A stretch of DNA of 64,000 nucleotides from the NCBI GenBank assembly GCA_946186575.1, contig CAMHNO010000006.1, positions 26,155 to 90,154 on the forward strand, in the 5' to 3' direction. The DNA comes from an uncultured Prevotellaceae bacterium (GTDB taxonomy: Bacteria; Bacteroidota; Bacteroidia; Bacteroidales; Muribaculaceae). The notes below the pieces were generated by a model. The model did no database searches, was not told the origin of the DNA, and saw only the letters and a program-made list of their open reading frames with translations. Positions 1 through 64,000 of the stretch are shown piece by piece. The translations under genes and the position numbers were made by a program. Every line of letters begins with the position of its first letter. Within the stretch, counting starts at the first letter, position 1.

Positions 1-264
1 GACTCGATGAGCCCTGTGATTCGCAACGGCGACTACATTGCCGTGCGCGAGCTGAGCAATCTGCGCCAAATCTTCTGGGGGCAAATCTATGTGGTGATTC
101 TTGATGATTATCGCCTGGTCAAGTACATTCGCCGGCACGACGACCCGTCGATGGTGATACTGCGCAGCGAGAACAAGCGCTACGACGACATGGAAGTGGA
201 GCGCACCGAGATTCGCGACCTGATGTTTGTGCAAAACATCCTCCACGTCGATACCCGCATGTAA
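1..264 (+). CDS. S24/LexA-like peptidase domain regulator, C-terminal part
   Basis: The reading frame is open from base 1, so the gene begins before the window; only the last 87 residues are visible. They start with D-S-M-S-P, the serine-containing motif of S24 (LexA/CI repressor) self-cleaving domains, and a Lys follows in DDYRLVKYI at the position of the dyad lysine. The fold ends in the usual beta strands (GQIYVVI, MVILRSEN). In this family the upstream half is normally a helix-turn-helix of the XRE type, giving a phage-repressor-like regulator cleaved during stress; that half cannot be seen. The M16 peptidase gene starts 24 bp downstream on the same strand, so the two may be co-transcribed. 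An internal ATG at 7 is not the real start because it lies within the catalytic motif. Confidence 0.8.
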   Translation, partial: DSMSPVIRNGDYIAVRELSNLRQIFWGQIYVVILDDYRLVKYIRRHDDPSMVILRSENKRYDDMEVERTEIRDLMFVQNILHVDTRM

Positions 265-288
265 TATACCTTAAAAAGATCACAATTA

Positions 289-1518
289 ATGCTGAATAAC
301 GAAAATATAAGCCTGCACACGCTGCCTAATGGGCTGCGCATGGTGCACGTGCAGCGGCAGTCGGCAGTGGCGTGGTGCGGACTGGCCATTGACGCCGGCA
401 GCCGCGACGAGAGCGAGGGACAGTACGGGCTGGCCCACTTTGTGGAACACACGATATTCAAGGGTACAAGGCGCCGCACTTCTACGCGCATCAACAACCG
501 CATGGAGCAGGTGGGCGGTGAGCTTAACGCCTACACCACCAAGGAGAGCACCATGCTCTACTGCATTTTCCCTGCTGAGCACCTTGAGCGCGCAGTGGAG
601 CTGATTGCCGACCTGGTCGAGAACTCCATTTTCCCTGAGCATGAACTTGAGACCGAACTCGAGGTGGTGCTCGAGGAGGTGGCCAGCTACCGCGACTCGC
701 CCAGCGAGGCGGTCTACGACGACTTTGAGGACATGCTGCTCGCCGGCAGCCAACTGGGGCACAACATCCTTGGCGATGAAAAAGACCTGCGTGGGGCATC
801 GTCGGAATGCTGCCTCGACTGGCTCAAACGCTTGTATGTGCCCAGCAACATGGTGTTCTTCTCAGTTGGCAACGCGCTCCCCGACAAGGTGTTCCGTCTT
901 GCCGAGAGGCACATGGGAGTGATGTCGCACACCAAGCGCGGCATCGAGCGAGTGGCACCGACCATTCTTGAGCCTCAGCGCAAGGTTGTTGACCTGAATT
1001 TGCATCAGTCGCACACCATCGTGGGTGCACGGGTGCCGGGCATGTACGACGACCAGCGCTTTGCCCTCTCGCTGCTCAACAACATCCTGGGCGGGCCAGG
1101 CATGAACTCGCTGCTCAACGTAAGCCTGCGCGAGAAGCGCGGCCTGGTCTATACCGTGGAGTCGTCATTAGTGACTTTTACCGACTGCGGCATGATTCAA
1201 ATTTACTTAGGATGCGACCACGACAAGCTTAAGAAGGCGATGCGGCTCATCGCTGGTACCATCGACTCGCTGGCGCAGTCGCCACTCACCGAGCGACGCC
1301 TCGACGCCTACAAGCGTCAGTACTGCGGCCAAATGCTTGTGGCCAGCGACAGTGCCGAGGTCGCAGCCATGGCGGCAGGTCGCGGCCTGCTCTACTATGG
1401 CGACGTGAGCTCGCTGCGCGACAACATCGACTGCATCATGGGCGTCACCCCCGAGCAAGTGCAGCAAGCTGCCCAGCTGCTCACCCTCGATCGCTGCTCT
1501 ATCCTCACCTTTAAGTAA
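289..1518 (+). CDS. M16 family zinc metallopeptidase
   Basis: A 409-residue single-unit M16 (pitrilysin/mitochondrial processing peptidase-like) protein. The inverted zinc motif HxxEH is H50-F-V-E53-H54, and the third ligand is the Glu pair at 129-130 (VVLEEV), about 75 residues downstream as the family requires. The C-terminal half carries the second M16 fold with the GGPGMNSLL and REKRGLVYTV stretches that close the chamber. No signal peptide is visible, so it is likely cytoplasmic and degrades or processes peptides; the substrate is unknown. It follows the S24 regulator by 24 bp. The ATG at 289 gives the expected family N-terminus (TLPNGLRMV). Confidence 0.9.
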   Translation: MLNNENISLHTLPNGLRMVHVQRQSAVAWCGLAIDAGSRDESEGQYGLAHFVEHTIFKGTRRRTSTRINNRMEQVGGELNAYTTKESTMLYCIFPAEHLERAVELIADLVENSIFPEHELETELEVVLEEVASYRDSPSEAVYDDFEDMLLAGSQLGHNILGDEKDLRGASSECCLDWLKRLYVPSNMVFFSVGNALPDKVFRLAERHMGVMSHTKRGIERVAPTILEPQRKVVDLNLHQSHTIVGARVPGMYDDQRFALSLLNNILGGPGMNSLLNVSLREKRGLVYTVESSLVTFTDCGMIQIYLGCDHDKLKKAMRLIAGTIDSLAQSPLTERRLDAYKRQYCGQMLVASDSAEVAAMAAGRGLLYYGDVSSLRDNIDCIMGVTPEQVQQAAQLLTLDRCSILTFK

Positions 1519-1622
1519 GGTGAGTGGGGTTATGACTCTACAAACATCGTAAGATTAACAGCTTTTATGCCTAATTAGAAACATTTTACTGTCGTCAATG
1601 AAAGTAGTTAGCATTTTATGCC

Positions 1623-1630
1623 TACCTTTG
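1623..1630 (+). promoter_or_regulatory. Bacteroidota -7 box
   Basis: TACCTTTG matches the Bacteroidota -7 consensus TAnnTTTG, 47 bp before the barrel gene start. I see no convincing TTTG at the -33 spacing. Confidence 0.5.
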
Positions 1631-1677
1631 CCCGCTATTTTTTATAAACCTTTTTTTAACAAATAACAATTTGAACT

Positions 1678-2316
1678 ATGAGAAAGTTTTTAATTGTCCT
1701 TATTAGTGTTGCCTTGGCAACAGGTGCCGCCGTGGCACAGAAACGCTTCACTTTTGGCCCCAAGATTGGTGTGGACTACACTCACTATTGGGGTAAGAAC
1801 ACTGATCATGGTGGTCAGTTAAACTATCAAGCGGGTATGTTCTTTGAGTATCGCTTCAACAGCAAGTTTTCTATCGCACCCGAAGTTGTTTTCGCAGCTC
1901 AGGGAGGAAAGAATGATGGAGTGGTCTTTACTGGAGAAACTTTGCATTCAGATTATTTTGATGCAGTTTACACCGACAATTTGAACTACATCAACGTTCC
2001 CGTAATGTTGAAGTACTATGTGTGTCCATCATTGAGCATTGATTTTGGTCCACAATTGGGCATAAACGTTTATCACAAATGCACAGTCAAGGGAAAAGAT
2101 GATCACAAAGATTATAAGAAGACCTATGACACTGATGCGAAAAGTGTTGATTTTGGTCTTGGCCTTGGCTTGACCTACAACATTACTAAGGATGTGTTTG
2201 TGCAAGGTCGTTACACAATGGGGTTGACAGATGCCTATAAAAAGTTTTTAGGAGCTACCTATCCGATTAATTCAAAGAACGGCAACGCTCAAATCGCCAT
2301 TGGCTTCCGTTTCTAA
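1678..2316 (+). CDS. Secreted outer-membrane beta-barrel protein (PorT-like porin family)
   Basis: A 212-residue protein with a clear signal peptide (MRKFLIVLISVALATGAAVA, cut before QKRF). The rest alternates hydrophobic and polar residues in strands (FTFGPKIGVDYTH, FSIAPEVVFAAQGG, INVPVMLKYYV, LSIDFGPQLGINV) and ends in the aromatic terminus IAIGFRF, as expected for a small eight-strand barrel of the outer-membrane beta-barrel superfamily common in Bacteroidota. Substrate and role are unknown. It has its own -7-like box (TACCTTTG, 1623-1630) and a terminator at 2342-2370, so it is probably monocistronic. A similar barrel gene lies at 42349-43038. Confidence 0.85.
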   Translation: MRKFLIVLISVALATGAAVAQKRFTFGPKIGVDYTHYWGKNTDHGGQLNYQAGMFFEYRFNSKFSIAPEVVFAAQGGKNDGVVFTGETLHSDYFDAVYTDNLNYINVPVMLKYYVCPSLSIDFGPQLGINVYHKCTVKGKDDHKDYKKTYDTDAKSVDFGLGLGLTYNITKDVFVQGRYTMGLTDAYKKFLGATYPINSKNGNAQIAIGFRF

Positions 2317-2341
2317 GCAAAGAAGATATTAAGTTTTAAGG

Positions 2342-2370
2342 CGCTCGGGCATAAGTTGCTCGGGCGTTTT
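2342..2370 (+). terminator. Intrinsic terminator
   Basis: A 10-bp stem (CGCTCGGGCA with TGCTCGGGCG, including two G-U pairs) followed by TTTT, just after the barrel gene. Confidence 0.65.
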
Positions 2371-2437
2371 AGTTGTAGTTCATTGCTCTCGTCAGGTTGC
2401 TGATTATGTGAAAAACGCAACTTTTTTGGTCATTTTC

Positions 2438-2468
2438 TTGCGGTGATAATAAAAAATGTGTATTTTCG
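2438..2468 (+). promoter_or_regulatory. Bacteroidota promoter for frr
   Basis: TTG (2438-2440), 20 nt, then TATTTTCG (2461-2468), one mismatch to TAnnTTTG. It lies 52 bp before the frr start. Confidence 0.5.
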
Positions 2469-2519
2469 TCACGATTTTTCAAAAACTGAAAATATTAATC
2501 ACTAAAACTCATAAATATT

Positions 2520-3080
2520 ATGGCAGAAGTTAAAACATTTCTTGACGCAGCCGAGAAGAAAATGAACGAGGCTGTGGCTTATCTCGACGAGACTCTCTCG
2601 CGAGTGCGCGCCGGCAAAGCCAACCCTAAAATCCTTGACCCAGTCAAGGTTGAGTACTACGGCTCGATGATGCCCATTGCCAACGTTGCCAACGTTGCAG
2701 TGCCCGATGCCCGCAGCATCACCATCACTCCTTGGGAGAAGAACATGATTAAGGTGATTGAGAAAGCGATTCTTGACTCAAACATCGGCATCACACCTGA
2801 GAACAATGGCGAGATAATTCGCCTCAACTTCCCGCCTCTGACCGAGGAGCGCCGCAAGCAACTTGTGAAGGACGCCAAGACCGAGACCGAGAAGGCCAAG
2901 GTGAGTGTGCGCAACGCCCGCCGCGAGATGATTGAGGGCTTGAAGAAAGCTGTTAAAGACGGCATGCCCGAGGATTCGCAGAAGGACGGCGAAGAGCAGG
3001 TTCAGAAGCTCCACGACAAGTACCTGAAGAAGATTGACGAGGTGTTTGCCGCTAAGGAGAAGGAGATTCTCACCGTGTGA
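2520..3080 (+). CDS. frr: Ribosome recycling factor
   Basis: A 186-residue protein of normal length for RRF. It starts with the three-helix-bundle segment ([23 protein letters not shown]) containing the conserved R-x-G-K-A-N-P, continues with the beta-rich hinge domain ([30 protein letters not shown]) and closes with the long helix ([29 protein letters not shown]). With EF-G it splits post-termination ribosomes in the cytoplasm. It is flanked by its own promoter and a T-rich terminator, so it appears monocistronic here rather than in the tsf-pyrH-frr cluster found in many bacteria. Confidence 0.97.
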
Positions 3081-3113
3081 CAATCACGCCCCTTCAAGCT
3101 TCATGAAATAAGC

Positions 3114-3148
3114 AAAAAAACGCTCAATCTAAGGGCGTTTTTTTTCTT
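3114..3148 (+). terminator. Intrinsic terminator after frr
   Basis: A-run and CGCTC pairing with GGGCG, then a run of eight T (3138 onward): a hairpin flanked by A and T tracts that may work on both strands. Confidence 0.8.
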
Positions 3149-3197
3149 TTATAATTACATTTGAGGCATTTAATCTACTTGTTTTAAAAATAATGTG

Positions 3198-3205
3198 TAA
3201 CTTTG
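3198..3205 (+). promoter_or_regulatory. Bacteroidota -7 box
   Basis: TAACTTTG, a perfect -7 match, 57 bp before the CoA-transferase ATG at 3263. It overlaps the upstream ATG at 3203, which therefore cannot be the translation start of this transcript. Confidence 0.6.
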
Positions 3206-3262
3206 CACCGTTTTTTTGAGAATACACACATAAAACAACACATAAACAAAATCAAGAAGAAA

Positions 3263-4756
3263 ATGATTTACCCAATTATCACAGCCGAAGAGGCTGCCGA
3301 GTTTGTCCACAATGGTGACAACGTGGGAGTATCGGGCTTTACCGCCCCTGGCTGCCCCAAGGCAGTGGCTCCAATGATTGCTGCCAAGGCTCGCCGCGAG
3401 CACGAGGCAGGACGTGAGTTTAAGATCAACATCTTCAGTGGTGCTTCGACCAACGACTTTATCGACGGCGAGCTCACTCGCGCCGAGGCTATCAACTATC
3501 GCACTCCTTACCAGTCGCATCCCGACCTGCGCAAGGCTATCAACAGCAACGCTATTCACTACAACGACCGCCACTTGAGCGAGCTGTCGCAGGAGTTCCG
3601 CTACAACTACTATGGCAAGATGGACGTTGCCATAGTTGAGGCACAAAGCATTACCGACGACGGTGAAATCGTGCTGGGCACATCGGTGGGCTGCACTCCC
3701 ACTTGGCTCATGTGTGCCGAGAAGGTCATCATCGAGCTTAACGACAAGTTGCCCGAGAGCATGCGTGGCTTGCACGACATATACATCCCACTCGACCCTC
3801 CCAACCGTCGCGAGATTCCCATCTACACCGCTCACGACCGCGCCGGTTCACCCACTGCCCATGTCGACCCCAAGAAGGTTGTGGGCGTGGTGAAGACCTC
3901 GTTCCGCTTGGGCAAGGCCGACGCATTCACCCCAGTTGACGATACCACTCGCAAGATTGGCCACAACGTGGTGCAATTCCTCATCAGTGAGATGAAAAAC
4001 AATCGCATTCCCAAGTCGTTCCTGCCACTGCAGAGCGGTGTGGGCAACATTGCCAACGCCGTGCTCGAGGGTCTTGAGGAGAGCGACGAGATACCACCAT
4101 TTGAGGTTTACACCGAGGTTATGCAAGACACCTTCGTCAAGTTGCTGCTTGATGGTCACTGCAAATTTGTGAGCACCTGCTCGCTCACTCTTTCCCACGA
4201 CACTATGGACGAGTTCTTTGCCAACATCGACAAGCTGCACGACAAGGTGCTCATGCGCCCCAGCGAGATTAGCAACAACCCCGAGGTTATCCGTCGCTTG
4301 GGTGTTATCTCGATGAACACAGCTATCGAGGCCGACATCTTTGGTAACATCAACTCGTCGCACGTGAGCGGTACCCGCCTGATGAACGGTATTGGTGGTA
4401 GCGGCGACTTCACTCGCAATGCCTACACCAGCATCTTCATGTGCCCCTCAGTCAAGAAGGATGACTGCATCTCGACCATCGTGCCCATGTGCACCCACAT
4501 CGACCACACAATCCACAGTGCCGACATTATCGTCACCGACCAGGGCGTTGCCGACCTGCGTTTCAAGGATCCAGTGCAGGCTGCTGAGGAAATAATCGAG
4601 AAAGCAGCACACCCCGTTTATCGTCCATTGCTGCGTGAGTACTTGAAGGCTTGCAAGATGGGCCATGTGATGCAGAATAACGAGATGGCCCTGGCGTTCC
4701 ACGTTGCACTCGCACGTGAGGGCGACATGCGCAAGGCCGACTTTTCAGGCAAATAA
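3263..4756 (+). CDS. Acetyl-CoA hydrolase/transferase family protein (succinyl-CoA:acetate-type CoA-transferase)
   Basis: A 497-residue protein of the acetyl-CoA hydrolase/transferase family that moves CoA between acyl groups such as acetate, propionate and succinate. The catalytic Glu is probably E285 in VYTEVMQD, and the glycine-rich CoA-binding loop GIGGSGDFTRN is present near the C-terminus. The N-terminal domain (GDNVGVSGFTAPGCPK) is also typical. I chose the ATG at 3263 rather than 3203 because the -7 box at 3198-3205 overlaps the earlier ATG and because family members start near MIYPIITAEEA. In Bacteroidales this enzyme works in the fermentative end of succinate/propionate/acetate metabolism. 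It has its own promoter and a strong terminator, so it is transcribed alone. The exact acyl pair cannot be told from sequence. Confidence 0.92.
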   Translation: MIYPIITAEEAAEFVHNGDNVGVSGFTAPGCPKAVAPMIAAKARREHEAGREFKINIFSGASTNDFIDGELTRAEAINYRTPYQSHPDLRKAINSNAIHYNDRHLSELSQEFRYNYYGKMDVAIVEAQSITDDGEIVLGTSVGCTPTWLMCAEKVIIELNDKLPESMRGLHDIYIPLDPPNRREIPIYTAHDRAGSPTAHVDPKKVVGVVKTSFRLGKADAFTPVDDTTRKIGHNVVQFLISEMKNNRIPKSFLPLQSGVGNIANAVLEGLEESDEIPPFEVYTEVMQDTFVKLLLDGHCKFVSTCSLTLSHDTMDEFFANIDKLHDKVLMRPSEISNNPEVIRRLGVISMNTAIEADIFGNINSSHVSGTRLMNGIGGSGDFTRNAYTSIFMCPSVKKDDCISTIVPMCTHIDHTIHSADIIVTDQGVADLRFKDPVQAAEEIIEKAAHPVYRPLLREYLKACKMGHVMQNNEMALAFHVALAREGDMRKADFSGK

Positions 4757-4783
4757 AAGGTAAATTACCACAATTTTAAAATA

Positions 4784-4822
4784 GACACTCAGGCACTTTT
4801 GTGGCCTGAGTGTCATTTTTTT
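4784..4822 (+). terminator. Intrinsic terminator
   Basis: An 11-bp perfect stem (GACACTCAGGC with GCCTGAGTGTC, 9-nt loop) followed by seven T, after the CoA-transferase gene. Confidence 0.92.
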
Positions 4823-4900
4823 AAGTAATGCCGAGACAGCATTATTGTTTCATGGAGCCTCGTTTTTTAATGGAAATAAATGTAAAAATACCCTAAATAA

Positions 4901-4932
4901 TTTGCATATTACCATTATTCGTGTTATCTTTG
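4901..4932 (+). promoter_or_regulatory. Bacteroidota promoter, full match
   Basis: TTTG (4901-4904), exactly 20 nt, TATCTTTG (4925-4932). It drives the unknown two-gene unit starting at 4986. Confidence 0.8.
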
Positions 4933-4985
4933 CAGCGAGAATTGAACAACAACAAATGTATTAAACCATTAAAAACACAACAAGC

Positions 4986-5435
4986 ATGAATTATCCAACT
5001 GAGAGCGAGAGCGCTCAGCGCCGTGCCGAGCGCGACAGAATGTTGACGATGCTCTACTGCGACATCTACGACACTATCGTCAAGAAAAAAGTTCACAACC
5101 CGAGGCGAGTGGCCATCGACATCGCTCTCGCCACTGGTGCACCTCCTTATCACGTGGGCTTTGACAGGGCCTATATTGTGGTGCCCAAGCTGCTCAATAA
5201 CGAGGCACTGCGTTTCAGGAGCGACGCTTGCAGGCTCTTCTGGCTCGACATGACCGCCAAGGTGAGGTGTGTGATTTCGCGAGGCAAGGTGTCGATAGCG
5301 CGAGCTGTTGCTCTCGTGCTGGACCAGTGCCGAGCCTCAAGGTTCTTTATCTCTGACGAGCAGGCATGGGTCATCATCAAGCGCGAGCTCAAGGCTATGC
5401 ACTGCCGCAAGAGCTACGGCCGTGCGCTTGAATAG
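4986..5435 (+). CDS. Unknown 149-residue basic protein
   Basis: I do not recognise this family. The protein is cytoplasmic by appearance (no signal peptide or membrane segment), mostly helical and basic. Visible traits are an N-terminal charged helix (SAQRRAERDRMLTMLYCDIYD), a KKKVHNPRRVAIDIALATGAPPYH stretch and a cysteine-containing second half. It has a textbook promoter 54 bp upstream and is followed 57 bp later by another unknown small gene on the same strand, so the two probably form one transcript. Its G+C and codon use look like its neighbours. A link to phage or mobile functions is possible but unproven. Confidence 0.7.
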   Translation: MNYPTESESAQRRAERDRMLTMLYCDIYDTIVKKKVHNPRRVAIDIALATGAPPYHVGFDRAYIVVPKLLNNEALRFRSDACRLFWLDMTAKVRCVISRGKVSIARAVALVLDQCRASRFFISDEQAWVIIKRELKAMHCRKSYGRALE

Positions 5436-5492
5436 TGGCATGGCGGCTAAGAATGACTCATCAACCTTTAACCTAATAATCTTAATATAATC

Positions 5493-5939
5493 ATGGACAA
5501 ACACAAAGTGACTGTCAACATCGATTTTGACGAAATTCTCAATTACATCTACTCGCAGAGCGCCTGGCATGGTGCCCACAACAGCAAGGTGCGCATTCTA
5601 ACTCCCGACAACCGTGTGATGCTACTGATGCGCTTGAAGGAAGGATATGCCAGCCTAAAGAGCCGAGTGCTGGGTTACTTGGCATTTGACAATTATAACC
5701 CCAACATCGAGTCGAGGAATATTACCATGACATTTGAGCTCAACAATCCGGCGCAGGCTGGCCTTGCCGACGCATTGCACGAGACGGTGGTGGCTGTGCT
5801 GGCTCACTTCGTGCTGATGAAGTTCTATGGCGAAGTAGATCAGCGTGGTGCGAAATATGGCAGCAGCCTTTTCAACTTAGAGTGGAGGCGATACATGGCA
5901 AAGCTCATGCTTGCTTTTGCCCACGATGCGTTGCAATAA
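5493..5939 (+). CDS. Unknown 148-residue protein
   Basis: Family not recognised. No signal peptide. The N-terminal third (KVTVNIDFDEILNYIYSQSAW) and the middle (VRILTPDNRVMLLMRLKEGY) look like an alpha/beta fold, and the C-terminal half is a long helix pair (LADALHETVVAVLAHFVLMKFYG, WRRYMAKLMLAFAHDAL). The sequence style, with short paired conserved genes of this size, recalls phage structural or head-tail connector proteins, but this is only an impression. It is the second gene of the unit promoted at 4901-4932 and converges on the GYF_2 gene at 6027. Confidence 0.7.
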   Translation: MDKHKVTVNIDFDEILNYIYSQSAWHGAHNSKVRILTPDNRVMLLMRLKEGYASLKSRVLGYLAFDNYNPNIESRNITMTFELNNPAQAGLADALHETVVAVLAHFVLMKFYGEVDQRGAKYGSSLFNLEWRRYMAKLMLAFAHDALQ

Positions 5940-6026
5940 AAAAACGAGGAGGCCAATGTCTTGACCCCTCTCGCTTAGTGCTTGTGGTGGGTAGCTGCCT
6001 CCCACTGGATTGTGGCACAAACTTGG

Positions 6027-6983
6027 TTACTTGTCGTCGAGCCACTTGTCGACCTGCTTCTCGAGCATCTTCAGAGCCTCTTTCGAGGCACGCTTTGCGC
6101 TCTTGCGCATGAGCGAGTCTACCTCGTCGGGGATGTCGAATGCCGACTCGGCTCGGTCTTCGGGTGTGACAGTGGCGTCGCTGCCTTCATCTTCATTGGT
6201 GCCTTGCTGCTCTGCAGGGTCCACGGTGCTGTTGTCGTCCTGGTCATTGCCAAAGACGGGGAAGTCGTCGAAGTGGAAAAGATCTTGCAGGTTGGCGCCC
6301 AGGGCCTCTTTGAGTTTCTTGTTGATAATGTTCTTGTCGAAGGTGAACACATGGCCCATTATGCCAAGCGACACACGTGTCTTGCTGGTTCCGGTGTCGA
6401 TGTAGCCCATTGAGAACAACACATAGTTGTCGACGTCGACCACCTTGTCGACAAAGGTGCGAATGAGTGGTGACGACCCCATCTTGATGACAGACCCCAC
6501 GATGCCTGTGCCGCCCACTTCCTCGACTGTTTCTTCGACCCATGAGTGCGACACGCCTGCTATTGCGCGGCAATGATCGTCCTTGGTTGGATTGCTGATG
6601 GCAAGAATGATGGCAAGCACGCTCACAATGGCAATGGTGACCCACAATGCGGTGTGGCTCTTGCGTGGCTTTGCTGGCGCTGGCTCAGCGTCGTAGCTCG
6701 GGGTGTAGTTATAGTGCGGCGTTTGGGCCGACGTAGCCTTGGGGGTCCAAGCAGGTGGCTGCGTGCTGTGTGGAGGCTCAGGTGTGGGCTCGGTCGCGGC
6801 TGCCGGCTCAACGCGTGGAGCGTAGGCAACAAGGTGACTCAACTGCTCAACCTTGTCGGCGGTGGTCCAGTCGGCTAATCCTTCATACCACACTGGCGTG
6901 TCGGGCATGATGCTCAAGTTTGACATCTGCTCAAGAGTGAAGGGGCCTTGCTGCTGGTCATTCATGATTATAAAAAATTCCAT
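6027..6983 (-). CDS. GYF_2 (DUF4339) domain membrane protein, possibly with a DUF4359-like domain
   Basis: A 318-residue protein. Residues 1-50 form a GYF_2/DUF4339 domain (FFIIMNDQQQGPFTLEQMSN, with VWYEGLADWTTA), a presumed peptide-binding module. Next comes a Pro/Thr-rich linker (about 55-105), one membrane segment (about 113-132, LWVTIAIVSVLAIILAI), then a globular region (NPTKDDHCRAIAGVSHS...VDNYVLFSMGYI) that resembles DUF4359, and an acidic tail. It is likely a single-pass inner-membrane protein. The ATG at 6983 is kept because the domain begins there; an in-frame ATG at 6965 would remove its first strand. A strong minus-strand promoter lies at 7063-7095. A second GYF_2 protein is at 59475-60260. 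Confidence 0.82.
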   Translation of the reverse strand: MEFFIIMNDQQQGPFTLEQMSNLSIMPDTPVWYEGLADWTTADKVEQLSHLVAYAPRVEPAAATEPTPEPPHSTQPPAWTPKATSAQTPHYNYTPSYDAEPAPAKPRKSHTALWVTIAIVSVLAIILAISNPTKDDHCRAIAGVSHSWVEETVEEVGGTGIVGSVIKMGSSPLIRTFVDKVVDVDNYVLFSMGYIDTGTSKTRVSLGIMGHVFTFDKNIINKKLKEALGANLQDLFHFDDFPVFGNDQDDNSTVDPAEQQGTNEDEGSDATVTPEDRAESAFDIPDEVDSLMRKSAKRASKEALKMLEKQVDKWLDDK

Positions 6984-7062
6984 AGTACCTAAAACATTTT
7001 AAAGTTAGACAAAATAATTAAAAGTATATATAGAAATTTTTTTTGTGCTTATTAGATGTGCG

Positions 7063-7095
7063 CAAAGATATTTAAGTTTAAAATACAATAGCAAA
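7063..7095 (-). promoter_or_regulatory. Bacteroidota promoter for the GYF_2 gene
   Basis: On the minus strand: TTTG (7095-7092), 21 nt, TATCTTTG (7070-7063); 80 bp before the ATG at 6983. Confidence 0.75.
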
Positions 7096-7245
7096 ATCCG
7101 TGCCATTTTTAACGTTAAATTAACTTTTGCTGAAAAGTCACTAATTGGCACTATGTCATGCTGGGGTGGGGGATTGCTTGCTGTAATGAAATTTTTGCTG
7201 CTGATTTTGACAATGTTGCAATTGGGGAGGCTGGGTGGCGAGATA

Positions 7246-7277
7246 TTTGCTCGTTTGAATATTTTTTTCTACCTTTG
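7246..7277 (+). promoter_or_regulatory. Bacteroidota promoter for the Sel1-repeat gene
   Basis: TTTG (7246-7249), 20 nt, TACCTTTG (7270-7277). Transcription should begin near 7284, which rules out the ATG at 7045 and supports the ATG at 7348. Confidence 0.75.
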
Positions 7278-7347
7278 CCTTCGTAATGGAGATTTTTTTG
7301 GTTTAACAGGCGGCCCGCGGTGGCCGTCAAGCAACTTTAAGACTACT

Positions 7348-8088
7348 ATGAAACTAATATTCAACAAGCAATTACAGGTGTTGCTCACCTTATTAATGAT
7401 GATAGCGCCCGCCGCACTGGCGCAAGACGGAAACATTCACATACCTGATGGCGTGACAGGCGAAGCCGAACAATATTACAGGTCGGCCGTGAGCGGCGAC
7501 CCCGAGGCTCAGCTTTTGCTCGCCTACTGCTACAGGACGGGCGAGGGTGTGCCACGCGATTACGCTCAGGCGTTCTTCTGGTACAGTCGCGCTTCGCAAA
7601 GTGGTAACGCACTGGCAATCTACAACATGGCAGTGTGCTACGACGAGGGAATAGGCATCACTCAAAACATTGAGAAAGCCGCTCGATTCTATGAGATAGC
7701 AGCCCAAAAAGGCGATCCAATGGCTCAAGTGAGCATTGGCAACTGCTACTTCAAGGGTGAAGGTGTTGCGCAAGACTACAAGAAGGCAGTCAAGTGGTTT
7801 AACAAGGCTGCCGACCAGGGAGTGGCTTCGGCTCAGTTCTGGATGGGGGCTTGCCTCGACCAGGGCCTGGGAGTGAAACAGGACCACAAGAAAGCTGTGG
7901 AGTGGTATGCCAAGGCTGCTGAGCAGGGCGATGCTCAATCGCAATATAACTTAGGAATTTCCTATCTTGAAGGCGAGGGCGTGGCTAAAGATGAGACACA
8001 AGCCATCTACTGGTTGCGTCAGGCTGCTGCTCAAGGTGATGCCGACGCTCAAGCGGTTCTGCGCGAGCTCAATGTGGACTGGCAATAA
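7348..8088 (+). CDS. Secreted Sel1/TPR-like repeat protein
   Basis: A 246-residue exported protein. The signal peptide is MKLIFNKQLQVLLTLLMMIA...LAQ, followed by five to six Sel1-like repeats of about 36 residues (A-x-x-W-Y-x-x-A-A-x-Q-G-x-x-x-A-Q-x-x-x-G-x-x-Y-x-x-G-x-G-V). These alpha-alpha repeats usually scaffold protein contacts; many bacterial members act in envelope stress or secretion, but no specific role can be assigned here. The frame is open back to 7045, yet that extension crosses the promoter at 7246-7277 and lacks a plausible leader, so I use the ATG at 7348. A long hairpin follows the stop. Confidence 0.88.
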   Translation: MKLIFNKQLQVLLTLLMMIAPAALAQDGNIHIPDGVTGEAEQYYRSAVSGDPEAQLLLAYCYRTGEGVPRDYAQAFFWYSRASQSGNALAIYNMAVCYDEGIGITQNIEKAARFYEIAAQKGDPMAQVSIGNCYFKGEGVAQDYKKAVKWFNKAADQGVASAQFWMGACLDQGLGVKQDHKKAVEWYAKAAEQGDAQSQYNLGISYLEGEGVAKDETQAIYWLRQAAAQGDADAQAVLRELNVDWQ

Positions 8089-8113
8089 GCCGCGTGCGTC
8101 ATTCCATACCTGT

Positions 8114-8172
8114 CAAACAATATACAATCAACCGGACTGGCTCAGAGATGATGCCAGCCCGGTTGATTGTTT
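8114..8172 (+). terminator. Long hairpin, probable terminator
   Basis: CAATCAACCGG (8125-8135) pairs with CCGGTTGATTG further right, and outer CAAACAA/TTGTTTG arms extend it. There is no T tract, so termination strength is uncertain. It lies between the convergent Sel1 and DUF4923 genes. Confidence 0.6.
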
Positions 8173-8219
8173 GAGGTGGTAAAGAAGGTTCAGCTATTGC
8201 AGCCTCGACATGGCGGGGC

Positions 8220-8906
8220 TTACTGATACCTGACGATGTCGAATCCCATGCGCACTCCGTCGAAGTTCTTGCTCAGCTCGCCAATGGTGGAGAGGGTGCT
8301 GTTGCCGGTGAGCTTGGTGATGGTTTGAAGCACATTGAGAAGTTTTTTCGACTCCATAGTAATCGACAGTCCGCTCGTGGTGCGTGTTACATAGGTTGGA
8401 ATTGTGAAGAGCATGGTCTTGAGGTTGAGCTTGCTGTCGTTAGGATTGAAGGTGTAGGTGCCGCTCAAGGGGATGTTTCTGATTCTTGCCTCGAACTGTC
8501 CGTTTTCGGCAAAAGTGAAATAGGTGTTGTTGTTGGCAATGCCCAGTGAGCCGTAGACCGAGTTGAGCTTCTGCTTCACTTGTGTGGCAGCTACCGAGCC
8601 GCCAGCCTTGGCAAGAAGATTCTCGCTTGTGAAAGCGCAGCCTGGTTCGCTGTAGACCCAAGTGCCTATCAGTGAAGACTGGTCAAGCTTCACGTGCCCA
8701 ATCACCATGTCGAGAAGTCCCTCGGCAGTGTTAGCGTTAAACACCCCGCCAAGCACTCCGCCGAGCACGTTGCCTAATCCGCCTCCCGTTGACGTGCCGT
8801 TTCCTGTGCCCATGACATTGCCCAGCATGCCCATGCCTTGCGTGCCGCATCCAGTCAAGCCTATCGAAATGGCAAGAATTGCAGTGTAGATAGTTTTTCT
8901 AAACAT
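8220..8906 (-). CDS. DUF4923 family lipoprotein (copy 1)
   Basis: A 228-residue lipoprotein with lipobox LTGC (acylated Cys20), then a glycine-rich low-complexity linker (about 21-60), then a globular domain with L-x-GTWVY-x-x-P-G-x-A-F-T-S-x-N-L-L, as in the DUF4923 family of Bacteroidota. The middle (FTFAENGQFEARIRNIPLSGTYTFNP) looks like a lipocalin-type strand meander. Function unknown; location is expected to be the periplasm or outer membrane. It lies 70 bp after a paralogue on the same strand (8977-9714) and has no obvious promoter of its own, so it is the second gene of a duplicated pair. Confidence 0.88.
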   Translation of the reverse strand: MFRKTIYTAILAISIGLTGCGTQGMGMLGNVMGTGNGTSTGGGLGNVLGGVLGGVFNANTAEGLLDMVIGHVKLDQSSLIGTWVYSEPGCAFTSENLLAKAGGSVAATQVKQKLNSVYGSLGIANNNTYFTFAENGQFEARIRNIPLSGTYTFNPNDSKLNLKTMLFTIPTYVTRTTSGLSITMESKKLLNVLQTITKLTGNSTLSTIGELSKNFDGVRMGFDIVRYQ

Positions 8907-8976
8907 AATATTTCAAATATTTTTCAATTAAACCGAAATTTACTTGGATGGTTGTTAGAATTAACCGCTCAGGGGG

Positions 8977-9714
8977 TTACCTCTGAACCACCTTGGCCAT
9001 GTCAAATCCCATGCGCACACCATTAAGGCTCTTGCCCATGTTGCCTATTGCATTGATGCTGCTGTTGGTTTTTGATGAATTGAGGGCTTTGAGCATGTTG
9101 ATGAGCATATTCGCCTCCATGGTGATTGACATGCCATTGTCGGAGCTTGAAATAAATGCAGGGATAGTGCCCGCAGTAGTCTTGAGGTTCAGACTTCCTG
9201 TGCTGGGATTCAGGGTGTAGGTTCCCTTCATGGGCAGCCCATTGAGATAGGCCTCGAAATTGCCGTTGCTGTCGAATGCGAAGCCGGTGTTGTTGTTCTT
9301 GATGCCAATTGAATTGTAGGCCTGAGCGAGTTTGTCCATAACTTGGCTGGCAGCTGCCGTGCCTCCGGCCTGGGCAAGAAGATTCTTGCTTGTGAAAGCA
9401 ACGCCTGGGCGAGCATAAACCCAAGTGCCTGCCAGCTGCGACTGTTCAACCCTTGTGGAGCCAATAACAGCATTGGCCTGGTTGGTAACTGTGTTGTCGG
9501 TGAGAGCGCTTCCGAAGATAGAGCCTAACCCACCGCCCGAACTTGCCATGCCGCCCAGTACGCTTCCGAGCACGCTTCCTAAAACGCTGGAACTTGTGCC
9601 TGTTGTAGTGCCTGCGCCACCAAAAATGTTGCCAAGCAACCCGCCTGAGCTAACGCATCCTGTTAATCCAATAGATAAAGCTAATGCTGCAGTGTAAAGA
9701 GTTTTTCTAATCAT
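8977..9714 (-). CDS. DUF4923 family lipoprotein (copy 2)
   Basis: A 245-residue paralogue of the adjacent 8220-8906 product. It shares the MxRKT(L/I)YTA start, lipobox LTGC (Cys20), glycine-rich linker, GTWVY-x-x-PG core and the C-terminal L-x-GVRMGFD motif. The two have diverged enough to suggest an old tandem duplication. It is the first gene of the pair, with a minus-strand promoter-like sequence at 9762-9790. Function unknown. Confidence 0.88.
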   Translation of the reverse strand: MIRKTLYTAALALSIGLTGCVSSGGLLGNIFGGAGTTTGTSSSVLGSVLGSVLGGMASSGGGLGSIFGSALTDNTVTNQANAVIGSTRVEQSQLAGTWVYARPGVAFTSKNLLAQAGGTAAASQVMDKLAQAYNSIGIKNNNTGFAFDSNGNFEAYLNGLPMKGTYTLNPSTGSLNLKTTAGTIPAFISSSDNGMSITMEANMLINMLKALNSSKTNSSINAIGNMGKSLNGVRMGFDMAKVVQR

Positions 9715-9761
9715 AGTATTGATATGTTTTTAAAATTAATAATAAAAATCATTATTCACTG

Positions 9762-9790
9762 CAAAAATAATAAAAAATCTTCTAAAACAA
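9762..9790 (-). promoter_or_regulatory. Putative promoter for the DUF4923 pair
   Basis: On the minus strand: TTG (9790-9788), 18 nt, TATTTTTG (9769-9762). The spacer is one base short of the usual range. Confidence 0.45.
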
Positions 9791-9886
9791 GTAATTCTGT
9801 AGATTTTATGTGAATACTAACCAGCAACCCCCAAAAAAATCACAATAAAAAACTTGATTCATGCTTATTCTCTCGGAAAAAAGTTG

Positions 9887-9894
9887 TAATTTTG
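9887..9894 (+). promoter_or_regulatory. Bacteroidota -7 box
   Basis: TAATTTTG, 103 bp before the TonB-dependent receptor start. No clear -33 partner. The 282-bp gap 9715-9996 otherwise holds only A/T-rich sequence. Confidence 0.4.
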
Positions 9895-9996
9895 AAAACT
9901 CTATATTTAAATATTTAATCAATACAGATATTATTAACCTTTTTTTTGTTAATATCGTTAATTGAAAAAACTAACATAATTAATCAAATACTATTT

Positions 9997-12747
9997 ATGA
10001 GACTTAAACTTTTTTTGCTTCTTTCGCTCTTTTTGAGCCTCAACGTGTGGGCTCAAACGGGGATCAGGGGCGTCGTGGTGGACTCGCGCACCAGTGTGCC
10101 TGTTGTGGGAGCTACTGTTCTGCTCGACGAGCAGGGAGTGAGCGCCATCACAGGTCCGAGTGGTGACTTCGTCATCACCGACGCTAAACCAGGTAATGAC
10201 AAGCTCATGATTTTCAACTACGGATATCGTGACCTGATCATGGATGTCATGATTCTTAACGGAATTGACGACCTGGGAATCATCAAGCTTGAACCTGCCG
10301 GGGCATCGACCGACACCGAGAACGATGCTGCAAGCGACATTATCCTCACCGAGTCGCAACTCGAGGACGAGGAGGGCAACTCGCAGCAGGTGGGAGCCTT
10401 GACTGGGGCTACCGACAACCCCTACTACAAGGCTACAAACTACAACTTCAGTACAATGCGATTCCGCATTCGTGGTTACAACAATGAGTACAGCCAGACC
10501 TACATTAATGGCATCAACTTCAACGATGCTGCTCGCGGCCGATTCAATTACTCGATGATTGGAGGAATGAACCAGGCTTTCAAGAGCCGCAGCGTGGGGT
10601 ATGCCACCGAAGCAACGAACTTTGGCTTTGGCGATATTGGCGGTGCAACCAACATCTTCACATACGCTAAGGACTATGCTCCTGGCTTCAGAGGAAGCGT
10701 GGCCTACACTAACAGCAACTACCGCTGGCGTGGCATGGTGACCTACAGCACTGGCTTGAACCAGCATGGCTGGGCGCTGACGCTGAGTGCAATTGCCCGC
10801 TATGCGGGAGAAGGCATTATTCCTGGCTCCTTCTACAACAGCTGGGGAGCTTTCATGTCGCTGCAGAAGGTGATTAACCAGCATCACTCGGTGTCGCTCA
10901 CCCTGTTTGGAGCGCCCACTAAGCGTGCCAGCAACTCGGCAACCTTCGACGAGGCCTACAAACTTGCTGGAACCAACCTCTACAACACCAACTGGGGCTG
11001 GCAAGAGGGCAAGAAGCGCAATGCAAGGGTGGTTGAGTCGTTCGACCCAACAGCCATTCTGAGCTGGATTTGGACACCTAAGACAGGAACCACTCTCACT
11101 ACTGGCCTGGCCTTCCACAAGTCGTTCTACGCCACGAGCGCACTCAACTGGTACAACTCGCGCGACCCTCGTCCCGACTACTACCGCTACCTGCCATCGT
11201 ATTATGCCACCACCAGTCCCGAGACTGCCGAGCTCTTCGAGGACGAATGGCTCAACATGGAGGAGAAGCGACAGCTCAACTGGGACAAGCTCTACCAAAC
11301 TAACTATCTGAACAACTACGAGTTTGAGCAAGGTGGTGAAGACAAGGGTTCGAGCTATGTGATTGAGAAGCGCCACAGCAACCAGTTTAACTGGATACTG
11401 AGCACCAACCTCAACAAACGCATCAATTCCACACTGTCGCTGCAAGGTGGCGCGAGTGCCAACTACAGCCGCTCGTCCTACTTCAAGACCATGAAGGACC
11501 TGCTGGGCGGGCGTTACTGGCTCGACGTTGACCAGTATGCCGAGCGCGACTTCCCGGGCGATGCCGAGATGCTTCAGAACGACCTTGAGAATCCTAACCG
11601 CCGCATCCTTGAGGGTGACCGCTTTGGTTATGACTACAACATCAACTCAATCACAGGCCGACTCTGGATTCAGAATGTAATAAACCTTAGCAAGTTTGAC
11701 TTTAACTATGGTGCTCAAGTGAGCGCTACATCGTTCCAGCGCGACGGCAAGATGCGCAACGGACGTGCCCCCGAGAACTCGCTGGGCAAGGGCGAGAGCC
11801 ACAGCTTCATCAACTTTGCCGTTAAGGGTGGCATGATCTACAAGATTGACGGTCGCAACAACATTCAGCTGCATGCCTACTATGGCACACGAGCTCCACA
11901 ATATAATAACGCTTACATCTCGCCCCGCATCAAGGACGACGTGATTGCCAACCTCAAGAACGAGCGCGTGCTCTCGGGCGACATAGGCTATGTGTGGAAC
12001 TACCGCAGGTTCATGGGTTCGATCACTGGTTTCTGGACCGAGTTCTGGGATGCGACCGAGAGAACCTCGTTCTACGACGACTACAACAGCACGTTTGTAA
12101 ACTACGCACTCACTGGCGTGCGCAAGGAGCACAAGGGTGTTGAGATTGGGGCGGCCTACAAGATCACTCCATCGCTCACCGTTAACGCTGCTGCCACAAT
12201 AGCACGCTACCAGTATAAGAACCGCCCACTGGGCACTCGCAGCTTTGAGAACGGCTCGGTGGCCGATGTCACTCAGACGGTTTACCTCAAGAACTTCTAT
12301 GTGAGCGGCACTCCTCAAGAGGCTTACAGCTTAGGATTCAACTGGAGCGCTCCCAACATGTGGTTCTTCGAAATTAATGGTGTGTGGATGAATCGCTCTT
12401 ATGTTGACCTTTCGCCCATCCGCCACGAGGTGCTGCCTGAGCTCTACACCAAGGCTTCGAGCGAGCAAGAGCTCATCCAGATGATGCAAGACATTGGCAA
12501 GCAAGAGAAACTCAACGAGGCGTTGATTATCAACATGAGCATTGGCAAGGTGATTTATCTGAGCCGCTCTGCGTCGCTCAACCTCAACCTGAGCCTGAAC
12601 AACCTGCTCAACAACACCAACATCCAGACCGGTGGTTACCAGCAGGGACGATTTGACTACAAGAACTACACCACAGCCAAGTTCCCTAACAAGTACTACT
12701 ATGCTCAAGGATTCCGCATGTATCTTAATGTGGGTGTGAGATTCTAA
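9997..12747 (+). CDS. TonB-dependent outer-membrane receptor with carboxypeptidase-regulatory-like domain
   Basis: A 916-residue receptor. After the signal peptide (MRLKLFLLLSLFLSLNVWAQ) comes a CarboxypepD_reg-like beta-sandwich (about 21-105, IRGVVVDSRTSVPVVGATVLL), an acidic spacer, a plug domain (about 140-230, FRIRGYNNEYSQTYINGINFN) and a 22-strand-type barrel ending in aromatic MYLNVGVRF. It imports a ligand through the outer membrane using TonB/ExbBD energy. No SusD partner follows; instead a DUF5689 lipoprotein starts 41 bp later, and this pair probably forms the uptake unit. The frame is open back to 9946, but the signal peptide begins at 9997. Ligand unknown. Confidence 0.9.
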   Translation: MRLKLFLLLSLFLSLNVWAQTGIRGVVVDSRTSVPVVGATVLLDEQGVSAITGPSGDFVITDAKPGNDKLMIFNYGYRDLIMDVMILNGIDDLGIIKLEPAGASTDTENDAASDIILTESQLEDEEGNSQQVGALTGATDNPYYKATNYNFSTMRFRIRGYNNEYSQTYINGINFNDAARGRFNYSMIGGMNQAFKSRSVGYATEATNFGFGDIGGATNIFTYAKDYAPGFRGSVAYTNSNYRWRGMVTYSTGLNQHGWALTLSAIARYAGEGIIPGSFYNSWGAFMSLQKVINQHHSVSLTLFGAPTKRASNSATFDEAYKLAGTNLYNTNWGWQEGKKRNARVVESFDPTAILSWIWTPKTGTTLTTGLAFHKSFYATSALNWYNSRDPRPDYYRYLPSYYATTSPETAELFEDEWLNMEEKRQLNWDKLYQTNYLNNYEFEQGGEDKGSSYVIEKRHSNQFNWILSTNLNKRINSTLSLQGGASANYSRSSYFKTMKDLLGGRYWLDVDQYAERDFPGDAEMLQNDLENPNRRILEGDRFGYDYNINSITGRLWIQNVINLSKFDFNYGAQVSATSFQRDGKMRNGRAPENSLGKGESHSFINFAVKGGMIYKIDGRNNIQLHAYYGTRAPQYNNAYISPRIKDDVIANLKNERVLSGDIGYVWNYRRFMGSITGFWTEFWDATERTSFYDDYNSTFVNYALTGVRKEHKGVEIGAAYKITPSLTVNAAATIARYQYKNRPLGTRSFENGSVADVTQTVYLKNFYVSGTPQEAYSLGFNWSAPNMWFFEINGVWMNRSYVDLSPIRHEVLPELYTKASSEQELIQMMQDIGKQEKLNEALIINMSIGKVIYLSRSASLNLNLSLNNLLNNTNIQTGGYQQGRFDYKNYTTAKFPNKYYYAQGFRMYLNVGVRF

Positions 12748-12787
12748 CATTTTTATATAGCATTAATCAAACTACAAAATATACACT

Positions 12788-15067
12788 ATGAAACGTTTTA
12801 ATTTATTCCTTAATGCATTGTTGCTCATGATTGTGGCAGTGGGATGTAACGAAGAGTTCGACACGCCTCCCATGGTGGTTCCACATGCCGAGCATCAGGC
12901 AAACATGACTATTGCCGAATTTAAGGCAAAATACTGGCAGGATGGTCGCAACTTCATCGACACCTGCAAGGAAGACACCTACATTCATGGCTGGGTGACC
13001 AGTAGCGATGAGGAGGGCAACATCTACAAGTACCTCTACATCCAGGACGAGACTGCCGGCATTGGCATCTCGATTGATGCTAACAGCATCTACAATACCT
13101 ATCGTGTGGGTCAGGAAATCGTTATCAGCATGAAGGATTTCTGGATTGGCAAGTACAATGGTCAGTACCTCATTGGCAAACCTGAGTGGTATGCAGCCCA
13201 GAGCGTGTGGGAGGCTGGCCGCATGACGCTCGATCAGTTTAACGAGCACACCGAGCTCAACGGACTGCCTAATGTTGACAAAATTGCTCCCGTCGAGGTG
13301 AAAATCAGCGATGTGATAGGGCACAGCGACCGCGAAACTCAGCTCAAGTATCAAGGACAATTCGTCATCATCCGCGACGTGGAGTGGGAAGCTGCCGACG
13401 GCTCCACTACCTACAGTGAAAGTGCTGCTTCGACCACCCGCAACATCAAGGATGAGGACGGCAACACACTGGGTGTGAACAACAGCAACTATGCCAACTT
13501 CCGTGGCGAGAAGCTCCCTGTGGGCAAAGGCGATGTGCAAGGTATTCTGTACATGACTGGCGACGACAAGTGGGCCATGTATCTGCGCGACACTCGCGAC
13601 TGCATTGGGTTCTCTAACGACACTAAGGGCTATCCCAACGACCCCTGGACTGTGACCGAGGCCATCGAGCTTCAGAATCAGGGCAAGAAAGGCTGGGTTG
13701 AGGGTTACATTGTGGGCGCTGTGGCTCCTGGCGTGACACAGGTGACAAGCAATAGCGACATCGAGTGGACTGCTCCCACCACGCTCGACAACACACTGGT
13801 GTTTGCCGCAAGCCCCGACGAGCGCGACTACACCAAGTGTATAGCGGTGGCTCTGCCACAAGGCTCAAGCTTCCGTCGCGACGCCAGCTTGGCATCATAT
13901 CCTGAGCTGCTGGGCACTAAGATTCTGGTTAAGGGTACGCTTGCCACATTCATGGAGATGCCTGGTATTACCGACAACACCGGTTCGACCGACGAGTACA
14001 AGCTCACCGTGTTGACCGGAGGCGTGACCGAGCTCTATGAGGACTTTGAGAGCTGCACCAAGAATGGTCCCATGCCAAGCGGCTGGAAACTCGTCAGAAG
14101 CAAGGGCGACAAGGACTGGTACATCGATGAGTTTGACAGCAACTTATATGCTACTGTCACTGGCTACACCAGCAAGCAACCACCATTGGAGTCATGGCTC
14201 ATCACTCCAGCTCTCGACATCAAGAACGCTGGCCGCAAGGAGTTCAGCTTCATGTCGAAGGTGCGCTACTATCGTGGCACCGATCCTGTTGAGGTTTACC
14301 TGATGTCGACCAACGATCCCGCTACTGCCGAGCTCGTGAAACTTGACCCCGTGCTTGCAACTGCAGCAACAGGAGGCCAGAGCGACTTTGTTAGCTCCGG
14401 AACCATCGATCTGAGTCAGTTCAACGGCACTTATTGCATTGGCTTCCGTTACACCAGCGAAGCTCAAGACAACTACACCACATGGCAAATCGACAACTTC
14501 AAGTTTGGTGGCAAGGCTCTGCTGCAAACCATTGATGACTTCGAGACTATGAATGGTGGTAATACCACATCTCAAACTTCATTCATCACGCTTGAGTCTA
14601 CCAAAGGTTGGAGCGCCACCAATGCAGGACTGCTGCGTGGTGGCCCCAGCGATGCGCCTCCCACCTACGCTTGCATCGGCAAGAAGGCCGACGGTAGCGA
14701 CGGGTGGGCCTACGCTGTTCACCTGAACGGTAACATCAACTCCACAGGCAGGCTCATCTCGCCAGCATTCCCCAATGGTGTGAAGACCCTCACACTGAAC
14801 TATGCTTACCTGCTGAGCGAGTCGAAGGGTGTGAAATTCTATGTGTTCTTCTTCTATAGCGATCCACGCAGTAGCATGGCACAGAATCCATGTCTGTCGT
14901 TCACTGTCGACAACGCCAATGCACAGCAAAAGACGGCTTACACCGAGACCTTCGATGTGAACCTACAAGGCCCTTGCTACATGGAAATCATTCCAGCAAG
15001 CCAGTCGAATATGGCCAGCAACAAGGACCGCTTCGCCGTTTGGAACATCATGTGGGAACCAATGTGA
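12788..15067 (+). CDS. DUF5689/DUF6359 surface lipoprotein with choice-of-anchor-J-like domains
   Basis: A 759-residue lipoprotein (lipobox VAVGC, Cys20). Residues about 35-280 match the DUF5689 OB-fold-like region (IAEFKAKYWQDG, YIHGWVTSSDEEGNIYKYLY). A DUF6359-like segment follows (DPWTVTEAIELQNQGKKGW, about 282-410). Two lectin-like 'choice-of-anchor J' beta-sandwich domains come after (EDFESCTKNGPMPSGWKL at about 418, and IDDFETMNGGNTTSQTS at about 580). It is probably anchored on the outer membrane facing outward and captures the ligand for the receptor upstream, with which it forms an operon ending at the strong terminator at 15096-15145. Ligand unknown. Confidence 0.85.
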   Translation: MKRFNLFLNALLLMIVAVGCNEEFDTPPMVVPHAEHQANMTIAEFKAKYWQDGRNFIDTCKEDTYIHGWVTSSDEEGNIYKYLYIQDETAGIGISIDANSIYNTYRVGQEIVISMKDFWIGKYNGQYLIGKPEWYAAQSVWEAGRMTLDQFNEHTELNGLPNVDKIAPVEVKISDVIGHSDRETQLKYQGQFVIIRDVEWEAADGSTTYSESAASTTRNIKDEDGNTLGVNNSNYANFRGEKLPVGKGDVQGILYMTGDDKWAMYLRDTRDCIGFSNDTKGYPNDPWTVTEAIELQNQGKKGWVEGYIVGAVAPGVTQVTSNSDIEWTAPTTLDNTLVFAASPDERDYTKCIAVALPQGSSFRRDASLASYPELLGTKILVKGTLATFMEMPGITDNTGSTDEYKLTVLTGGVTELYEDFESCTKNGPMPSGWKLVRSKGDKDWYIDEFDSNLYATVTGYTSKQPPLESWLITPALDIKNAGRKEFSFMSKVRYYRGTDPVEVYLMSTNDPATAELVKLDPVLATAATGGQSDFVSSGTIDLSQFNGTYCIGFRYTSEAQDNYTTWQIDNFKFGGKALLQTIDDFETMNGGNTTSQTSFITLESTKGWSATNAGLLRGGPSDAPPTYACIGKKADGSDGWAYAVHLNGNINSTGRLISPAFPNGVKTLTLNYAYLLSESKGVKFYVFFFYSDPRSSMAQNPCLSFTVDNANAQQKTAYTETFDVNLQGPCYMEIIPASQSNMASNKDRFAVWNIMWEPM

Positions 15068-15095
15068 TTAGGAAGGTAACTCACATCGGTGAGCA

Positions 15096-15145
15096 TTAAC
15101 AAGAAGTCCCTCTGTCGCACATGCGGCAGAGGGACTTCTTGTTAA
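15096..15145. terminator. Bidirectional terminator, 19-bp perfect stem
   Basis: A 19-bp perfect inverted repeat (15096-15114 with 15127-15145) around a 12-nt loop, with A/T-rich ends on both sides. It separates the convergent DUF5689 and nrdG genes. Confidence 0.85.
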
Positions 15146-15190
15146 TGAATGATATTATAGGGTTCTTGAGGGTGGGCTCACGGCGTGGCA

Positions 15191-15682
15191 TCAGTCGTGC
15201 CACAGTGTGAGCGTGCCGTGGGCTATGGTCTCTTTCACGTCGATCAGGCGCTGGTTGTTGCTGCCGCGAAAGCGCAGCTTGGTGTTGCGTTGGTCGAGAA
15301 TGAAAGGGCTGTCGACGAGCACGTCGATGTTGCGCATCACTGCCATGAGCGACGGGTTGCGCTCGATGGCTTCCCAAGTGTAGCCAGTGTAGCACCAGAT
15401 GTTGTAGCCCAGCTCGCGCTTGATGCGGCTGGTGAGCTTTTCGAGCTCGACGGGCTGCGCCAGTGGGTCGCCACCCGAGAAGGTGACCGGAGCCTCGTTG
15501 TAGGCTATCACCTCCATGAGTTCGTCGAGTGTGCGCTGCTCTCCACCACTCATGCTCCACGACTCGGGGTTGTGGCAGCCAGGGCAGTGATGGCTGCATC
15601 CGGCGAGATAGATCGAGGTGCGCAACCCCGGTCCATCCACGCTGGTGCCTTCTACTATGTGTAAAACTCGCAATTTGTCCAT
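15191..15682 (-). CDS. nrdG: Anaerobic ribonucleotide reductase activating protein
   Basis: A 163-residue radical-SAM activase. The cluster-binding Cys motif is C29-x3-C33-x2-C36 (CSHHCPGC), followed by the SAM-binding TFSGGDPL motif and the NrdG end LRFRGSNNQRLIDV. It makes the glycyl radical on NrdD so that NTPs can be reduced without oxygen. It is on the same strand as nrdD (17432-19639), but the two are separated by a BspA-like gene between direct repeats. In many anaerobes nrdD and nrdG are adjacent, so this spacing is odd. Confidence 0.95.
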   Translation of the reverse strand: MDKLRVLHIVEGTSVDGPGLRTSIYLAGCSHHCPGCHNPESWSMSGGEQRTLDELMEVIAYNEAPVTFSGGDPLAQPVELEKLTSRIKRELGYNIWCYTGYTWEAIERNPSLMAVMRNIDVLVDSPFILDQRNTKLRFRGSNNQRLIDVKETIAHGTLTLWHD

Positions 15683-15734
15683 GAGAGAGCAAGTGTTAAG
15701 TAGTGAGTGTTATGTAGTAATGCAATGGCAGTTG

Positions 15735-15747
15735 TGCCCTGCGGGCA
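15735..15747. repeat. Mini-hairpin with TGC loop
   Basis: TGCCC-TGC-GGGCA. The same hairpin core recurs at 41174-41184; it belongs to a set of tiny three-base-loop hairpins in this window's gaps. Confidence 0.5.
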
Positions 15748-15750
15748 AAA

Positions 15751-15794
15751 TGTCCTCAAAAGAACCGTCCCTTTGAGGACACCTTTGAGGACAC
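15751..15794. repeat. Repeat copy A flanking the BspA-like gene
   Basis: Contains a 26-bp block (15756-15781, core AAGAACCGTCCCTTTGAGG) identical to 17275-17300 in the same orientation. Each copy carries GTCCTCAAA/TTTGAGGAC inverted arms able to fold into a hairpin, and a second TTTGAGGACAC follows. Confidence 0.85.
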
Positions 15795-15796
15795 GG

Positions 15797-17170
15797 TCAG
15801 CGTCTACGAGATCTACGGTTAGGTCTCTTGTTTTTTGTGTTGCCGCTACTATTCACCTTTACAATACCATCATAACCAAGGAATACCCTCTTCATTTCAT
15901 CTTTATTGTCAGCAAGCCATTTCGGGACAGTGACATGAGTTAAGCCAGTGCAATTCACGAAGGCACCCTCACCAATCTCGGTCACAGAATTTGGAATCGT
16001 GACCTTAGTCAAGCCAGTGCAGTCAGAGAAGGCCCATTCTCCAATCTCAGTCACTGAATTTGGAATCGTGATCTGAGTCAAGCCACTGCAAGCACGAAAG
16101 GCGTCGTCTCCAATCTCAGTTACAGAATTGGGAATAACCGTGTTTTTACAACCTGCAATAAGAGTATTATTCTCAGTTTTAATAATTGCGTTGCAATTGT
16201 TTCTTGAGTCATAATTTGGATTGTCGCTTGCCACTGTAATTGAAGTTAAGTTGCAGCAACCAACGAATGCATTTTCACCGATAGTTGTCACAGAGTTAGG
16301 AATCGTTACCTGAGTCAAAGCACTGCAAAAAATGAGGGCTCCATCTCCAATCTTAGTCACGGAGTTGGGAATGTTTACTTGAGTCAAGCCACTGCAATCA
16401 GAGAAGGCATAGCTTCCAATCTCAGTCACGGAATTTGGAATCGTCAACTCAGTCAAGCCACTGCAATCAGAGAAGGCATAGCTTCCAATCTCAGTCACGG
16501 AATTTGGAATCGTCAACTCAGTCAAGCCACTGCAATCAGAGAAGGCATAGCTTCCAATCTCAGTCACGGAATTGGGAATCGTCAACTCAGTCAAGCCATT
16601 GCACCTCAAGAAGGCACAGTCTCCAATCACAGTCACGGAATTGGGAATCGTCAACTCAGTCAAGCCACTGCACCCCCAGAAGACACAGCGTCCAATCGCA
16701 ATCACGGAATTGGGAATAATAGTGTTTTTGCAACCTGCAACAAGAGTATTGGTTTCAGTTTCAATAATTGCATTACAATTATTTCTGGAGTCATATTTTG
16801 GGTTATCGTTCGCAACAGTAATTGAAGTCAAGCCACTGCAACCAGAGAAGGCAGATACTCCAATCTCAGTCACGGAATTGGGAATCGTCAACTCAGTCAA
16901 GCCACTGCAATCAGAGAAGGCATTATATCCAATCTTAGTCACGGAATAAGTCTTATTATTATAAGTGACAATTGCGGGGATATTTAGTGAGCCTTTCACA
17001 TCTTCGTTCCGCTTCACAGTCACGGTTTCAACAGTCACGGTTTCATTGTCGTCGTTTATGGAATAGTTGATTCCGTTGGCTGTGAAGTTCTGGGCAGCTA
17101 CATTTACGCAATATGTAACCAGCATAATGATGCATAACACTACGCCCTTATTGATTAATGAAGTTTTCAT
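15797..17170 (-). CDS. BspA-like leucine-rich-repeat secreted protein
   Basis: A 457-residue exported protein. The signal peptide is MKTSLINKGVVLCIIMLVTY...AAQ. About twelve LRR_5 repeats of 23 residues follow (pattern SVTEIG-x-x-AF-x-x-C-x-GLT-x-(L/I)-x-IPN), interrupted twice by a longer insert (NxNYDSRNNCNAII). It ends in a strongly basic tail (NKRPNRRSRRR). Such proteins are surface adhesins or binding scaffolds in oral and gut Bacteroidota. It has its own promoter (17199-17229) and is bracketed by 26-bp direct repeats, lying between nrdD and nrdG, which suggests insertion. Three neighbouring repeats are almost identical in DNA (16384-16590). Confidence 0.9.
   Translation of the reverse strand: MKTSLINKGVVLCIIMLVTYCVNVAAQNFTANGINYSINDDNETVTVETVTVKRNEDVKGSLNIPAIVTYNNKTYSVTKIGYNAFSDCSGLTELTIPNSVTEIGVSAFSGCSGLTSITVANDNPKYDSRNNCNAIIETETNTLVAGCKNTIIPNSVIAIGRCVFWGCSGLTELTIPNSVTVIGDCAFLRCNGLTELTIPNSVTEIGSYAFSDCSGLTELTIPNSVTEIGSYAFSDCSGLTELTIPNSVTEIGSYAFSDCSGLTQVNIPNSVTKIGDGALIFCSALTQVTIPNSVTTIGENAFVGCCNLTSITVASDNPNYDSRNNCNAIIKTENNTLIAGCKNTVIPNSVTEIGDDAFRACSGLTQITIPNSVTEIGEWAFSDCTGLTKVTIPNSVTEIGEGAFVNCTGLTHVTVPKWLADNKDEMKRVFLGYDGIVKVNSSGNTKNKRPNRRSRRR
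16384..16590. repeat. 69-bp tandem repeats inside the BspA-like gene
   Basis: Three successive units start at 16384, 16453 and 16522, near-identical in DNA and each encoding one 23-residue LRR. Such identity points to recent expansion by slippage or recombination. Confidence 0.85.
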
Positions 17171-17198
17171 GTTTATAATGGTTTTGAATAAAACATCT

Positions 17199-17229
17199 CA
17201 AAAATAACAATTTATGGCTTAACTTCAAA
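17199..17229 (-). promoter_or_regulatory. Bacteroidota promoter for the BspA-like gene
   Basis: On the minus strand: TTTG (17229-17226), 19 nt, TATTTTTG (17206-17199), 29 bp before the start codon. Confidence 0.65.
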
Positions 17230-17258
17230 ATAAAAGTTGTTATTGGTGTCCTAAAAAT

Positions 17259-17315
17259 GTCCTCAAAAGTGTCTTCAAAAGAACCGTCCCTTTGAGGACA
17301 TCTCTTTGAGGACAC
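17259..17315. repeat. Repeat copy B flanking the BspA-like gene
   Basis: Contains the 26-bp block (17275-17300) identical to 15756-15781, with extra GTCCTCAAAAGTGTCTTC upstream and TTTGAGGACAC downstream. It is the direct-repeat partner of copy A. Confidence 0.85.
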
Positions 17316-17431
17316 ACACTCCCCCCTACCCCCTCTAACTTAGAGGGGGAGCTTTCACATGCTCCCCCCGCCCATCTCTATCTTAGAGGGGAAATTTCGT
17401 GTTTTGGCACACCCTCCCATCGTGGTGGGTG

Positions 17432-19639
17432 TTACTTGTGCACAACTCGGTCGTGGAGCTCGGCGAGTTTGCCGCTGTTCCAGCGGTCGGTGGTTCCCAC
17501 TAAGTAGCCGGTGATGCGCTGCAGCTTGTCGATGTTGTGGCCGTGACACTCTGGGCACTCGGTTAGGTTTTCGCTGGCATCCTCATAGCCGCAGTCCATG
17601 CAGCGGTTGCGGTTGTGGTTGACCGACCCGTAGCCAATGTTGTACTTGTCCATCAGATCCACGATGTCCATAATGGCCTGTGGATTGTGGGTTGCGTCGC
17701 CGTCGATTTCCACGTAGAAGATGTGTCCTCCACGAGTTATCTCGTGGTAGGGTGCCTCCACCTCGGCTTTGTGCTTGGGGCTGCACTTGTAGTAGACTGG
17801 CACGTGGTTGCTGTTGGTGTAATAAATCTTGTCGGTCACGCCCGGAATCTCGCCAAAGTCCTTGCGGTCGCGGCGAGTGAACTTGCCTGCAAGCCCCTCG
17901 GCTGGAGTGGCGAGCACGCTGTAGTTGTGCTTGTAGTGCTCGCTGAACTCGTTCACTCGCTGACGCATGTGCTCCACAATCTTCAAGCCCAGCTCCTGGC
18001 TCTCCTGGCTCTCGCCGTGGTGCTTGCCAGTGAGGGCGATGAGGCACTCGGCGAGCCCTATGAAGCCAATGCCCAGTGTGCCCTGGTTGATAACGCTATC
18101 GATGGTGTCGGTGGGCTTTAAGTTTTCACATCCGTTCCACAGTTGCGACATGAGCAGCGGGAACTGCTTGACGAGTGCCGTCTTCTGGAAGTTGAAACGG
18201 TCGTCGAGCTGGCGTGCGGTGATGTCGAGCACGTTGTCGAGTTTGTGGAAGAACGCGTCGATGCGCTGCTGTTTGTCGTCGATGCTCATGCACTCGATTG
18301 CCAGTCGCACAATGTTGATGGTCGAGAACGAGAGGTTGCCACGGCCAATGCTTGTTTTTGGACCAAAGCGATTCTCAAACACACGAGTGCGGCACCCCAT
18401 TGTGGCCAATTCGTAGTGATAGCGCTCTGGGTCGTTGATGTCCCACTTCTCGTGCTGGTTGTAGGTGGCGTCGAGGTTCACAAAGTTTGGGAAGAAGCGT
18501 CGCGCCGTTACCTTGCAAGCCAGGCAGTAGAGGTCGTAGTTGGGGTCGGTGGGCAGGTAGCTCACACCTTTTTTCTTCTTCCAGATTTGGATGGGGAAGA
18601 TTGCTGTGGAGCCGTTGCCCACGCCCTCCCATGTGGAGTGCAGCAGCTCGCGGATGATGCATCGTCCTTCGGGGCTGAAGTCGGTGCCGTAGTTGATGGA
18701 GCTGAACACCACCTGGTTGCCGCCGCGGCTGTGGATGGTGTTCATGTTGTGGATAAACGCCTCCATGGCCTGGTGCACACGGCTTGCGGTGCGGTTGATG
18801 GCATGTTGCAGCACTCGCTCGCGTCCTGTCAGTCCCTCGAGTGGCCGCATGATGTAGTCCTTCACCTGCTGGTCGTACATGTCCTTGTAATCCTCGCCGT
18901 AGATGTCCTCGAGCACCTTAACCTCCTCGATGAAGGTCTTGCGCACAAATGGTGCCAGATAGAAGTCGAAGGCGGGAATTGCCTGTCCGCCGTGCATCTC
19001 GTTCTGCGCAGTCTCCATCGAGATGCATGCTATCACGCTGGCGGTCTCGATGCGCTTGGCTGGTCGCGACTCGCCATGGCCTGCCCAGAAGCCGTTGTTC
19101 AAAATCTTGTCGAGCGGATGCTGCACGCAAGTGAGGCTCTTGGTGGGGTAGTAGTCCTTGTCGTGGATGTGCAGATAGTTGGCGCGCACGGCTTCGCGTG
19201 CTTCCTCGCTCAGCAGGTAGTCGTCGACGAATGGTTTTGTGGTTTCGCTGGCAAATTTCATCATCATGCCGGCCGGCGAGTCGGCGTTCATGTTGGCGTT
19301 CTCGCGTGTGATGTCGTTGTTCTTGGTGTTGATGATTTCCAGGAACAGGTCGCGCGTCTTGGCCTTGCGGGCAATGCTTCGCTTGTGGCGATAGTTGATG
19401 TAGCACTTTGCCACTTCTTTGCGTGGGCTCTTCATCAGCTCCAGTTCCACCATGTCCTGAATGCCCTCCACGCTCATCTGGCTCTTGCCACGTGCGCCAA
19501 TGTGGTCGGCGATGCGCTGGATTAGCGCCTCGTCGTCGCCGGCGTCGGTTGCGAGCATGGCCTTGCGAATAGCTGCTTTGATTTTCTCCTCGTTGTATCC
19601 AACGATGCGTCCGTCACGTTTTACGACTGTCTGTATCAT
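17432..19639 (-). CDS. nrdD: Anaerobic (class III) ribonucleoside-triphosphate reductase
   Basis: A 735-residue enzyme. Residues 1-95 form an ATP-cone regulatory domain (VVKRDGRIVGYNEEKIKAA). The large barrel domain follows. A zinc site C680-x2-C683...C695-x2-C698 and the glycyl-radical motif RITGYLVG (Gly711) complete the C-terminus. It reduces ribonucleoside triphosphates under anaerobic conditions after activation by NrdG (15191-15682). The minus-strand promoter lies at 19748-19778 and the 5' leader starts with a hairpin. Separation of nrdD and nrdG by a BspA-like gene is unusual. Confidence 0.96.
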   Translation of the reverse strand: MIQTVVKRDGRIVGYNEEKIKAAIRKAMLATDAGDDEALIQRIADHIGARGKSQMSVEGIQDMVELELMKSPRKEVAKCYINYRHKRSIARKAKTRDLFLEIINTKNNDITRENANMNADSPAGMMMKFASETTKPFVDDYLLSEEAREAVRANYLHIHDKDYYPTKSLTCVQHPLDKILNNGFWAGHGESRPAKRIETASVIACISMETAQNEMHGGQAIPAFDFYLAPFVRKTFIEEVKVLEDIYGEDYKDMYDQQVKDYIMRPLEGLTGRERVLQHAINRTASRVHQAMEAFIHNMNTIHSRGGNQVVFSSINYGTDFSPEGRCIIRELLHSTWEGVGNGSTAIFPIQIWKKKKGVSYLPTDPNYDLYCLACKVTARRFFPNFVNLDATYNQHEKWDINDPERYHYELATMGCRTRVFENRFGPKTSIGRGNLSFSTINIVRLAIECMSIDDKQQRIDAFFHKLDNVLDITARQLDDRFNFQKTALVKQFPLLMSQLWNGCENLKPTDTIDSVINQGTLGIGFIGLAECLIALTGKHHGESQESQELGLKIVEHMRQRVNEFSEHYKHNYSVLATPAEGLAGKFTRRDRKDFGEIPGVTDKIYYTNSNHVPVYYKCSPKHKAEVEAPYHEITRGGHIFYVEIDGDATHNPQAIMDIVDLMDKYNIGYGSVNHNRNRCMDCGYEDASENLTECPECHGHNIDKLQRITGYLVGTTDRWNSGKLAELHDRVVHK

Positions 19640-19707
19640 ATTTCTTGTTAGAGAGGTTATATAATTATGTTTTATGGTGTTATTAAAAATGCAATAGACT
19701 CTGCGTG

Positions 19708-19737
19708 CAAAAAGCCCAAGCAGTGTTGGGCCTTTTT
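19708..19737. promoter_or_regulatory. Hairpin at the 5' end of the nrdD leader
   Basis: GCCCAA and TTGGGC arms, between A5 and T5 tracts. On the minus strand it would lie at the very start of the nrdD transcript (predicted start near 19741), so it may be an mRNA-stabilising or attenuator structure. On the plus strand it looks like a terminator with no gene to end. Confidence 0.4.
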
Positions 19738-19747
19738 AATTCCACTG

Positions 19748-19778
19748 CAAAACTACAAAAGGTTATATAAATGGCAAA
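19748..19778 (-). promoter_or_regulatory. Bacteroidota promoter for nrdD
   Basis: On the minus strand: TTTG (19778-19775), 19 nt, TAGTTTTG (19755-19748). The 429-bp gap 19640-20068 otherwise holds A/T-rich DNA and the cmk promoter; I see no gene in it. Confidence 0.65.
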
Positions 19779-20004
19779 ATTTTAAGGTGATAATTTTTCA
19801 ACAATTTTCATTTTGGAAAACTTTTTGTTGATATAATTTTTTTAAAACGCTGAATGATAGCTATGTAAAAATTTTTTTAGAAAACTTTGCATGAAAATGT
19901 GAAATGTGAAATGTATTTTTTTGTAAAATTAGTGTGCACATGCTGGTTGCAGTGGTTGTTATTGATTTACAGTCAGGCTTGTGGTGTCAAAAATGAGTGT
20001 GCTA

Positions 20005-20035
20005 TTGTGCATAATAAAAATAATGTTTAACTTTG
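20005..20035 (+). promoter_or_regulatory. Bacteroidota promoter for the cmk operon
   Basis: TTG (20005-20007), 20 nt, TAACTTTG (20028-20035). Transcription near 20042 favours the ATG at 20069 over 20048. Confidence 0.65.
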
Positions 20036-20068
20036 TGGTTGTAAAAAATGTCATTAAAAATAGAGGAA

Positions 20069-20767
20069 ATGAAGAGCAAACTCATAACAATCGCAATCGA
20101 CGGGCACTCGTCGTGCGGCAAGAGCACGATGGCCAAGGCGCTTGCCAAGCGCATTGGCTATGCCTACATCGACACCGGAGCCATGTATCGTGCCGTGACA
20201 CTATATTGTCTTATCAATGGCATCATAGAGGGTGATGAGGTGAACATCAAGCGCCTGCGCCGCCACATGAGCAATATTAACATCACCTTCCAAGTCAATG
20301 CCGAGGGTGTGAGTGAGACCTGCCTCAACGGTGTGAACGTGGAGAAGCTCATTCGCGGTATGGAGGTGAGCAACAAGGTGAGCATCATTGCTGCCATAGG
20401 ATTAGTGCGCAAGGCTATGGTGGCTCAGCAGCAAGTCATGGGCCAGAACAAGGGCATAGTCATGGACGGGCGCGACATTGGCACAGTGGTCTTCCCCAAC
20501 GCCGAGCTCAAGGTCTTCGTCACCGCTTCGGCCCAGGTGCGTGCCGAGCGCCGCTTCAAGGAGCTGCAGAACAAGGGCGACACCACCACAACCTTTGAGC
20601 AAGTGCTCGCCAACGTAGAGGAGCGCGACCTCATCGACAGCACTCGCAAGGAGAGCCCTCTGCGCCAGGCCCCCGACGCACTTCTTCTCGACAACTCCCA
20701 CATGACAATTCCCGAGCAAGACGAGTGGCTCTATGCGAAATATATTGAGGTAAGTGGTAGGAAATAA
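20069..20767 (+). CDS. cmk: (d)CMP kinase
   Basis: A 232-residue cytidylate kinase. The P-loop is GHSSCGKST (residues 12-20), then the [12 protein letters not shown] nucleotide-binding segment, the bacterial CMP-specific insert, [12 protein letters not shown] and the lid (RAERRFKEL...[13 protein letters not shown]). It phosphorylates CMP and dCMP with ATP. I use the ATG at 20069, which follows AGAGGA and sits at the usual family start. It heads an operon with ispH, a DUF3298 protein and a TIGR02757 protein. A cmk-ispH pairing is common in Bacteroidota. Confidence 0.95.
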
Positions 20768-20809
20768 GACTCATCAAACTCATTACTCATAACTAACAAA
20801 CTCAAAGCT

Positions 20810-21703
20810 ATGGTAATCGAAATCGAGAAGGGCTCGGGGTTCTGCTTTGGAGTGACTACTGCAATCAGGAAGGCCGAGGAAGAACTCAACAAGAGCGGCA
20901 AGCTCTACTGCCTGGGCGACATCGTGCACAACAGCAACGAGGTGGAGCGGCTCGGTCACAAGGGACTCGTGACCATCACCCACGAGCAGCTGCGACAGCT
21001 GCATGATGTGAAGGTGCTGCTGCGCGCTCATGGCGAGCCACCTGCCACCTATGCCATCGCCCGCGAGAATAATATCGAGATTATCGATGCCACCTGCCCA
21101 GTGGTGCTGCAGCTGCAGCGGCGCATCAATGCCTGCTACAACAGCTTTGCCCAAGACGGCGGCACCCTGCCGCAAATAGTCATCTATGGCAAGCGCGGCC
21201 ATGCCGAGGTGAACGGACTCGTGGGACAGACTCAGGGCAACGCCCTTGTGATAGAGAGCCTTGCCGAGATTGACAATATCGACTTTGACCGCGACATCCA
21301 TCTTTACTCGCAGACCACCAAGTCGCTGCAAGGCTTCAAGACCATTGTCGAGGAGATAAAGCGGCGCACTGGCAGTGGGGTGGAGTTTAACAGCTACGAC
21401 ACCATCTGCCGCTCAGTTGCCAACCGCATCCCGCAAATCCGCGCCTTTGCCAGCGAGCATGAGCTGGTGCTCTTTGTGTGCGGGAGCAAGTCGAGCAATG
21501 GCAAGATACTCTTTGCCGAGTGCCACGATGCCAACTCCAGCAGCTACATGATTAGCAATGAGAACGAGATTGACACGTCGTGGCTCAAAGGGGTACAGAG
21601 CATAGGAATATGCGGTGCCACCTCCACACCGCGATGGCTCATGAACCAGGTGAGAACCTATCTTGAAGACTACTACGGCATCGCCCGTCAAGGCAGTGAA
21701 TAA
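20810..21703 (+). CDS. ispH: 4-hydroxy-3-methylbut-2-enyl diphosphate reductase
   Basis: A 297-residue IspH/LytB. The three iron-sulfur cysteines are C12 (GFCFGV), C96 (DATCPV) and C200 (YDTICRSVANR). Histidines H40 (DIVHN) and H74 (RAHGEPP) match substrate contacts. It makes isopentenyl and dimethylallyl diphosphate in the last step of the MEP pathway and feeds menaquinone side-chain and undecaprenyl synthesis. It is 42 bp downstream of cmk in the same operon. Confidence 0.96.
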   Translation: MVIEIEKGSGFCFGVTTAIRKAEEELNKSGKLYCLGDIVHNSNEVERLGHKGLVTITHEQLRQLHDVKVLLRAHGEPPATYAIARENNIEIIDATCPVVLQLQRRINACYNSFAQDGGTLPQIVIYGKRGHAEVNGLVGQTQGNALVIESLAEIDNIDFDRDIHLYSQTTKSLQGFKTIVEEIKRRTGSGVEFNSYDTICRSVANRIPQIRAFASEHELVLFVCGSKSSNGKILFAECHDANSSSYMISNENEIDTSWLKGVQSIGICGATSTPRWLMNQVRTYLEDYYGIARQGSE

Positions 21704-21749
21704 TAGTTTTTTTTGCATTAACCATATTTGAAAATATCATAATGTCACA

Positions 21750-22688
21750 ATGACTAAACGCACGCTATTCATCATTATTGGCCTCCTGGTTTTCCTGGAT
21801 GTGGCGGCGCTGCTCATCTACCTTGTGAGCAACTCCAATCGCGATGGTAAGAGCCCACTTGAGCTAACGTTCGACGAAGATAGAATTGTACTACCTGCCG
21901 ATACCATCCCCAGCATTGTCAACGAAGACCGCTTCGACACCATCGAACGCAAGATTACCTATGTCTCGAGCGACAAAATCATGGTGGACGGGCAGTCGAA
22001 GGGCATGTTGTCGTCGATAAGAGTCAAGATGGCGTGGCCCGCATCAATCAACAAGAGCAGCTCCCTGGCCGACCTGGAGCATGCCTTGATAAAGAAACTC
22101 CTGGGAGTCAGTACCGAAGTCACCAACATGCAAGAGTGTGTCGAGAGGCTCATCTCCACTCCACGGTTTGTGAAGCCGTCGACCCATTATGTTGCAGGGC
22201 AATACAGCGAGCCCACAGGCGCTCCCCATCACAGTTATTACAACTATCGCGTGTTCCCCATGGTGGGAACAGCGAGTCTGCTCGAGATGATGGTGATGAT
22301 CGACAGCTTTGACGGCACTGCGAGCCATAGCGAGATAAAGGTGGTGCACTACGACCGCATGCACAACAAGGTGCTCACAATCAACAACATCTTTAACCTG
22401 AGCCGCAGTAACGACATCTTAGCGCTCGTCAATCAGGGCATAGAGCACCTAAAGACCATCAAGAAGAACAAGACCATTCACGAGATAGGATTTCTGCCCG
22501 ATGAGTTCCTGCTGGGCAGCAAGAGCGTGATTTTTTTTATGAGAGACGGGTTGATCGCGAACCCTGGCACGGGGCTCTATGAGGTGTATGTCCCCAACGA
22601 TGACCTTATCTCTTATTTCACCGAATACTATCAGGAACTTTACAACAACGACACTCAATTCAAGAAATACGGCTTCTTGCCATTATAG
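21750..22688 (+). CDS. DUF3298 (RsiV-like) membrane-anchored protein
   Basis: A 312-residue protein with one N-terminal membrane anchor (about 5-27, LFIIIGLLVFLDVAALLIYLV) and a soluble periplasmic part. Its C-terminal 130 residues (SFDGTASHSEIKVVHYDRMHNKVLTINNIF through IANPGTGLYEVYVPNDDL) fit the DUF3298 fold found in anti-sigma factor RsiV and lysozyme-binding proteins. The preceding region may be the DUF4163-type partner fold. Function is not known in Bacteroidota. It is the third gene of the cmk operon and ends 34 bp before the next gene. Confidence 0.75.
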   Translation: MTKRTLFIIIGLLVFLDVAALLIYLVSNSNRDGKSPLELTFDEDRIVLPADTIPSIVNEDRFDTIERKITYVSSDKIMVDGQSKGMLSSIRVKMAWPASINKSSSLADLEHALIKKLLGVSTEVTNMQECVERLISTPRFVKPSTHYVAGQYSEPTGAPHHSYYNYRVFPMVGTASLLEMMVMIDSFDGTASHSEIKVVHYDRMHNKVLTINNIFNLSRSNDILALVNQGIEHLKTIKKNKTIHEIGFLPDEFLLGSKSVIFFMRDGLIANPGTGLYEVYVPNDDLISYFTEYYQELYNNDTQFKKYGFLPL

Positions 22689-22722
22689 TCAGTCCGGCAC
22701 ATATGCTGTGGATAATGTGAAA

Positions 22723-23502
22723 ATGAACAACAACAGTCAAGAGCTTGAGAACCTGAAAGAATTCCTCGACCGCGAGGCGTTTAGAATCAACAATGAGGAC
22801 TTCATAGCAAGCGACCCGGTGCAGTTTCCGCGGCGCTTCCATGCCTTGCGCGACATTGAGATTGTGGCGATGCTTGCTGCAACAATCGCTTGGGGCAACC
22901 GCAAGATGATTTGCAACAACTGCGAGAAGATGCTCGCCATCATGCAAGGCGAGCCGGCAGCATTTGTCGCCGATGAAGCCTATGAAGCGCTGCCCGACGC
23001 ACTTAACCTGCACCGCACCTTCTTTGCTCGCAACTTCAAGTACATGATGCGAGGTTTCAAGCGCATCTACAACCGCTACGACTCGCTTAACCACTTTGCA
23101 GCAGTCCACCATGTGGGCGACCATCAGGAACCGGCATGGCGACTTGTGCAGCTGCTCCAGAACGAAATGGCTGCGGCCAACGGCGGTGCCACCGATTCAC
23201 GCTGCCTTCCCACCCACCTCGACAACACCGCCCTCAAGCGTGTGAACATGGCGCTGAGGTGGCTCGTGCGCAACGACGGCATCGTCGACATGGGTGTGTG
23301 GGATGCCATCAGTCCAGCGCAGCTCTTCGTTCCACTCGATGTGCACGTGGGAAACACGGCGCGAGCCTTGGGCATGATCACACGCAAAGCCAACGACAAG
23401 AAAACCGTCATCCAGCTCACGTCGCTGTTGCGGCAAATGCGTCCTGACGATCCTGTGCTCTATGACTATGCCCTCTTTGGAATAGGAGTCAGTAGCAAGT
23501 GA
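22723..23502 (+). CDS. TIGR02757 family protein (DUF2400)
   Basis: A 259-residue cytoplasmic protein of the Bacteroidota-enriched TIGR02757/DUF2400 family. Recognisable blocks are DPVQFPRRFHALRDIEIVAM, LAATIAWGNRKMI, the LKRVNMALRWLVRNDGIVDMGVW segment and VPLDVHVGNTARALGM. The L-x-V-H-x-x-x-x-A-R-x-L-G part recalls helix-hairpin-helix DNA glycosylases, but an activity is not established. An in-frame ATG at 22579 lies inside the upstream gene; I use the ATG at 22723. It closes the cmk operon and is followed by a hairpin. Confidence 0.88.
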   Translation: MNNNSQELENLKEFLDREAFRINNEDFIASDPVQFPRRFHALRDIEIVAMLAATIAWGNRKMICNNCEKMLAIMQGEPAAFVADEAYEALPDALNLHRTFFARNFKYMMRGFKRIYNRYDSLNHFAAVHHVGDHQEPAWRLVQLLQNEMAAANGGATDSRCLPTHLDNTALKRVNMALRWLVRNDGIVDMGVWDAISPAQLFVPLDVHVGNTARALGMITRKANDKKTVIQLTSLLRQMRPDDPVLYDYALFGIGVSSK

Positions 23503-23586
23503 GGCATTGGGCGTTTTCTAAGGAAAAAAACGTAGAGCGCAAGATGGGCGCGAATGTTACTATTGCTTGCGATGGCGCAATGAAAA

Positions 23587-23616
23587 AATCGGCTTCCCGG
23601 GGTTGGGGAGCCGATT
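23587..23616. terminator. Hairpin terminator between convergent genes
   Basis: AATCGGCT(T)CCC pairs with GGGAGCCGATT, with A-rich sequence on the left for minus-strand use. It ends the cmk operon and possibly the minus-strand unit. Confidence 0.65.
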
Positions 23617-23648
23617 GTGTTGAAATCAGGGTCTGAAATGGGCCTCTT

Positions 23649-24185
23649 TTAATTGAGTGGCTGGGTGCTTACCTTAGTGATTTTGTAGGCACCGTCGCTG
23701 CCTTTCACTTCGAAGTAGCACTTGCCGCCATTGTCCTCAACGAGGTAGTTGCTTGGGCTGAGCTTCGAGATTTTGAAAGCTGGCGTGAATCCCTTGCCTC
23801 CACCAGCTGTGCCGATGATAGGAGCCCAGTCGATGTTGCCGTTAGCGTCCTTGAGCATAGTGAGTGCCGACTCAGCGAAGAGAGGCTTCACATAGTTGAA
23901 GTAGCTGGGATTGGCGATGGTTCCTGGAATAACATACTGGTAGTAAAGGTTCTGGATGAAAGCCATCTCTAGGTCGGCCACGTCGCCGTTCTCCTGTCGC
24001 TCTACTCCCTCTTGAGTGTAAGCTTTATTGCCGCTGCCAGGAGTGTAGACTGGCACGTCCTTCTTTTTTTGCTGTTGCTGGGTGGTGGTAGCAGCTTTTT
24101 TTCTTACTCGGCGCTTGGCGTCGACATTGACAGTAGTTCCCATGATTAGGGCAATCACTGTAGCGATGAATAAAAACTTCTTCAT
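23649..24185 (-). CDS. Secreted unknown protein
   Basis: A 178-residue exported protein with signal peptide MKKFLFIATVIALIMGTTVNVDA, a basic Q/K-rich linker (KRRVRKKAATTTQQQQKKKD) and a folded C-terminal part (AFIQNLYYQYVIPG...KPLFAESALTMLKDANG...YLVEDNGGKCYFEVKGSDG). The core resembles small NTF2-like or DUF3828-type secreted domains, but I cannot assign a family. It is the last gene of a minus-strand run, 114 bp after the metallo-beta-lactamase-fold gene. Confidence 0.75.
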   Translation of the reverse strand: MKKFLFIATVIALIMGTTVNVDAKRRVRKKAATTTQQQQKKKDVPVYTPGSGNKAYTQEGVERQENGDVADLEMAFIQNLYYQYVIPGTIANPSYFNYVKPLFAESALTMLKDANGNIDWAPIIGTAGGGKGFTPAFKISKLSPSNYLVEDNGGKCYFEVKGSDGAYKITKVSTQPLN

Positions 24186-24299
24186 AGTAAAAACAATTAA
24201 TGTTAATAATTAAAGTGTTATAGTTCTATAAATATTTGACTTTAAAAGTGTTTAAAGGTTTAAAAACCATGTGTTGGCGTGGTGGAGCAGGAGTGGGTG

Positions 24300-25301
24300 C
24301 TATACGTCGTTGAGTACGAACCATGTGCTGGTGTCGAAGCGTGGCAGTGCATAGACCTGTATGTCCTTGACGCTCTCGAGTGGTGCATTGGAGCCGTCGC
24401 CCACGGTGAAGCCCTTTGCGCCGATGGCCCGCTTCATCTCGTCGAGCGCAATGGCAGGGGTGTTGTTGTCGTTGCTCAGATGGCACAGGAACACCCACTT
24501 GAGGTGTCGGCCAGCGTGATCGGCTACAAACTGTGCCGCCACTTTGTTGTCGAGGTGCCCTTTCTCGCCCCTGACCCTTGCCTTGAGATACTCGGGGTAG
24601 CGTCCAGATGTGAGCATGCCAAGGTCGTAGTTCGATTCAATCATGAGGAAGTGCGCGCTGCTCATGTAGTGTTGTGCTCTAGGCGTGATCACGCCCATGT
24701 CGGTGGCTACAACAAACACCTGGTTGCCAGCTTCGAAGCAGAATCCCATGTTATCGATGGCGTCGTGCGATGTCTCGAAGGCGGTGATTTTCATTCCTGC
24801 CAGGAAGAATGGGATTTCCTTGAAGATGCTCACTTGGTAATCTTTAATGCGTCGCGACACGTTGTGATGCCTGAGCAGTCCACCCATCAGCTTGGGTGTG
24901 CAGTAGAGCCGCATGTGCTTGTTCTCGCGCAGGATTTTGTAGGCATAGCGTATGTGGTCGGCATGGTCGTGAGTGAGCAGGATTCCCTTCACCTTGAGGA
25001 TGTCGATACCGTTGGCTTTGAGGTCGTTATAGACGTGTTCTGGGTCGATGCCCGCATCAATGAGCACACCTCCGTTCTCATCGCCCAGGAAGGAGCAGTT
25101 GCCGCTACTGCCGCTGCCAAAGCTGGCGAAGTTGAACCCCGTCCATTGCAAGTCGCTGGGATAGGATTTCTTGCCGTGCTTGGTTGCGTCGGGTTCGTCG
25201 CTGTCGAAGTTTAGCTCGCCTATGACGTACTTGTTTACCCAGCGGTTGTTGCTACTGCTGCTAAGTTTGCGTTGCTGAAAAAGATCTTGTTTCTTACTCA
25301 T
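24300..25301 (-). CDS. Metallo-beta-lactamase-fold hydrolase (YycJ/WalJ-like)
   Basis: A 333-residue protein. After a polar N-terminal extension of about 55 residues comes a metallo-beta-lactamase fold: FGSGSSGNCSFLG, VLIDAGI, the zinc motif H111-D-H113-A-D115-H116, DMG and LCHLSNDNN. The GSGSSGN start is typical of the YycJ branch. A hydrolase of nucleic acid or phosphoester type is likely; the substrate is unknown. The start at 25301 gives MSKKQDLF; an in-frame ATG 18 bp upstream is possible. It lies 126 bp downstream of the RsmI-like gene. Confidence 0.85.
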   Translation of the reverse strand: MSKKQDLFQQRKLSSSSNNRWVNKYVIGELNFDSDEPDATKHGKKSYPSDLQWTGFNFASFGSGSSGNCSFLGDENGGVLIDAGIDPEHVYNDLKANGIDILKVKGILLTHDHADHIRYAYKILRENKHMRLYCTPKLMGGLLRHHNVSRRIKDYQVSIFKEIPFFLAGMKITAFETSHDAIDNMGFCFEAGNQVFVVATDMGVITPRAQHYMSSAHFLMIESNYDLGMLTSGRYPEYLKARVRGEKGHLDNKVAAQFVADHAGRHLKWVFLCHLSNDNNTPAIALDEMKRAIGAKGFTVGDGSNAPLESVKDIQVYALPRFDTSTWFVLNDV

Positions 25302-25427
25302 TATCGTGTTGTGAAACACAATTTTGTATTGAAGCGTTTTTTCACGGAGGAAAAACGTGAATAGTTGAATGTTTTTATAAAAAAATGGTGCTGAGCCATG
25401 CTGCCTCTCGTCCCTGATTGAGGGTGT

Positions 25428-26153
25428 TTACTTGTAGAGGAGGAAAATGGTGGGCACCTTGTTGAGGTTAGGCAGATGGTTGAGCCACTGCTTAACACCG
25501 CGTGTGACGATGCTCTGGGTGGGTCCAGTGATGTCGGTTGCGATGCACAGCTTGATGTGCTGCGGCATGACCTTGCAAACCTCGGCCACGAGCGTGTTGT
25601 TGCGATAGGGTGTTTCGATGAAGATTTGCGTCTGGTTGTCGCGCACTATGCGGTGCTCCATCTCCTTGAGACAGGCGGTGCGTTTGGCGGCATCGATGGG
25701 CAGGTATCCCACAAATGCAAAACTTTGCCCGTTGAACCCCGAAGCCATGAGCCCCATGAGTATGCTCGATGGCCCTACAAGAGGTATCACCTTGAGCTGC
25801 AGCTGCTGCGCTATTGCCACAACGTCGGCTCCCGGGTCGGCCACGGCTGGGCATCCAGCCTCGCTAATCACGCCCATGGGTTGTCCCTGTTGCAGAGGCT
25901 GCAGCATGGACGGGATGTCTTGCGGTGGTGTGTGGCGGTTGAGTTCAAAGAAGGTGATGCTGTCGATGTCGATATTGCGGTCGCATTTCTTGAGGAACCG
26001 CCTTGCCGACCGCACATTCTCGACAATAAAATGCTTGATGTGCGACACCAGCAAGAGGTTGTGCTGTGGCAATACCATGTGGAGCTCAACGTCGCTGAGC
26101 CCCACAGGTATGAGATATAATGCCGTGAGTGGCTTAACACTGCTTGGATTCAT
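25428..26153 (-). CDS. SAM-dependent methyltransferase, RsmI/tetrapyrrole methylase family
   Basis: A 241-residue protein of the tetrapyrrole methylase superfamily, closest in layout to 16S rRNA (cytidine-2'-O)-methyltransferase RsmI. Signature parts are ALYLIPVGL, MGVISEAGCPAVADPGADVV (SAM-binding loop), VIPLVGPSSILMGLMASGFNG and FIETPYRNN. The usual RsmI start (LYLVPTPIGNLxD) is altered, and the protein is shorter than classic RsmI (about 280), so it may be the second Bacteroidota subgroup. It begins 21 bp after the M6 peptidase stop. Confidence 0.85.
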   Translation of the reverse strand: MNPSSVKPLTALYLIPVGLSDVELHMVLPQHNLLLVSHIKHFIVENVRSARRFLKKCDRNIDIDSITFFELNRHTPPQDIPSMLQPLQQGQPMGVISEAGCPAVADPGADVVAIAQQLQLKVIPLVGPSSILMGLMASGFNGQSFAFVGYLPIDAAKRTACLKEMEHRIVRDNQTQIFIETPYRNNTLVAEVCKVMPQHIKLCIATDITGPTQSIVTRGVKQWLNHLPNLNKVPTIFLLYK

Positions 26154-26174
26154 GTGCTAAAGAAATGGACTTCT

Positions 26175-28415
26175 TTAGTTGCCCAAGAGTATGTTGTAGA
26201 CCATTGTGATGTCGACCGAAGTCACCAGTCCGTCACCGTCCTGGTCGCCGTTGACCAGTGAGCTCTGGTCGCCGTTGAGCATGTAGTTGTAGAGTGCTGT
26301 GACGTCGGTTGAGTTGACGCTGCCGTCGCCATTCACGTCGCCAGGAATTGCTATTACTGGGTCGAGCTCTCCGTTGTGATAGATGGTGAAGTCGTCGAGA
26401 TATCCGGCGAGGCTGGTAGAGCCAGCTGTGCACGCCACACGGTAGCGAGCAGGCACATTCACGTCCACCGAGTAGCAGATGGTGTTTTTCATCTTGGGGC
26501 CTGCCTGCACCGAGGTGTTGCCTATCGCGTTAGGCATTGCGGTCCATGTCTTGCCCTGGTCGGTCGACATGTAGAGTGTGAGATTGGCGTTGATGTTGGT
26601 GGTGTTATAGAAGTCGAACGAAATCATGTAGGTCTTGTAGGCCACGTCGCTTGTCATGGTGGCGGTGCTTGGCTTTTTCATTGCTATCGAGATGTTGCCG
26701 CTGCCCTGCTCGGCCGATGCAGCAGTTGCTGGCCACGCCTTTGCGAGGGTCCATCCCGAGAGTGTTCCCTCGTCGGTTATTGATGAGTTGTTAGAGGTTT
26801 TCGGGGTCATCGGCTCAAAGTCCTCGACTACTGTAGTGAAGGTGCCGTCGCGCCTGACGTTGAACTTCACCACGCCGCCTTCTTCCTCATGGATGTTGTA
26901 GATGACATAATTGTTGCGCTTTCCGCCCCAAGCCTGCAGGTTGGCATGGGTGTCGTTAGTCACCATGCTCACACCGCGTGAGCCGGGGAAGGCGTCGGTG
27001 GGCGACTGCAATGCGGTGGAGCCACCGGCGCGCAGCAGTTCGTAGTAGAGGCGGTTGGCGTTGCCGTTAGGAGCGTTGTTTGTCCACACAGAAGTGCTGG
27101 TTGAGTCCATGCGGGCTATTGTCAAGCCATGTCCTGGAGCGTAGGCATCCCACTTGGTGCTCGTCTGGCGGTTGTCAATCAGGAACACCTCTTTATTGGT
27201 TGGGGTCTTGAGGATAAAGCCCTCGCCGCTTGTGCTGGTGGGGTTGATGGTGTACTCGCCAGGGCTGTTGATAATCTGATAGTTGGCAAATCCAGTGCTG
27301 TAGCGGTCATACATGCTGTAGGCCACCGGAGTGCGTGCATTGTTTTGGTAGTTGCCGCCAGCCATCAGGTCCCACTCGCCTGGGTGCTGAGCCTCGCCGT
27401 TGGTGGCGTCGTCGTTCTCGTTAGTGTCGTAGAGGTCGGGCAGTCCCAGCACGTGGCTGAACTCGTGGCAGATGGTGCCAATGCCGTCGAAGATGCCATT
27501 GCTCTTGGCGTAGATATACTCGGCCGAGCAGGCATAGTCGCGGATGTACTTGCCGTCGTATTTCACGTAGGAGTAGAAGCTCGAGCGGTGCGGCCAGATG
27601 TGATTGGGGCTGCTGCTGTCGCTACTCGATGGTGTGTCGGCGTAGATGAAGTAGATGAGGTCGACTGCGCCATTGTTGTCGAGGTCGTACTGGCTGAAGT
27701 CGACGTATGGGTTCACTTTCTGTACCGCATTCTGGAAGATGCTCGAAGCATACTGGTTGCCCTGATTCACTGAGTAATTAACCTCGACGGGTCCCACGAT
27801 GTCGAACTGAGGTGTGAAGATGCCGTTGCTATTGTCGTGGAAGTAGTCGCGCACGCTACCGGTGCAGGTGCCGTAGGGGTTCCACGAGCCGTCCTCGTTG
27901 GTGTAGCCAGTGTAGTTCTCGTCGTTAATCATGTGGCTGTAGAACTCTTGCACGTCGCTGCGTGTGAAGTGGGCGTCGGTAAACTCCACCAGAATCACCA
28001 GGCCGTGGAAGTTGTTGTAGTTGATGCGGTTGAGGTGGGGCAGGGCGTCGCGCTGGGCGCGTGCCTTAATACCCTGTGCCACCCTCGCAGGCGACTTGAG
28101 GTTTTTGCCTATCGACTCGAGCCACATTTGGTCGGCAGCTGAGCGCTTGTCGGCGTCGCGCGCAACGATTTTAGAGTCCACTACATCGCCGCCTGCCAAG
28201 ATGCCGTAGTTGTAGTAACCTTGCTGGTTCTTCACGATGGTGTATCCGTCCACAGTGGTAAGATACCCATAGAATTCATCTCCCTTGATTTGCACTGTGA
28301 GTTCCTCACCATTGGGTTGGGTTACCTTTTGAGGCGTAGGGATGGCGGGAACTGCGCTTGCTGTGATGCAAGCTAAGGCCATGCACAGTGATAAAAGCAG
28401 TTTTCTTGTCTTCAT
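26175..28415 (-). CDS. Secreted M6 family metalloprotease with dockerin-like C-terminus
   Basis: A 746-residue exported zinc protease. The signal peptide is MKTRKLLLSLCMALACITASA. A propeptide-like region (KVTQPNGEELTVQIKGDEFY) precedes the M6 (immune inhibitor A) domain with zinc motif H317-E-F-S-H321-x2-G-L-P-D. A jelly-roll domain follows (about 545-690), and two EF-hand-like dockerin repeats finish the protein (GDVNGDGSVNSTDVTALYNY and GDQDGDGLVTSVDITMVYNI). No cohesin is seen nearby. The frame stays open to 28466, but the signal peptide starts at 28415. It probably digests proteins outside the cell. Confidence 0.92.
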   Translation of the reverse strand: MKTRKLLLSLCMALACITASAVPAIPTPQKVTQPNGEELTVQIKGDEFYGYLTTVDGYTIVKNQQGYYNYGILAGGDVVDSKIVARDADKRSAADQMWLESIGKNLKSPARVAQGIKARAQRDALPHLNRINYNNFHGLVILVEFTDAHFTRSDVQEFYSHMINDENYTGYTNEDGSWNPYGTCTGSVRDYFHDNSNGIFTPQFDIVGPVEVNYSVNQGNQYASSIFQNAVQKVNPYVDFSQYDLDNNGAVDLIYFIYADTPSSSDSSSPNHIWPHRSSFYSYVKYDGKYIRDYACSAEYIYAKSNGIFDGIGTICHEFSHVLGLPDLYDTNENDDATNGEAQHPGEWDLMAGGNYQNNARTPVAYSMYDRYSTGFANYQIINSPGEYTINPTSTSGEGFILKTPTNKEVFLIDNRQTSTKWDAYAPGHGLTIARMDSTSTSVWTNNAPNGNANRLYYELLRAGGSTALQSPTDAFPGSRGVSMVTNDTHANLQAWGGKRNNYVIYNIHEEEGGVVKFNVRRDGTFTTVVEDFEPMTPKTSNNSSITDEGTLSGWTLAKAWPATAASAEQGSGNISIAMKKPSTATMTSDVAYKTYMISFDFYNTTNINANLTLYMSTDQGKTWTAMPNAIGNTSVQAGPKMKNTICYSVDVNVPARYRVACTAGSTSLAGYLDDFTIYHNGELDPVIAIPGDVNGDGSVNSTDVTALYNYMLNGDQSSLVNGDQDGDGLVTSVDITMVYNILLGN

Positions 28416-28533
28416 TAATGATATTTTTTTGTTTAATTTTTTCAAGTAAATTGCAAATATCGTCATTTTTTTTCAAAGAAGCAACAAGCGAGGCTAAAAT
28501 TGACATAAAAGCTCACTTTTTCCACATTATATA

Positions 28534-28564
28534 TTTGAAGAAAGGAAAAATATACTTAACTTTG
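28534..28564 (+). promoter_or_regulatory. Bacteroidota promoter for the tyrosine kinase gene
   Basis: TTTG (28534-28537), 19 nt, TAACTTTG (28557-28564); 50 bp before the ATG at 28614. Confidence 0.75.
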
Positions 28565-28613
28565 CACGTTTTTAAGGAATACAAAGTCATCAATTATAAC
28601 CCCTGTGATATCT

Positions 28614-31058
28614 ATGCAAGAGATTATTCAAGAATCCGCTCCCAGCAACAAAAGTTCGGAAAAGAAGAAGAATTTTAGCACTTCGATCCCCATCAAGGCA
28701 TTTTTCAATGCATGCCTTCGCAACTGGTACTGGTTTGTGATTTCGGCTATCATCTGTAGCTGTATAGCATTGCTCAAGACCAAATCGGAGCCCAAGCTCT
28801 ACAGCTCGAACGCGCTGATAATGCTCACCACCGAGACCAGCAAGCCACAGGGCAGCCAGATGCAAATGTTTGGCGATTTGGGCATGATGGTGACCAGCGA
28901 CCTTAGCAACGAGACCTACAAGGTCAAGAGCACCAAGCTCATGGAGAACGTGGTTGAGCATCTGGGGTTGAACATCATGTACTATGGGCGTGTGTACTTG
29001 CGTGACGTCAACACCTACAAGCACTCGCCAGTGCAAATCACTCCACTCAAGGATGTCAAGAACAACTACTCTATCTCAATAGTTATCAAGGGAGAGAACG
29101 ACTTTGAATACTGTGTCGATAGCAATAAAAACTGGAAGAAGGCACGCTTTGGCAGCAAGGTGAGCACACCCTATGGTCCAGTGGCAGTGACCAAGACCCG
29201 ATTGTTCAACAACCAGTATCAAGGCTACACAGTGATAGCCCGCGTGGGCACCACCAACAGTGTTGCCAAGAGCTTGATAGGCAATCTCAAAGTGGAGCAG
29301 GCCGACAAGGTGAGCGACGTGCTCAGGCTCTCGATAGTGACCGACAACTATGAGATGGGACGCGACGTGCTCAATGCGCTGATTGTTGCCTACAACCAAG
29401 ATGGCATTGAAGACAAGAACCGTGTGGCGCGTAACACCGAGAACTTCATTGCCGAGCGCATCAACAGCATCTCGCAAGACCTGAGCGGTGTGGACAGCCG
29501 CATCGCTCAGTTGAAGGCCGCCAGCTCTAACGATGCCATGTATGCCGACCCCACGTCGGGAGCACGCTATCAGGAGAGTGCGCAGGACGCCAGCTTGCAG
29601 CTGAGCTTAGCCACTGGAGTGCGTGACTTTATCAACAAGTCGGGCGACCGCGACCTCATTCCCAGCAACACGGGCATTGCCAACGCCGGCATAGAGGGGC
29701 AAATCAAGGAGTATAACGACGCGATGAACAAATATTTGAGCATTGCCGCCACTTCGAGCGACGAGAACCCAGTGATGCAGGAGCTCAGTCGCTCCCTTGC
29801 AACCCAGAAGGCAGCCATCATGCGCGCCATCAACAGCTACATCGGCCAGTTGAGTGCTACCGCTTCGCAGGCACAGTCCACTCAGGCCCAGGCCCAGAGC
29901 GGCCGTCAGCAGATGCCGTCGCACGAGAAGGCCATCACTCAAGTGGGCCGCCAGCAGAATGTCAAGGAGCAGTTGTATCTGTACCTGCTCAACAAGCGCG
30001 AGGAGAACGCCTTGCAGATTGCCATCACCGAGCCTAATGCCAAGGTGGTGGAGGAGGCCAGCGGCAGCTCATCGCCCATTTCGCCCAACACCACTCGAGC
30101 CCTTGCCATAGGTCTGCTCATTGGTTTGCTCATTCCTGCCGCCATCTTCTACCTGATATACTGGATACTCTCGCTCGACACCAAGATTCACAACCGTCAC
30201 GACGTGGAAGACGTTTGCAACCTGCCCATCGTGGGCGAGATTCCGAGCAAGAGTCACAACCAGCGCGACAAGGAAGTGGTTGTGAGCGAGGAGTCGGTCG
30301 ACCGTGTGTCGGAGGCACTGCGCATTGTGCGTGCCAACCTCGACTTTGTGTATGAGAAGAAAGAGGGCAGTGGCGTGGTGATGCAGCTCACGTCGACCCG
30401 TCCTGGCGAGGGCAAGAGCTTTATCTCTATAAACCTTGCCCTGACCTATGCTCACGTCGATAAGAAAGTGGTGGTTGTCGACCTTGACTTACGCAAAGGC
30501 CGCTTCTCGGAATATGTCGACGTTGAGACTCCCGTGGGTGTGAGTGCCTATCTCTCGGGCAAGGTGAGCAACATTAACGACATCTTAGTCAAAGGCTCGA
30601 TTCATCCCAATCTTGATGTCATACCCCTGGGAGCCATCCCACCAAATCCCACTGGATTGCTCATGGGCAAGCACTTGAAGGCCCTCATCGACGAGCTTCG
30701 CAGCAAGTATGACTACGTGTTGCTCGACACAGTGCCATTTGGCATAATTGCCGATGCTTCGCTCATTAACCGCTATGTAGACCTGACAGTCTATGTGATT
30801 CGCGATGGCTTGATCGACAAGAAGTATCTGCTCGACCTTGAGCGAGGCAACAACGAGAAGAAGTACAAGAACCTCACTATCTTGATCAACGACATAAAGA
30901 TCGACAAGAAGAATTATGGCTACGGCAGTGCCTACGGCTATGGCTATGGTTATGGTTACGGCTATGGCTACGGCGACTCGTCAAAGCACAAGTCTCGCTT
31001 CAAGTTCAAGGGCAAGAAGTGGCAAAAGTCCACCGATAGTGGCAATGCCGCCGTGTAG
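28614..31058 (+). CDS. Polysaccharide-export tyrosine autokinase (Wzc-like) with chain-length (Wzz) domain
   Basis: An 814-residue fusion. An N-terminal Wzz domain is anchored by a membrane helix near residue 38 (WYWFVISAIICSCIALL), a periplasmic coiled-coil-rich part spans about 60-490, and a second membrane helix lies near 505-525 (LAIGLLIGLLIPAAIFYLIYWI). The cytoplasmic BY-kinase has the Walker A loop PGEGKS (K601), Walker A' VVVVDLDLRKG and Walker B DYVLLDTVPFG. The C-terminus has a run of alternating Tyr-Gly, the autophosphorylation cluster. It controls capsule or exopolysaccharide export. Unusually, no Wza, flippase or glycosyltransferase gene lies next to it. I use the ATG at 28614; a GTG at 28605 is in frame. 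Confidence 0.92.
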   Translation: MQEIIQESAPSNKSSEKKKNFSTSIPIKAFFNACLRNWYWFVISAIICSCIALLKTKSEPKLYSSNALIMLTTETSKPQGSQMQMFGDLGMMVTSDLSNETYKVKSTKLMENVVEHLGLNIMYYGRVYLRDVNTYKHSPVQITPLKDVKNNYSISIVIKGENDFEYCVDSNKNWKKARFGSKVSTPYGPVAVTKTRLFNNQYQGYTVIARVGTTNSVAKSLIGNLKVEQADKVSDVLRLSIVTDNYEMGRDVLNALIVAYNQDGIEDKNRVARNTENFIAERINSISQDLSGVDSRIAQLKAASSNDAMYADPTSGARYQESAQDASLQLSLATGVRDFINKSGDRDLIPSNTGIANAGIEGQIKEYNDAMNKYLSIAATSSDENPVMQELSRSLATQKAAIMRAINSYIGQLSATASQAQSTQAQAQSGRQQMPSHEKAITQVGRQQNVKEQLYLYLLNKREENALQIAITEPNAKVVEEASGSSSPISPNTTRALAIGLLIGLLIPAAIFYLIYWILSLDTKIHNRHDVEDVCNLPIVGEIPSKSHNQRDKEVVVSEESVDRVSEALRIVRANLDFVYEKKEGSGVVMQLTSTRPGEGKSFISINLALTYAHVDKKVVVVDLDLRKGRFSEYVDVETPVGVSAYLSGKVSNINDILVKGSIHPNLDVIPLGAIPPNPTGLLMGKHLKALIDELRSKYDYVLLDTVPFGIIADASLINRYVDLTVYVIRDGLIDKKYLLDLERGNNEKKYKNLTILINDIKIDKKNYGYGSAYGYGYGYGYGYGYGDSSKHKSRFKFKGKKWQKSTDSGNAAV

Positions 31059-31089
31059 CGCGGCTGCCTATGCAGGCCGAGAAGAAAAA

Positions 31090-31146
31090 GAACGCCGCCC
31101 CCTGGCTCTCTCCCTGAAGCGAAGTGCCAGGCGGCGTTCATTTTTT
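31090..31146 (+). terminator. Intrinsic terminator after the kinase gene
   Basis: GAACGCCGCC(ccc)TGGC pairs with GCCAGGCGGCGTTC, followed by a run of T from 31141. Confidence 0.88.
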
Positions 31147-31250
31147 AATGCACAATGCATAATGCTCGCTGGTGATGAACGAGCTGACGCTCGCATTACA
31201 CCAACACCACCGAGGACTACAACTCAAAAACTAAAAACTAAATACCTGAC

Positions 31251-32399
31251 ATGCAACTTTTAAAAGGCGATAAATTACTCACAAAGGTGCAGTGCGACGT
31301 GCTGCGTGGACTTGCAATCATGGGCATCTTCTTGCACAACTTCTGCCACTGGCTGCGGGGAGGATTTCATGAGAACGAGTATTGGTATTACCAGGAGAAT
31401 AGCGATGCTGCCTGGAACTACTGGACAGCCGGAGGGCTGGATGTTTTTGCACCCATTCAGTTCTTTTCGTTTCTGGGGCACTATGGTGTGCCGCTGTTTC
31501 TGTTTCTGAGCGGTTTTGGGCTGGTGATGAAGTATGAACGCAGTGGGGCGTCGAGAGTGGGTGTTTTCACCTTTGTGGGATATCAGTGGCTCAAGCTCTT
31601 CAGGCTCATGCTGCTGGGCTTTGTGCTTAGCGCTCTCACCTACATAGCCTGTGGCAACGCCCCTCATCCGTGGAATGAGACCCTTGCCCAGTTGGGCATG
31701 GTGAGCAACTTTCTGTTCGTTAAGCCAGGTTCGGCAATCGTGCCAGGACCTTACTGGTTCTTTGGGTTGATGCTTGAGGTGTATGTAATATATCGCTTGT
31801 TGGTCTACAGCACCAGCCGTCACAAGCAGTGGCGATGGCTCATGCCGGTGCTCATTGCTGTTGTGGCATGGTTCGTGATGATGCTGTGCAAAGGGCATTC
31901 ATTAAGACTCGAGTACTTGCGCTACAATGCTGCGGTGGCGATGCTCCCCTTTGCTCTGGGAGTGCTTGCAGGGCGATATGGCCTCCCTGCTTTGCCTCGC
32001 TGGCTGCTTGGTGTGGTAGCCGTGGTGTCGTTGCCCTTGCTGCTGGCGATGAATCTTAACTTTCATGCCTGGCTTTGGGCTCCAGTGCTTGTGATAGCAG
32101 GTGCGGTTGCCTTTGTGAAATGCTTTGAGGGCATGAGCGTGTGGTGCACGTCGTGGTTCATGAGACCACTGTCATGGCTTGGCGGGCTGTCGTCGATGGT
32201 CTTTGTGGTACATTCCATCCCTCGCATGCCCATCTTCAAGTACAAGCTGTGGAGCCAGACTTGCCTCAATGTGAGCGACTATGGCTGGATAGCACTTTAC
32301 ATAGTGCTTACACTCGTGCTGGCGTGGCTCTACAAGCAATACTTGCGGTTGATTCCCAACCCTCGGCTGCGTGGCAACAGTGTCAGTTTCAGAGCCTGA
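31251..32399 (+). CDS. Acyltransferase 3-family membrane protein
   Basis: A 382-residue integral membrane protein with about ten hydrophobic helices. Typical acyltransferase-3 features are the N-terminal RGLAIMGIFLHNFCHW (catalytic-type His after helix 1) and GHYGVPLFLFLSGFGLVMKY, with FFWxxGLMLEVY-like PYWFFGLMLEVYVIYRLL. Such proteins O-acetylate surface sugars or lipids. It lies between a Wzc-like kinase and a TonB-like gene, and its last 11 bases overlap the convergent gene at 32389. The substrate is unknown. Confidence 0.88.
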   Translation: MQLLKGDKLLTKVQCDVLRGLAIMGIFLHNFCHWLRGGFHENEYWYYQENSDAAWNYWTAGGLDVFAPIQFFSFLGHYGVPLFLFLSGFGLVMKYERSGASRVGVFTFVGYQWLKLFRLMLLGFVLSALTYIACGNAPHPWNETLAQLGMVSNFLFVKPGSAIVPGPYWFFGLMLEVYVIYRLLVYSTSRHKQWRWLMPVLIAVVAWFVMMLCKGHSLRLEYLRYNAAVAMLPFALGVLAGRYGLPALPRWLLGVVAVVSLPLLLAMNLNFHAWLWAPVLVIAGAVAFVKCFEGMSVWCTSWFMRPLSWLGGLSSMVFVVHSIPRMPIFKYKLWSQTCLNVSDYGWIALYIVLTLVLAWLYKQYLRLIPNPRLRGNSVSFRA

Positions 32400-32817
32400 A
32401 AGCAATGGGTAGCGTGCATCGCACGTTAACCTTGGTGTTGCTCATCTTCCCTGCTGTCCATCGTGGCATTTTGCTGATAACCCTCATGGCCTCGCGGTCG
32501 AGAGTCTGGTCGCCTGAGCTCCTGATGACCTGGATATTGAAGAGTTTGCCATCGGTGCCCACTATGAAGCTGCACAGCACGCGTCCCTGCACATGGTTGT
32601 GATAAGCGTTGTAGGGATACTCCCTTGTCTCGTTGATGAAGTTGATCATTGATGTCTCACCTCCTGGGAATTGTGGCCTGATGTCGACATTGTCGTAGTC
32701 ATAAACCGTACTGTAGCTGCCTTGTGCGTAATAGTTGCCATCACGCGACTGCGCGTTGCACATCACAATAGAGCACAGCGCTAAAACCAAAGTGGGAATT
32801 AATCGATTAAACATCAT
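32389..32817 (-). CDS. Exported TonB C-terminal-domain protein (copy 1)
   Basis: A 142-residue protein with a signal peptide (MFNRLIPTLVLALCSIVMCNAQ) and a C-terminal TonB-like domain: RPQFPGGETSMINFINETREYP, then GRVLCSFIVGTDGKLFNIQVIRSS, LDREAMRVISKMPRWTAGK. It lacks the Pro-rich spacer and inner-membrane anchor of TonB itself, so it is a free periplasmic domain whose role is unknown. It overlaps the upstream convergent acyltransferase gene by 11 bp. ATGs at 32817 and 32814 are both possible starts. Confidence 0.85.
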   Translation of the reverse strand: MMFNRLIPTLVLALCSIVMCNAQSRDGNYYAQGSYSTVYDYDNVDIRPQFPGGETSMINFINETREYPYNAYHNHVQGRVLCSFIVGTDGKLFNIQVIRSSGDQTLDREAMRVISKMPRWTAGKMSNTKVNVRCTLPIAFRL

Positions 32818-32916
32818 CAATAATCTCTATCACAAAATATGAACAAAAAAGTGATTCCTCCTCGTGGTGATGCAAACATTTGGAATAGTTTTCATGACCT
32901 TGAGCAAATTTCTATG

Positions 32917-32947
32917 CAAATATAAATGTGATTTTCTGAAAAACAAT
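32917..32947 (-). promoter_or_regulatory. Promoter for the TonB-like gene
   Basis: On the minus strand: ATTG (32947-32944), 19 nt, TATATTTG (32924-32917). Confidence 0.55.
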
Positions 32948-33121
32948 AACTCAAGTGATTGATTTTGGTAATGATTAATAAGGTTTTGTTTTTTTTTACA
33001 AAATCCCCTTTTTTTATAGCCTCTTGTAAAAAAAATTAAACAAAAAGTGATTTTAGAAAAGGTGCTCAATACTAACAACGATTTTTTGACGTTATATATT
33101 TTAATGGAGATAAAATGTTTG

Positions 33122-34150
33122 ATGCTCAGCTTTAAGAGAGAAATATTGTCGATAATGTGCATGGCGGCCATTGCTACGGCGGCGAGCGCTCAAGATGGCA
33201 CCACGGCCTATCAGTTCCTGAATGTGCCGGTGTCGTCGCACGTCTATGCCTTAGGTGGTCACAACATCACCGAGATAGACGATGATATCAATCTTGTTGA
33301 GCAGAACCCATCGTTGCTGGGCAAAGAATTTGACCATCAGGTGGGATTGAACTACATGCGCTACCTGGGTGGCACTAATTTCATGGGAGCCCGCTACGGT
33401 CAGGGAGTGGGCGAGCATGGAGCCTTCGGGGTGGGCATCCAGTACTATGGCTATGGCAAGATGGATGCTACCGATGCCAGCGGCGCCGTAGTGGGTTCGT
33501 TCAATGCGAGCGACATGGCTTTCACACTCACTTATTCTCACGACATCAGCGACCGTCTGCGTGGCGGTGTGAATCTGAAATATGTTCACTCGAGCTATGA
33601 AACCTATTCGGCAGGAGCAATTGCCGTTGACTTGGGTATCAACTATTACAACCCCGACAACGACTTGTCGCTCTCGCTTGTTGCCAAGAACTTGGGTGGC
33701 CAGGTAAAGAAGTTTAACGACAAGAAAGACAAGCTGCCGTGGGACATACAGGTGGGAATCAGCAAAGGACTTGGGTCGACACCCTTCCGCGTGTCGCTTA
33801 CCGCCTATAACTTGACCAAGTGGAAGCTGCCATATTATGAACCTGCCGACAAGAACAACGTCAACAGCGACCTGGTCGAGAAAGACAAGTTTGCCAGCAA
33901 CCTGTTTCGCCACCTGGTGTTTGGCCTGGAGTATATGCCCACGAGCAGCGTGTATATTGCTGCCGGCTACAACTACAAGACCCGTACCGACATGAGTGGC
34001 TACAAGCGCAACTTCCTGTCGGGATTCTCGATAGGTGGCGGTGTCAAGGTCAAGGCGTTTGGCTTTGGCGTGGCGTTTGCCCAGCCTCACACAGGCGCCA
34101 CCACATTCATGTTCAACCTCACCACCTCGATAGGCGAGCTAATGAGGTAA
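33122..34150 (+). CDS. porQ: Type IX secretion system protein PorQ
   Basis: A 342-residue outer-membrane protein of the PorQ family, part of the attachment complex of the type IX secretion system. Recognisable parts are YQFLNVPVSSHVYALGGHNIT, DDDINLVEQNPSLLG, and the closing barrel strands (FGFGVAFAQPHTGATTFMFNLTTSI). PorQ partners PorU, PorV and PorZ, which process C-terminal-domain cargo. I set the start at the ATG at 33122, which gives a signal peptide (MLSFKREILSIMCMAAIATAASAQ); 33104 is an alternative. It has its own terminator at 34229-34268. Confidence 0.9.
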   Translation: MLSFKREILSIMCMAAIATAASAQDGTTAYQFLNVPVSSHVYALGGHNITEIDDDINLVEQNPSLLGKEFDHQVGLNYMRYLGGTNFMGARYGQGVGEHGAFGVGIQYYGYGKMDATDASGAVVGSFNASDMAFTLTYSHDISDRLRGGVNLKYVHSSYETYSAGAIAVDLGINYYNPDNDLSLSLVAKNLGGQVKKFNDKKDKLPWDIQVGISKGLGSTPFRVSLTAYNLTKWKLPYYEPADKNNVNSDLVEKDKFASNLFRHLVFGLEYMPTSSVYIAAGYNYKTRTDMSGYKRNFLSGFSIGGGVKVKAFGFGVAFAQPHTGATTFMFNLTTSIGELMR

Positions 34151-34228
34151 CATCACTACTCATTGTAATAATACAAAGACACCTGCGCAACAACCAGTGT
34201 TGTAATCGTCGCTATATTCTAAGAAAAA

Positions 34229-34268
34229 TGAGAAAAGGGGTTTTTAGTCCCTTTTCTCAATTTTTTGT
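34229..34268 (+). terminator. Intrinsic terminator after porQ
   Basis: An 11-bp stem (TGAGAAAAGGG with CCCTTTTCTCA) followed by AATTTTTT. Confidence 0.9.
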
Positions 34269-34366
34269 GTGGCCGGCATGATGAAGCTGCAGAGGTTTTT
34301 ACCTTCCTTAGTGACAGTCACCTCATCGCCTGGGGCCCGCCACTCCTGTTTCTCTTGTCGAAATAT
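34244..34366 (-). pseudogene. Possible gene remnant between porQ and the acyltransferase
   Basis: On the minus strand a short open frame without a start codon gives a protein-like stretch containing EWRAPGDEVTVTKEGKNLC followed by SFIMPA and a stop. It is preceded in frame by a TAA stop just upstream, so it cannot be translated from an ATG. It may be the tail of a lost gene, or chance; I do not recognise a family. Confidence 0.25.
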
Positions 34367-34402
34367 GTAATGATTAAAATGTCAGAGAAGCGATGTTAAA
34401 AC

Positions 34403-35539
34403 TCACGACTCAGAACTCAGAGGGGTGGAGGCGTTGCCTTTTTCGGCTCTTTTTTTGATGATGGTTTCCTTGATTCTGCGGTAGCAGTAGATCCAGAGCA
34501 GTGGCACTGCCGTTCCCACGATGGCATATAGAATCCAGAAGCAGTCGGTCTTGCTGTTGTGATGGATGACCATGTGGCACCCTATCTGCCCCCAGTCGAG
34601 GTTGTAATACATGATTTTGAGAGCCGACACTAATTTGAAGGCGATGATGTGGAAGACAAAGACATAGAGCGTGTTGTCGCCGCAGTAGACGAGCATGCGC
34701 TTGAACCAGTTGTCGTGGCGGTCAATCCACGAAGCTATGGAGTGAACCATCAAGAAGCCAATGCATCCGGTTAGAGGAATGGTGGCAACGTCTTTGAGCT
34801 CAACCTTGAGATTGAGCCCGTGGAAGTGGAGGAAGCATCCTCCCAGCAGCAGGGCTGCGTAGAGCAGCGTGAGCGCCCAGTGCTCGGGGATGCGCTTCTC
34901 GTGCCGCCTGTAGAGGGCTCCCAATGCAAAGAACATCACTCCCCAGGTGTCGCGAATGCCGCCTTGCACCAGAGTCACTACGGTGAGGTTGTTGGCCACC
35001 TTGAAGCAAGCAAAGCCCAATGCCACAGCAGCTATTGCAATGAGAGTAGCGTCGTCGCCCAGCCACTTGTGACGGCCATGCAGCAGCTTGTAGAGAATGA
35101 TGAAAACGATGCTTGCCACCAGCAGGGCTCTGAAAAACCAGAACGCTCCGGCAAGAAATTCATCGTATCCTCCCATCGAGAAGACGATGTTCACCAGCCT
35201 CTGATAGAACTCGTGGAGCGAATAGGGGTGAGTGACTCCATTCTCCCAGTTGCCGAATCGCTCGTTGAGGATTCCAATTTTGAACATGAGGTTGTGGATG
35301 ACCAAGAAAAACAGGCTCCACTTAACAAACGGCACATAGAGGCCCTTGAAACGCTTCTTGCAGAAGAGCCACGGGTCGTCCTCGTATTTCTTGCTGAAAA
35401 AATATCCCGCCGCGATGAAGAATAGCGGCATGTGAAAGAGATAGATGAAGTTGATGACGATGCCAGGGCCCTCGGCGTGTCCTGCGCACATGAGGAAGAT
35501 GGCAATGCCTTTGCAGATTGATAGATTAGTGTTACGCAA
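34403..35539 (-). CDS. Acyltransferase 3-family membrane protein (second copy)
   Basis: A 378-residue protein with about ten membrane helices. The N-terminus holds NLSICKGIAIFLMCAGHAEG (catalytic-type His), FIYLFHMPLFFIAAGYFF and the basic KKRFKGLYVPFVKW loop typical of OatA-like acyltransferases that use acyl-CoA or another donor to modify surface sugars. It follows the TonB-like gene at 35609 by 69 bp, with a hairpin (35558-35594) between, so it may be the last gene of the cydAB-tonB-like run. It differs clearly from the other acyltransferase at 31251. Confidence 0.88.
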   Translation of the reverse strand: MRNTNLSICKGIAIFLMCAGHAEGPGIVINFIYLFHMPLFFIAAGYFFSKKYEDDPWLFCKKRFKGLYVPFVKWSLFFLVIHNLMFKIGILNERFGNWENGVTHPYSLHEFYQRLVNIVFSMGGYDEFLAGAFWFFRALLVASIVFIILYKLLHGRHKWLGDDATLIAIAAVALGFACFKVANNLTVVTLVQGGIRDTWGVMFFALGALYRRHEKRIPEHWALTLLYAALLLGGCFLHFHGLNLKVELKDVATIPLTGCIGFLMVHSIASWIDRHDNWFKRMLVYCGDNTLYVFVFHIIAFKLVSALKIMYYNLDWGQIGCHMVIHHNSKTDCFWILYAIVGTAVPLLWIYCYRRIKETIIKKRAEKGNASTPLSSES

Positions 35540-35557
35540 TGAAACAAGAATTAAAGT

Positions 35558-35594
35558 CGGGGGCTGAGGATGAGCTGGCCCGTCTCTGCCCCCG
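35558..35594. terminator. Small GC hairpin between genes
   Basis: CGGGGGC pairs with GCCCCCG across a 23-nt loop; no T tract. It may act as a weak terminator or mRNA processing site. Confidence 0.35.
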
Positions 35595-35608
35595 AGCAGT
35601 GAAGTGAA

Positions 35609-36088
35609 TTACTGTAGTTTGAAAGTGATGGGCAGAGTGAAGGTGGTGCGCACCGCAGCGTGGTCCTCGTCATAGCCTGGAATGAAGTGCTTGATTTCCT
35701 TCACCACCCTCAAGGCCTCGTTGTCGAGCTCACGGCTCACACTCTTGAGCACCCTGGCGTTGCTTATCTTGCCGCTTTTCTCGATAATGAATTCCACGAC
35801 CACAGTGCCCTCGATGCCTTTCTTCTCGGCCTCGTGAGGATACTGGATGTTATCGCTCAAGAACTTCATGAGTCCGTCTGTGCCGCCAGGATACTGTGGC
35901 GGGTACTTTGGCAACTGGTAGATGCCCTCGTTGCCCAGGGCTCCTTGAACATTCTCAAATCCTGTGGGAGCGGGCTGCACCACTGCTGGCGTGGCCTTGC
36001 GCCTGTGTGTCTTGCGCTTCTTGGCGCTGGTGCTGAATCCGGCCGTTGCTACGGCAGCAATGAGCAAAAAAACTATTAAACGGTTCAT
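35609..36088 (-). CDS. Exported TonB C-terminal-domain protein (copy 2)
   Basis: A 159-residue protein with signal peptide MNRLIVFLLIAAVATAGFST, a short basic linker (KKRKTHRRKATPAVV) and a TonB C-terminal domain (PKYPPQYPGGTDGLMKFLSD, IEGTVVVEFIIEKSGKISNARVL, LDNEALRVVKEIKHFIPGYD). Like the protein at 32389 it has no inner-membrane anchor. It starts 31 bp after the cydB stop, which implies co-transcription with the bd oxidase genes. The role is unknown; I cannot tell whether it touches TonB-dependent transport. Confidence 0.85.
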   Translation of the reverse strand: MNRLIVFLLIAAVATAGFSTSAKKRKTHRRKATPAVVQPAPTGFENVQGALGNEGIYQLPKYPPQYPGGTDGLMKFLSDNIQYPHEAEKKGIEGTVVVEFIIEKSGKISNARVLKSVSRELDNEALRVVKEIKHFIPGYDEDHAAVRTTFTLPITFKLQ

Positions 36089-36119
36089 TTCTTAAGAAGT
36101 TTTATGGTTTGATATGGAA

Positions 36120-37259
36120 TTAATAAATTTCGTCGTCGCCAGCTTGGTTAATTTCGTCCTGAGTGAGCTTGGTGTGATCCATCTTGTGCCACACCCATGC
36201 AATGTAGGCCAGCACAAATGGCACCAGAAGCGACACGTAGCTCATGACGGTGAGCGTGAACTGCGACGACGAGCTGTTGGCAAGCGTGAGCGAGCTCTGC
36301 ACGTCGATAATCGAGGGATAGTAGGCGGTGTGGTTGTAGGCCATCACCCAAAAGAGGCTCATCACCACGAGCACAGTGCCGATGCCTGCGGCCCAGATGC
36401 CAGTGCGGAACTTGGGCTTGGCCACACTCCTGATGATGCCAAAGAGCACCATCACCACTCCCACCAGCAGCGCAGCGAGCGCCCACCACAGTGTGAGGTA
36501 GTTGTGCAGATACTTATAATCGGTCCACATGGCGGTGCCACTGCCATCGATCTCCACTCCGCGCGAGGTGAGAATCACCGCGCATGTGGCGAGGAAGAGC
36601 ACCACAAATATTGCCGCGTTGATGAGCAAGTGCTTGTGCTGGCACTGCTGCACCTCGTCATCGTCGATGTTGTTGATGAAATAGAGCGAGGCGAGTGTGC
36701 GCGAGAGAAAGAATACCATGAAGCCAAAAAGCAGGCATTTCCAGCTGGCGATAGCTTCCAGGCCATGGAGCGGTCCCCACTTGGATATGGTTGCTGCCTG
36801 CACATCGAGGATGCTCGCCTTCTCCACAGTGAACTCGGCTCCGAAGAACATTCCAGCCACGGCCACGCCCAGCAGCACTGGTCCCACCACACCATTGACG
36901 AGCAGCAGTGTGTCGTAGAATCGCGTGCCATAGACGTTGCCGTGCTTGGTGCGGTACTCATAGGCCACAGCCTGAATCACAAAGCTGAAAAGGATGAGAA
37001 TCCACAACCAGTAGGCCCCTCCGAAGCTTGTGCTGTAGAACAGCGGGAACGACGCGAAGAACGCACCACCAAAAGTCACCAGCGTGGTGAACGTTAGTTC
37101 CCACTTGCGTCCCTGCGAGTTGATTAGCAGCGAGCGTTTCTCGGCTTTAGTGGTGATGAGCATCGACTGACCGCCTTGCACAAAGAGCATGAACACCAGC
37201 AGTGCTCCCAGCACCGACATTATCAGCCACCAGTAGTTTTGTAACATTTCGTGTGTCAT
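36120..37259 (-). CDS. cydB: Cytochrome bd ubiquinol oxidase subunit II
   Basis: A 379-residue membrane subunit with about eight to nine helices. Matches to CydB include LQNYWWLIMSVLGALLVFMLFVQGGQSM, GRKWELTFTTLVTFGGAFFASFPLFYSTSFGGAYWLW and the C-terminal MSYVSLLVPFVLAYIAWVW. It pairs with CydA to reduce oxygen to water using menaquinol. The gene follows cydA by 17 bp. The presence of bd oxidase fits nanaerobic gut Bacteroidales. Confidence 0.95.
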   Translation of the reverse strand: MTHEMLQNYWWLIMSVLGALLVFMLFVQGGQSMLITTKAEKRSLLINSQGRKWELTFTTLVTFGGAFFASFPLFYSTSFGGAYWLWILILFSFVIQAVAYEYRTKHGNVYGTRFYDTLLLVNGVVGPVLLGVAVAGMFFGAEFTVEKASILDVQAATISKWGPLHGLEAIASWKCLLFGFMVFFLSRTLASLYFINNIDDDEVQQCQHKHLLINAAIFVVLFLATCAVILTSRGVEIDGSGTAMWTDYKYLHNYLTLWWALAALLVGVVMVLFGIIRSVAKPKFRTGIWAAGIGTVLVVMSLFWVMAYNHTAYYPSIIDVQSSLTLANSSSSQFTLTVMSYVSLLVPFVLAYIAWVWHKMDHTKLTQDEINQAGDDEIY

Positions 37260-37276
37260 AGCAGTGTCCTCTTTTT

Positions 37277-38866
37277 TTATTGTTCGTTCTCAACTTCGTT
37301 GAGGTTTGTGAGTGATTTTTTAGATATTTGCTTGAGAATGATGCTCACATCGGCGATGAGTAGGGCGGTGAACACCACAGCGAAAATCCAGAATGTGACT
37401 TGCACATAACCAGCGCTCAGGTCGCTGATGGCCACCTTGTTGGGCATCAGGTCTTGTATGGTCCAGGGCTGCCTGCCCACCTCGGCAACAATCCATCCGC
37501 TCATCGAGCACATGTAGGTGAGCGGTATGGTGATGATGGCGAGCCAGTAGCCTGCCTTTGCAAACTTCTGCTTGGCAGGAATCCACTTGGGCTTGTAGAG
37601 CAGCAACAGCACAACGATGAAAAATAGCACGAGATACCCTCCTATTGTCACCATGAAGTGGAACGAGTAGAACGTGAGTGGCACGTTGGGCACGGCCTCC
37701 TTGGGGTCGTCGAGATAGGCATAACCTAAGTACTGGAAGTTGTCGTTAATCACTTGGCGATATTGCTGCAGCGGGGTGGTGTCGCCACGTTCGACGGCTC
37801 GGTGATACTGCCCCAGGGCCGTCTGTGCTGCCTTGCCGTGCCCCATGCGCTGCAAGTAGGAAATGGTGCCCACAGGGTTGCCGTTTTTGTCAAAAGACTT
37901 GCCTTTGATGACGTCTTCGATGCCAGGCACAAAGGCGTTGAAGTCGTGAGTGGCAAGCAGTGCCAGGCCGTGGGGGATAGAGATGTCAAAGAGGTAAGGG
38001 TCTTGATTGTCGCCAACCTCCTTTGCGGGATTGAGAATGCCAAAAGCCACGATAGCCTGGCCCTTCTCGCCCTTGTAGAGCCCTTCCATGGCAGCGAGCT
38101 TCATGGGCTGATGCTTGGCAACGGTCACTGCCGAGGAGTCGCCGCTGATGCTTGTGAGCACAATTCCCACAAGTCCAACCCACGCTCCCACCTTGATGCT
38201 TCGCAGGCAGTGGTCGCGGTTCCGCCCCTTGAGCATCATCCAGGCGCACACTCCCACCACAAAGGTGCCTCCCAGTGTCCATGCGCTGGTTACTGTGTGG
38301 AACACCTTGTTCATGGCCATGGGCGAGAAAGCTACGTCGACGAAGCTCGTCATCTCGTTGCGCATGGTGTCGGGGTTGAAAGTGACTCCCGTGGGATATT
38401 GCATCCACGCGTTGGCAACAAGAATCCACAGTGCCGAGATGCTTGCTCCCAGAGCAGTGAGCCAAGTAGAGGCGAGATGGAACCCCGGCGAAACCTTTTT
38501 CCATCCAAAGAACATCACAGCGATGAAGGTCGATTCCATAAAGAATGCTACGATGCCCTCGATTGCGAGCGGTGCACCAAATATGTCGCCCACAAACCAG
38601 CTATAGTTAGACCAGTTAGTACCAAACTCAAACTCAAGAATGATACCCGTTGCCACGCCAATGGCGAAGTTCACGCCAAAAAGCGTCATCCAGAACTTGG
38701 TGGTGGCGAGCCATTTCACGTCGCGAGTGCGGTAATAGATGGTCTCCATCACACCAATGATTATTCCCAGTCCCAGCGTGAGTGGCACAAAGAGCCAGTG
38801 ATAGCACGCCGTGAGCGCAAATTGCGCCCTCGACCAGTCGACTACGTTCATTAGTAAGTCACTCAT
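37277..38866 (-). CDS. cydA: Cytochrome bd ubiquinol oxidase subunit I
   Basis: A 529-residue subunit that binds hemes b558, b595 and d. Visible landmarks are ARAQFALTACYHWLFVPLTLGLG-type start with the heme-ligand His, FGVNFAIGVATGIILEFEFGTNW, the quinol-binding Q-loop with KHQPMKLAAMEG, and GWIVAEVGRQPWTI. It forms the catalytic core with CydB. It lies between the small DUF4492 gene and cydB in one operon. Confidence 0.96.
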   Translation of the reverse strand: MSDLLMNVVDWSRAQFALTACYHWLFVPLTLGLGIIIGVMETIYYRTRDVKWLATTKFWMTLFGVNFAIGVATGIILEFEFGTNWSNYSWFVGDIFGAPLAIEGIVAFFMESTFIAVMFFGWKKVSPGFHLASTWLTALGASISALWILVANAWMQYPTGVTFNPDTMRNEMTSFVDVAFSPMAMNKVFHTVTSAWTLGGTFVVGVCAWMMLKGRNRDHCLRSIKVGAWVGLVGIVLTSISGDSSAVTVAKHQPMKLAAMEGLYKGEKGQAIVAFGILNPAKEVGDNQDPYLFDISIPHGLALLATHDFNAFVPGIEDVIKGKSFDKNGNPVGTISYLQRMGHGKAAQTALGQYHRAVERGDTTPLQQYRQVINDNFQYLGYAYLDDPKEAVPNVPLTFYSFHFMVTIGGYLVLFFIVVLLLLYKPKWIPAKQKFAKAGYWLAIITIPLTYMCSMSGWIVAEVGRQPWTIQDLMPNKVAISDLSAGYVQVTFWIFAVVFTALLIADVSIILKQISKKSLTNLNEVENEQ

Positions 38867-38946
38867 AAGGCATAAGTTTTTAGTTAGTGGAAAAATAATA
38901 CTTTTGTTAATTCATAGTTGAGATTTTTTTTGACAACTGATTTCTG

Positions 38947-39168
38947 TCATCGGTCGATGAGCTGCTCTCGCACGTAGGTGGCTTTGCCCTTGTCGGTATC
39001 GCTCTTTGAAGACAAGAAATCAGGGAAGAATAGAATCTTGATTATTACAAAGAATATAAAGAGCTTGATGGCAATGATGACCCAAAGCGTCTTGCCCAAT
39101 GTCATGGAGCGAAATCCGTCGACATAGAGGTCAAGAATCCTAACCCAGAAACTTGTTTTTTGTGCCAT
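38947..39168 (-). CDS. DUF4492 small membrane protein of the cyd operon
   Basis: A 73-residue protein with one membrane helix (LWVIIAIKLFIFFVIIKILFF). It matches DUF4492, a short protein regularly found upstream of cydAB in Bacteroidota; it may act like the small CydX/CydH subunits, but this is inference. It starts the cyd transcript, 80 bp before cydA. Confidence 0.85.
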   Translation of the reverse strand: MAQKTSFWVRILDLYVDGFRSMTLGKTLWVIIAIKLFIFFVIIKILFFPDFLSSKSDTDKGKATYVREQLIDR

Positions 39169-39190
39169 AAGCTCAATACTTTAACCCCAC

Positions 39191-39252
39191 TGGCTGAATT
39201 GCTTAGGGAGCAATCTATTTCATTATAATTCTTTGTCAACTAAATTCAGCCA
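39191..39252 (-). promoter_or_regulatory. Inverted repeat in the cyd operon leader
   Basis: TGGCTGAATT (39191-39200) and AATTCAGCCA (39243-39252) are perfect 10-bp arms around a 42-nt loop. It lies between the possible -7 box (TATATTTG on the minus strand, 39284-39277) and the DUF4492 start, so it would be in the 5' leader; it could also be a terminator for pfkA. Confidence 0.4.
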
Positions 39253-39361
39253 ATGGTATTCTTTAAATCGTTTTGGCAAATATATAAAAAGTTGCCCAAA
39301 GGTAGATTACCTGAGGGTAACTTTTTTCTTGTTTTTGTGAAAATAATTGATTTAGAGGGGG

Positions 39362-40342
39362 CTAAATCGATAGTTCATGAACCGTCTGCAGCAGTTGTGG
39401 GTCGATGGTTTTCTCGTTTTTGATAGCCTTGGAGAAGGGCACGTACACCATCTTCTCGTCGTCGTCGCCTATCATCACGTTGCGCTGGCCCTCGACCAGG
39501 GCATCGATGGCTGCCGCTCCCATGCGCGAGGCGAGAATGCGGTCTTGGGCAGTGGGTGAGCCGCCACGCTGCAGGTGCCCCAGGATGGTGACGCGCACAT
39601 CGTATTGCGGGTACTCGTTGCGCACGCGCTCGGCAAGGCCCATGGCGCCGCCGGTGATTGGGCTCTCTGCCACGAGAACAATCGACGACTTCTTGGTGGT
39701 GCGGAAGCCGTGTTCAATGAGTTCGGCAAGCTGGTCTTGTTCAATCGAGATTTCGGGTATGATAGCCGCCTCGGCGCCTCCTGCTATGGCCCCGTTGAGA
39801 GCCAAGAATCCAGCATTGCGCCCCATCACCTCGATGAAGAATAGTCGCTCGTGGCTGTTGGCAGTGTCGCGTATGCGGTCCACACACCACATGATGGTGT
39901 TCAGGGCGGTGTCGTAGCCAATGGTGTGGTCGGTGCCATAGAGGTCGTTGTCGATGGTGCCGGGGATGCCCACAATGGGCACGTCAAACTCCCTTGCAAA
40001 CTCCCTTGCTCCTGTCAGTGTGCCGTCGCCACCTATCACCACCAGTGCGTCGATGTCGTGTTTTTTCATGTTCTCAAAGGCTTTTTTGCGCCCCTCTACG
40101 GTCTTGAACTCGTTGCAGCGTGCAGTGCGCAAGATGGTGCCTCCGCGGTGGATGATGTTAGACACATCTTGTGCCTGGAAGTCGGCAATCTCGTTTTCGA
40201 CCAGACCACGGTATCCGCGGTAGATGCCTTTCACTTTGAATCCGTTGTAGATGGCAGCCCTTGTCACGGCTCGTAGTGCCGCATTCATGCCAGGAGCGTC
40301 ACCTCCCGAGGTGAGCATGCCTATTGTCTTGATTTTTGTCAT
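39362..40342 (-). CDS. pfkA: ATP-dependent 6-phosphofructokinase
   Basis: A 326-residue bacterial-type PFK. The ATP loop is [13 protein letters not shown] (from residue 13), then [13 protein letters not shown] with the glycines of ATP (not PPi) enzymes, the catalytic [20 protein letters not shown], and [11 protein letters not shown]. It makes fructose 1,6-bisphosphate in glycolysis. Class II aldolase, the next enzyme, is at 58211. It is separated from menG by 86 bp. Confidence 0.96.
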
Positions 40343-40428
40343 AAGTTAAATTAATTATTAATTCAGAATGCGCGATGTAGTGTCTCTAATGCATTAATGA
40401 ATAAATTATTTATTTTTTTACTATTTAT

Positions 40429-41160
40429 CTACTTAAAGCCAGTGTAGATGGAACAAGTGCCCAGTGTGAGGCTGCGCACCTTGCAGTTGTCGAAGCCTGC
40501 CCGGCGCATGATTGCGAGCATGTCGTTGCCTTGAGGCACAGCGGCGATGCTCTGAGGCAGGTAGCGATAGGCGTTGCGATCGTGCGACTTGAGAGCCCCA
40601 ATCCAGGGGATAATGTGCAGGGTGTAGAGGTCGTAGAACCAGCGTGTGACGGGGTTTTGAGGAGTGGACAGTTCAATCGCGCAAATCATGCCGCCAGGCT
40701 TTAGCACACGGTACATCTGCTGGTAGCCTTGCAACAAGTGCTCGAAATTGCGCACTCCAAATGCCACTGTCACGGCCGAGAATGTGGCCTCGTCGAATGG
40801 CATGTCGAGGCAGTCGGCCTGCTGCACTGTGATGTGGCGGTCGAGCTCGCGCTTGGCAATCTTCTTGCGAGCCACATCAAGCATGCCCTGCGAGAGGTCG
40901 ATGCCCACGATGCTCTGCGGCTTGATCTTGCAATAGAGGTCGATTGCGAAGTCGCCAGTGCCAGTTGCCACGTCGAGTATGTGCTGTGGCTTGGTGCGTC
41001 GCACCATGTTCACCGCCACGCGTCGCCACCAGCAGTCGATGCCCAGTGTCATGGCGCGGTTCATGAAGTCGTAGGCCGGAGCGATGCTGTCAAACATCTG
41101 CTCCACCTGTTTGGCTTTCTCGCCATCGTTGTCGTATGGTTTTATTTGCTCAACTTTCAT
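40429..41160 (-). CDS. menG: Demethylmenaquinone methyltransferase
   Basis: A 243-residue UbiE/MenG protein. FDSIAPAYDFMNRAMTLGID and LDVATGTGDFAI (SAM-binding motif I) match the family, and so do AVTVAFGVRNFEHL and VLKPGGMICAIELS. It adds the last methyl group to demethylmenaquinone, the electron carrier for the bd oxidase encoded nearby. It follows phoH on the minus strand with a hairpin-rich 106-bp gap between. Confidence 0.93.
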   Translation of the reverse strand: MKVEQIKPYDNDGEKAKQVEQMFDSIAPAYDFMNRAMTLGIDCWWRRVAVNMVRRTKPQHILDVATGTGDFAIDLYCKIKPQSIVGIDLSQGMLDVARKKIAKRELDRHITVQQADCLDMPFDEATFSAVTVAFGVRNFEHLLQGYQQMYRVLKPGGMICAIELSTPQNPVTRWFYDLYTLHIIPWIGALKSHDRNAYRYLPQSIAAVPQGNDMLAIMRRAGFDNCKVRSLTLGTCSIYTGFK

Positions 41161-41173
41161 AACACATTTAGCC

Positions 41174-41227
41174 GCCCTGCGGGCTTTAAATTATTGCACC
41201 TGCGGGTGCTAAAATAGCGCGAAGCGC
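41174..41227. repeat. Cluster of three mini-hairpins (REP-like)
   Basis: GCCC-TGC-GGGC (41174-41184), GCACC-TGCG-GGTGC (41196-41209) and GCGC-GAA-GCGC (41217-41227). The middle hairpin lies in a 25-bp block (41191-41215) that is identical to 45683-45707. Confidence 0.7.
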
Positions 41228-41266
41228 ACTAATATTAAGTGTGGAGCACGGCCCCCAAAAAAAAAC

Positions 41267-42232
41267 TTAAACCTCATCGTCGAGACCAGCCTGCAAGAGA
41301 GCGTCGTGGCGCTCGTAGGCCTCGACTATGCGCTGCACAAGCTGGTGCCGCACGATGTCCTTCTTGCCAAACTCAATCTTGCCAATGCCCTTCACACCGT
41401 CGAGCACTTTTAGGGCCTGAATAAGACCGGAGCGCACGCTGCGTGGCAGGTCGATTTGGGTGGTGTCGCCAGTGATTACCATCTTCGACCCCATGCCCAG
41501 GCGGGTGAGGAACATCTTGATTTGATGGGTAGTGGTGTTCTGTGCCTCGTCGAGCACTATGATAGCGTCGTTAAGAGTGCGACCGCGCATGAATGCCAGT
41601 GGTGCAATCTGAATGACGTTGCCGTCCATGTATTCACGCAGTTTGGCTCCAGGAATCATGTCTTCGAGGGCATCGTAGAGCGGTTGCAGATAGGGGTCGA
41701 TTTTCTCGCGCATGTCGCCAGGCAGGAAGCCGAGCTTCTCGCCCGCTTCCACTGCCGGACGCGAAAGGATGATCTTGCGCACCTCGCGGTTCTTCAGCGC
41801 TCGCACGGCCAGTGCCACAGCCAGGTAGGTCTTGCCTGTTCCTGCAGGCCCTAAGGCAAAGGTCAGGTCGTTGTCGTTGAATGTCTTGACCATGAGCTGC
41901 TGGTTTGGGGTGCGACCCTTTATGGGCTTGCCGTTCACGCCATAGATTATGACGTCGTCCATCTTGAGCTCCTTTGGTGGCAGTCCCTTGATGGTGTCGA
42001 GTATGACTTCCTCGCTGAGCGTGTTGTAGGTGGCGCAGTACTCCTCGAGTTGCTTGATGTCGTGCTCAGCCTTGAGTGTTTCCTTCTCGTCGCCAATGAC
42101 AGTGATCACCGAGCCCCTTGCCGCCATGCGCAGCTTGGGGAAAAGGTTGCGAATTAGCTGAATGTTGGTGTTGTTAACCCCGTAGAATACCACTGGGTCA
42201 ACGTTGTCGATAATGATGTGTCGTTCTATCAT
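41267..42232 (-). CDS. PhoH-like ATPase
   Basis: A 321-residue PhoH family P-loop ATPase. Walker A is LGPAGTGKTYLAVA, followed by the Walker B region VLDEAQNTTTHQIKMFLTRLGMGSKMVITGD. The N-terminal part (IDNVDPVVFYGVNNTNIQLI) fits the PhoH2/YbeZ type, which works with YbeY in RNA metabolism. The start at the ATG at 42232 gives MIERHIII; the frame is open 42 bp further but without a better start. It is followed by menG after the hairpin cluster. Confidence 0.92.
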   Translation of the reverse strand: MIERHIIIDNVDPVVFYGVNNTNIQLIRNLFPKLRMAARGSVITVIGDEKETLKAEHDIKQLEEYCATYNTLSEEVILDTIKGLPPKELKMDDVIIYGVNGKPIKGRTPNQQLMVKTFNDNDLTFALGPAGTGKTYLAVALAVRALKNREVRKIILSRPAVEAGEKLGFLPGDMREKIDPYLQPLYDALEDMIPGAKLREYMDGNVIQIAPLAFMRGRTLNDAIIVLDEAQNTTTHQIKMFLTRLGMGSKMVITGDTTQIDLPRSVRSGLIQALKVLDGVKGIGKIEFGKKDIVRHQLVQRIVEAYERHDALLQAGLDDEV

Positions 42233-42274
42233 TAAAAAGTGATGCTGTAGCTTGCAGTTTTGGTTTTTACACAA

Positions 42275-42312
42275 AACGGCACCCGCAGGCCTGAGTCTGC
42301 TGTGGTGCCGTT
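42275..42312 (-). terminator. Hairpin terminator for the barrel gene
   Basis: AACGGCACC and GGTGCCGTT arms (42275-42283 and 42304-42312), then TTTTGTG on the minus strand. It ends the gene at 42349-43038 just before phoH. Confidence 0.6.
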
Positions 42313-42348
42313 GCTGTGATGATGTTTAAACAACTTAGAATGTGATGC

Positions 42349-43038
42349 TTAGAAGTTTACTCCAAAGTTCAGGTAAAGCGTGCGGTTGCTGCTCGACTCG
42401 TAGTCGTCGTGGCTCACGTTGGCCAGGCCTATATCGTAGGTCAAGTCCATGTAGAACATGCTGAATCCTACTCCGCAGCCCACGCGCAAGCCGCCGTCGA
42501 AGCGCTTGAAGCCAGGCACGCCCAGCTTTGTTTCCTTGCCGAAGGCACCAGCTTTGGTCTTGGTGATGTAGTCCTTGATGCTTCCATCCACGCCCACTCC
42601 TAAATAGCCTCCAAATAGCGGGTGAATCGAGAGGCCAAAGTCGGTGTAATGAATGTACTTGAACGCCAGTGGCAGCTCAAGATAGCTGAGGCTTGTGGTC
42701 CAGTTGTTGCTTTTGCCACCTTTGTTCACGTAGCTCAGTCCAGTTTCGAAGAACACTGGCGCGCGGTTAGTGATTTGGAACCCCACAACGCCGCCCAGGT
42801 GCAGGCCTGTCTTGTTGCTGCCGGCATAGTTGATGCCATCGCCGCTCACGTGAGAGAAAGCCGGGCCAATGCGCACCCCGAAGTACATGTCCTTGCCATA
42901 GTAGTTCCTGATCCAGCGGCTGTGGCTGCGCTCGTAGTCGTAGCGGTTGCTGGGAGTAGAGCCATAGTCATGCCGCTGTGCCATCGTGGGCAATGCTGCG
43001 ATGAGCAGGGTGATTGCCATTGTAAATAATTTTTTCAT
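42349..43038 (-). CDS. Secreted outer-membrane beta-barrel protein (second)
   Basis: A 229-residue protein with signal peptide MKKLFTMAITLLIAALPTMA, a short basic stretch and a barrel (MYFGVRIGPAFSHVSGDGI, APVFFETGLSYVNKGGK, LELPLAFKYIHY, LGLANVSHDD) that ends in YLNFGVNF. It has the PorT/outer-membrane beta-barrel fold as does the gene at 1678. The start at 43038 is the ATG; a TTG lies just upstream. The promoter is at 43077-43107. Function unknown. Confidence 0.86.
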   Translation of the reverse strand: MKKLFTMAITLLIAALPTMAQRHDYGSTPSNRYDYERSHSRWIRNYYGKDMYFGVRIGPAFSHVSGDGINYAGSNKTGLHLGGVVGFQITNRAPVFFETGLSYVNKGGKSNNWTTSLSYLELPLAFKYIHYTDFGLSIHPLFGGYLGVGVDGSIKDYITKTKAGAFGKETKLGVPGFKRFDGGLRVGCGVGFSMFYMDLTYDIGLANVSHDDYESSSNRTLYLNFGVNF

Positions 43039-43076
43039 AATCAATGTATGTTTAGGTTATTATATATTTCCAAATG

Positions 43077-43107
43077 CAAATGTAGGAAATATTTTTTAAT
43101 TGGCAAA
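43077..43107 (-). promoter_or_regulatory. Bacteroidota promoter for the barrel gene
   Basis: On the minus strand: TTTG (43107-43104), 19 nt, TACATTTG (43084-43077). Confidence 0.65.
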
Positions 43108-43150
43108 AGATTAAGGGTAGTTCTAAATGTGCAAATGCTTTTTTTTAATG

Positions 43151-43182
43151 TTGACTTTGCAGGCATGGGAGGTTTACTTTTG
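43151..43182 (+). promoter_or_regulatory. Bacteroidota promoter for the 812-residue gene
   Basis: TTG (43151-43153), 21 nt, TACTTTTG (43175-43182), 21 bp before the ATG at 43204. The gene thus has its own promoter, diverging from the barrel gene. Confidence 0.6.
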
Positions 43183-43203
43183 CGCTCAAAAAACTTTTTA
43201 GTT

Positions 43204-45642
43204 ATGAAAAATTGCAAGAAACAAAATTTCAGAATTGTGCATCGCGCTGTGGAGCAACTCCACAACGGCGAGAGCGCCGCCCCCGGAGTGGCGCAGGCAG
43301 TGGTGAACATGCGCGAGCGGGAGCAAGCGCTTGAGGTGGTGGGCGAGCCCCGGCAGGTGGCCCAGCTCGAGGCCGGCGACCGCGTGCTGCTGGTGGACGA
43401 CGACCGCACCATAGTGCTGCGCTCGGGCAGTGTGGTGTGGGGCCAGCAAGTGATAGTTGCCGCCGAGACGGCCGTGATCGGTGCTCATCGCGTGGGGCCG
43501 CTGCTTGTGGTGGTGACCGCAGGCGGCAATGTGGTGCTGCATCGCACCGCCACAGGCTATGAGCGCACCGACGTGGAGGGTGCCATGCCGCAGCTGCACC
43601 TGGCTGCGGTGGAGCACACGACGCTCACGGCCACGGTGCCGGCCTATGAGTTTGCCTCGCCCTACTCCCGCTGGCAAGCACCGCTGCAGGCCTCCGATGT
43701 GGATGCTCTGAGCCGAATTGTAGGCAATGCCGTAGCCACACTGGGGCGCAATGCAGTGTCGCAGGGCCGTTTCACGGGTGTGATGCTCGTGCGATATGGA
43801 GTGCGGCTGTGGGACGACAGCTACCTGTGGCTCAGCCAGCCAGTGATGGTGGGTCACCACCTGGTGAGGGCATCTTATCGCACCACGGCGACGGTGACAA
43901 GCAGCGGCAGCTCCTTCACTGGCATTGAGCCGGTTGACATCGGCCTCGACTGCTACAGGCTGGGCATTAGTGTTGCAAGCGGCATTGATGAGCGGTGGCG
44001 TGAGCTGGTTAAGGCCATCGACGTTTTAGCCACACCGCAGTCGAGCGTTGCGAGCATGGATTCGGGCATGGACTATCGCTGCGCCGTCACCACCACGAGC
44101 GGCACGCGTCGCTACCTGCTTGAGCTGGGTCCAAAGCCTCGTGCCACCGGCGCCATGTTAGAGACTATGCTCGCCGGCAAGTGGCGAGTGGTGGCATCGA
44201 CTGCGAGCCTCGACGGCTCGTCGATGGCCGCTGCCGGCATGGCGGTGACGGCGCAGCAGGTGGTGCCAGGGGTGGTGTGCTATGCTGTGACCTCGCCCCG
44301 GCTCACTGGGCCGAGCGTGAGCCACCAGGAGTGTGCCAGCGTGATGGAGTGGGGCGCCACAAGTGCTGCGGGAGCGGTAACGATGGAGCACAACGGGCGG
44401 TTGTATCAAGTGCCCACTGCCTTTGCTCTGAAGAACCGATGGCCAGTGCTGCCGTGGCTCGACGGGGGGCTCAGTGCCGGCACAAGTGTTGCCACAGTGC
44501 AAGTAACTCTAAGCACCAGCAGCGGTGATGTGACCCTAACCAAGACAATGCCATGCCCTTGCGGCGCCACCATGCTCAACCCCTTTATCGCTTTTCACGA
44601 CACTCGAGCCACCCACATAGCCATTGCTGTGGGCGGCAAAGTGTGGCAAGGCCACTTGGCACCACTCGAGGGCACCGGTGTGGCGGCATGCATAGGCCCG
44701 TCGTTTTCAAGCCATGCTCTTGAGGCTGGCAGCCTTCCCGGTGGTGGTGGCGAGGTGGCAGTGGTGCCATCGCAGGGCACACTGGTGGTGAGTGCGGTGG
44801 GCAATTCGCTGGTGACCGAGTGGCGTGCACAGGTGAGCGGAGCCACTATCATGGCACTTGGCGCCGCGTGCCGTCCCATCTACTCGGGAGGCTTCGGGCG
44901 CTATCCCATTTATCTGTTCACGAGTGAGGGCATCATGGCGCTGCCGCAGAGCACTACTGGCAAGTATGGCGAGCCACGCCTCATCGCCCAAGCTGTGATA
45001 GCAGATAGAGCCGTGCCAGTGGCGGGGGCCGACGCTTTGTGGTTCGTGGACCATAACGGATTTCTGTGTTCGATTGCGGGGAGCAAGCTCAGGCGGTGGA
45101 TGAGTGGGGCAGAGGCGCTGTGGCAGCTGGCTTGGAACGACAAGGAGAGCGAACTCTGGATTGTGGATGACGCGGGCAAGGCACAAGTGCTCATGCCATC
45201 GGGACGCACCCACCGGCGCACCCTTGAGCTCACAAACCTCTACAGCGACCCCCGGCATGCTCTGGCTGTGGGCATGGATGGTTCGTTGCTCGACCTGAGC
45301 CACGAGCAAGCATCGATGCTCGCGACCAGCTACCTCTCGCAGCCCTTTGAGATAGACCCACTCATGAGATCAGTGCCTAAGGCTATAGTGTGGAACATTT
45401 ATCCGGCTGCCGGTAGGGGCGATGCTCATGCAGCGGCACACACAGCCACACTCTCGCTGCGGGGTGAGCGCGGGCGTGGATGCCTGGGTTACTTGATTAG
45501 CCAGGTCAATGCTTCGGGAGTGATTGCTGCTCCGATAGCGCGACCCCTGCTGGTGCCTCCATCGCGCACGTTGCGCCTCGAGGTCACGGGCACCCTGGCC
45601 ACTGGCACCCAGCTGCTCCCCACCCAGCTGCTTTTTAAGTGA
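43204..45642 (+). CDS. Unknown 812-residue beta-rich protein
   Basis: Family not recognised. No signal peptide or membrane helix. The protein is rich in V, A, G and T, and its strand-like repeats (LLVVVTAGGNVVLHRTA, RYGVRLWDDSYLWLSQPVMVG, LYQVPTAFALKNRWPVLPW, ALWFVDHNGFLCSIAGSKLRRWM, ELWIVDDAGKAQVLMPSG) suggest a beta-propeller or stacked sandwich. The C-terminal 90 residues look separate (SYLSQPFEIDPLMRSVPKAIV...LRLEVTGTLATGTQLL). G+C is higher than in neighbours. The style is that of phage tail or virion hub proteins, but no other phage gene is adjacent. The ATG at 43204 sits 21 bp after a promoter; frame upstream to 43048 is A/T-rich. Confidence 0.75.
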   Translation: MKNCKKQNFRIVHRAVEQLHNGESAAPGVAQAVVNMREREQALEVVGEPRQVAQLEAGDRVLLVDDDRTIVLRSGSVVWGQQVIVAAETAVIGAHRVGPLLVVVTAGGNVVLHRTATGYERTDVEGAMPQLHLAAVEHTTLTATVPAYEFASPYSRWQAPLQASDVDALSRIVGNAVATLGRNAVSQGRFTGVMLVRYGVRLWDDSYLWLSQPVMVGHHLVRASYRTTATVTSSGSSFTGIEPVDIGLDCYRLGISVASGIDERWRELVKAIDVLATPQSSVASMDSGMDYRCAVTTTSGTRRYLLELGPKPRATGAMLETMLAGKWRVVASTASLDGSSMAAAGMAVTAQQVVPGVVCYAVTSPRLTGPSVSHQECASVMEWGATSAAGAVTMEHNGRLYQVPTAFALKNRWPVLPWLDGGLSAGTSVATVQVTLSTSSGDVTLTKTMPCPCGATMLNPFIAFHDTRATHIAIAVGGKVWQGHLAPLEGTGVAACIGPSFSSHALEAGSLPGGGGEVAVVPSQGTLVVSAVGNSLVTEWRAQVSGATIMALGAACRPIYSGGFGRYPIYLFTSEGIMALPQSTTGKYGEPRLIAQAVIADRAVPVAGADALWFVDHNGFLCSIAGSKLRRWMSGAEALWQLAWNDKESELWIVDDAGKAQVLMPSGRTHRRTLELTNLYSDPRHALAVGMDGSLLDLSHEQASMLATSYLSQPFEIDPLMRSVPKAIVWNIYPAAGRGDAHAAAHTATLSLRGERGRGCLGYLISQVNASGVIAAPIARPLLVPPSRTLRLEVTGTLATGTQLLPTQLLFK

Positions 45643-45682
45643 TTCATGCCTCATCATCAGGGGCCGCACTACGGGCTTAATA

Positions 45683-45707
45683 TTATTGCACCTGCGGGTG
45701 CTAAAAT
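45683..45707. repeat. REP-like 25-bp repeat (second copy)
   Basis: Identical to 41191-41215; contains GCACC-TGCG-GGTGC. It is preceded by a degenerate GCCGCACTACGGGCTT, matching the first hairpin of the other copy imperfectly. Confidence 0.75.
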
Positions 45708-45783
45708 TAAAGAAAATCAGTGCAAGCACTCCATTAATTATGACACACCTTCCTGCATTTTTGCGTTAACCACGTCACACATA

Positions 45784-45812
45784 AAGAGGAGCCCCAACTC
45801 GTGAGGCTCCTT
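45784..45812. terminator. Bidirectional terminator
   Basis: AAAGAGGAGCC pairs with GGCTCCTTT around an 11-nt loop; it separates the convergent genes at 43204 and 45873. Confidence 0.75.
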
Positions 45813-45872
45813 TCATGCTTTAAAGTGGTTAGAAAAAAATGTGGTTTTATTGATAGTCGTCGCTTGCCGGCT

Positions 45873-47057
45873 TCATACGCCGAAGGCAAGTACGGTGTAG
45901 CACACGTCGGTGCTGAAGTCGAGACCCAGGTTCACATATCCGATGCCGTCGCCGCCATACCAGGAGTACATCGAGTTGGTGTAGCTCACGGGAGCGCCGT
46001 AGATGCTGCACAGCTCATTGTAGAGGCTGAAGAAGCGGCTGGTGTCGTAGCCCGAGGTCCAGTAAGCAAACTCCACATAGTCAAGATTGCTGTTGCCATC
46101 GAACTGGATCATCACATCATCCCAGTCATAGTTCATCAATTCCACGTCGGTCAGGTACACGATGTTGTTCATGAAACCATCGATGTAGTAGCCGTTGTAG
46201 TACAGGTAGTTCAACGCATTGCCCATTGAAGTTCCCCAGCGGAGCCCAAGCACTCCGGCAATGGTGGGATAGCCTGCGTAGCGGCTCACATTCACAGTCA
46301 CGATGGGACGATATACCCAAATGGTGCTGGGACGATACTGACGAATCGAGGGACGGATGGGGCGGCTCCAGCTCCAGTTGTTGTAACGATAGCTGTTGAA
46401 GAATGGGTCGCCATCGTAGCGAGGACGCCAGCCGCTGTTGTAGCGATAGTCGTTGTAGTTGATGTGTGGGCCACCGCTTGCCATCACTGTGCCACCAATT
46501 TTGGGGCGAGGAGTTCCGGTAGTGGGACGGCTGGTGGGAGGTGCTACGTGTCCAGTGCCATTGTTGCCGCTGGTCGAGGGACGAACATTGCCGCCACCGC
46601 CGTGGTTGCCGCTGTTGCCACCCACATTGGGGCGAACATTGCTGCCAGAACCGCGGTTAGTGTTGTTGTTGCCATTGGCGCGAACGTTGGTGTTGTTACC
46701 ATTGGTGCGAACGTTGGTGCTGCTGTTGTTGCCACTCACAGGAGGACGAACAGAGCTGGTTGCCGAGCGATTGCCAGCGTTGATGGTTGATTGACGATTA
46801 TTTACTGTGCTACTGCTCGTGGTGGTGCTGGGCCTGGTTGTAGCTGGGCTCTGCATGGTAGTGGAGCGTGTAGCGTTGTTACTCACTGCGGCATTGGTTC
46901 GAGGTGCAGTGGCAACACTGTTGCGGTTGCCTGCTGCTGCCGCGCCGGTTGATGAACTTGCTGGGCGACGACCTTGTGCCATAGCTCCAGTCGAAATCAT
47001 GGTGAGCCCGCAAGCGAGCATCAAACCAATCACTGTGTTGTAAACTGTCCTTTTCAT
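45873..47057 (-). CDS. Secreted Asn/Thr-rich low-complexity protein (paralogue A)
   Basis: A 394-residue exported protein. After the signal peptide (MKRTVYNTVIGLMLACGLTM...AMA) the mature form starts with QGRRP and a 170-residue low-complexity region of N, T, S, G and R (NVRTNGNNTNVRANGNN). The C-terminal 200 residues are folded and aromatic-rich (NYNDYRYNSGWRPRYDG, YLYYNGYYIDGFMNNIVYLTDVELMNYDWDDVMI). The folded domain is shared with the next gene (47302). Function unknown; a surface-exposed stalk with a binding head is one reading. The ATG at 47057 is preferred because it starts the signal peptide. Confidence 0.82.
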   Translation of the reverse strand: MKRTVYNTVIGLMLACGLTMISTGAMAQGRRPASSSTGAAAAGNRNSVATAPRTNAAVSNNATRSTTMQSPATTRPSTTTSSSTVNNRQSTINAGNRSATSSVRPPVSGNNSSTNVRTNGNNTNVRANGNNNTNRGSGSNVRPNVGGNSGNHGGGGNVRPSTSGNNGTGHVAPPTSRPTTGTPRPKIGGTVMASGGPHINYNDYRYNSGWRPRYDGDPFFNSYRYNNWSWSRPIRPSIRQYRPSTIWVYRPIVTVNVSRYAGYPTIAGVLGLRWGTSMGNALNYLYYNGYYIDGFMNNIVYLTDVELMNYDWDDVMIQFDGNSNLDYVEFAYWTSGYDTSRFFSLYNELCSIYGAPVSYTNSMYSWYGGDGIGYVNLGLDFSTDVCYTVLAFGV

Positions 47058-47214
47058 AATGCTCAATTTTTAAATAGTGAATAAAATGTGTTTGTTTACT
47101 TCTTTGACCGCTATTTAGTGGGTGGGTTTAACCCTCAAAATCTTGCTACAAGCCAGGTTAAAGCCGTTTGAGCACTTTCTCTCGACCAATAGCCACTCTA
47201 AATCTACCAATCGC

Positions 47215-47259
47215 ACGAAAAAAAACAGGCGCCCATTCAAGATTTCTTGAACAAGCGCC
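47215..47259 (-). terminator. Intrinsic terminator for paralogue B
   Basis: On the minus strand a GGCGC/GCGCC plus TTCAAGA/TCTTGAA stem is followed by eight T. Confidence 0.9.
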
Positions 47260-47301
47260 ATGTGTAATTGAGCATTATTTATAAATAAGGTGTTGTGTGC
47301 C

Positions 47302-48723
47302 TTAGGTTCCGAAAGTGAGCACTGTGAAGTAGCGTCCGCTGTCGTAGAGGAAGTTCAGGTTCACATAGCCAGTGCCGTTGCCGCCATACCACGAGTAGTA
47401 GCCATTGCCAGTGTTGATGGGAGGACCAAAGCTGTTGCACAAACTGCTGTAGAGGTTGGAGAAGCGGTAGCTATCCTGATAGGTCGATGAGTAGGCAAAC
47501 TCGGCGTAGCACATGCCACCGTAGTCGTCGTACTGGAGCATGGCATCGGGCCAGCTATAACCCATCATGTTCACGTCGCGCAGGTAAACCACATTATCCT
47601 GATAGCCATCGATGTCGTAGCCGTTGTAGTACAGATAGTTGAGTGTAGCATCAAGATATGTTCCGAATTCAATGCCAAGCACGCCAGTGATGATAGGTGC
47701 CGAGGCATAGTAGCGGTAGCCCTGTGGAATTACTGGACGGTAATACCAAATCACGCGTGGACGCCAGGGACGAATGGGTGGAGCAATGGGTGCTCGCCAG
47801 CTCCAGCGGTTGTAGCGATAGTGGTCGTACCAGCGATCGCGCGGTCCGCGTGGTCTGAAGCTATCGTGATAGCGATAGCGATTGTAGTCAGGGCGTGGAC
47901 CACCATGGTTGATGCCGCCGTGGTGTGGACCATGACCTACGGGAGGATGGTTGTCGACGTGTCCGCCGTGTCCAGGACCACCATGTCCACCAGGTCTGTT
48001 GGGTCTTGCATCGCCGCCATGTCCGGGACCACCATGTCCGCCGGGATTAACGTTGCCGTGACCGCCGCCGTTGTGACCGCCGCCTGGGTTGCCGCCGCCG
48101 TTGTGACCACCGCCTGGGTTGCCACCACCTGGGTTGCCGCCGCCGTTGTGACCGCCGCCGTTGTGACCGCCGCCGTTGTGACCGCCGCCTGGGTTGCCGC
48201 CGCCATTGTGACCACCGCCTGGGTTGCCGCCGCCTGGCTTATTGCCACCGCCTGGGTTACCACCGCCTGGGTTGCCGCCTGGGTTGGTGCCTGGGTTGGT
48301 GTGTGGGCGATTGTCTCTTGCCTCGCCTTGCCTTGCTCGGCGATCACCGCCAGGGGCTGCCTGTGGTGTGCCGCGCTGAACCTGAGGCGAGCCACCAGGA
48401 TGTGCCTGATGTGAGCCACCTGAACGGCCGTTTTGCTGTGAAGCACTTGGGCGCTGCTGTGGTGCACTTGGGCGTGCTTGAGGCGCACTTGGGCGCTGCT
48501 GAGGCGCGCTTGGGCGTGCTTGAGGCGCGCTCTGACGTGGCGCGCTCTGGCGTACTTGTGGCGCGCTCTGACGTGGCGCACTCTGAGCCGAGCTCTGTGG
48601 ACGTGAACCGCCTGGGCCACCGCCTCCAGGCCTGCGACCCTGTGCCGAAGCGGGAACAGCCAGAGCAATTACTGCTGCCGTGAGCGCTGTGCCTGCAATG
48701 AGATGTAGTAGATTTTTCTTCAT
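47302..48723 (-). CDS. Secreted Gly/Pro-rich low-complexity protein (paralogue B)
   Basis: A 473-residue exported protein. The signal peptide is MKKNLLHLIAGTALTAAVIALAVPASA and the mature start QGRRPG matches paralogue A. Residues about 30-115 are S-A-P-Q-R repeats, and 140-225 are tandem HNGGGNPGGG-type repeats encoded by near-identical DNA (48050-48300). The C-terminal domain (YRYHDSFRPRGPRDRWYDHY, LYYNGYDIDGYQDNVVYLRDVNMMGYSWPDAM) is homologous to that of paralogue A. The two genes keep the domain and change the low-complexity stalk. Function unknown. It has its own terminator, so each gene is separately transcribed. Confidence 0.82.
   Translation of the reverse strand: MKKNLLHLIAGTALTAAVIALAVPASAQGRRPGGGGPGGSRPQSSAQSAPRQSAPQVRQSAPRQSAPQARPSAPQQRPSAPQARPSAPQQRPSASQQNGRSGGSHQAHPGGSPQVQRGTPQAAPGGDRRARQGEARDNRPHTNPGTNPGGNPGGGNPGGGNKPGGGNPGGGHNGGGNPGGGHNGGGHNGGGHNGGGNPGGGNPGGGHNGGGNPGGGHNGGGHGNVNPGGHGGPGHGGDARPNRPGGHGGPGHGGHVDNHPPVGHGPHHGGINHGGPRPDYNRYRYHDSFRPRGPRDRWYDHYRYNRWSWRAPIAPPIRPWRPRVIWYYRPVIPQGYRYYASAPIITGVLGIEFGTYLDATLNYLYYNGYDIDGYQDNVVYLRDVNMMGYSWPDAMLQYDDYGGMCYAEFAYSSTYQDSYRFSNLYSSLCNSFGPPINTGNGYYSWYGGNGTGYVNLNFLYDSGRYFTVLTFGT
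48050..48300. repeat. Gly-rich coding tandem repeats
   Basis: Units of 15-30 bp (reading GGHNGGG and NPGGG on the minus strand) repeat many times inside paralogue B, a likely site of length change. Confidence 0.8.
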
Positions 48724-48885
48724 GATCTTATGTTTTTAATGTTTGTAATTATCTTTTGGGCTTTTCGATGTGTGGAATTTAATTCCTGTGTTGTTTTGAC
48801 CCCAAAATGGTAGGGAAGTTTAATCTTATAGTTGAGTAATATGGGTGATAATAGGTGTTTGGGCTTTTTACATAGACCAATGCGG

Positions 48886-49344
48886 TTAAAATATAGATGT
48901 TTGTACCTTGGCTTTAGCTGCACACTCGGGGCACAACCCCTTGAGCACATAGTTGATGTCGCGCACCTTGAAGTTGGCAGGCAGCGACACCACTGGCACA
49001 TGGATGCGGCTCAGGCACATGGTGCGATGGCAGCCCTCACAGTAGAAGTGTGCGTGAAGATCGTCGAGGTGCTCGCCTTCCTCGCCGCAATGACAGCTTG
49101 ATGCGCACACCGCATATTTTATCGACCCTGTGCCATCATCGATGGCATGAATCAGGTGATGAGTCAAGAACAGGGTGATGCAACGGTAGATGGTTGACTT
49201 GTCGACACTCTCGAGACTCTCTTCCAAGCTCTGTAGCGAGAAGGCCTCGTTGCAACCGAGCATGGCGCGCAGCACCAGCACCCGCATTGCCGTGGGCTTG
49301 ATGTCGCGTTGCTCAAGATGCTCTATGATGTGTTGCTCTGTCAT
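48886..49344 (-). CDS. Fur family transcriptional regulator
   Basis: A 152-residue Fur/Zur/PerR-type regulator. Residues 1-80 form the winged helix (KPTAMRVLVLRAML, STIYRCITLFLTHHLI); the metal domain has HAHFYCEGCHRTMC (C102, C105) and a second pair C138-x2-C141 (GLCPEC) for structural zinc. The Cys/His-rich loop CASSCHCGEEGEH at 80-92 is an extra possible metal site. It probably represses metal or peroxide genes; which metal cannot be told. It lies 27 bp downstream of a small membrane-protein gene on the same strand. Confidence 0.9.
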   Translation of the reverse strand: MTEQHIIEHLEQRDIKPTAMRVLVLRAMLGCNEAFSLQSLEESLESVDKSTIYRCITLFLTHHLIHAIDDGTGSIKYAVCASSCHCGEEGEHLDDLHAHFYCEGCHRTMCLSRIHVPVVSLPANFKVRDINYVLKGLCPECAAKAKVQTSIF

Positions 49345-49371
49345 GTGGTGATTGCGCTCAATATTATAGGT

Positions 49372-49656
49372 TTACCATCCCTTCCAGCCGCCATTTTGGT
49401 GAGGCTGGTTGCTGCGAGATGGTTGTTGATTGCTATGAAACCTTGAGGCTTGGTTGTAGCCTTGGTTATAGCCCCGGTCATAGCCCTTGTTGTAGTTGGC
49501 TTTCTTGTCGTTGTTCAGAATGATGAGTGCGCCTATCACTCCTGGAATCCAACCGCAGCAGGTGAGGATGAAGACAATGAGAAACGACCCGCACCCCTTG
49601 TCGACCACGGCAAAGGGCGGAAACACAATAGCCAGAAAAACTCTCATGCAAGACAT
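49372..49656 (-). CDS. PMP3/YqaE-like small membrane protein with Gln/Asn-rich tail
   Basis: A 94-residue protein. Residues 3-45 match the PMP3/YqaE two-helix fold (VFLAIVFPPFAVVDKGCG, CCGWIPGVIGALIIL). The tail is polar, with a YNKGYDRGYNQGYNQ repeat. Small membrane proteins of this kind act in membrane stress in other organisms. It is in front of the Fur-family gene. Confidence 0.8.
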   Translation of the reverse strand: MSCMRVFLAIVFPPFAVVDKGCGSFLIVFILTCCGWIPGVIGALIILNNDKKANYNKGYDRGYNQGYNQASRFHSNQQPSRSNQPHQNGGWKGW

Positions 49657-49659
49657 GAT

Positions 49660-49690
49660 CTTAAGTGTTAAGTGTTAAGTATTAAGTTTT
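49660..49690. repeat. Short tandem repeat upstream of the PMP3-like gene
   Basis: Three AAGTGTTAAGT-like units in a row. A matching AGTGTTAAGTAGTG string occurs at 15690, upstream of nrdG. Confidence 0.4.
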
Positions 49691-49758
49691 AAAGTCTCGT
49701 TATGAGTATCTGCAAAAAATGTGCCACAATTGGTGCGCAAAGCCCGCCGCATTGACGA

Positions 49759-51408
49759 TTAATTGCTGCGGCTCTGCTTGGCAAGGGGCTTGAGCGATGC
49801 TGCGTCGAAGTAGTAGTAGAGTTTGAACACTCCATTGTCATAGCCCATGGCTATTGCTGTGCCGGCTTCGCTGATGAAGGTGCCGTCGCCGTTGAGGCTG
49901 AAGCCCTTCGACCCCATGGCACGGCTCATGAGCTGGAAGAGCTGTTCCTCGGTGCCTGGAGCGCACTCCTGTACTGAGAAGTTCATGTGCACCTCAATCA
50001 GGTTGGCATCGTAGTTGAAGTGAGCTCCGCCGCTCGATGTGGTGGCTGCGGGAGTTGGTGCGGCCGTTGCTGTGCTTGCCGTTGAGTCGCCCTTGAGCGA
50101 TAGGCTGGGCTTGAGCGATGGCGAGTTCAGCTTAAGGCTGTCGGCTGCCGATGCAGTTGCGGCAGGTGCAGCCCCTGGCAATGCTATGTCGCTGTCGAAG
50201 ATGTAGCTGTAGACCAGTGGGAACATGGGTTGGTCTATTTGCTTCATTCCCACATATTGCTCAGGTTTCACTCCCACAAGCTGGTTGAGATCCATGAGGG
50301 TAGAACCTTTCTTGGCGAAGCATGCCATGTCGCTGTCGATGAAGCTCAACAGGTTGGCGGCAGTAATCTGCGGGTTGATATAGCCTCTCACAGCCTCGCT
50401 CTGTGGGCTGTAGGTCTGGAAGTTGATGAACTTGGCTTTGCCCACTTGCTTGCCCTTCTCGTCGACGAGCATGAGCACGCTGTCTTTGCCCACAATATAT
50501 CTTGTTGACGACAGGTTGAGCATCATCTGGTAGTTGAATGGGATGAGGATGTTGTTGTCTTTGTCGACCAGTCCCATGCGGTCGCCCTTGATGGCGATAA
50601 TCCTGCCGTCGCCGGCATTGCGGCAGTCGCGGTACTTGGCATCTTGCACCTTCTTGGGAATTTCGAGTGGGTTGGGCACCTCTTTGCCCTTGTGGTCAAG
50701 AAACACCACGCTGTCCTTCTTGGCAACAGCGAGCACTCCCATGCGGTAGGCAGGAGCCAGAGGCTGGTATTTCTCGGTGTCGAGGTCATAGAGTTTCTTG
50801 CCATTACGGTCGATGATGCTCACCACGCGAGTGGAGTCGGTTGCCGAGCTGTACGACACCAGCGCCACGTTGTCCTCGAGGAAGCCCACAGCCGTTGTCA
50901 TCTCGGGTTTTATCACAGTGTCGCCCTTGGTGTCGATGAAGCCGTAGCGGTCGAGGTCGGTGTGCACGAGTGAGCGACCATTGTTGAACATCGTTGCCGA
51001 GAGGAAGCTGGGCGACAGTTTTGCCACGGTGTTGCACTGCTTGTCAATCACCTGCAGAGGCTCACCGGGTTTGCTCACAATGGCATAGCCGTCGTTGAAG
51101 CATGTCGCGCTACCGTAGGTCTCCTTGTTCACTGGCTTCTTGCAGTTGTTAATATTGTAGATTTCCACACGGTTTTTGCTGTTATACACCCAGAACATGT
51201 CGTCAACAACTGGCGAGGGAATGTTCTCGAAAGCGTCTTTTGCAACAATCTCGCCTGTCTCAACGTTGAGGATGCTCCACTTGGTGCTGCCCTGAAGCAC
51301 AACGGGCATGTATTTGGTCTCTTCGGGGTAAATACCTTTCTTATTGCTGCACGATGCCATCAATATCGTTACCATCATTACAGCCAGCAGTAGCAGGTTT
51401 TTCTTCAT
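49759..51408 (-). CDS. WG-repeat-like lipoprotein
   Basis: A 549-residue lipoprotein (lipobox MASC, Cys20). From about residue 40 to 340 it has WG-like beta repeats (TKWSILNVETGEIV, DRYGFIDTKGDTVIKPEMTT, GDRMGLVDKDNNILIPFNYQ). A Ser/Ala/Thr-rich linker (about 415-460) leads to a small C-terminal domain (NYDANLIEVHMNFSVQECAPG, TAIAMGYDNGVFKLYYYFD). It is expected on the outer membrane or in the periplasm. WG-repeat proteins have no agreed function. The promoter is at 51496-51527. A related WG protein starts at 63538. Confidence 0.82.
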   Translation of the reverse strand: MKKNLLLLAVMMVTILMASCSNKKGIYPEETKYMPVVLQGSTKWSILNVETGEIVAKDAFENIPSPVVDDMFWVYNSKNRVEIYNINNCKKPVNKETYGSATCFNDGYAIVSKPGEPLQVIDKQCNTVAKLSPSFLSATMFNNGRSLVHTDLDRYGFIDTKGDTVIKPEMTTAVGFLEDNVALVSYSSATDSTRVVSIIDRNGKKLYDLDTEKYQPLAPAYRMGVLAVAKKDSVVFLDHKGKEVPNPLEIPKKVQDAKYRDCRNAGDGRIIAIKGDRMGLVDKDNNILIPFNYQMMLNLSSTRYIVGKDSVLMLVDEKGKQVGKAKFINFQTYSPQSEAVRGYINPQITAANLLSFIDSDMACFAKKGSTLMDLNQLVGVKPEQYVGMKQIDQPMFPLVYSYIFDSDIALPGAAPAATASAADSLKLNSPSLKPSLSLKGDSTASTATAAPTPAATTSSGGAHFNYDANLIEVHMNFSVQECAPGTEEQLFQLMSRAMGSKGFSLNGDGTFISEAGTAIAMGYDNGVFKLYYYFDAASLKPLAKQSRSN

Positions 51409-51495
51409 TGTAAGTTTGTTAGTAATTGTGATGTTGTTATTCGTATGTGGTCATGTGCAGGAACTTGCTTGCTGCAAGCCTTGCAAATCAACCTA

Positions 51496-51527
51496 CAAAG
51501 TTACAAAAGAATCCCGTATTAGCCAAA
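51496..51527 (-). promoter_or_regulatory. Bacteroidota promoter for the WG-repeat-like gene
   Basis: On the minus strand: TTTG (51527-51524), 20 nt, TAACTTTG (51503-51496): a full match. Confidence 0.75.
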
Positions 51528-51585
51528 AATATTTTGGCACGTCAAGTTTTTTAGGTTTTTAGGCATTTTTTTGTTGGTTTTTTAT

Positions 51586-51593
51586 TATCTTTG
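51586..51593 (+). promoter_or_regulatory. Bacteroidota -7 box
   Basis: TATCTTTG, 68 bp before the secreted protein gene at 51662; no good -33. Confidence 0.5.
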
Positions 51594-51661
51594 CAAGTGA
51601 CAAGGTTTTGCAATGCTAAGCAGTTGTGAAGCAATGGTTTAATTGTTAAAAAGATTGCGTT

Positions 51662-52240
51662 ATGAAAAAGAGTATTTTCCTTTTGATGGCGCTGGTTGTG
51701 AGTGCAGTGAATGTGGTCGTGGCACAAAACCATGACAAGCGCATGGCACAGATACGCCAGGCCTATGCCGACAGGCTTGCGATTATGCAGAACAAGCCTT
51801 ATGACGGACCGTTCAATGAGATTGGCGTGGATGTGGCTCAGAACTTGCCAGGAACTGGTGTGTATGAGCGTCACGACAAGTACTATTTCACTCAGGAGCA
51901 GTATAGCGCCGACGGCTCGTTGGACTCTCAGCTCTACTTTGTTACAAGCAAGGAGACCTATGCGCATGGCATGCATGGTTACTATTGGGAATTCTTGTGG
52001 GACTCTATGGAGGGCGACCCCATGTTTGCCTACTTGGTCCGTCAAGAGGGTGACACAAAGCAAGAATACCGTTTCTATTTCGAGAAAGGCAAGGTGATAA
52101 AGGTTGTTCCTGAGCTGAAGCAGTGGCCTAAGGAAAAGAGCATGGAAACTTTGCATCCCGACGTCATAGACAAACCTGCCGATGTGCTAAAGTTGATGAA
52201 AGATAAGCAGGCGATGTTTAAAATGCTGCTGAATAAGTAG
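51662..52240 (+). CDS. Secreted unknown protein
   Basis: A 192-residue exported protein with signal peptide MKKSIFLLMALVVSAVNVVVAQ. The mature part is a compact alpha/beta domain (MAQIRQAYADRLAIMQNKP, VYERHDKYYFTQEQYSADGSLDSQLYFV, EYRFYFEKGKVIKVVPEL). No family recognised; likely periplasmic. It appears monocistronic, with a small hairpin at 52241-52259 after the stop. It is divergent from the WG-repeat-like gene, with a 253-bp gap between the starts that carries promoters for both. Confidence 0.78.
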   Translation: MKKSIFLLMALVVSAVNVVVAQNHDKRMAQIRQAYADRLAIMQNKPYDGPFNEIGVDVAQNLPGTGVYERHDKYYFTQEQYSADGSLDSQLYFVTSKETYAHGMHGYYWEFLWDSMEGDPMFAYLVRQEGDTKQEYRFYFEKGKVIKVVPELKQWPKEKSMETLHPDVIDKPADVLKLMKDKQAMFKMLLNK

Positions 52241-52288
52241 TATACATTGGATTAATGTATCTTTTATAGAAGAACCCGCAATATTTTC

Positions 52289-52319
52289 TTGGCAGGTAGG
52301 TGAATTTTGCCTACCTTTG
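52289..52319 (+). promoter_or_regulatory. Bacteroidota promoter for the aminotransferase gene
   Basis: TTG (52289-52291), 20 nt, TACCTTTG (52312-52319); 57 bp before the ATG. Confidence 0.65.
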
Positions 52320-52376
52320 TCCGCAGAAACTTTCTATGATAAACAAAACTAAAGAACTATAAACTATAAAACAACT

Positions 52377-53570
52377 ATGCCTAACATTTCGCAACGCGGC
52401 ATCGACATGCCCGCATCGCCCATTCGCAAGCTCGCCCCATTTGCTGTGGCAGCTAAGCAGAAGGGCATCAAAGTTTATCACCTCAACATCGGCCAGCCCG
52501 ATATTGCCACACCTCAAGAGGGCCTCGACGCTCTGAAGAACATCGACCGCAAGGTGCTGGAGTATTCACCATCGCAGGGTTATCAGAGCTATCTCGACAA
52601 GCTCGTTGAGTACTATGGCCGCTACGACATCAAGCTCAACGCGAGCGACATCATCGTCACCTGCGGTGGCAGCGAGGCTCTGCAGTTTGCCTTCCTTGCC
52701 TGCTTCAATCCTGGCGACGAGCTCATCGTTCCCGAGCCTGTGTATGCTAACTATATGGGCTTTGCCAACGAGATGGGCGTGAAGGTGCGCACCATCACCA
52801 CCAAGATTGAGAATGGCTATGCTCTGCCATCGATTGAGGAGTTTGAGAAACTCATCAACGAGCGCACACGCGCCATCATGATTTGTAACCCCAACAACCC
52901 CACAGGCACCCTCTATAGCGACGAGGAGCTCAAGCAGTTGCGTGACCTGGTTAAGAAGCATGACCTCTATCTCATTAGCGACGAGGTTTACCGCGAGTTC
53001 CGCTATAACGACAAGCCCTACCTGAGCGCCCTTCATCTTGAGGGCATCGAGGACAACGTTATCGTTGTGGATTCGGTTTCGAAGCGCTACAGCGAGTGTG
53101 GCATCCGCATTGGCGCTTTCATCACTCGCAACAAGGAGCTGCTCACCACAGTGATGAGGTTTGCCCAGGCTCGCCTGAGTCCCCCATTGATTGGTCAGGT
53201 TGTTGCCGAGGCATCACTCGCCGCTCCCCAGGCCTATCATCAGGGCGTCTACGACGAGTACATAGCTCGCCGCAACTGCCTGGTTGAGGGCTTGAACAAG
53301 ATTCCTGGCGTGTTTGCTCCCATGCCCATGGGCGCATTCTATGCAATGGCAAAACTGCCAGTGCAGGACTGCGACGACTTCTGCCGCTGGTGCCTCGAGG
53401 AGTTCAGCTACGAGGGCGAGACTGTGATGATGGCTCCCGCCACTGGTTTCTATGCCACCCCAGGTGCAGGCAAGAACGAGGTGCGCATGGCCTATGTGCT
53501 CAAGATTGAGGACCTGAAGCGTGCACTTGTCGTGCTCGAGAAAGCTCTTGAGGCTTATAACGCACGCTAA
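52377..53570 (+). CDS. PLP-dependent class I/II aminotransferase
   Basis: A 397-residue fold-type I aminotransferase, similar to aspartate or aromatic aminotransferases. Landmarks are YHLNIGQPDIATP, CGGSEALQFAF, NPNNPTGTLY, ISDEVYREF and the PLP-binding Lys236 in VDSVSKRYSECGIRIGA. The substrate is uncertain; Asp, Tyr or Met is possible. It has its own promoter and a strong terminator at 53600-53640. Confidence 0.92.
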   Translation: MPNISQRGIDMPASPIRKLAPFAVAAKQKGIKVYHLNIGQPDIATPQEGLDALKNIDRKVLEYSPSQGYQSYLDKLVEYYGRYDIKLNASDIIVTCGGSEALQFAFLACFNPGDELIVPEPVYANYMGFANEMGVKVRTITTKIENGYALPSIEEFEKLINERTRAIMICNPNNPTGTLYSDEELKQLRDLVKKHDLYLISDEVYREFRYNDKPYLSALHLEGIEDNVIVVDSVSKRYSECGIRIGAFITRNKELLTTVMRFAQARLSPPLIGQVVAEASLAAPQAYHQGVYDEYIARRNCLVEGLNKIPGVFAPMPMGAFYAMAKLPVQDCDDFCRWCLEEFSYEGETVMMAPATGFYATPGAGKNEVRMAYVLKIEDLKRALVVLEKALEAYNAR

Positions 53571-53599
53571 GCAGCATTTAAATTAGGTTTACTACAATG

Positions 53600-53640
53600 A
53601 AAATCCGCCACCAGGGCATGATCCCGGGGGCGGATTTTTG
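53600..53640 (+). terminator. Intrinsic terminator
   Basis: AAAATCCGCC pairs with GGCGGATTTT, followed by TTG; ends the aminotransferase gene. Confidence 0.88.
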
Positions 53641-53719
53641 TCGTTGCTGTAACCAAGTGGTCGCCTTCAGCCACAAGCTATGGTTGCGGCCTGGTGTGTG
53701 TGGGCATGCTTTGCATGAA

Positions 53720-54748
53720 TCACCTCAGCCCCACCATTTCCATGAGCTCATAGATAACCGATGGGTTGATGAAGAAAAAGTAGACAAACAGGCCTATGCC
53801 TATAATTCTGAAACCGTACATGAAGCCACGTGAAGGCTCTTTGCCTGTTATCATCTCGAAGATTGTGACCAGTGCGGCACCGCCGTCGAGGGGGTAGAAC
53901 GGGAGCAGGTTGAACACCGCCAGTGCCAGTGCCAGATTCATGATAGTCTCAATCAGTGGCATGGGCGACGATGGCGAGAGCACATTGAGATAAGCATAGC
54001 ACACGCCATAAATGAGCAAGTTGACAAGAATGCCCGCTATATTAATGATGAGTCGCTGCCATGCGGGCTTGTGATTGACAAACGGGCTGCGCCTGTGGTC
54101 GCCATCTTGCGGTGGTAAAGAGGAATTAAGAAAAGTGGTGTAGCCGCCCAGTGGCAGCACTCCCAGCGTCCACTTGGTGTCGCGCCAGCTGTAGTAGTCG
54201 GGGTCATAGTTGTTGTGGCTGGAGCTCTCGCAATAGGAAATTGCCGGCAGGAAGAAGAGCGACACTTCTCTAATCATGCACTTGAAGATGCGTCCGGCAG
54301 CATAGTGCCCTATCTCGTGGAGCAGTACGTTCACAGCCAAGCAAATGTAGAAGAACAAATAGCCAGGGTTGCTGAAGAAGTAAACGATGAGCGCTACAAA
54401 GAGCACAATGCCCACGGTGTTGAAGTTTACTTCTTGCCTGTTGTTGTCGGGTGCGAGAAAGTGGTCCTGGTCGTAGGAGTGGCGACTGCTCGAGCGCCTG
54501 AGTGGATGCTCGGGGTCGGGCAGAGATGGCGGCTGTGTGGGCTCGCCAGATTCCTCGACGGGTGTGATAGTGATGTTGCCAATGGTGATGGTCGAGTTGT
54601 CGCGCTTGTCGGCGGCTTCGCTATGGAGCTCGGAGTCCTCCTCGTCGCCAGCATAGACGGGCTGATTGTCCTTGTCGAACTCCTGATAATTGTCGTCGTC
54701 TTCCTCAGGCTTTTTCCACCCGGGCCAGTTGTAGATATCGTTGTTCAT
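53720..54748 (-). CDS. Site-2 protease family (M50) zinc metalloprotease
   Basis: A 342-residue membrane protein. The first ~100 residues are acidic and disordered, then come about six membrane helices with the zinc motif H144-E145-I-G-H148 and the third ligand D288 in LPFYPLDGG. This is the layout of M50 intramembrane proteases (or YwhC-like members without cleavage of known substrates). It ends in the membrane. It lies just 5 bp downstream of the rRNA methyltransferase gene, so the two are probably co-transcribed. Confidence 0.88.
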   Translation of the reverse strand: MNNDIYNWPGWKKPEEDDDNYQEFDKDNQPVYAGDEEDSELHSEAADKRDNSTITIGNITITPVEESGEPTQPPSLPDPEHPLRRSSSRHSYDQDHFLAPDNNRQEVNFNTVGIVLFVALIVYFFSNPGYLFFYICLAVNVLLHEIGHYAAGRIFKCMIREVSLFFLPAISYCESSSHNNYDPDYYSWRDTKWTLGVLPLGGYTTFLNSSLPPQDGDHRRSPFVNHKPAWQRLIINIAGILVNLLIYGVCYAYLNVLSPSSPMPLIETIMNLALALAVFNLLPFYPLDGGAALVTIFEMITGKEPSRGFMYGFRIIGIGLFVYFFFINPSVIYELMEMVGLR

Positions 54749-54753
54749 GAGGA

Positions 54754-55530
54754 TTAATGGTTTGACAGGAGCTGGCGGCGCAGCTCGCTGATGGTGATGG
54801 CGGCAGCGATGCCCACGTTCAGGCTCTCGCTGTGCTCGCCACGGCGTGGCATGGCGGGGATGTGGATGCGCTGGTTGACGTGGGCGGCAACTTTTGGGCT
54901 GATGCCCTGTCCCTCATTGCCAAAAATCACGAGCGCCCCACCGTGGTCAGGAAGCTTGGTGTTGTAGATGTTGTCGCCGTCGAGGAATGTGCCCAGCACG
55001 GGCAAGTCGTGATAGTCGTCGAGGAAAAAGTCGAGGTCGCAGTAATGCACCTTCACGCGGCTTATGGCGCCCATGGTGGCTTGCACCACCTTGTGGTTGT
55101 AGACGTCGACCGTGGAGCGGCTGGCAAAGATGTTGCTGATGCCATACCAGTCGGCCAGGCGCATGATTGTGCCCAGGTTGCCGGGGTCTTGAATGTTGTC
55201 GAGCACGATGCTCAGTCCCTGTCGCACTTCGTCGTCGCTAAAGTCACGTTTGGGAATCTCATACACAGCCATCACATCGCTTGGCGTTGTGAACTGCGAC
55301 ATGCGAGCCATCTGGCTCTTGTGAGCCAGCACCAGCTTGTGATAGTGCTCGGCGGTGCCTTGCTGCTCATACCATGCCTTGGTGGCAATGAGGTAGCGGC
55401 AGTTGAAGGCGTGCCATGTGTCGCGCACGCATTTCCATCCCTCGGCAACGAATAGTCCTTCCTTGTCGCGAAACTTCTTCACTGCCAGCGACGATACCAG
55501 CTTGATGATGCCATTGTTGATGTCCTGCAT
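54754..55530 (-). CDS. SpoU/TrmH-family RNA methyltransferase
   Basis: A 258-residue 2'-O-methyltransferase. The N-terminal substrate-binding domain starts QDINNGIIKLVSSLAVKKFRDKEGLF; SPOUT motifs are VLDNIQDPGNLGTIMRLADWYGI, ALVIFGNEGQGIS and IHIPAMPRRGEHSESLNVGIA. It modifies rRNA or tRNA; the target nucleotide is not clear. The frame stays open to 55632 but passes through the neighbouring gene's start; the ATG at 55530 gives the usual family start. Confidence 0.88.
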   Translation of the reverse strand: MQDINNGIIKLVSSLAVKKFRDKEGLFVAEGWKCVRDTWHAFNCRYLIATKAWYEQQGTAEHYHKLVLAHKSQMARMSQFTTPSDVMAVYEIPKRDFSDDEVRQGLSIVLDNIQDPGNLGTIMRLADWYGISNIFASRSTVDVYNHKVVQATMGAISRVKVHYCDLDFFLDDYHDLPVLGTFLDGDNIYNTKLPDHGGALVIFGNEGQGISPKVAAHVNQRIHIPAMPRRGEHSESLNVGIAAAITISELRRQLLSNH

Positions 55531-55543
55531 GCGTGATGTGATG

Positions 55544-56191
55544 TTATCGGTTGGGGAATCGACGGCTGTATATGTTATAACGACCAGGATTGTAGTGGCC
55601 ATATCCCTGATTGCCATCTGGTTGATAACCACGATAATTGCCTTGAGGTTGCACAGGACGGTTGAAGTTGGGAGGATAGCTGCGGCTGGGGTCTTCGATG
55701 GGAGTCACAGTGGTTCCTGGCGATTCGTAGTCAAGATAGTCGTTAGATTGAGCAAGTTGTTGATTATTATTTGGTGTGGAAGCAGGAGCTGGAGCAGCCT
55801 TTGGTGTTTGCTGTGCAGCTGCTGTGCGGGCGGTGGTGGCGCCGGGTGTGCGAGTGGCGCTGGCACTCTGCCGCGAGGCATTGCTCGCTGTGGCACCGGC
55901 GTGGTGTTCAGGCTCGCTTGCATCATTGTCGCTACCGACTTGTGCTGTCTCCTCCTCGTCAAGCCCTTGTGCGGGCTCTTGCGCCATGAAGTCGTCGCTT
56001 GCCTGTATGGAGTCGTCGTCGGCTACTTGCTCGGCCACTTGCGACTTGGTTTTTTGAGAGTCGATCGACATGTAGTAGACCATCTCTCCCAGCAAGGCTG
56101 CCAGCAGCACAGCCAGCGATATCATCATCCAGTAGCTATTCTTTTTCTTGGGCGTTTGTGCACTGGTTGCATCGTTTTTTTTATTTTCCAT
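55544..56191 (-). CDS. Single-pass membrane protein with Pro/Ala-rich tail
   Basis: A 215-residue protein: a short cytoplasmic start, one membrane helix (about 22-43, WMMISLAVLLAALLGEMVYYM) and a long polar, low-complexity outer part rich in A, T, P, Q and N. No enzyme motif is visible. It starts 57 bp after the PP2C stop, and both proteins share a membrane helix and a disordered tail, so it may be a partner or scaffold. The ATG at 56191 gives a cleaner N-terminus than earlier in-frame starts. Function unknown. Confidence 0.72.
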   Translation of the reverse strand: MENKKNDATSAQTPKKKNSYWMMISLAVLLAALLGEMVYYMSIDSQKTKSQVAEQVADDDSIQASDDFMAQEPAQGLDEEETAQVGSDNDASEPEHHAGATASNASRQSASATRTPGATTARTAAAQQTPKAAPAPASTPNNNQQLAQSNDYLDYESPGTTVTPIEDPSRSYPPNFNRPVQPQGNYRGYQPDGNQGYGHYNPGRYNIYSRRFPNR

Positions 56192-56248
56192 AATTGTGAT
56201 TTCTTGAGTTGAAAGTTCTTGAGTAATGAGTTCTTGTTGCATTATGCA

Positions 56249-57937
56249 TCAGGGCGTGAGAATGGGCTTGCTGCCGGTGGAGCGTGATGGTGGCGGAACT
56301 GCCACGTTGCGGTTAGACGCACCCACAGGCGCCGATTGTCCATTATTCTTGTCTCGCTCTTGCAGATATGCACCTCCCAATCCTCTGGGATATTGCCGCT
56401 GAGGTTGAGATGGCTGCGCTTGCTGCTGGGGTTGCGGTTTGGTGGGGCTTTGATCTGCCGCAGGACCTTGTGGAGTGTCGTCCTGGTTGTCGCCACCGCT
56501 TGACCAGTTGGGATCGTTGTCGGGCTCATACACCCTGCCATCGTAATAGTAGTCGCTGCCGCCCACGCTCACCGACCCACCCGTGGGGTAGTCGGCGGCT
56601 GGTGGAGCTGGTGCTGGAGGCACTGCCACGGCGCTGCCGGTGTCGAACGAGTCGACTGGTTCGCTCAAGTCGGGGATTATCGAGTCGATGGTCACATCGG
56701 GGTCGGGGAGGGAGTCTTTGACGGGTTTCTTAGCGGGTGTCTTGCCGTTGCTGCCCATCAAGAAGAAAGCCAAGATGCCGGCCACGAGCACGAGTGTTGC
56801 TATGGCTATTCCTATGAGGCGCTGGCGCGTAGGCTTGTCGGCCCACATAGTGGAAAGGCGATTGCTGCCATTGTCGCCAGTGGCAACTTCCTCGTCGGGC
56901 ATGGGAGGTAAACCTTCATCGGCCACTTCCACTTCCACGCCTTCGTCGAGCGTGACCTCGGCAGGCTCGATGGTGGCTTCTTCGGGAGAGGACGAGGGCA
57001 CTGGTGGCACTGCCGCTTGGGGTGTGGCGTGGCTGCTGGCATGGCTGTCAGTAGCTGCCGCAGCGGCGCCCATGCCGGTGGCTGTAGCTGCCAGTGGCAT
57101 AACGGCTTCATGCACCATCTTGTCGCACATTTGTTGCTCGTTGTCGCCGAGCAGCACCTCGTCGGCCTCGTGATAAACGCTCTCCACCTGCAAGAGTATT
57201 GCCGTGCGGTTGTCGTCGCTGCTCTGGATGAGCATCTGCAGTGTGGCTATTTTTTCGGCAGGACCCTTGGAGTTGTCGTTGAAGATCTCGAGTAGTTTCT
57301 CGTCGGTGACCGTGGCGGTGACACCGTCGGAGCACAACAAGAAGTAGTCGCCTGGCTCCACATTGGTGATGAATGCCACGTCGGCAACTTGTTCACGGTG
57401 GGGCAGTGGCAGCATGGCGCGTGTGAGCATGCTCTTCTTGGGCGATGCCTCGGCCTCGCTGCGGGTGAGTTTGCCTGCAAGAAACAGGTCGCTCACCAGC
57501 GAGTGGTCGCGAGAGCGGTAGAGCACGTGCTTCTCGTAGGGCCTGATGTGATAGATGCGGCTGTCGCCAATGTGTGCCGCTATCACGCCATTGTTGCCCA
57601 GGGCGAGCATTGCCATGGTTGTGCCCATGGGCTTGGCGCTGGGCTGAAAGCGCCGCGAGGCGTCGTTAAGTTGCTCATAGGCATGTTTCACAGCGTGGGT
57701 CACGTCGCTACCGTGGATGCTGCCGTCGCTCATGGCTTCTGTCATCTTCTCGTAGAGGGCATGAGCCACAGTGGCACTTGCCACATCGCCATGTTCGTGA
57801 CCACCCAAGCCGTCACACACGACAAACACTCGGTCGCTGGCGCTCATGGTCTCGATCGAGGGGCACAGGGCATCTTCTTGCCTGGGCCTGTGGCCTATCT
57901 CGCTGATGCCGATGGGGCTATATAGACTTATCTTCAT
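56249..57937 (-). CDS. PP2C-type serine/threonine phosphatase with membrane segment
   Basis: A 562-residue protein. Residues about 10-245 form a PP2C (PPM) domain with metal-binding motifs RPRQEDAL, VFVVCDGLGGHEHGD, AHIGDSRIYHI and LLCSDGVTATV. A linker follows, then one membrane helix (about 375-396, LIGIAIATLVLVAGILAFFLMG) and a long disordered Pro/Ser/Gln-rich tail. The phosphatase would face the cytoplasm and the tail the periplasm. No partner Hanks-type kinase gene is in the window. The next gene downstream encodes a membrane protein with a like tail. Confidence 0.9.
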   Translation of the reverse strand: MKISLYSPIGISEIGHRPRQEDALCPSIETMSASDRVFVVCDGLGGHEHGDVASATVAHALYEKMTEAMSDGSIHGSDVTHAVKHAYEQLNDASRRFQPSAKPMGTTMAMLALGNNGVIAAHIGDSRIYHIRPYEKHVLYRSRDHSLVSDLFLAGKLTRSEAEASPKKSMLTRAMLPLPHREQVADVAFITNVEPGDYFLLCSDGVTATVTDEKLLEIFNDNSKGPAEKIATLQMLIQSSDDNRTAILLQVESVYHEADEVLLGDNEQQMCDKMVHEAVMPLAATATGMGAAAAATDSHASSHATPQAAVPPVPSSSPEEATIEPAEVTLDEGVEVEVADEGLPPMPDEEVATGDNGSNRLSTMWADKPTRQRLIGIAIATLVLVAGILAFFLMGSNGKTPAKKPVKDSLPDPDVTIDSIIPDLSEPVDSFDTGSAVAVPPAPAPPAADYPTGGSVSVGGSDYYYDGRVYEPDNDPNWSSGGDNQDDTPQGPAADQSPTKPQPQQQAQPSQPQRQYPRGLGGAYLQERDKNNGQSAPVGASNRNVAVPPPSRSTGSKPILTP

Positions 57938-57963
57938 GTTTTAATCTCAAAACAATTTAGGTG

Positions 57964-57971
57964 CAAATTTA
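57964..57971 (-). promoter_or_regulatory. Minus-strand -7 box for the PP2C gene
   Basis: TAAATTTG on the minus strand, 27 bp before the start. No clear -33 box. Confidence 0.4.
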
Positions 57972-58046
57972 CTAATTTATTATTTATAATAACGTGTAAT
58001 GATATGAAATAATTGCATGGTGCGGATTTTTTTGTTTTGCCATTGG

Positions 58047-58059
58047 GCACGAAGCGTGC
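58047..58059. repeat. Mini-hairpin
   Basis: GCACG-AAG-CGTGC, in the gap between the PP2C and aldolase genes; similar in size to the other tiny hairpins in this window. Confidence 0.4.
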
Positions 58060-58129
58060 TTTGTGGGCTAATTTAGCGAGGTCTTGTGCAGCGCAAGTAA
58101 AAATATGCGTCCATTATTTTGTGAAGATT

Positions 58130-58160
58130 TTTGGTTTTACGAAATAAAATAGTAACTTTG
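58130..58160 (+). promoter_or_regulatory. Bacteroidota promoter for the aldolase gene
   Basis: TTTG (58130-58133), 19 nt, TAACTTTG (58153-58160): full match, 51 bp before the ATG. Confidence 0.78.
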
Positions 58161-58210
58161 CGGTCAGTAAATAATGAGATAGTTTTACTTTTTTTAATTT
58201 CACTAACATT

Positions 58211-59212
58211 ATGGTAAGTTACAAGGAATTAGGCCTGGTCAACACCCGGGAGATGTTTGCTAAGGCAATCAATGGAGGTTATGCTATTCCCGCCTTCAAT
58301 TTCAACAACATGGAGCAGTTGCAAGCTATTATCAAAGCAAGTGCCGAGACTAAATCGCCTGTAATTCTGCAAGTTTCGAAAGGTGCGCGCAATTATGCAA
58401 ACCAAACACTGCTGCGCTACATGGCTCAGGGTGCGGTTGAGTATGCGAAGGAACTGGGATGGGAGCATCCACAGATTTGCCTGCACCTGGATCATGGCGA
58501 CACCTTCGAGTTGTGCAAGAGTTGTGTGGACTTTGGCTTCTCGAGCGTGATGATTGACGGCAGCTCGCTGCCCTATGAGGACAATATCGCCTTGACCAAG
58601 AAGGTGGTTGAGTATGCTCACCAGTTCGACGTGACTGTAGAGGCAGAGCTTGGTGTGCTCGCTGGCGTTGAAGACGACGTGCAGGCCGAGGAATCGCACT
58701 ACACCAAGCCCGAGGAAGTGATAGACTTTGCAACTCGCACTGGCTGCGACTCGCTGGCTATCTCCATTGGCACCAGCCATGGCGCTTACAAGTTCAAGCC
58801 TGAGCAGTGCACACGCGACCCACAGACTGGCAAGCTCGTGCCCCCGCCACTGGCATTTGACGTGCTCGACGCAGTGATGGAGAAACTTCCTGGCTTCCCC
58901 ATTGTGCTGCACGGCTCGTCGTCGGTGCCTCAAGAGTATGTCGACACTATCAACGCTCACGGTGGCAAGCTGCCCGATGCAGTGGGCATCCCCGAGGAGC
59001 AGTTGCGCAAGGCTGCCAAGAGTGCTGTGTGCAAGATCAACATCGACAGCGACAGCCGTCTGGCCTTCACCGCTGCCGTGCGCAAGGTGTTTGACGAGAA
59101 GCCCGGCGAGTTCGACCCCCGCAAGTATTGCGGTCCCGCTCGCGACGAGATGACCAAGCTCTACAAGCACAAGATCATCGAGGTGCTTGGCAGCAACGGT
59201 AAGGCCGAGTAA
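58211..59212 (+). CDS. fba: Class II fructose-1,6-bisphosphate aldolase
   Basis: A 333-residue class II aldolase. The metal and substrate residues fall in CLHLDHGDTFE, SVMIDGSSLPYEDNI, VEAELGVLAGVEDD, LAISIGTSHGAYKF and IVLHGSSSVPQ. It splits fructose 1,6-bisphosphate in glycolysis and works in reverse for gluconeogenesis; the partner phosphofructokinase is at 39362. It has a strong promoter and a hairpin terminator, in keeping with a highly expressed single gene. Confidence 0.96.
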   Translation: MVSYKELGLVNTREMFAKAINGGYAIPAFNFNNMEQLQAIIKASAETKSPVILQVSKGARNYANQTLLRYMAQGAVEYAKELGWEHPQICLHLDHGDTFELCKSCVDFGFSSVMIDGSSLPYEDNIALTKKVVEYAHQFDVTVEAELGVLAGVEDDVQAEESHYTKPEEVIDFATRTGCDSLAISIGTSHGAYKFKPEQCTRDPQTGKLVPPPLAFDVLDAVMEKLPGFPIVLHGSSSVPQEYVDTINAHGGKLPDAVGIPEEQLRKAAKSAVCKINIDSDSRLAFTAAVRKVFDEKPGEFDPRKYCGPARDEMTKLYKHKIIEVLGSNGKAE

Positions 59213-59253
59213 TTCCGCCTATATAACAGGAATTTATCGTAATTCCGCATCAC

Positions 59254-59297
59254 ACAAGGCTCACTGCCCGCCCCATGATGGCGGCAGTGGGTCTTGT
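59254..59297 (+). terminator. Terminator after fba
   Basis: ACAAGGCTCACTGCC pairs with GGCAGTGGGTCTTGT; weak T tract after it. Confidence 0.75.
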
Positions 59298-59388
59298 TGT
59301 CGTTAATACTTGATGACTCAAGGAAATCATCTAATCCCCCATGTTTGTCATGAAACTCGCCTCGTGAGTCATGTTTAGTGAAAATAAT

Positions 59389-59420
59389 TTTGCAATAGAA
59401 CACTCTGGTAACTATCTTTG
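59389..59420 (+). promoter_or_regulatory. Bacteroidota promoter for the GYF_2-DUF805 gene
   Basis: TTTG (59389-59392), 20 nt, TATCTTTG (59413-59420): full match. Confidence 0.78.
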
Positions 59421-59474
59421 CAAAGTCCAAATAGAAAAAAGGTTAATTATTACCATTAAAGCAGTTTTATAATC

Positions 59475-60260
59475 ATGGCAGAATATTTTTTAGAAAAGAA
59501 CAACGACACGGTTGGTCCTTTTAGTGCTCAAGAGCTCATGGAGCAGGGAATAACCCCAATGACTGGGGTTTGGACTCAGAAAGTTGGCAGCTGGGTGAGC
59601 GCTGCGGCCCTGCCCGAGCTTGCCAAGCTCATGGCTCAGAATCGCGAGGAAGGGCCCGAGGTAAAGCTATCGGCTCAGGAAATCAAGCAACTGGCCAGCG
59701 ACAAGCAGCTTGTGCAGTCGGGCGTGAGGCCTCGCATGAGTTTTGGCGAGGCGGTGAAATATTGCTTCAAAAACCAGTTCAACTTCTCGAGCCGCGGTCG
59801 CCGCAGTGAGTTCTGGTGGTTCATGCTATTTGTGCTCCTTCTCATGGGTGGCATAGCCTTGCTTTCTGGCTTGCTCGAAACAGCAGCGTTGCATGATGAG
59901 TCGATGAACTTGATGAGATTTTTGCGCATCATCCTCGTCTTTGTGATGATATTGCCATTGCTGTTTGTCATCTTACCCACTGTGGCTGCCAATGTGCGCC
60001 GCCTGCACGACACCAACCACGGCGGCCTGCTCTATTTCATCTACTTGATTCCAGTAAGCATATTGCTGATATTAAGCTTCTTAGGTTTCTTTCAGAAGGC
60101 TTATTCCTACATGGGTTACGTGTACTATTACCTGCCCCAGTGGTTGATAATAGTAATTGCGGTGGCAACCATTGCAATCCGCGCCCTGCTGCTGTGGTAT
60201 CAAACCCGCGACAGCGACCGCAAGGAGAACAAATATGGCAGCTCGCCAAAGTACCAATAA
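59475..60260 (+). CDS. GYF_2 domain-DUF805 membrane protein
   Basis: A 261-residue protein. Residues 1-55 are a GYF_2/DUF4339 domain (EYFLEKNNDTVGPFSAQEL, VWTQKVGSWVSAAALPEL), about 56-90 a linker, and about 92-240 a DUF805 membrane domain (FGEAVKYCFKNQFNFSSRGRRSEFWWF with four helices and the NVRRLHDTNHGG motif). Such proteins sit in the inner membrane; the function is not known. A second GYF_2 protein is at 6027. Each has its own full-match promoter. Confidence 0.9.
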   Translation: MAEYFLEKNNDTVGPFSAQELMEQGITPMTGVWTQKVGSWVSAAALPELAKLMAQNREEGPEVKLSAQEIKQLASDKQLVQSGVRPRMSFGEAVKYCFKNQFNFSSRGRRSEFWWFMLFVLLLMGGIALLSGLLETAALHDESMNLMRFLRIILVFVMILPLLFVILPTVAANVRRLHDTNHGGLLYFIYLIPVSILLILSFLGFFQKAYSYMGYVYYYLPQWLIIVIAVATIAIRALLLWYQTRDSDRKENKYGSSPKYQ

Positions 60261-60337
60261 CGAAGAATATTATCCATTTTATTTTATTGCGGAGTTATAC
60301 CCGATAAAAACTTTTGAATCTTTATTTTTCATTCCTG

Positions 60338-60380
60338 CCCCTCGATGAAGCGTGACGCTTCACCGAGGGGTGCTTTTTTA
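60338..60380 (+). terminator. Intrinsic terminator
   Basis: CCCCTCG and CGAGGGG arms, with inner GAAGCG-TGA-CGCTTC, followed by GCTTTTTTAA. Confidence 0.85.
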
Positions 60381-60430
60381 AAGTGTTAAATGTTAGGATA
60401 AAGCATGGAATCTGAAATCAGGACTGGTCG

Positions 60431-60617
60431 CTCTTGTCCCTCATGTACATCATGTCCTTTTTTTAGACAGGAGAGACAGGAGCAACAGGAGACCAACGCT
60501 CTTGTTTCTCATGTACATCCTGTCTTTTTTTATACAGGAGAGACAGGAAAGACAGGAGATGCAATGAGCAGTGGTTCTTGTTTCTCCTGTACATCATGTC
60601 TTTTTTTAGACAGGAGA
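60431..60617. repeat. Three-unit degenerate tandem array
   Basis: Three units of about 70 bp, starting near 60431, 60500 and 60575. Each reads CTTGTxxCTC(A/C)TGTACATC(A/C)TGTC followed by a T run and (A)GACAGGAG; GTC-T7-A-GAC arms allow a hairpin, and CAGGAG is repeated within units. No gene seen here. It abuts the RAYT element on its left side. Confidence 0.75.
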
Positions 60618-60623
60618 ATTTTT
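60616..60623. repeat. 8-bp direct repeat (possible target duplication), left
   Basis: GAATTTTT, directly before the left terminal inverted repeat; identical to 61566-61573. Confidence 0.7.
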
Positions 60624-60661
60624 GGGACACCTGCAAAAACCTGTGTTAGCTTGAGAAATTG

Positions 60662-60824
60662 GGCATCGAAGATGCCGGGCGGGTCGAAGACCCGACTTCA
60701 ATCGCAAGACCATGCAACCACGAAGTGCTCGGGGAGATTTCAAAGCATAAGTCGCGCGCAGCGCGGCGTGCGGTGCCCGATAGGGCATTGAAACTCGACC
60801 CAACATTGAACCCCAAAGGGGTTC
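60662..60824. repeat. Mini-hairpin set, left side of the element
   Basis: GGCATC-GAA-GATGCC (60662-60676), CGGGTC-GAA-GACCCG (60680-60694), CGCGC-A-GCGCG (60755-60765), TGCCC-GATA-GGGCA (60774-60787) and GAACCCC-AAA-GGGGTTC (60808-60824). Confidence 0.8.
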
Positions 60825-60855
60825 GTAGCTTGGTCCCTGATGAATCTTACGAAAA

Positions 60856-60875
60856 GTGCCTCGAAGAGGAACTTC
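60856..60875. repeat. Inner inverted repeat, left arm
   Basis: GTGCCTCGAAGAGGAACTTC pairs imperfectly with the inverse at 61398-61418; its own centre folds as CCTC-GAA-GAGG. Confidence 0.75.
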
Positions 60876-60888
60876 CACGACAGGCTTT

Positions 60889-61332
60889 TCATGTGAGCCT
60901 ATAATCATTCCATTCCAGCCCTGAGCGATCTATCATCTCTTTGTACTCCTGCTCAAAAGTGTATTCTTTGTGATGCTCACGCTGGCGGTTAATATAGTTA
61001 ACGATTCTCTCCTTGTCGCGCACGCTGCACGAGAATGCGCCATATTCCTTACCCCATCCGCTGAACATGGGAAAGTAAACCTGCTGTTTCGCCCACTTGC
61101 TGCTGCCCTGTTTGATGTCACGCACCAAGTCGCTGAGTGCTATCGTCGGCGACAGCTCAACCAGCATGTGTATGTGGTTGCCTATGCCGCCAATGCGGTA
61201 GAGCTTACAGTTGCGGTTGTTTATGATTGACCAGATGTAACGGTACATGTGCTCGCTGGTCTCGTCGGGGATGGTCATCTCACGGCGGTAGGTGTTGATG
61301 ACTATGTGATAGATTGAGTTTACGGCACTCAT
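60889..61332 (-). CDS. REP-associated tyrosine (Y1/HUH) transposase, IS200-like
   Basis: A 147-residue Y1 transposase of the IS200/RAYT type. The metal-binding HUH motif is H53-I-H55 (GNHIHMLVE) and the catalytic Tyr is Y113 in VNYINRQREHHKEYTFEQEY. Length and layout match single-strand DNA transposases and the REP-associated subgroup. I chose the ATG at 61332 (MSAVNSIYHIV); the frame begins at a TTG at 61356. No accessory TnpB is present. It should bind and cut hairpins such as those flanking it. The inverted repeats and direct repeats around it are not expected for this family. Confidence 0.9.
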   Translation of the reverse strand: MSAVNSIYHIVINTYRREMTIPDETSEHMYRYIWSIINNRNCKLYRIGGIGNHIHMLVELSPTIALSDLVRDIKQGSSKWAKQQVYFPMFSGWGKEYGAFSCSVRDKERIVNYINRQREHHKEYTFEQEYKEMIDRSGLEWNDYRLT

Positions 61333-61397
61333 GTCAATATTGTTTTGTCTTGGCAAAGGTAGTGAAAATCATTTACATGGGCAACAACAGTGGTGAT

Positions 61398-61418
61398 GAA
61401 GTTCCTCTAACGAGGCAC
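61398..61418. repeat. Inner inverted repeat, right arm
   Basis: GAAGTTCCTCTAACGAGGCAC, the partner of 60856-60875. Confidence 0.75.
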
Positions 61419-61450
61419 TTTTTCATTAGATGGCACAAGGGCCAAGCTGC

Positions 61451-61522
61451 GAGGGTCTTCGACCCTCTTGCATGGCCTTAACGACAAATAGCTTCTCCGA
61501 AGCATTCAGCGTCTTCGACGCT
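61451..61522. repeat. Mini-hairpin pair, right side of the element
   Basis: GAGGGTC-TTC-GACCCTC (61451-61467) and AGCGTC-TTC-GACGCT (61508-61522). Loops read TTC, the complement of the GAA loops on the left side. Confidence 0.8.
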
Positions 61523-61565
61523 CATTGACTCATCAACATTAAACACAGTTTTTTGCAGGTGACCC

Positions 61566-61573
61566 GAATTTTT
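61566..61573. repeat. 8-bp direct repeat (possible target duplication), right
   Basis: GAATTTTT, directly after the right terminal inverted repeat; identical to 60616-60623. Confidence 0.7.
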
Positions 61574-61663
61574 CAGGCAATTAACTCACGAATTCAAGAT
61601 TACCTTGGGGCATGGTTGTGTATTAAGAACTATAGAATACAATAACAAAAAAACAGAACAACT

Positions 61664-63325
61664 ATGAACCTATTTTCAAAGCATCCCAAGGGCCTGGGGC
61701 TCTTGTTTTTTACCGAGATGGCCGAGCGCTTTTCCTACTACGGAATGCGCGCGCTTTTTGTACTTTATCTTGTGGCAGTGTTCTATAACACTGCCGACGC
61801 GAGCCAGATATTTGGCTCCTATGCCGGCTTAGTTTATCTCACTCCACTGCTGGGTGGATGGCTCGCCAGCCGCCACTGGGGCACTCGACGCTCGGTGATT
61901 GTGGGCGCCGTTGTCATGAGCGTTGGGCACCTGTTGCTCTTTGCCTCGGCATGCTTTGCCAAGCAGAGCATATTTGCCGACCCTGCTGCTGGTGGCGCAA
62001 TCGATCCAAATGTCGACAACACAATGGCAATTGTGCTCATGTTTGTCGGACTTGCGGTGCTCATACTGGGCAACGGTTTCTTTAAGCCTAACATCGCCGC
62101 TATGGTGGGCGACCTCTATCCCGCCGACGAGATCAGCAACGACAGCCGTCGCGATGCGGCCTACACCATCTACTATATGGGTGTGAACGTGGGAGCTTTC
62201 CTGGCACCGCTGGTATGTGGCTTTGTGGCCTATGACGGACGCTGGGACAACCCGGGCGCCTTCAAGTGGGCATTCCTGTGCGCTGCCATTGCTATGGTGA
62301 TTGGCTTGATTGTGTTCGTGGCTTTCAAGAACAAGATGCTCGTCTCGCCCGATGGACGCCAGATAGGGCTTGCTCCAGAGCGAACTCCCAAGCAAGCTGC
62401 GGCTTCGCACGATAGGGCTGCCAAGAACTCAGTGTGGGCCATGGTCGTGTGCCTGGCATTGGGTGTGGGACTGTTTGTCGCCTTCTCGGCCTCGGCTGCC
62501 AATTTCAACGACTACATCACTGCCGCCGTCTATGCGGTGTCGATAGCCCTGCCTTGCTATATCATCAGCGACAAGAGCCTTACCCGCAAGGAGAAGATGG
62601 GTGTTGCGGTGATATTTATTGTAGCAGCGTTCACGGTGTTCTTCTGGGCGGCCTATGAGCAGGCGAGCTCGTCGCTCACAATCTTTGCCGACCGCCAGTG
62701 CGACCGCATGCTTGGTTCGTGGGAGATGCCCACTGCATGGTTCCAGACCATCAACCCCGTGGCAATCATCCTGCTCGCCCCAGTGATGGCAATCCTGTGG
62801 GAAAAGCTCGCCATGAAAAAGATTGAGCCTTCGTCGCCCGCCAAGCAGGCCCTGGGCCTTATGCTGCTGGCAGTGGGCTATGGAGTGATAGCCTTTGGCA
62901 CCAATGGCATTACTGGCAGCGCCAAGGCATCGATGTGGTGGCTCGTGATCCTCTATTTGATTCACACTGTGGCCGAGCTGTGCCTGAGCCCAATAGGGCA
63001 GTCGCTGGTCTACAAGCTGTCGCCGGCACGCATGGTGTCGTTGCTCATGGGAGTGTGGTTCATGAGCAGTGCGGCAAGCAATGTGCTCGCGGGGTCGTTT
63101 GCCACCCTGCTCCCACAGACTGGCGAGGCAGCCAAGAGCTTCATGGGCATTGAGATTGCTACCCTGAGCGACTTCTTCCTTATCTTCGCCGTGATGGGCG
63201 GCGTGGCATCGGTAGTGCTCTTCGCGCTGTGCCCGCTGCTCAAGAAGATGATGAATGTCCAGTCCGAGCCAGTCGAGCCAGCCGAGCTGGAGGCCGGTTG
63301 CATGCCAGCCCTCGAGGTGGTGTGA
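61664..63325 (+). CDS. POT-family proton-coupled peptide transporter
   Basis: A 553-residue MFS-type transporter with about 14 helices. The POT signature is FFTEMAERFSYYGMRALFVLYLV near residue 14 (the proton-coupling E-x-x-E-R), followed by GGWLASRHWGTRRSV and NxFFKPNIA (GNGFFKPNIAAMVGDLY). It imports di- and tripeptides with protons. No promoter with both boxes is obvious in the 98 bp upstream, part of which belongs to the transposase element. A long inverted repeat ends the gene. Confidence 0.93.
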   Translation: MNLFSKHPKGLGLLFFTEMAERFSYYGMRALFVLYLVAVFYNTADASQIFGSYAGLVYLTPLLGGWLASRHWGTRRSVIVGAVVMSVGHLLLFASACFAKQSIFADPAAGGAIDPNVDNTMAIVLMFVGLAVLILGNGFFKPNIAAMVGDLYPADEISNDSRRDAAYTIYYMGVNVGAFLAPLVCGFVAYDGRWDNPGAFKWAFLCAAIAMVIGLIVFVAFKNKMLVSPDGRQIGLAPERTPKQAAASHDRAAKNSVWAMVVCLALGVGLFVAFSASAANFNDYITAAVYAVSIALPCYIISDKSLTRKEKMGVAVIFIVAAFTVFFWAAYEQASSSLTIFADRQCDRMLGSWEMPTAWFQTINPVAIILLAPVMAILWEKLAMKKIEPSSPAKQALGLMLLAVGYGVIAFGTNGITGSAKASMWWLVILYLIHTVAELCLSPIGQSLVYKLSPARMVSLLMGVWFMSSAASNVLAGSFATLLPQTGEAAKSFMGIEIATLSDFFLIFAVMGGVASVVLFALCPLLKKMMNVQSEPVEPAELEAGCMPALEVV

Positions 63326-63345
63326 TATGCTCACGACGCATCATT

Positions 63346-63412
63346 AGCCAAGCGTGCTGTTGACATTAAGTCATGTGATTCCTAATAAATGTTAACAGCA
63401 CGCCGTTTGGCT
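63346..63412 (+). terminator. Long inverted repeat after the transporter gene
   Basis: AGCCAAGCGTGCTGTT arm pairs with AACAGCACGCCGTTTGGCT across a 20-nt loop; no T tract. It overlaps the -33 region for the following gene. Confidence 0.6.
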
Positions 63413-63433
63413 AAATATTCGGCAATTATTTAG

Positions 63434-63441
63434 TAACTTTG
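63434..63441 (+). promoter_or_regulatory. Bacteroidota -7 box
   Basis: TAACTTTG, 96 bp before the WG-repeat gene at 63538. A TTTG at 63406-63409 is 24 nt away, slightly long. Confidence 0.5.
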
Positions 63442-63537
63442 TGAAAACTTTTAACCTAATTGTTGCAATAGATGAAAACAATAAATTCATCCAAAGAAAA
63501 AATAAAAGCATCAACTAAAACAAACGGAGATATTATT

Positions 63538-64000
63538 ATGAAATCATTTTTAACATCAATCAAGACCGCCGTGGCAGCACTGCTCGTGGCTATTCTGGCC
63601 CTTCCTGTGGCGGCACAAACCCAAGAAGTGGAAATGACTCCGCAACTCGAGGCCACACTGCAAAACTATGACTCCTATTCCAGTGTGTCGTTTGATGGGG
63701 CTATAATTGTTAAGCAAAATTACAGATGGGGGCTTATCGACACTTGTGGCACTGAAATTATACCCTGCAAGTATGACTTTATCGGAGTTTTTCACGAAGG
63801 CTTGGCTGATGTGGGAATGGATGGGAAGTATGGCTACGTCAACACCCGTGGCGTTGAGGTTGTGCCGTGCAAATATGACTATGTTGATAATTTTCACGAA
63901 GGCTTGGTTCGTGTGACAATGGGTGATTATGGGGGCGAAAAGTATGGCTATGTCAATACCCGTGGCGAAGAAGTTGTGCCGTGTAAGTATGACTTTATCG
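63538..64000 (+). CDS. Secreted WG-repeat protein, N-terminal part
   Basis: The gene runs off the end of the window; 154 residues are visible. The signal peptide is MKSFLTSIKTAVAALLVAILALPVAAQ. Then come WG-like repeats: YRWGLIDTCGTEIIPCKYDF, KYGYVNTRGVEVVPCKYDY and KYGYVNTRGEEVVPCKYDF, with FHEGLADV/FHEGLVRV between. The DNA of the units is very similar, suggesting recent duplication. WG repeats form beta hairpins in secreted proteins with no settled function. Total length is unknown. Confidence 0.88.
   Translation, partial: MKSFLTSIKTAVAALLVAILALPVAAQTQEVEMTPQLEATLQNYDSYSSVSFDGAIIVKQNYRWGLIDTCGTEIIPCKYDFIGVFHEGLADVGMDGKYGYVNTRGVEVVPCKYDYVDNFHEGLVRVTMGDYGGEKYGYVNTRGEEVVPCKYDFI

Follow-up and report, generated by a model that had tools for sequence, protein, structure and literature searches.

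The window, a stretch of 64,000 nucleotides from an uncultured Prevotellaceae bacterium (genome G000), carries a Y1 transposase gene inside an element bounded by 24-bp terminal inverted repeats. The left repeat (GGGACACC..., 60624-60647) and the right repeat (...GGTGACCC, 61542-61565) are identical at 22 of 24 positions, as an earlier note on this DNA had described, and the extended inverted-repeat arms reach 27 nt (89%). When the window was searched with the 24-mer end, allowing up to 3 mismatches, 2 matches were observed, against none in 100 dinucleotide shuffles. The same 8-bp sequence, GAATTTTT, abuts the element on the left (60616-60623) and on the right (61566-61573), which bears out the gapless flanking direct repeat that had also been reported. 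At junctions of comparable composition, exact agreement of two 8-bp flanks is expected by chance in about 3 of 10,000 pairs (0.0198 among 64 combinations).

Between the ends lie a left palindrome array (60648-60851) that includes GGGTCGAAGACCC and a GACCATGCAA...TAGCTTGGTCC hairpin, and of which similar pieces recur elsewhere in the genome, on other contigs; a minus-strand gene for a Y1 (HUH) transposase (60889-61332); and a right palindrome array (61423-61541). The gene is set between two inner palindromes, one at its 3′ end (60852-60874) and the other, in inverted orientation, upstream of it (61399-61422). It is the only gene recognized within the element, and neither the open reading frames nor profile searches revealed an ISL3/ISAon1 DDE transposase gene there. 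Phage records gave no DNA match. Adjacent to it, at 60432-60617, a 42-nt repeat containing CATGTACATC and GACAGGAG words is present in three imperfect copies (spacing 68 and 76) that stop right at the left target duplication; similar words occur on other contigs of the genome.

The Y1 protein is 147 amino acids long from the ATG at 61332, and a TTG start at 61356 is likewise open. The gene product matches Y1_Tnp (PF01797, E 9.4e-21), the only domain that Pfam detects in the 155-aa window protein, and its NHIH motif and Tyr motif (YINRQREHH) are intact. The NCBIfam IS200 model scores the protein at 58.2 bits against a cut-off of 55, and the REP-associated model at 26.1 bits against a cut-off of 80; the Y1 proteins of L149, L118 and L089, three elements discussed below, also fall under the latter cut-off. 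The pattern Y---Q--HH, published as the signature of subclass 1.2 (PMC6006769), is present at 66 of 67 Y1 loci, including that in the window. Judged by its motif and profile scores, the window protein is an IS200-like member of subclass 1.2 and not a typical RAYT, and the name RAYT used in the earlier note is best replaced by subclass 1.2 Y1 transposase.

Related Y1 genes also occur without such ends. Fourteen of the 66 related Y1 loci fall into one chromosomal neighbourhood cluster (single linkage), and none of these has a recognizable end (best match at most 0.70). Of 63 loci with sufficient flanking sequence, 28 have the inner palindrome pair (up to 4/19 mismatches, ungapped), compared with 0 of 63 shuffled loci; four of the 67 loci were skipped in this count, and the window itself scored as a miss, one of its palindromes carrying an extra base. 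We see two layers in the element: the Y1 unit and its palindromes on the inside, and DDE ends on the outside.

Type I ends and the ISAon1-type IS

The earlier note had proposed that the genome and its relatives be searched for the 24-bp end. With three mismatches allowed, this end pattern (type I) was found in 23 of 101 congeneric genomes, and the reversed control gave 0 matches in all 101. The records of the named relatives are of gut and rumen Bacteroidales labelled Muribaculaceae, Prevotellaceae or Porphyromonadaceae. In two of the 23 genomes with the pattern, G036 and G025, contigs break about 115 bp inside the type I end, as expected for a repeated IS, and the codons that run directly up to the right end encode the C-terminal part of an ISAon1-family transposase. 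When the ends from G036 are placed side by side with those of the window they have the same form, GGGACACC on the left and GGTGACCC on the right, and the parts of the IS that were seen contain no Y1 gene. A full-length relative in G021 has an ISL3 DDE domain (NCBIfam NF049917, Pfam PF01610); no type I ends surround that copy, and the genus set yielded the two ends of an autonomous IS with type I ends, not an intact one. A 195-bp locus, L180, combines 91 nt that resemble the 3′ end of the IS (78%) with 103 nt similar to the 5′ end (86%), a composition that identifies it, at the sequence level, as a MITE formed by internal deletion of an ISAon1-type IS. The type I ends belong to an ISAon1-type (ISL3-like, DDE) IS rather than to the Y1 gene.

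The length of the IS target duplication was measured on the type I ISs of G036 and G025, using all 16 IS junctions of the former and all 8 of the latter with no selection for matching flanks. When the flanks of left ends were paired with those of right ends, 5 of the 8 insertions in G036 and all 4 in G025 (9 of 12 overall) agreed exactly over 8 bp, and none did over 9 bp. Random expectation was 0.02 for G036 and 0.003 for G025, and slid controls averaged 0.04 and 0, respectively. On this contig-end pairing test we reject a coincidental direct repeat. The window element resembles ISAon1-family/ISL3-like ISs in its terminal inverted repeats and 8-bp target duplication (known on the IS side from G036 and G025), but differs from them in lacking the ISAon1 genes.

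Copies, flanks and a second end type

A DNA search of the window's genome returned 29 matching pieces. A second Y1 copy lies on contig C53 (99.8% identity across 617 nt), and the copies with the window's ends but without the transposase gene that the earlier note had suggested looking for are present in the same genome. Two are on contig C52, at 8608-9069 with flanks AAAATGAT/AAAATTAT and at 10553-10859 (L033 2554-2860) with unmatched flanks, and one is on C12 (25498-25589), flanked on both sides by CATTTAAT. Because of these gene-less copies, type I ends must move, or have moved, without the Y1 gene too. The centre of C52:10553-10859 is a single inner palindrome at the gene's place, joined at a short AAGT that in the window copy occurs on either side of the gene, a structure compatible with either gene loss or insertion of the inner unit.

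Other end sequences also occur in this genome. An alternative left sequence, TGACGAAGTCAGGA, replaces the type I end in two cassette copies at the starts of C53 and C4 (L032 1-60 and L034 1-60). Palindrome arrays that resemble the window's but lack Y1 are bounded by a third end type, GYAACWRTTCWSCGATT, at L036 (C15), L038 (C12), L039 (C6) and L035/L040 (C66/C29); its flanks include the exact 8-bp repeats CATGCCAA, GATAAAGA and TTGCTTTC, and the pair GCCTGTGG/GCCTGTGT, which agrees at 7 of 8 positions.

A generic scan for inverted ends together with an exactly repeated 8-mer covered 67 loci, comprising the window and 66 of 70 related loci (the fragments L134, L136, L138 and L139 were left out). 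Besides the window, L116, L118 and L120 matched (15-18/20 in the ends). L089 was weaker, at 12/20, yet its left end fits the pattern that we term type II at 19/20. In all, 4 of 67 loci reached 15/20, and 9 others scored 12-13, which we take as background apart from L089, given the fit of its ends to type II. Perfect 8-bp duplications that differ from one another (TTAAATAA, CCGAAAAC, ACTATCAG and CTTTTTAG, respectively) surround L116, L118, L120 and L089, all four of which encode Y1_Tnp. One form of the type II end (2 mismatches) occurs in 43 of 101 genomes with 9 control matches, so single weak matches among those 43 may be due to chance. In G008 and G079, ISAon1-type ISs terminate on the right in the other form, GGCTCAGCGGAAAATTAGTG, which lies directly at the transposase stop codon; a 75-bp MITE retains 31 nt of that end, among them the stop codon and the four codons before it.

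Both end types enclose Y1 genes of several kinds. Within type II ends are genes about 74% (L089) and 55-56% (L116, L118 and L120) identical to that in the window, while type I ends hold the window gene and two more distantly related Y1 genes, in L149 (G029:C2) and L174 (G017:C73), both PF01797. That end type does not track Y1 kinship fits capture. With its left end placed 2 nt further in, L149 is flanked by GTCTTCAG on both sides; the flanks of L174 do not match. Among the nine Y1-bearing elements with both ends seen, six (the window, L116, L118, L120, L089 and L149) have an 8/8 duplication; the remaining three (L096, L174 and L178, the last a gene remnant only) have none.

The flanks of short copies must be read with their ascertainment in mind. 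Of 17 type I pairs on one contig, 12 have flanks that do not match, perhaps because these copies are old or rearranged, and five reach 7 or 8 of 8 (the window, L149, the CATTTAAT copy, L033c and L176); among these, the window match is the earlier reader's own, that of L149 depends on moving the left end in by 2 nt, and the CATTTAAT match was seen by eye. Eight type II pairs at 7 or 8 of 8 come from searches that required such agreement, and three found by their ends alone score 5, 6 and 1. In a permutation control, 14 of 29 pairs scored at least 7, against a permuted mean of 0.55 and a maximum of 5, a result that leaves the ascertainment bias in place; our reliance is on the contig-end test. 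The earlier note held that unduplicated flanks around other copies would make the target duplication a matter of chance. Such flanks are indeed seen around the 12 type I pairs, whereas the IS insertions are duplicated in 9 of 12 cases.

Element-free sites, which the same note had recommended seeking, were recovered in part. G026 has no element between the same two neighbour genes, and, for L089, nine relatives all lack the element; these were chosen for a single match spanning the joined thyA-tRNA flank (the gene names are our own reading), and in seven of the nine the match starts at query base 1-3 and extends to at least base 408. A single 8-mer could not be read at any of them, the intergenic DNA being too divergent.

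Probable origin and mobility of the element

We conclude, with a probability of roughly 0.85, that the segment is a non-autonomous cassette with ISAon1-type (ISL3-like) DDE ends that carries the Y1 gene as a passenger, in the manner of a mobile insertion cassette (MIC). An ISAon1-type transposase would cut at the 24-bp ends and insert the excised segment elsewhere, generating the 8-bp target duplication; the genes of the IS itself would have been replaced by the Y1 gene and its flanking inner palindromes. We infer that a MITE of the ISAon1 type took up the Y1 unit and that an ISAon1 enzyme moved the window copy. Of the two explanations offered in the earlier note, capture of the Y1 gene by a DDE-type MITE has gained support, as the ends delimit an ISAon1/ISL3-like IS with 8-bp duplications in the same genus and also a deletion MITE. 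The other, a Y1 group that uses inverted ends by an unknown route, is much less likely; it keeps some standing because carriers with no detectable ISL3/ISAon1 transposase hold recent copies.

The outcome of the search for the mobilizing enzyme weighs against the cassette reading, as do the unmatched flanks of the type I pairs and the lack of a base-resolved empty site and of an intact IS with type I ends. The window's genome, a draft that is 94.8% complete, gave no match to ISAon1 or ISL3 transposase models. PF01610 matched in 2 of the 13 genomes searched and in 0 of the 9 carriers at least 90% complete, the window's genome among them, in a search that is not fully sensitive, having missed G036, whose IS survives as contig ends only. 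NF049917 matched in 12 of 101 genomes, none of them among the 9 well-assembled carriers. G094 contains two cassettes that are alike at 822 of 828 aligned columns and have different duplications, and no ISL3/ISAon1 enzyme was detected in that genome; near-identity combined with different duplications points to recent movement there without a visible enzyme.

These recent Y1-bearing copies in G094 would be accounted for if the Y1 enzyme itself recognized the inverted ends and inserted with an 8-bp duplication, the ISAon1 ISs merely sharing the ends by common ancestry. The several kinds of Y1 gene found in such ends, and the TIRtrons with a GGGGWSAS motif reported from several phyla (PMC3733652), lend this reading something, but we regard it as unlikely: an ISAon1 IS has the same ends and 8-bp duplications with no Y1 gene in the parts seen, the ends also occur on Y1-less copies and MITEs, the 14 clustered Y1 loci lack them, and IS200/IS605 elements as described in PMC2817692 have neither terminal inverted repeats nor larger duplications. 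In its narrower form, in which the Y1 enzyme moves the cassette through its inverted ends and leaves 8-bp duplications in genomes without an ISL3/ISAon1 transposase, the idea is similarly unlikely; if true, it would mean that an HUH transposase has adapted to DDE-type ends.

The 9 carriers at least 90% complete that have multiple ends yet no PF01610 match could instead point to ends of the ISAon1 group that another DDE transposase of the host cross-mobilizes today. No candidate enzyme was identified in transposase searches covering the ISL3/ISAon1 models, and draft assembly or strain variation can hide an ISAon1 copy, so that we hold this to be quite improbable. Least credible of all is chance, with old hairpins as the source of the inverted repeats and an 8-bp repeat that arose by coincidence in AT-rich DNA. 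The junctions are AT-rich and unmatched flanks are seen at 12 of 17 type I pairs, but against chance stand the value of about 3/10,000 per flank pair, the duplications of exactly 8 bp at 9 of 12 IS insertions, and the lack of the element between the same neighbour genes in G026.

In the preferred reading, a captured Y1 gene within DDE ends, the element compares most closely with MICs and MITEs, which have IS ends, no cognate transposase gene and a duplication of the length made by the IS, and for which activation in trans by a related IS has been proposed (PMC3129680). The window element likewise has IS-type ends (of an IS whose complete form was not assembled), an 8-bp duplication and a passenger in place of a transposase; by analogy, its cassette may be mobilized in trans by the IS transposase. 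A cognate transposase was not found in G000, and such an enzyme aids activity without being required by the MIC definition. The passenger, unlike those of the MICs described in that source, is a transposase gene of the unrelated HUH/Y1 mechanism with flanking palindromes of its own. As judged against the IS200/IS605 family, the Y1 HUH transposase is present, but so are terminal inverted repeats (22/24) and a duplication (GAATTTTT twice), which members of that family lack.

TIRtrons, published Y1 genes flanked by long inverted repeats, share with the element the long terminal repeats around a Y1 gene and the families of repeats with the same ends elsewhere in the genome (PMC3733652). Compared by eye with GGGGWSAS, the ends of the window element (GGGACAC and GGGTCAC) agree at 7 of the 8 positions, the first G being missing from both; this motif is common to some, not all, of the published TIRs (PMC3733652). 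A word search of that paper did not find the phrase 'target site dupl', and its TIRtron passages draw no link to DDE ISs or target duplications. The corresponding TIRYT proteins differ from the window protein in that 20 of 26 belong to subclass 2.1, with a C-terminal HTH (PMC6006769). With subclass 1.2 the window Y1 shares the Y---Q--HH motif, a small protein and occurrence in Bacteroidetes, although members of that subclass are described as low-copy and without IS properties (PMC6006769), whereas the window Y1 rides in a mobile cassette. Our search of the open-access literature found nothing on ISAon1.

MICs, and Y1 genes within inverted repeats, are known; what is new here is a Y1 transposase gene as the passenger of an ISAon1-type IS derivative. 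Among Y1 transposases outside classic IS200/IS605, RAYTs (PMC2817692) and subclass 1.2 (PMC6006769) have been reported to lack IS-like mobility of their own, and a Y1 gene in borrowed DDE ends probably explains how a kind of gene thought to be poorly mobile can hop. Subclass 1.2 passengers in two families of ISAon1-type ends with exact 8-bp duplications provide a concrete route of spread, and make it testable whether the published TIRtrons, whose inverted repeats are of unexplained origin, are DDE cassettes too.
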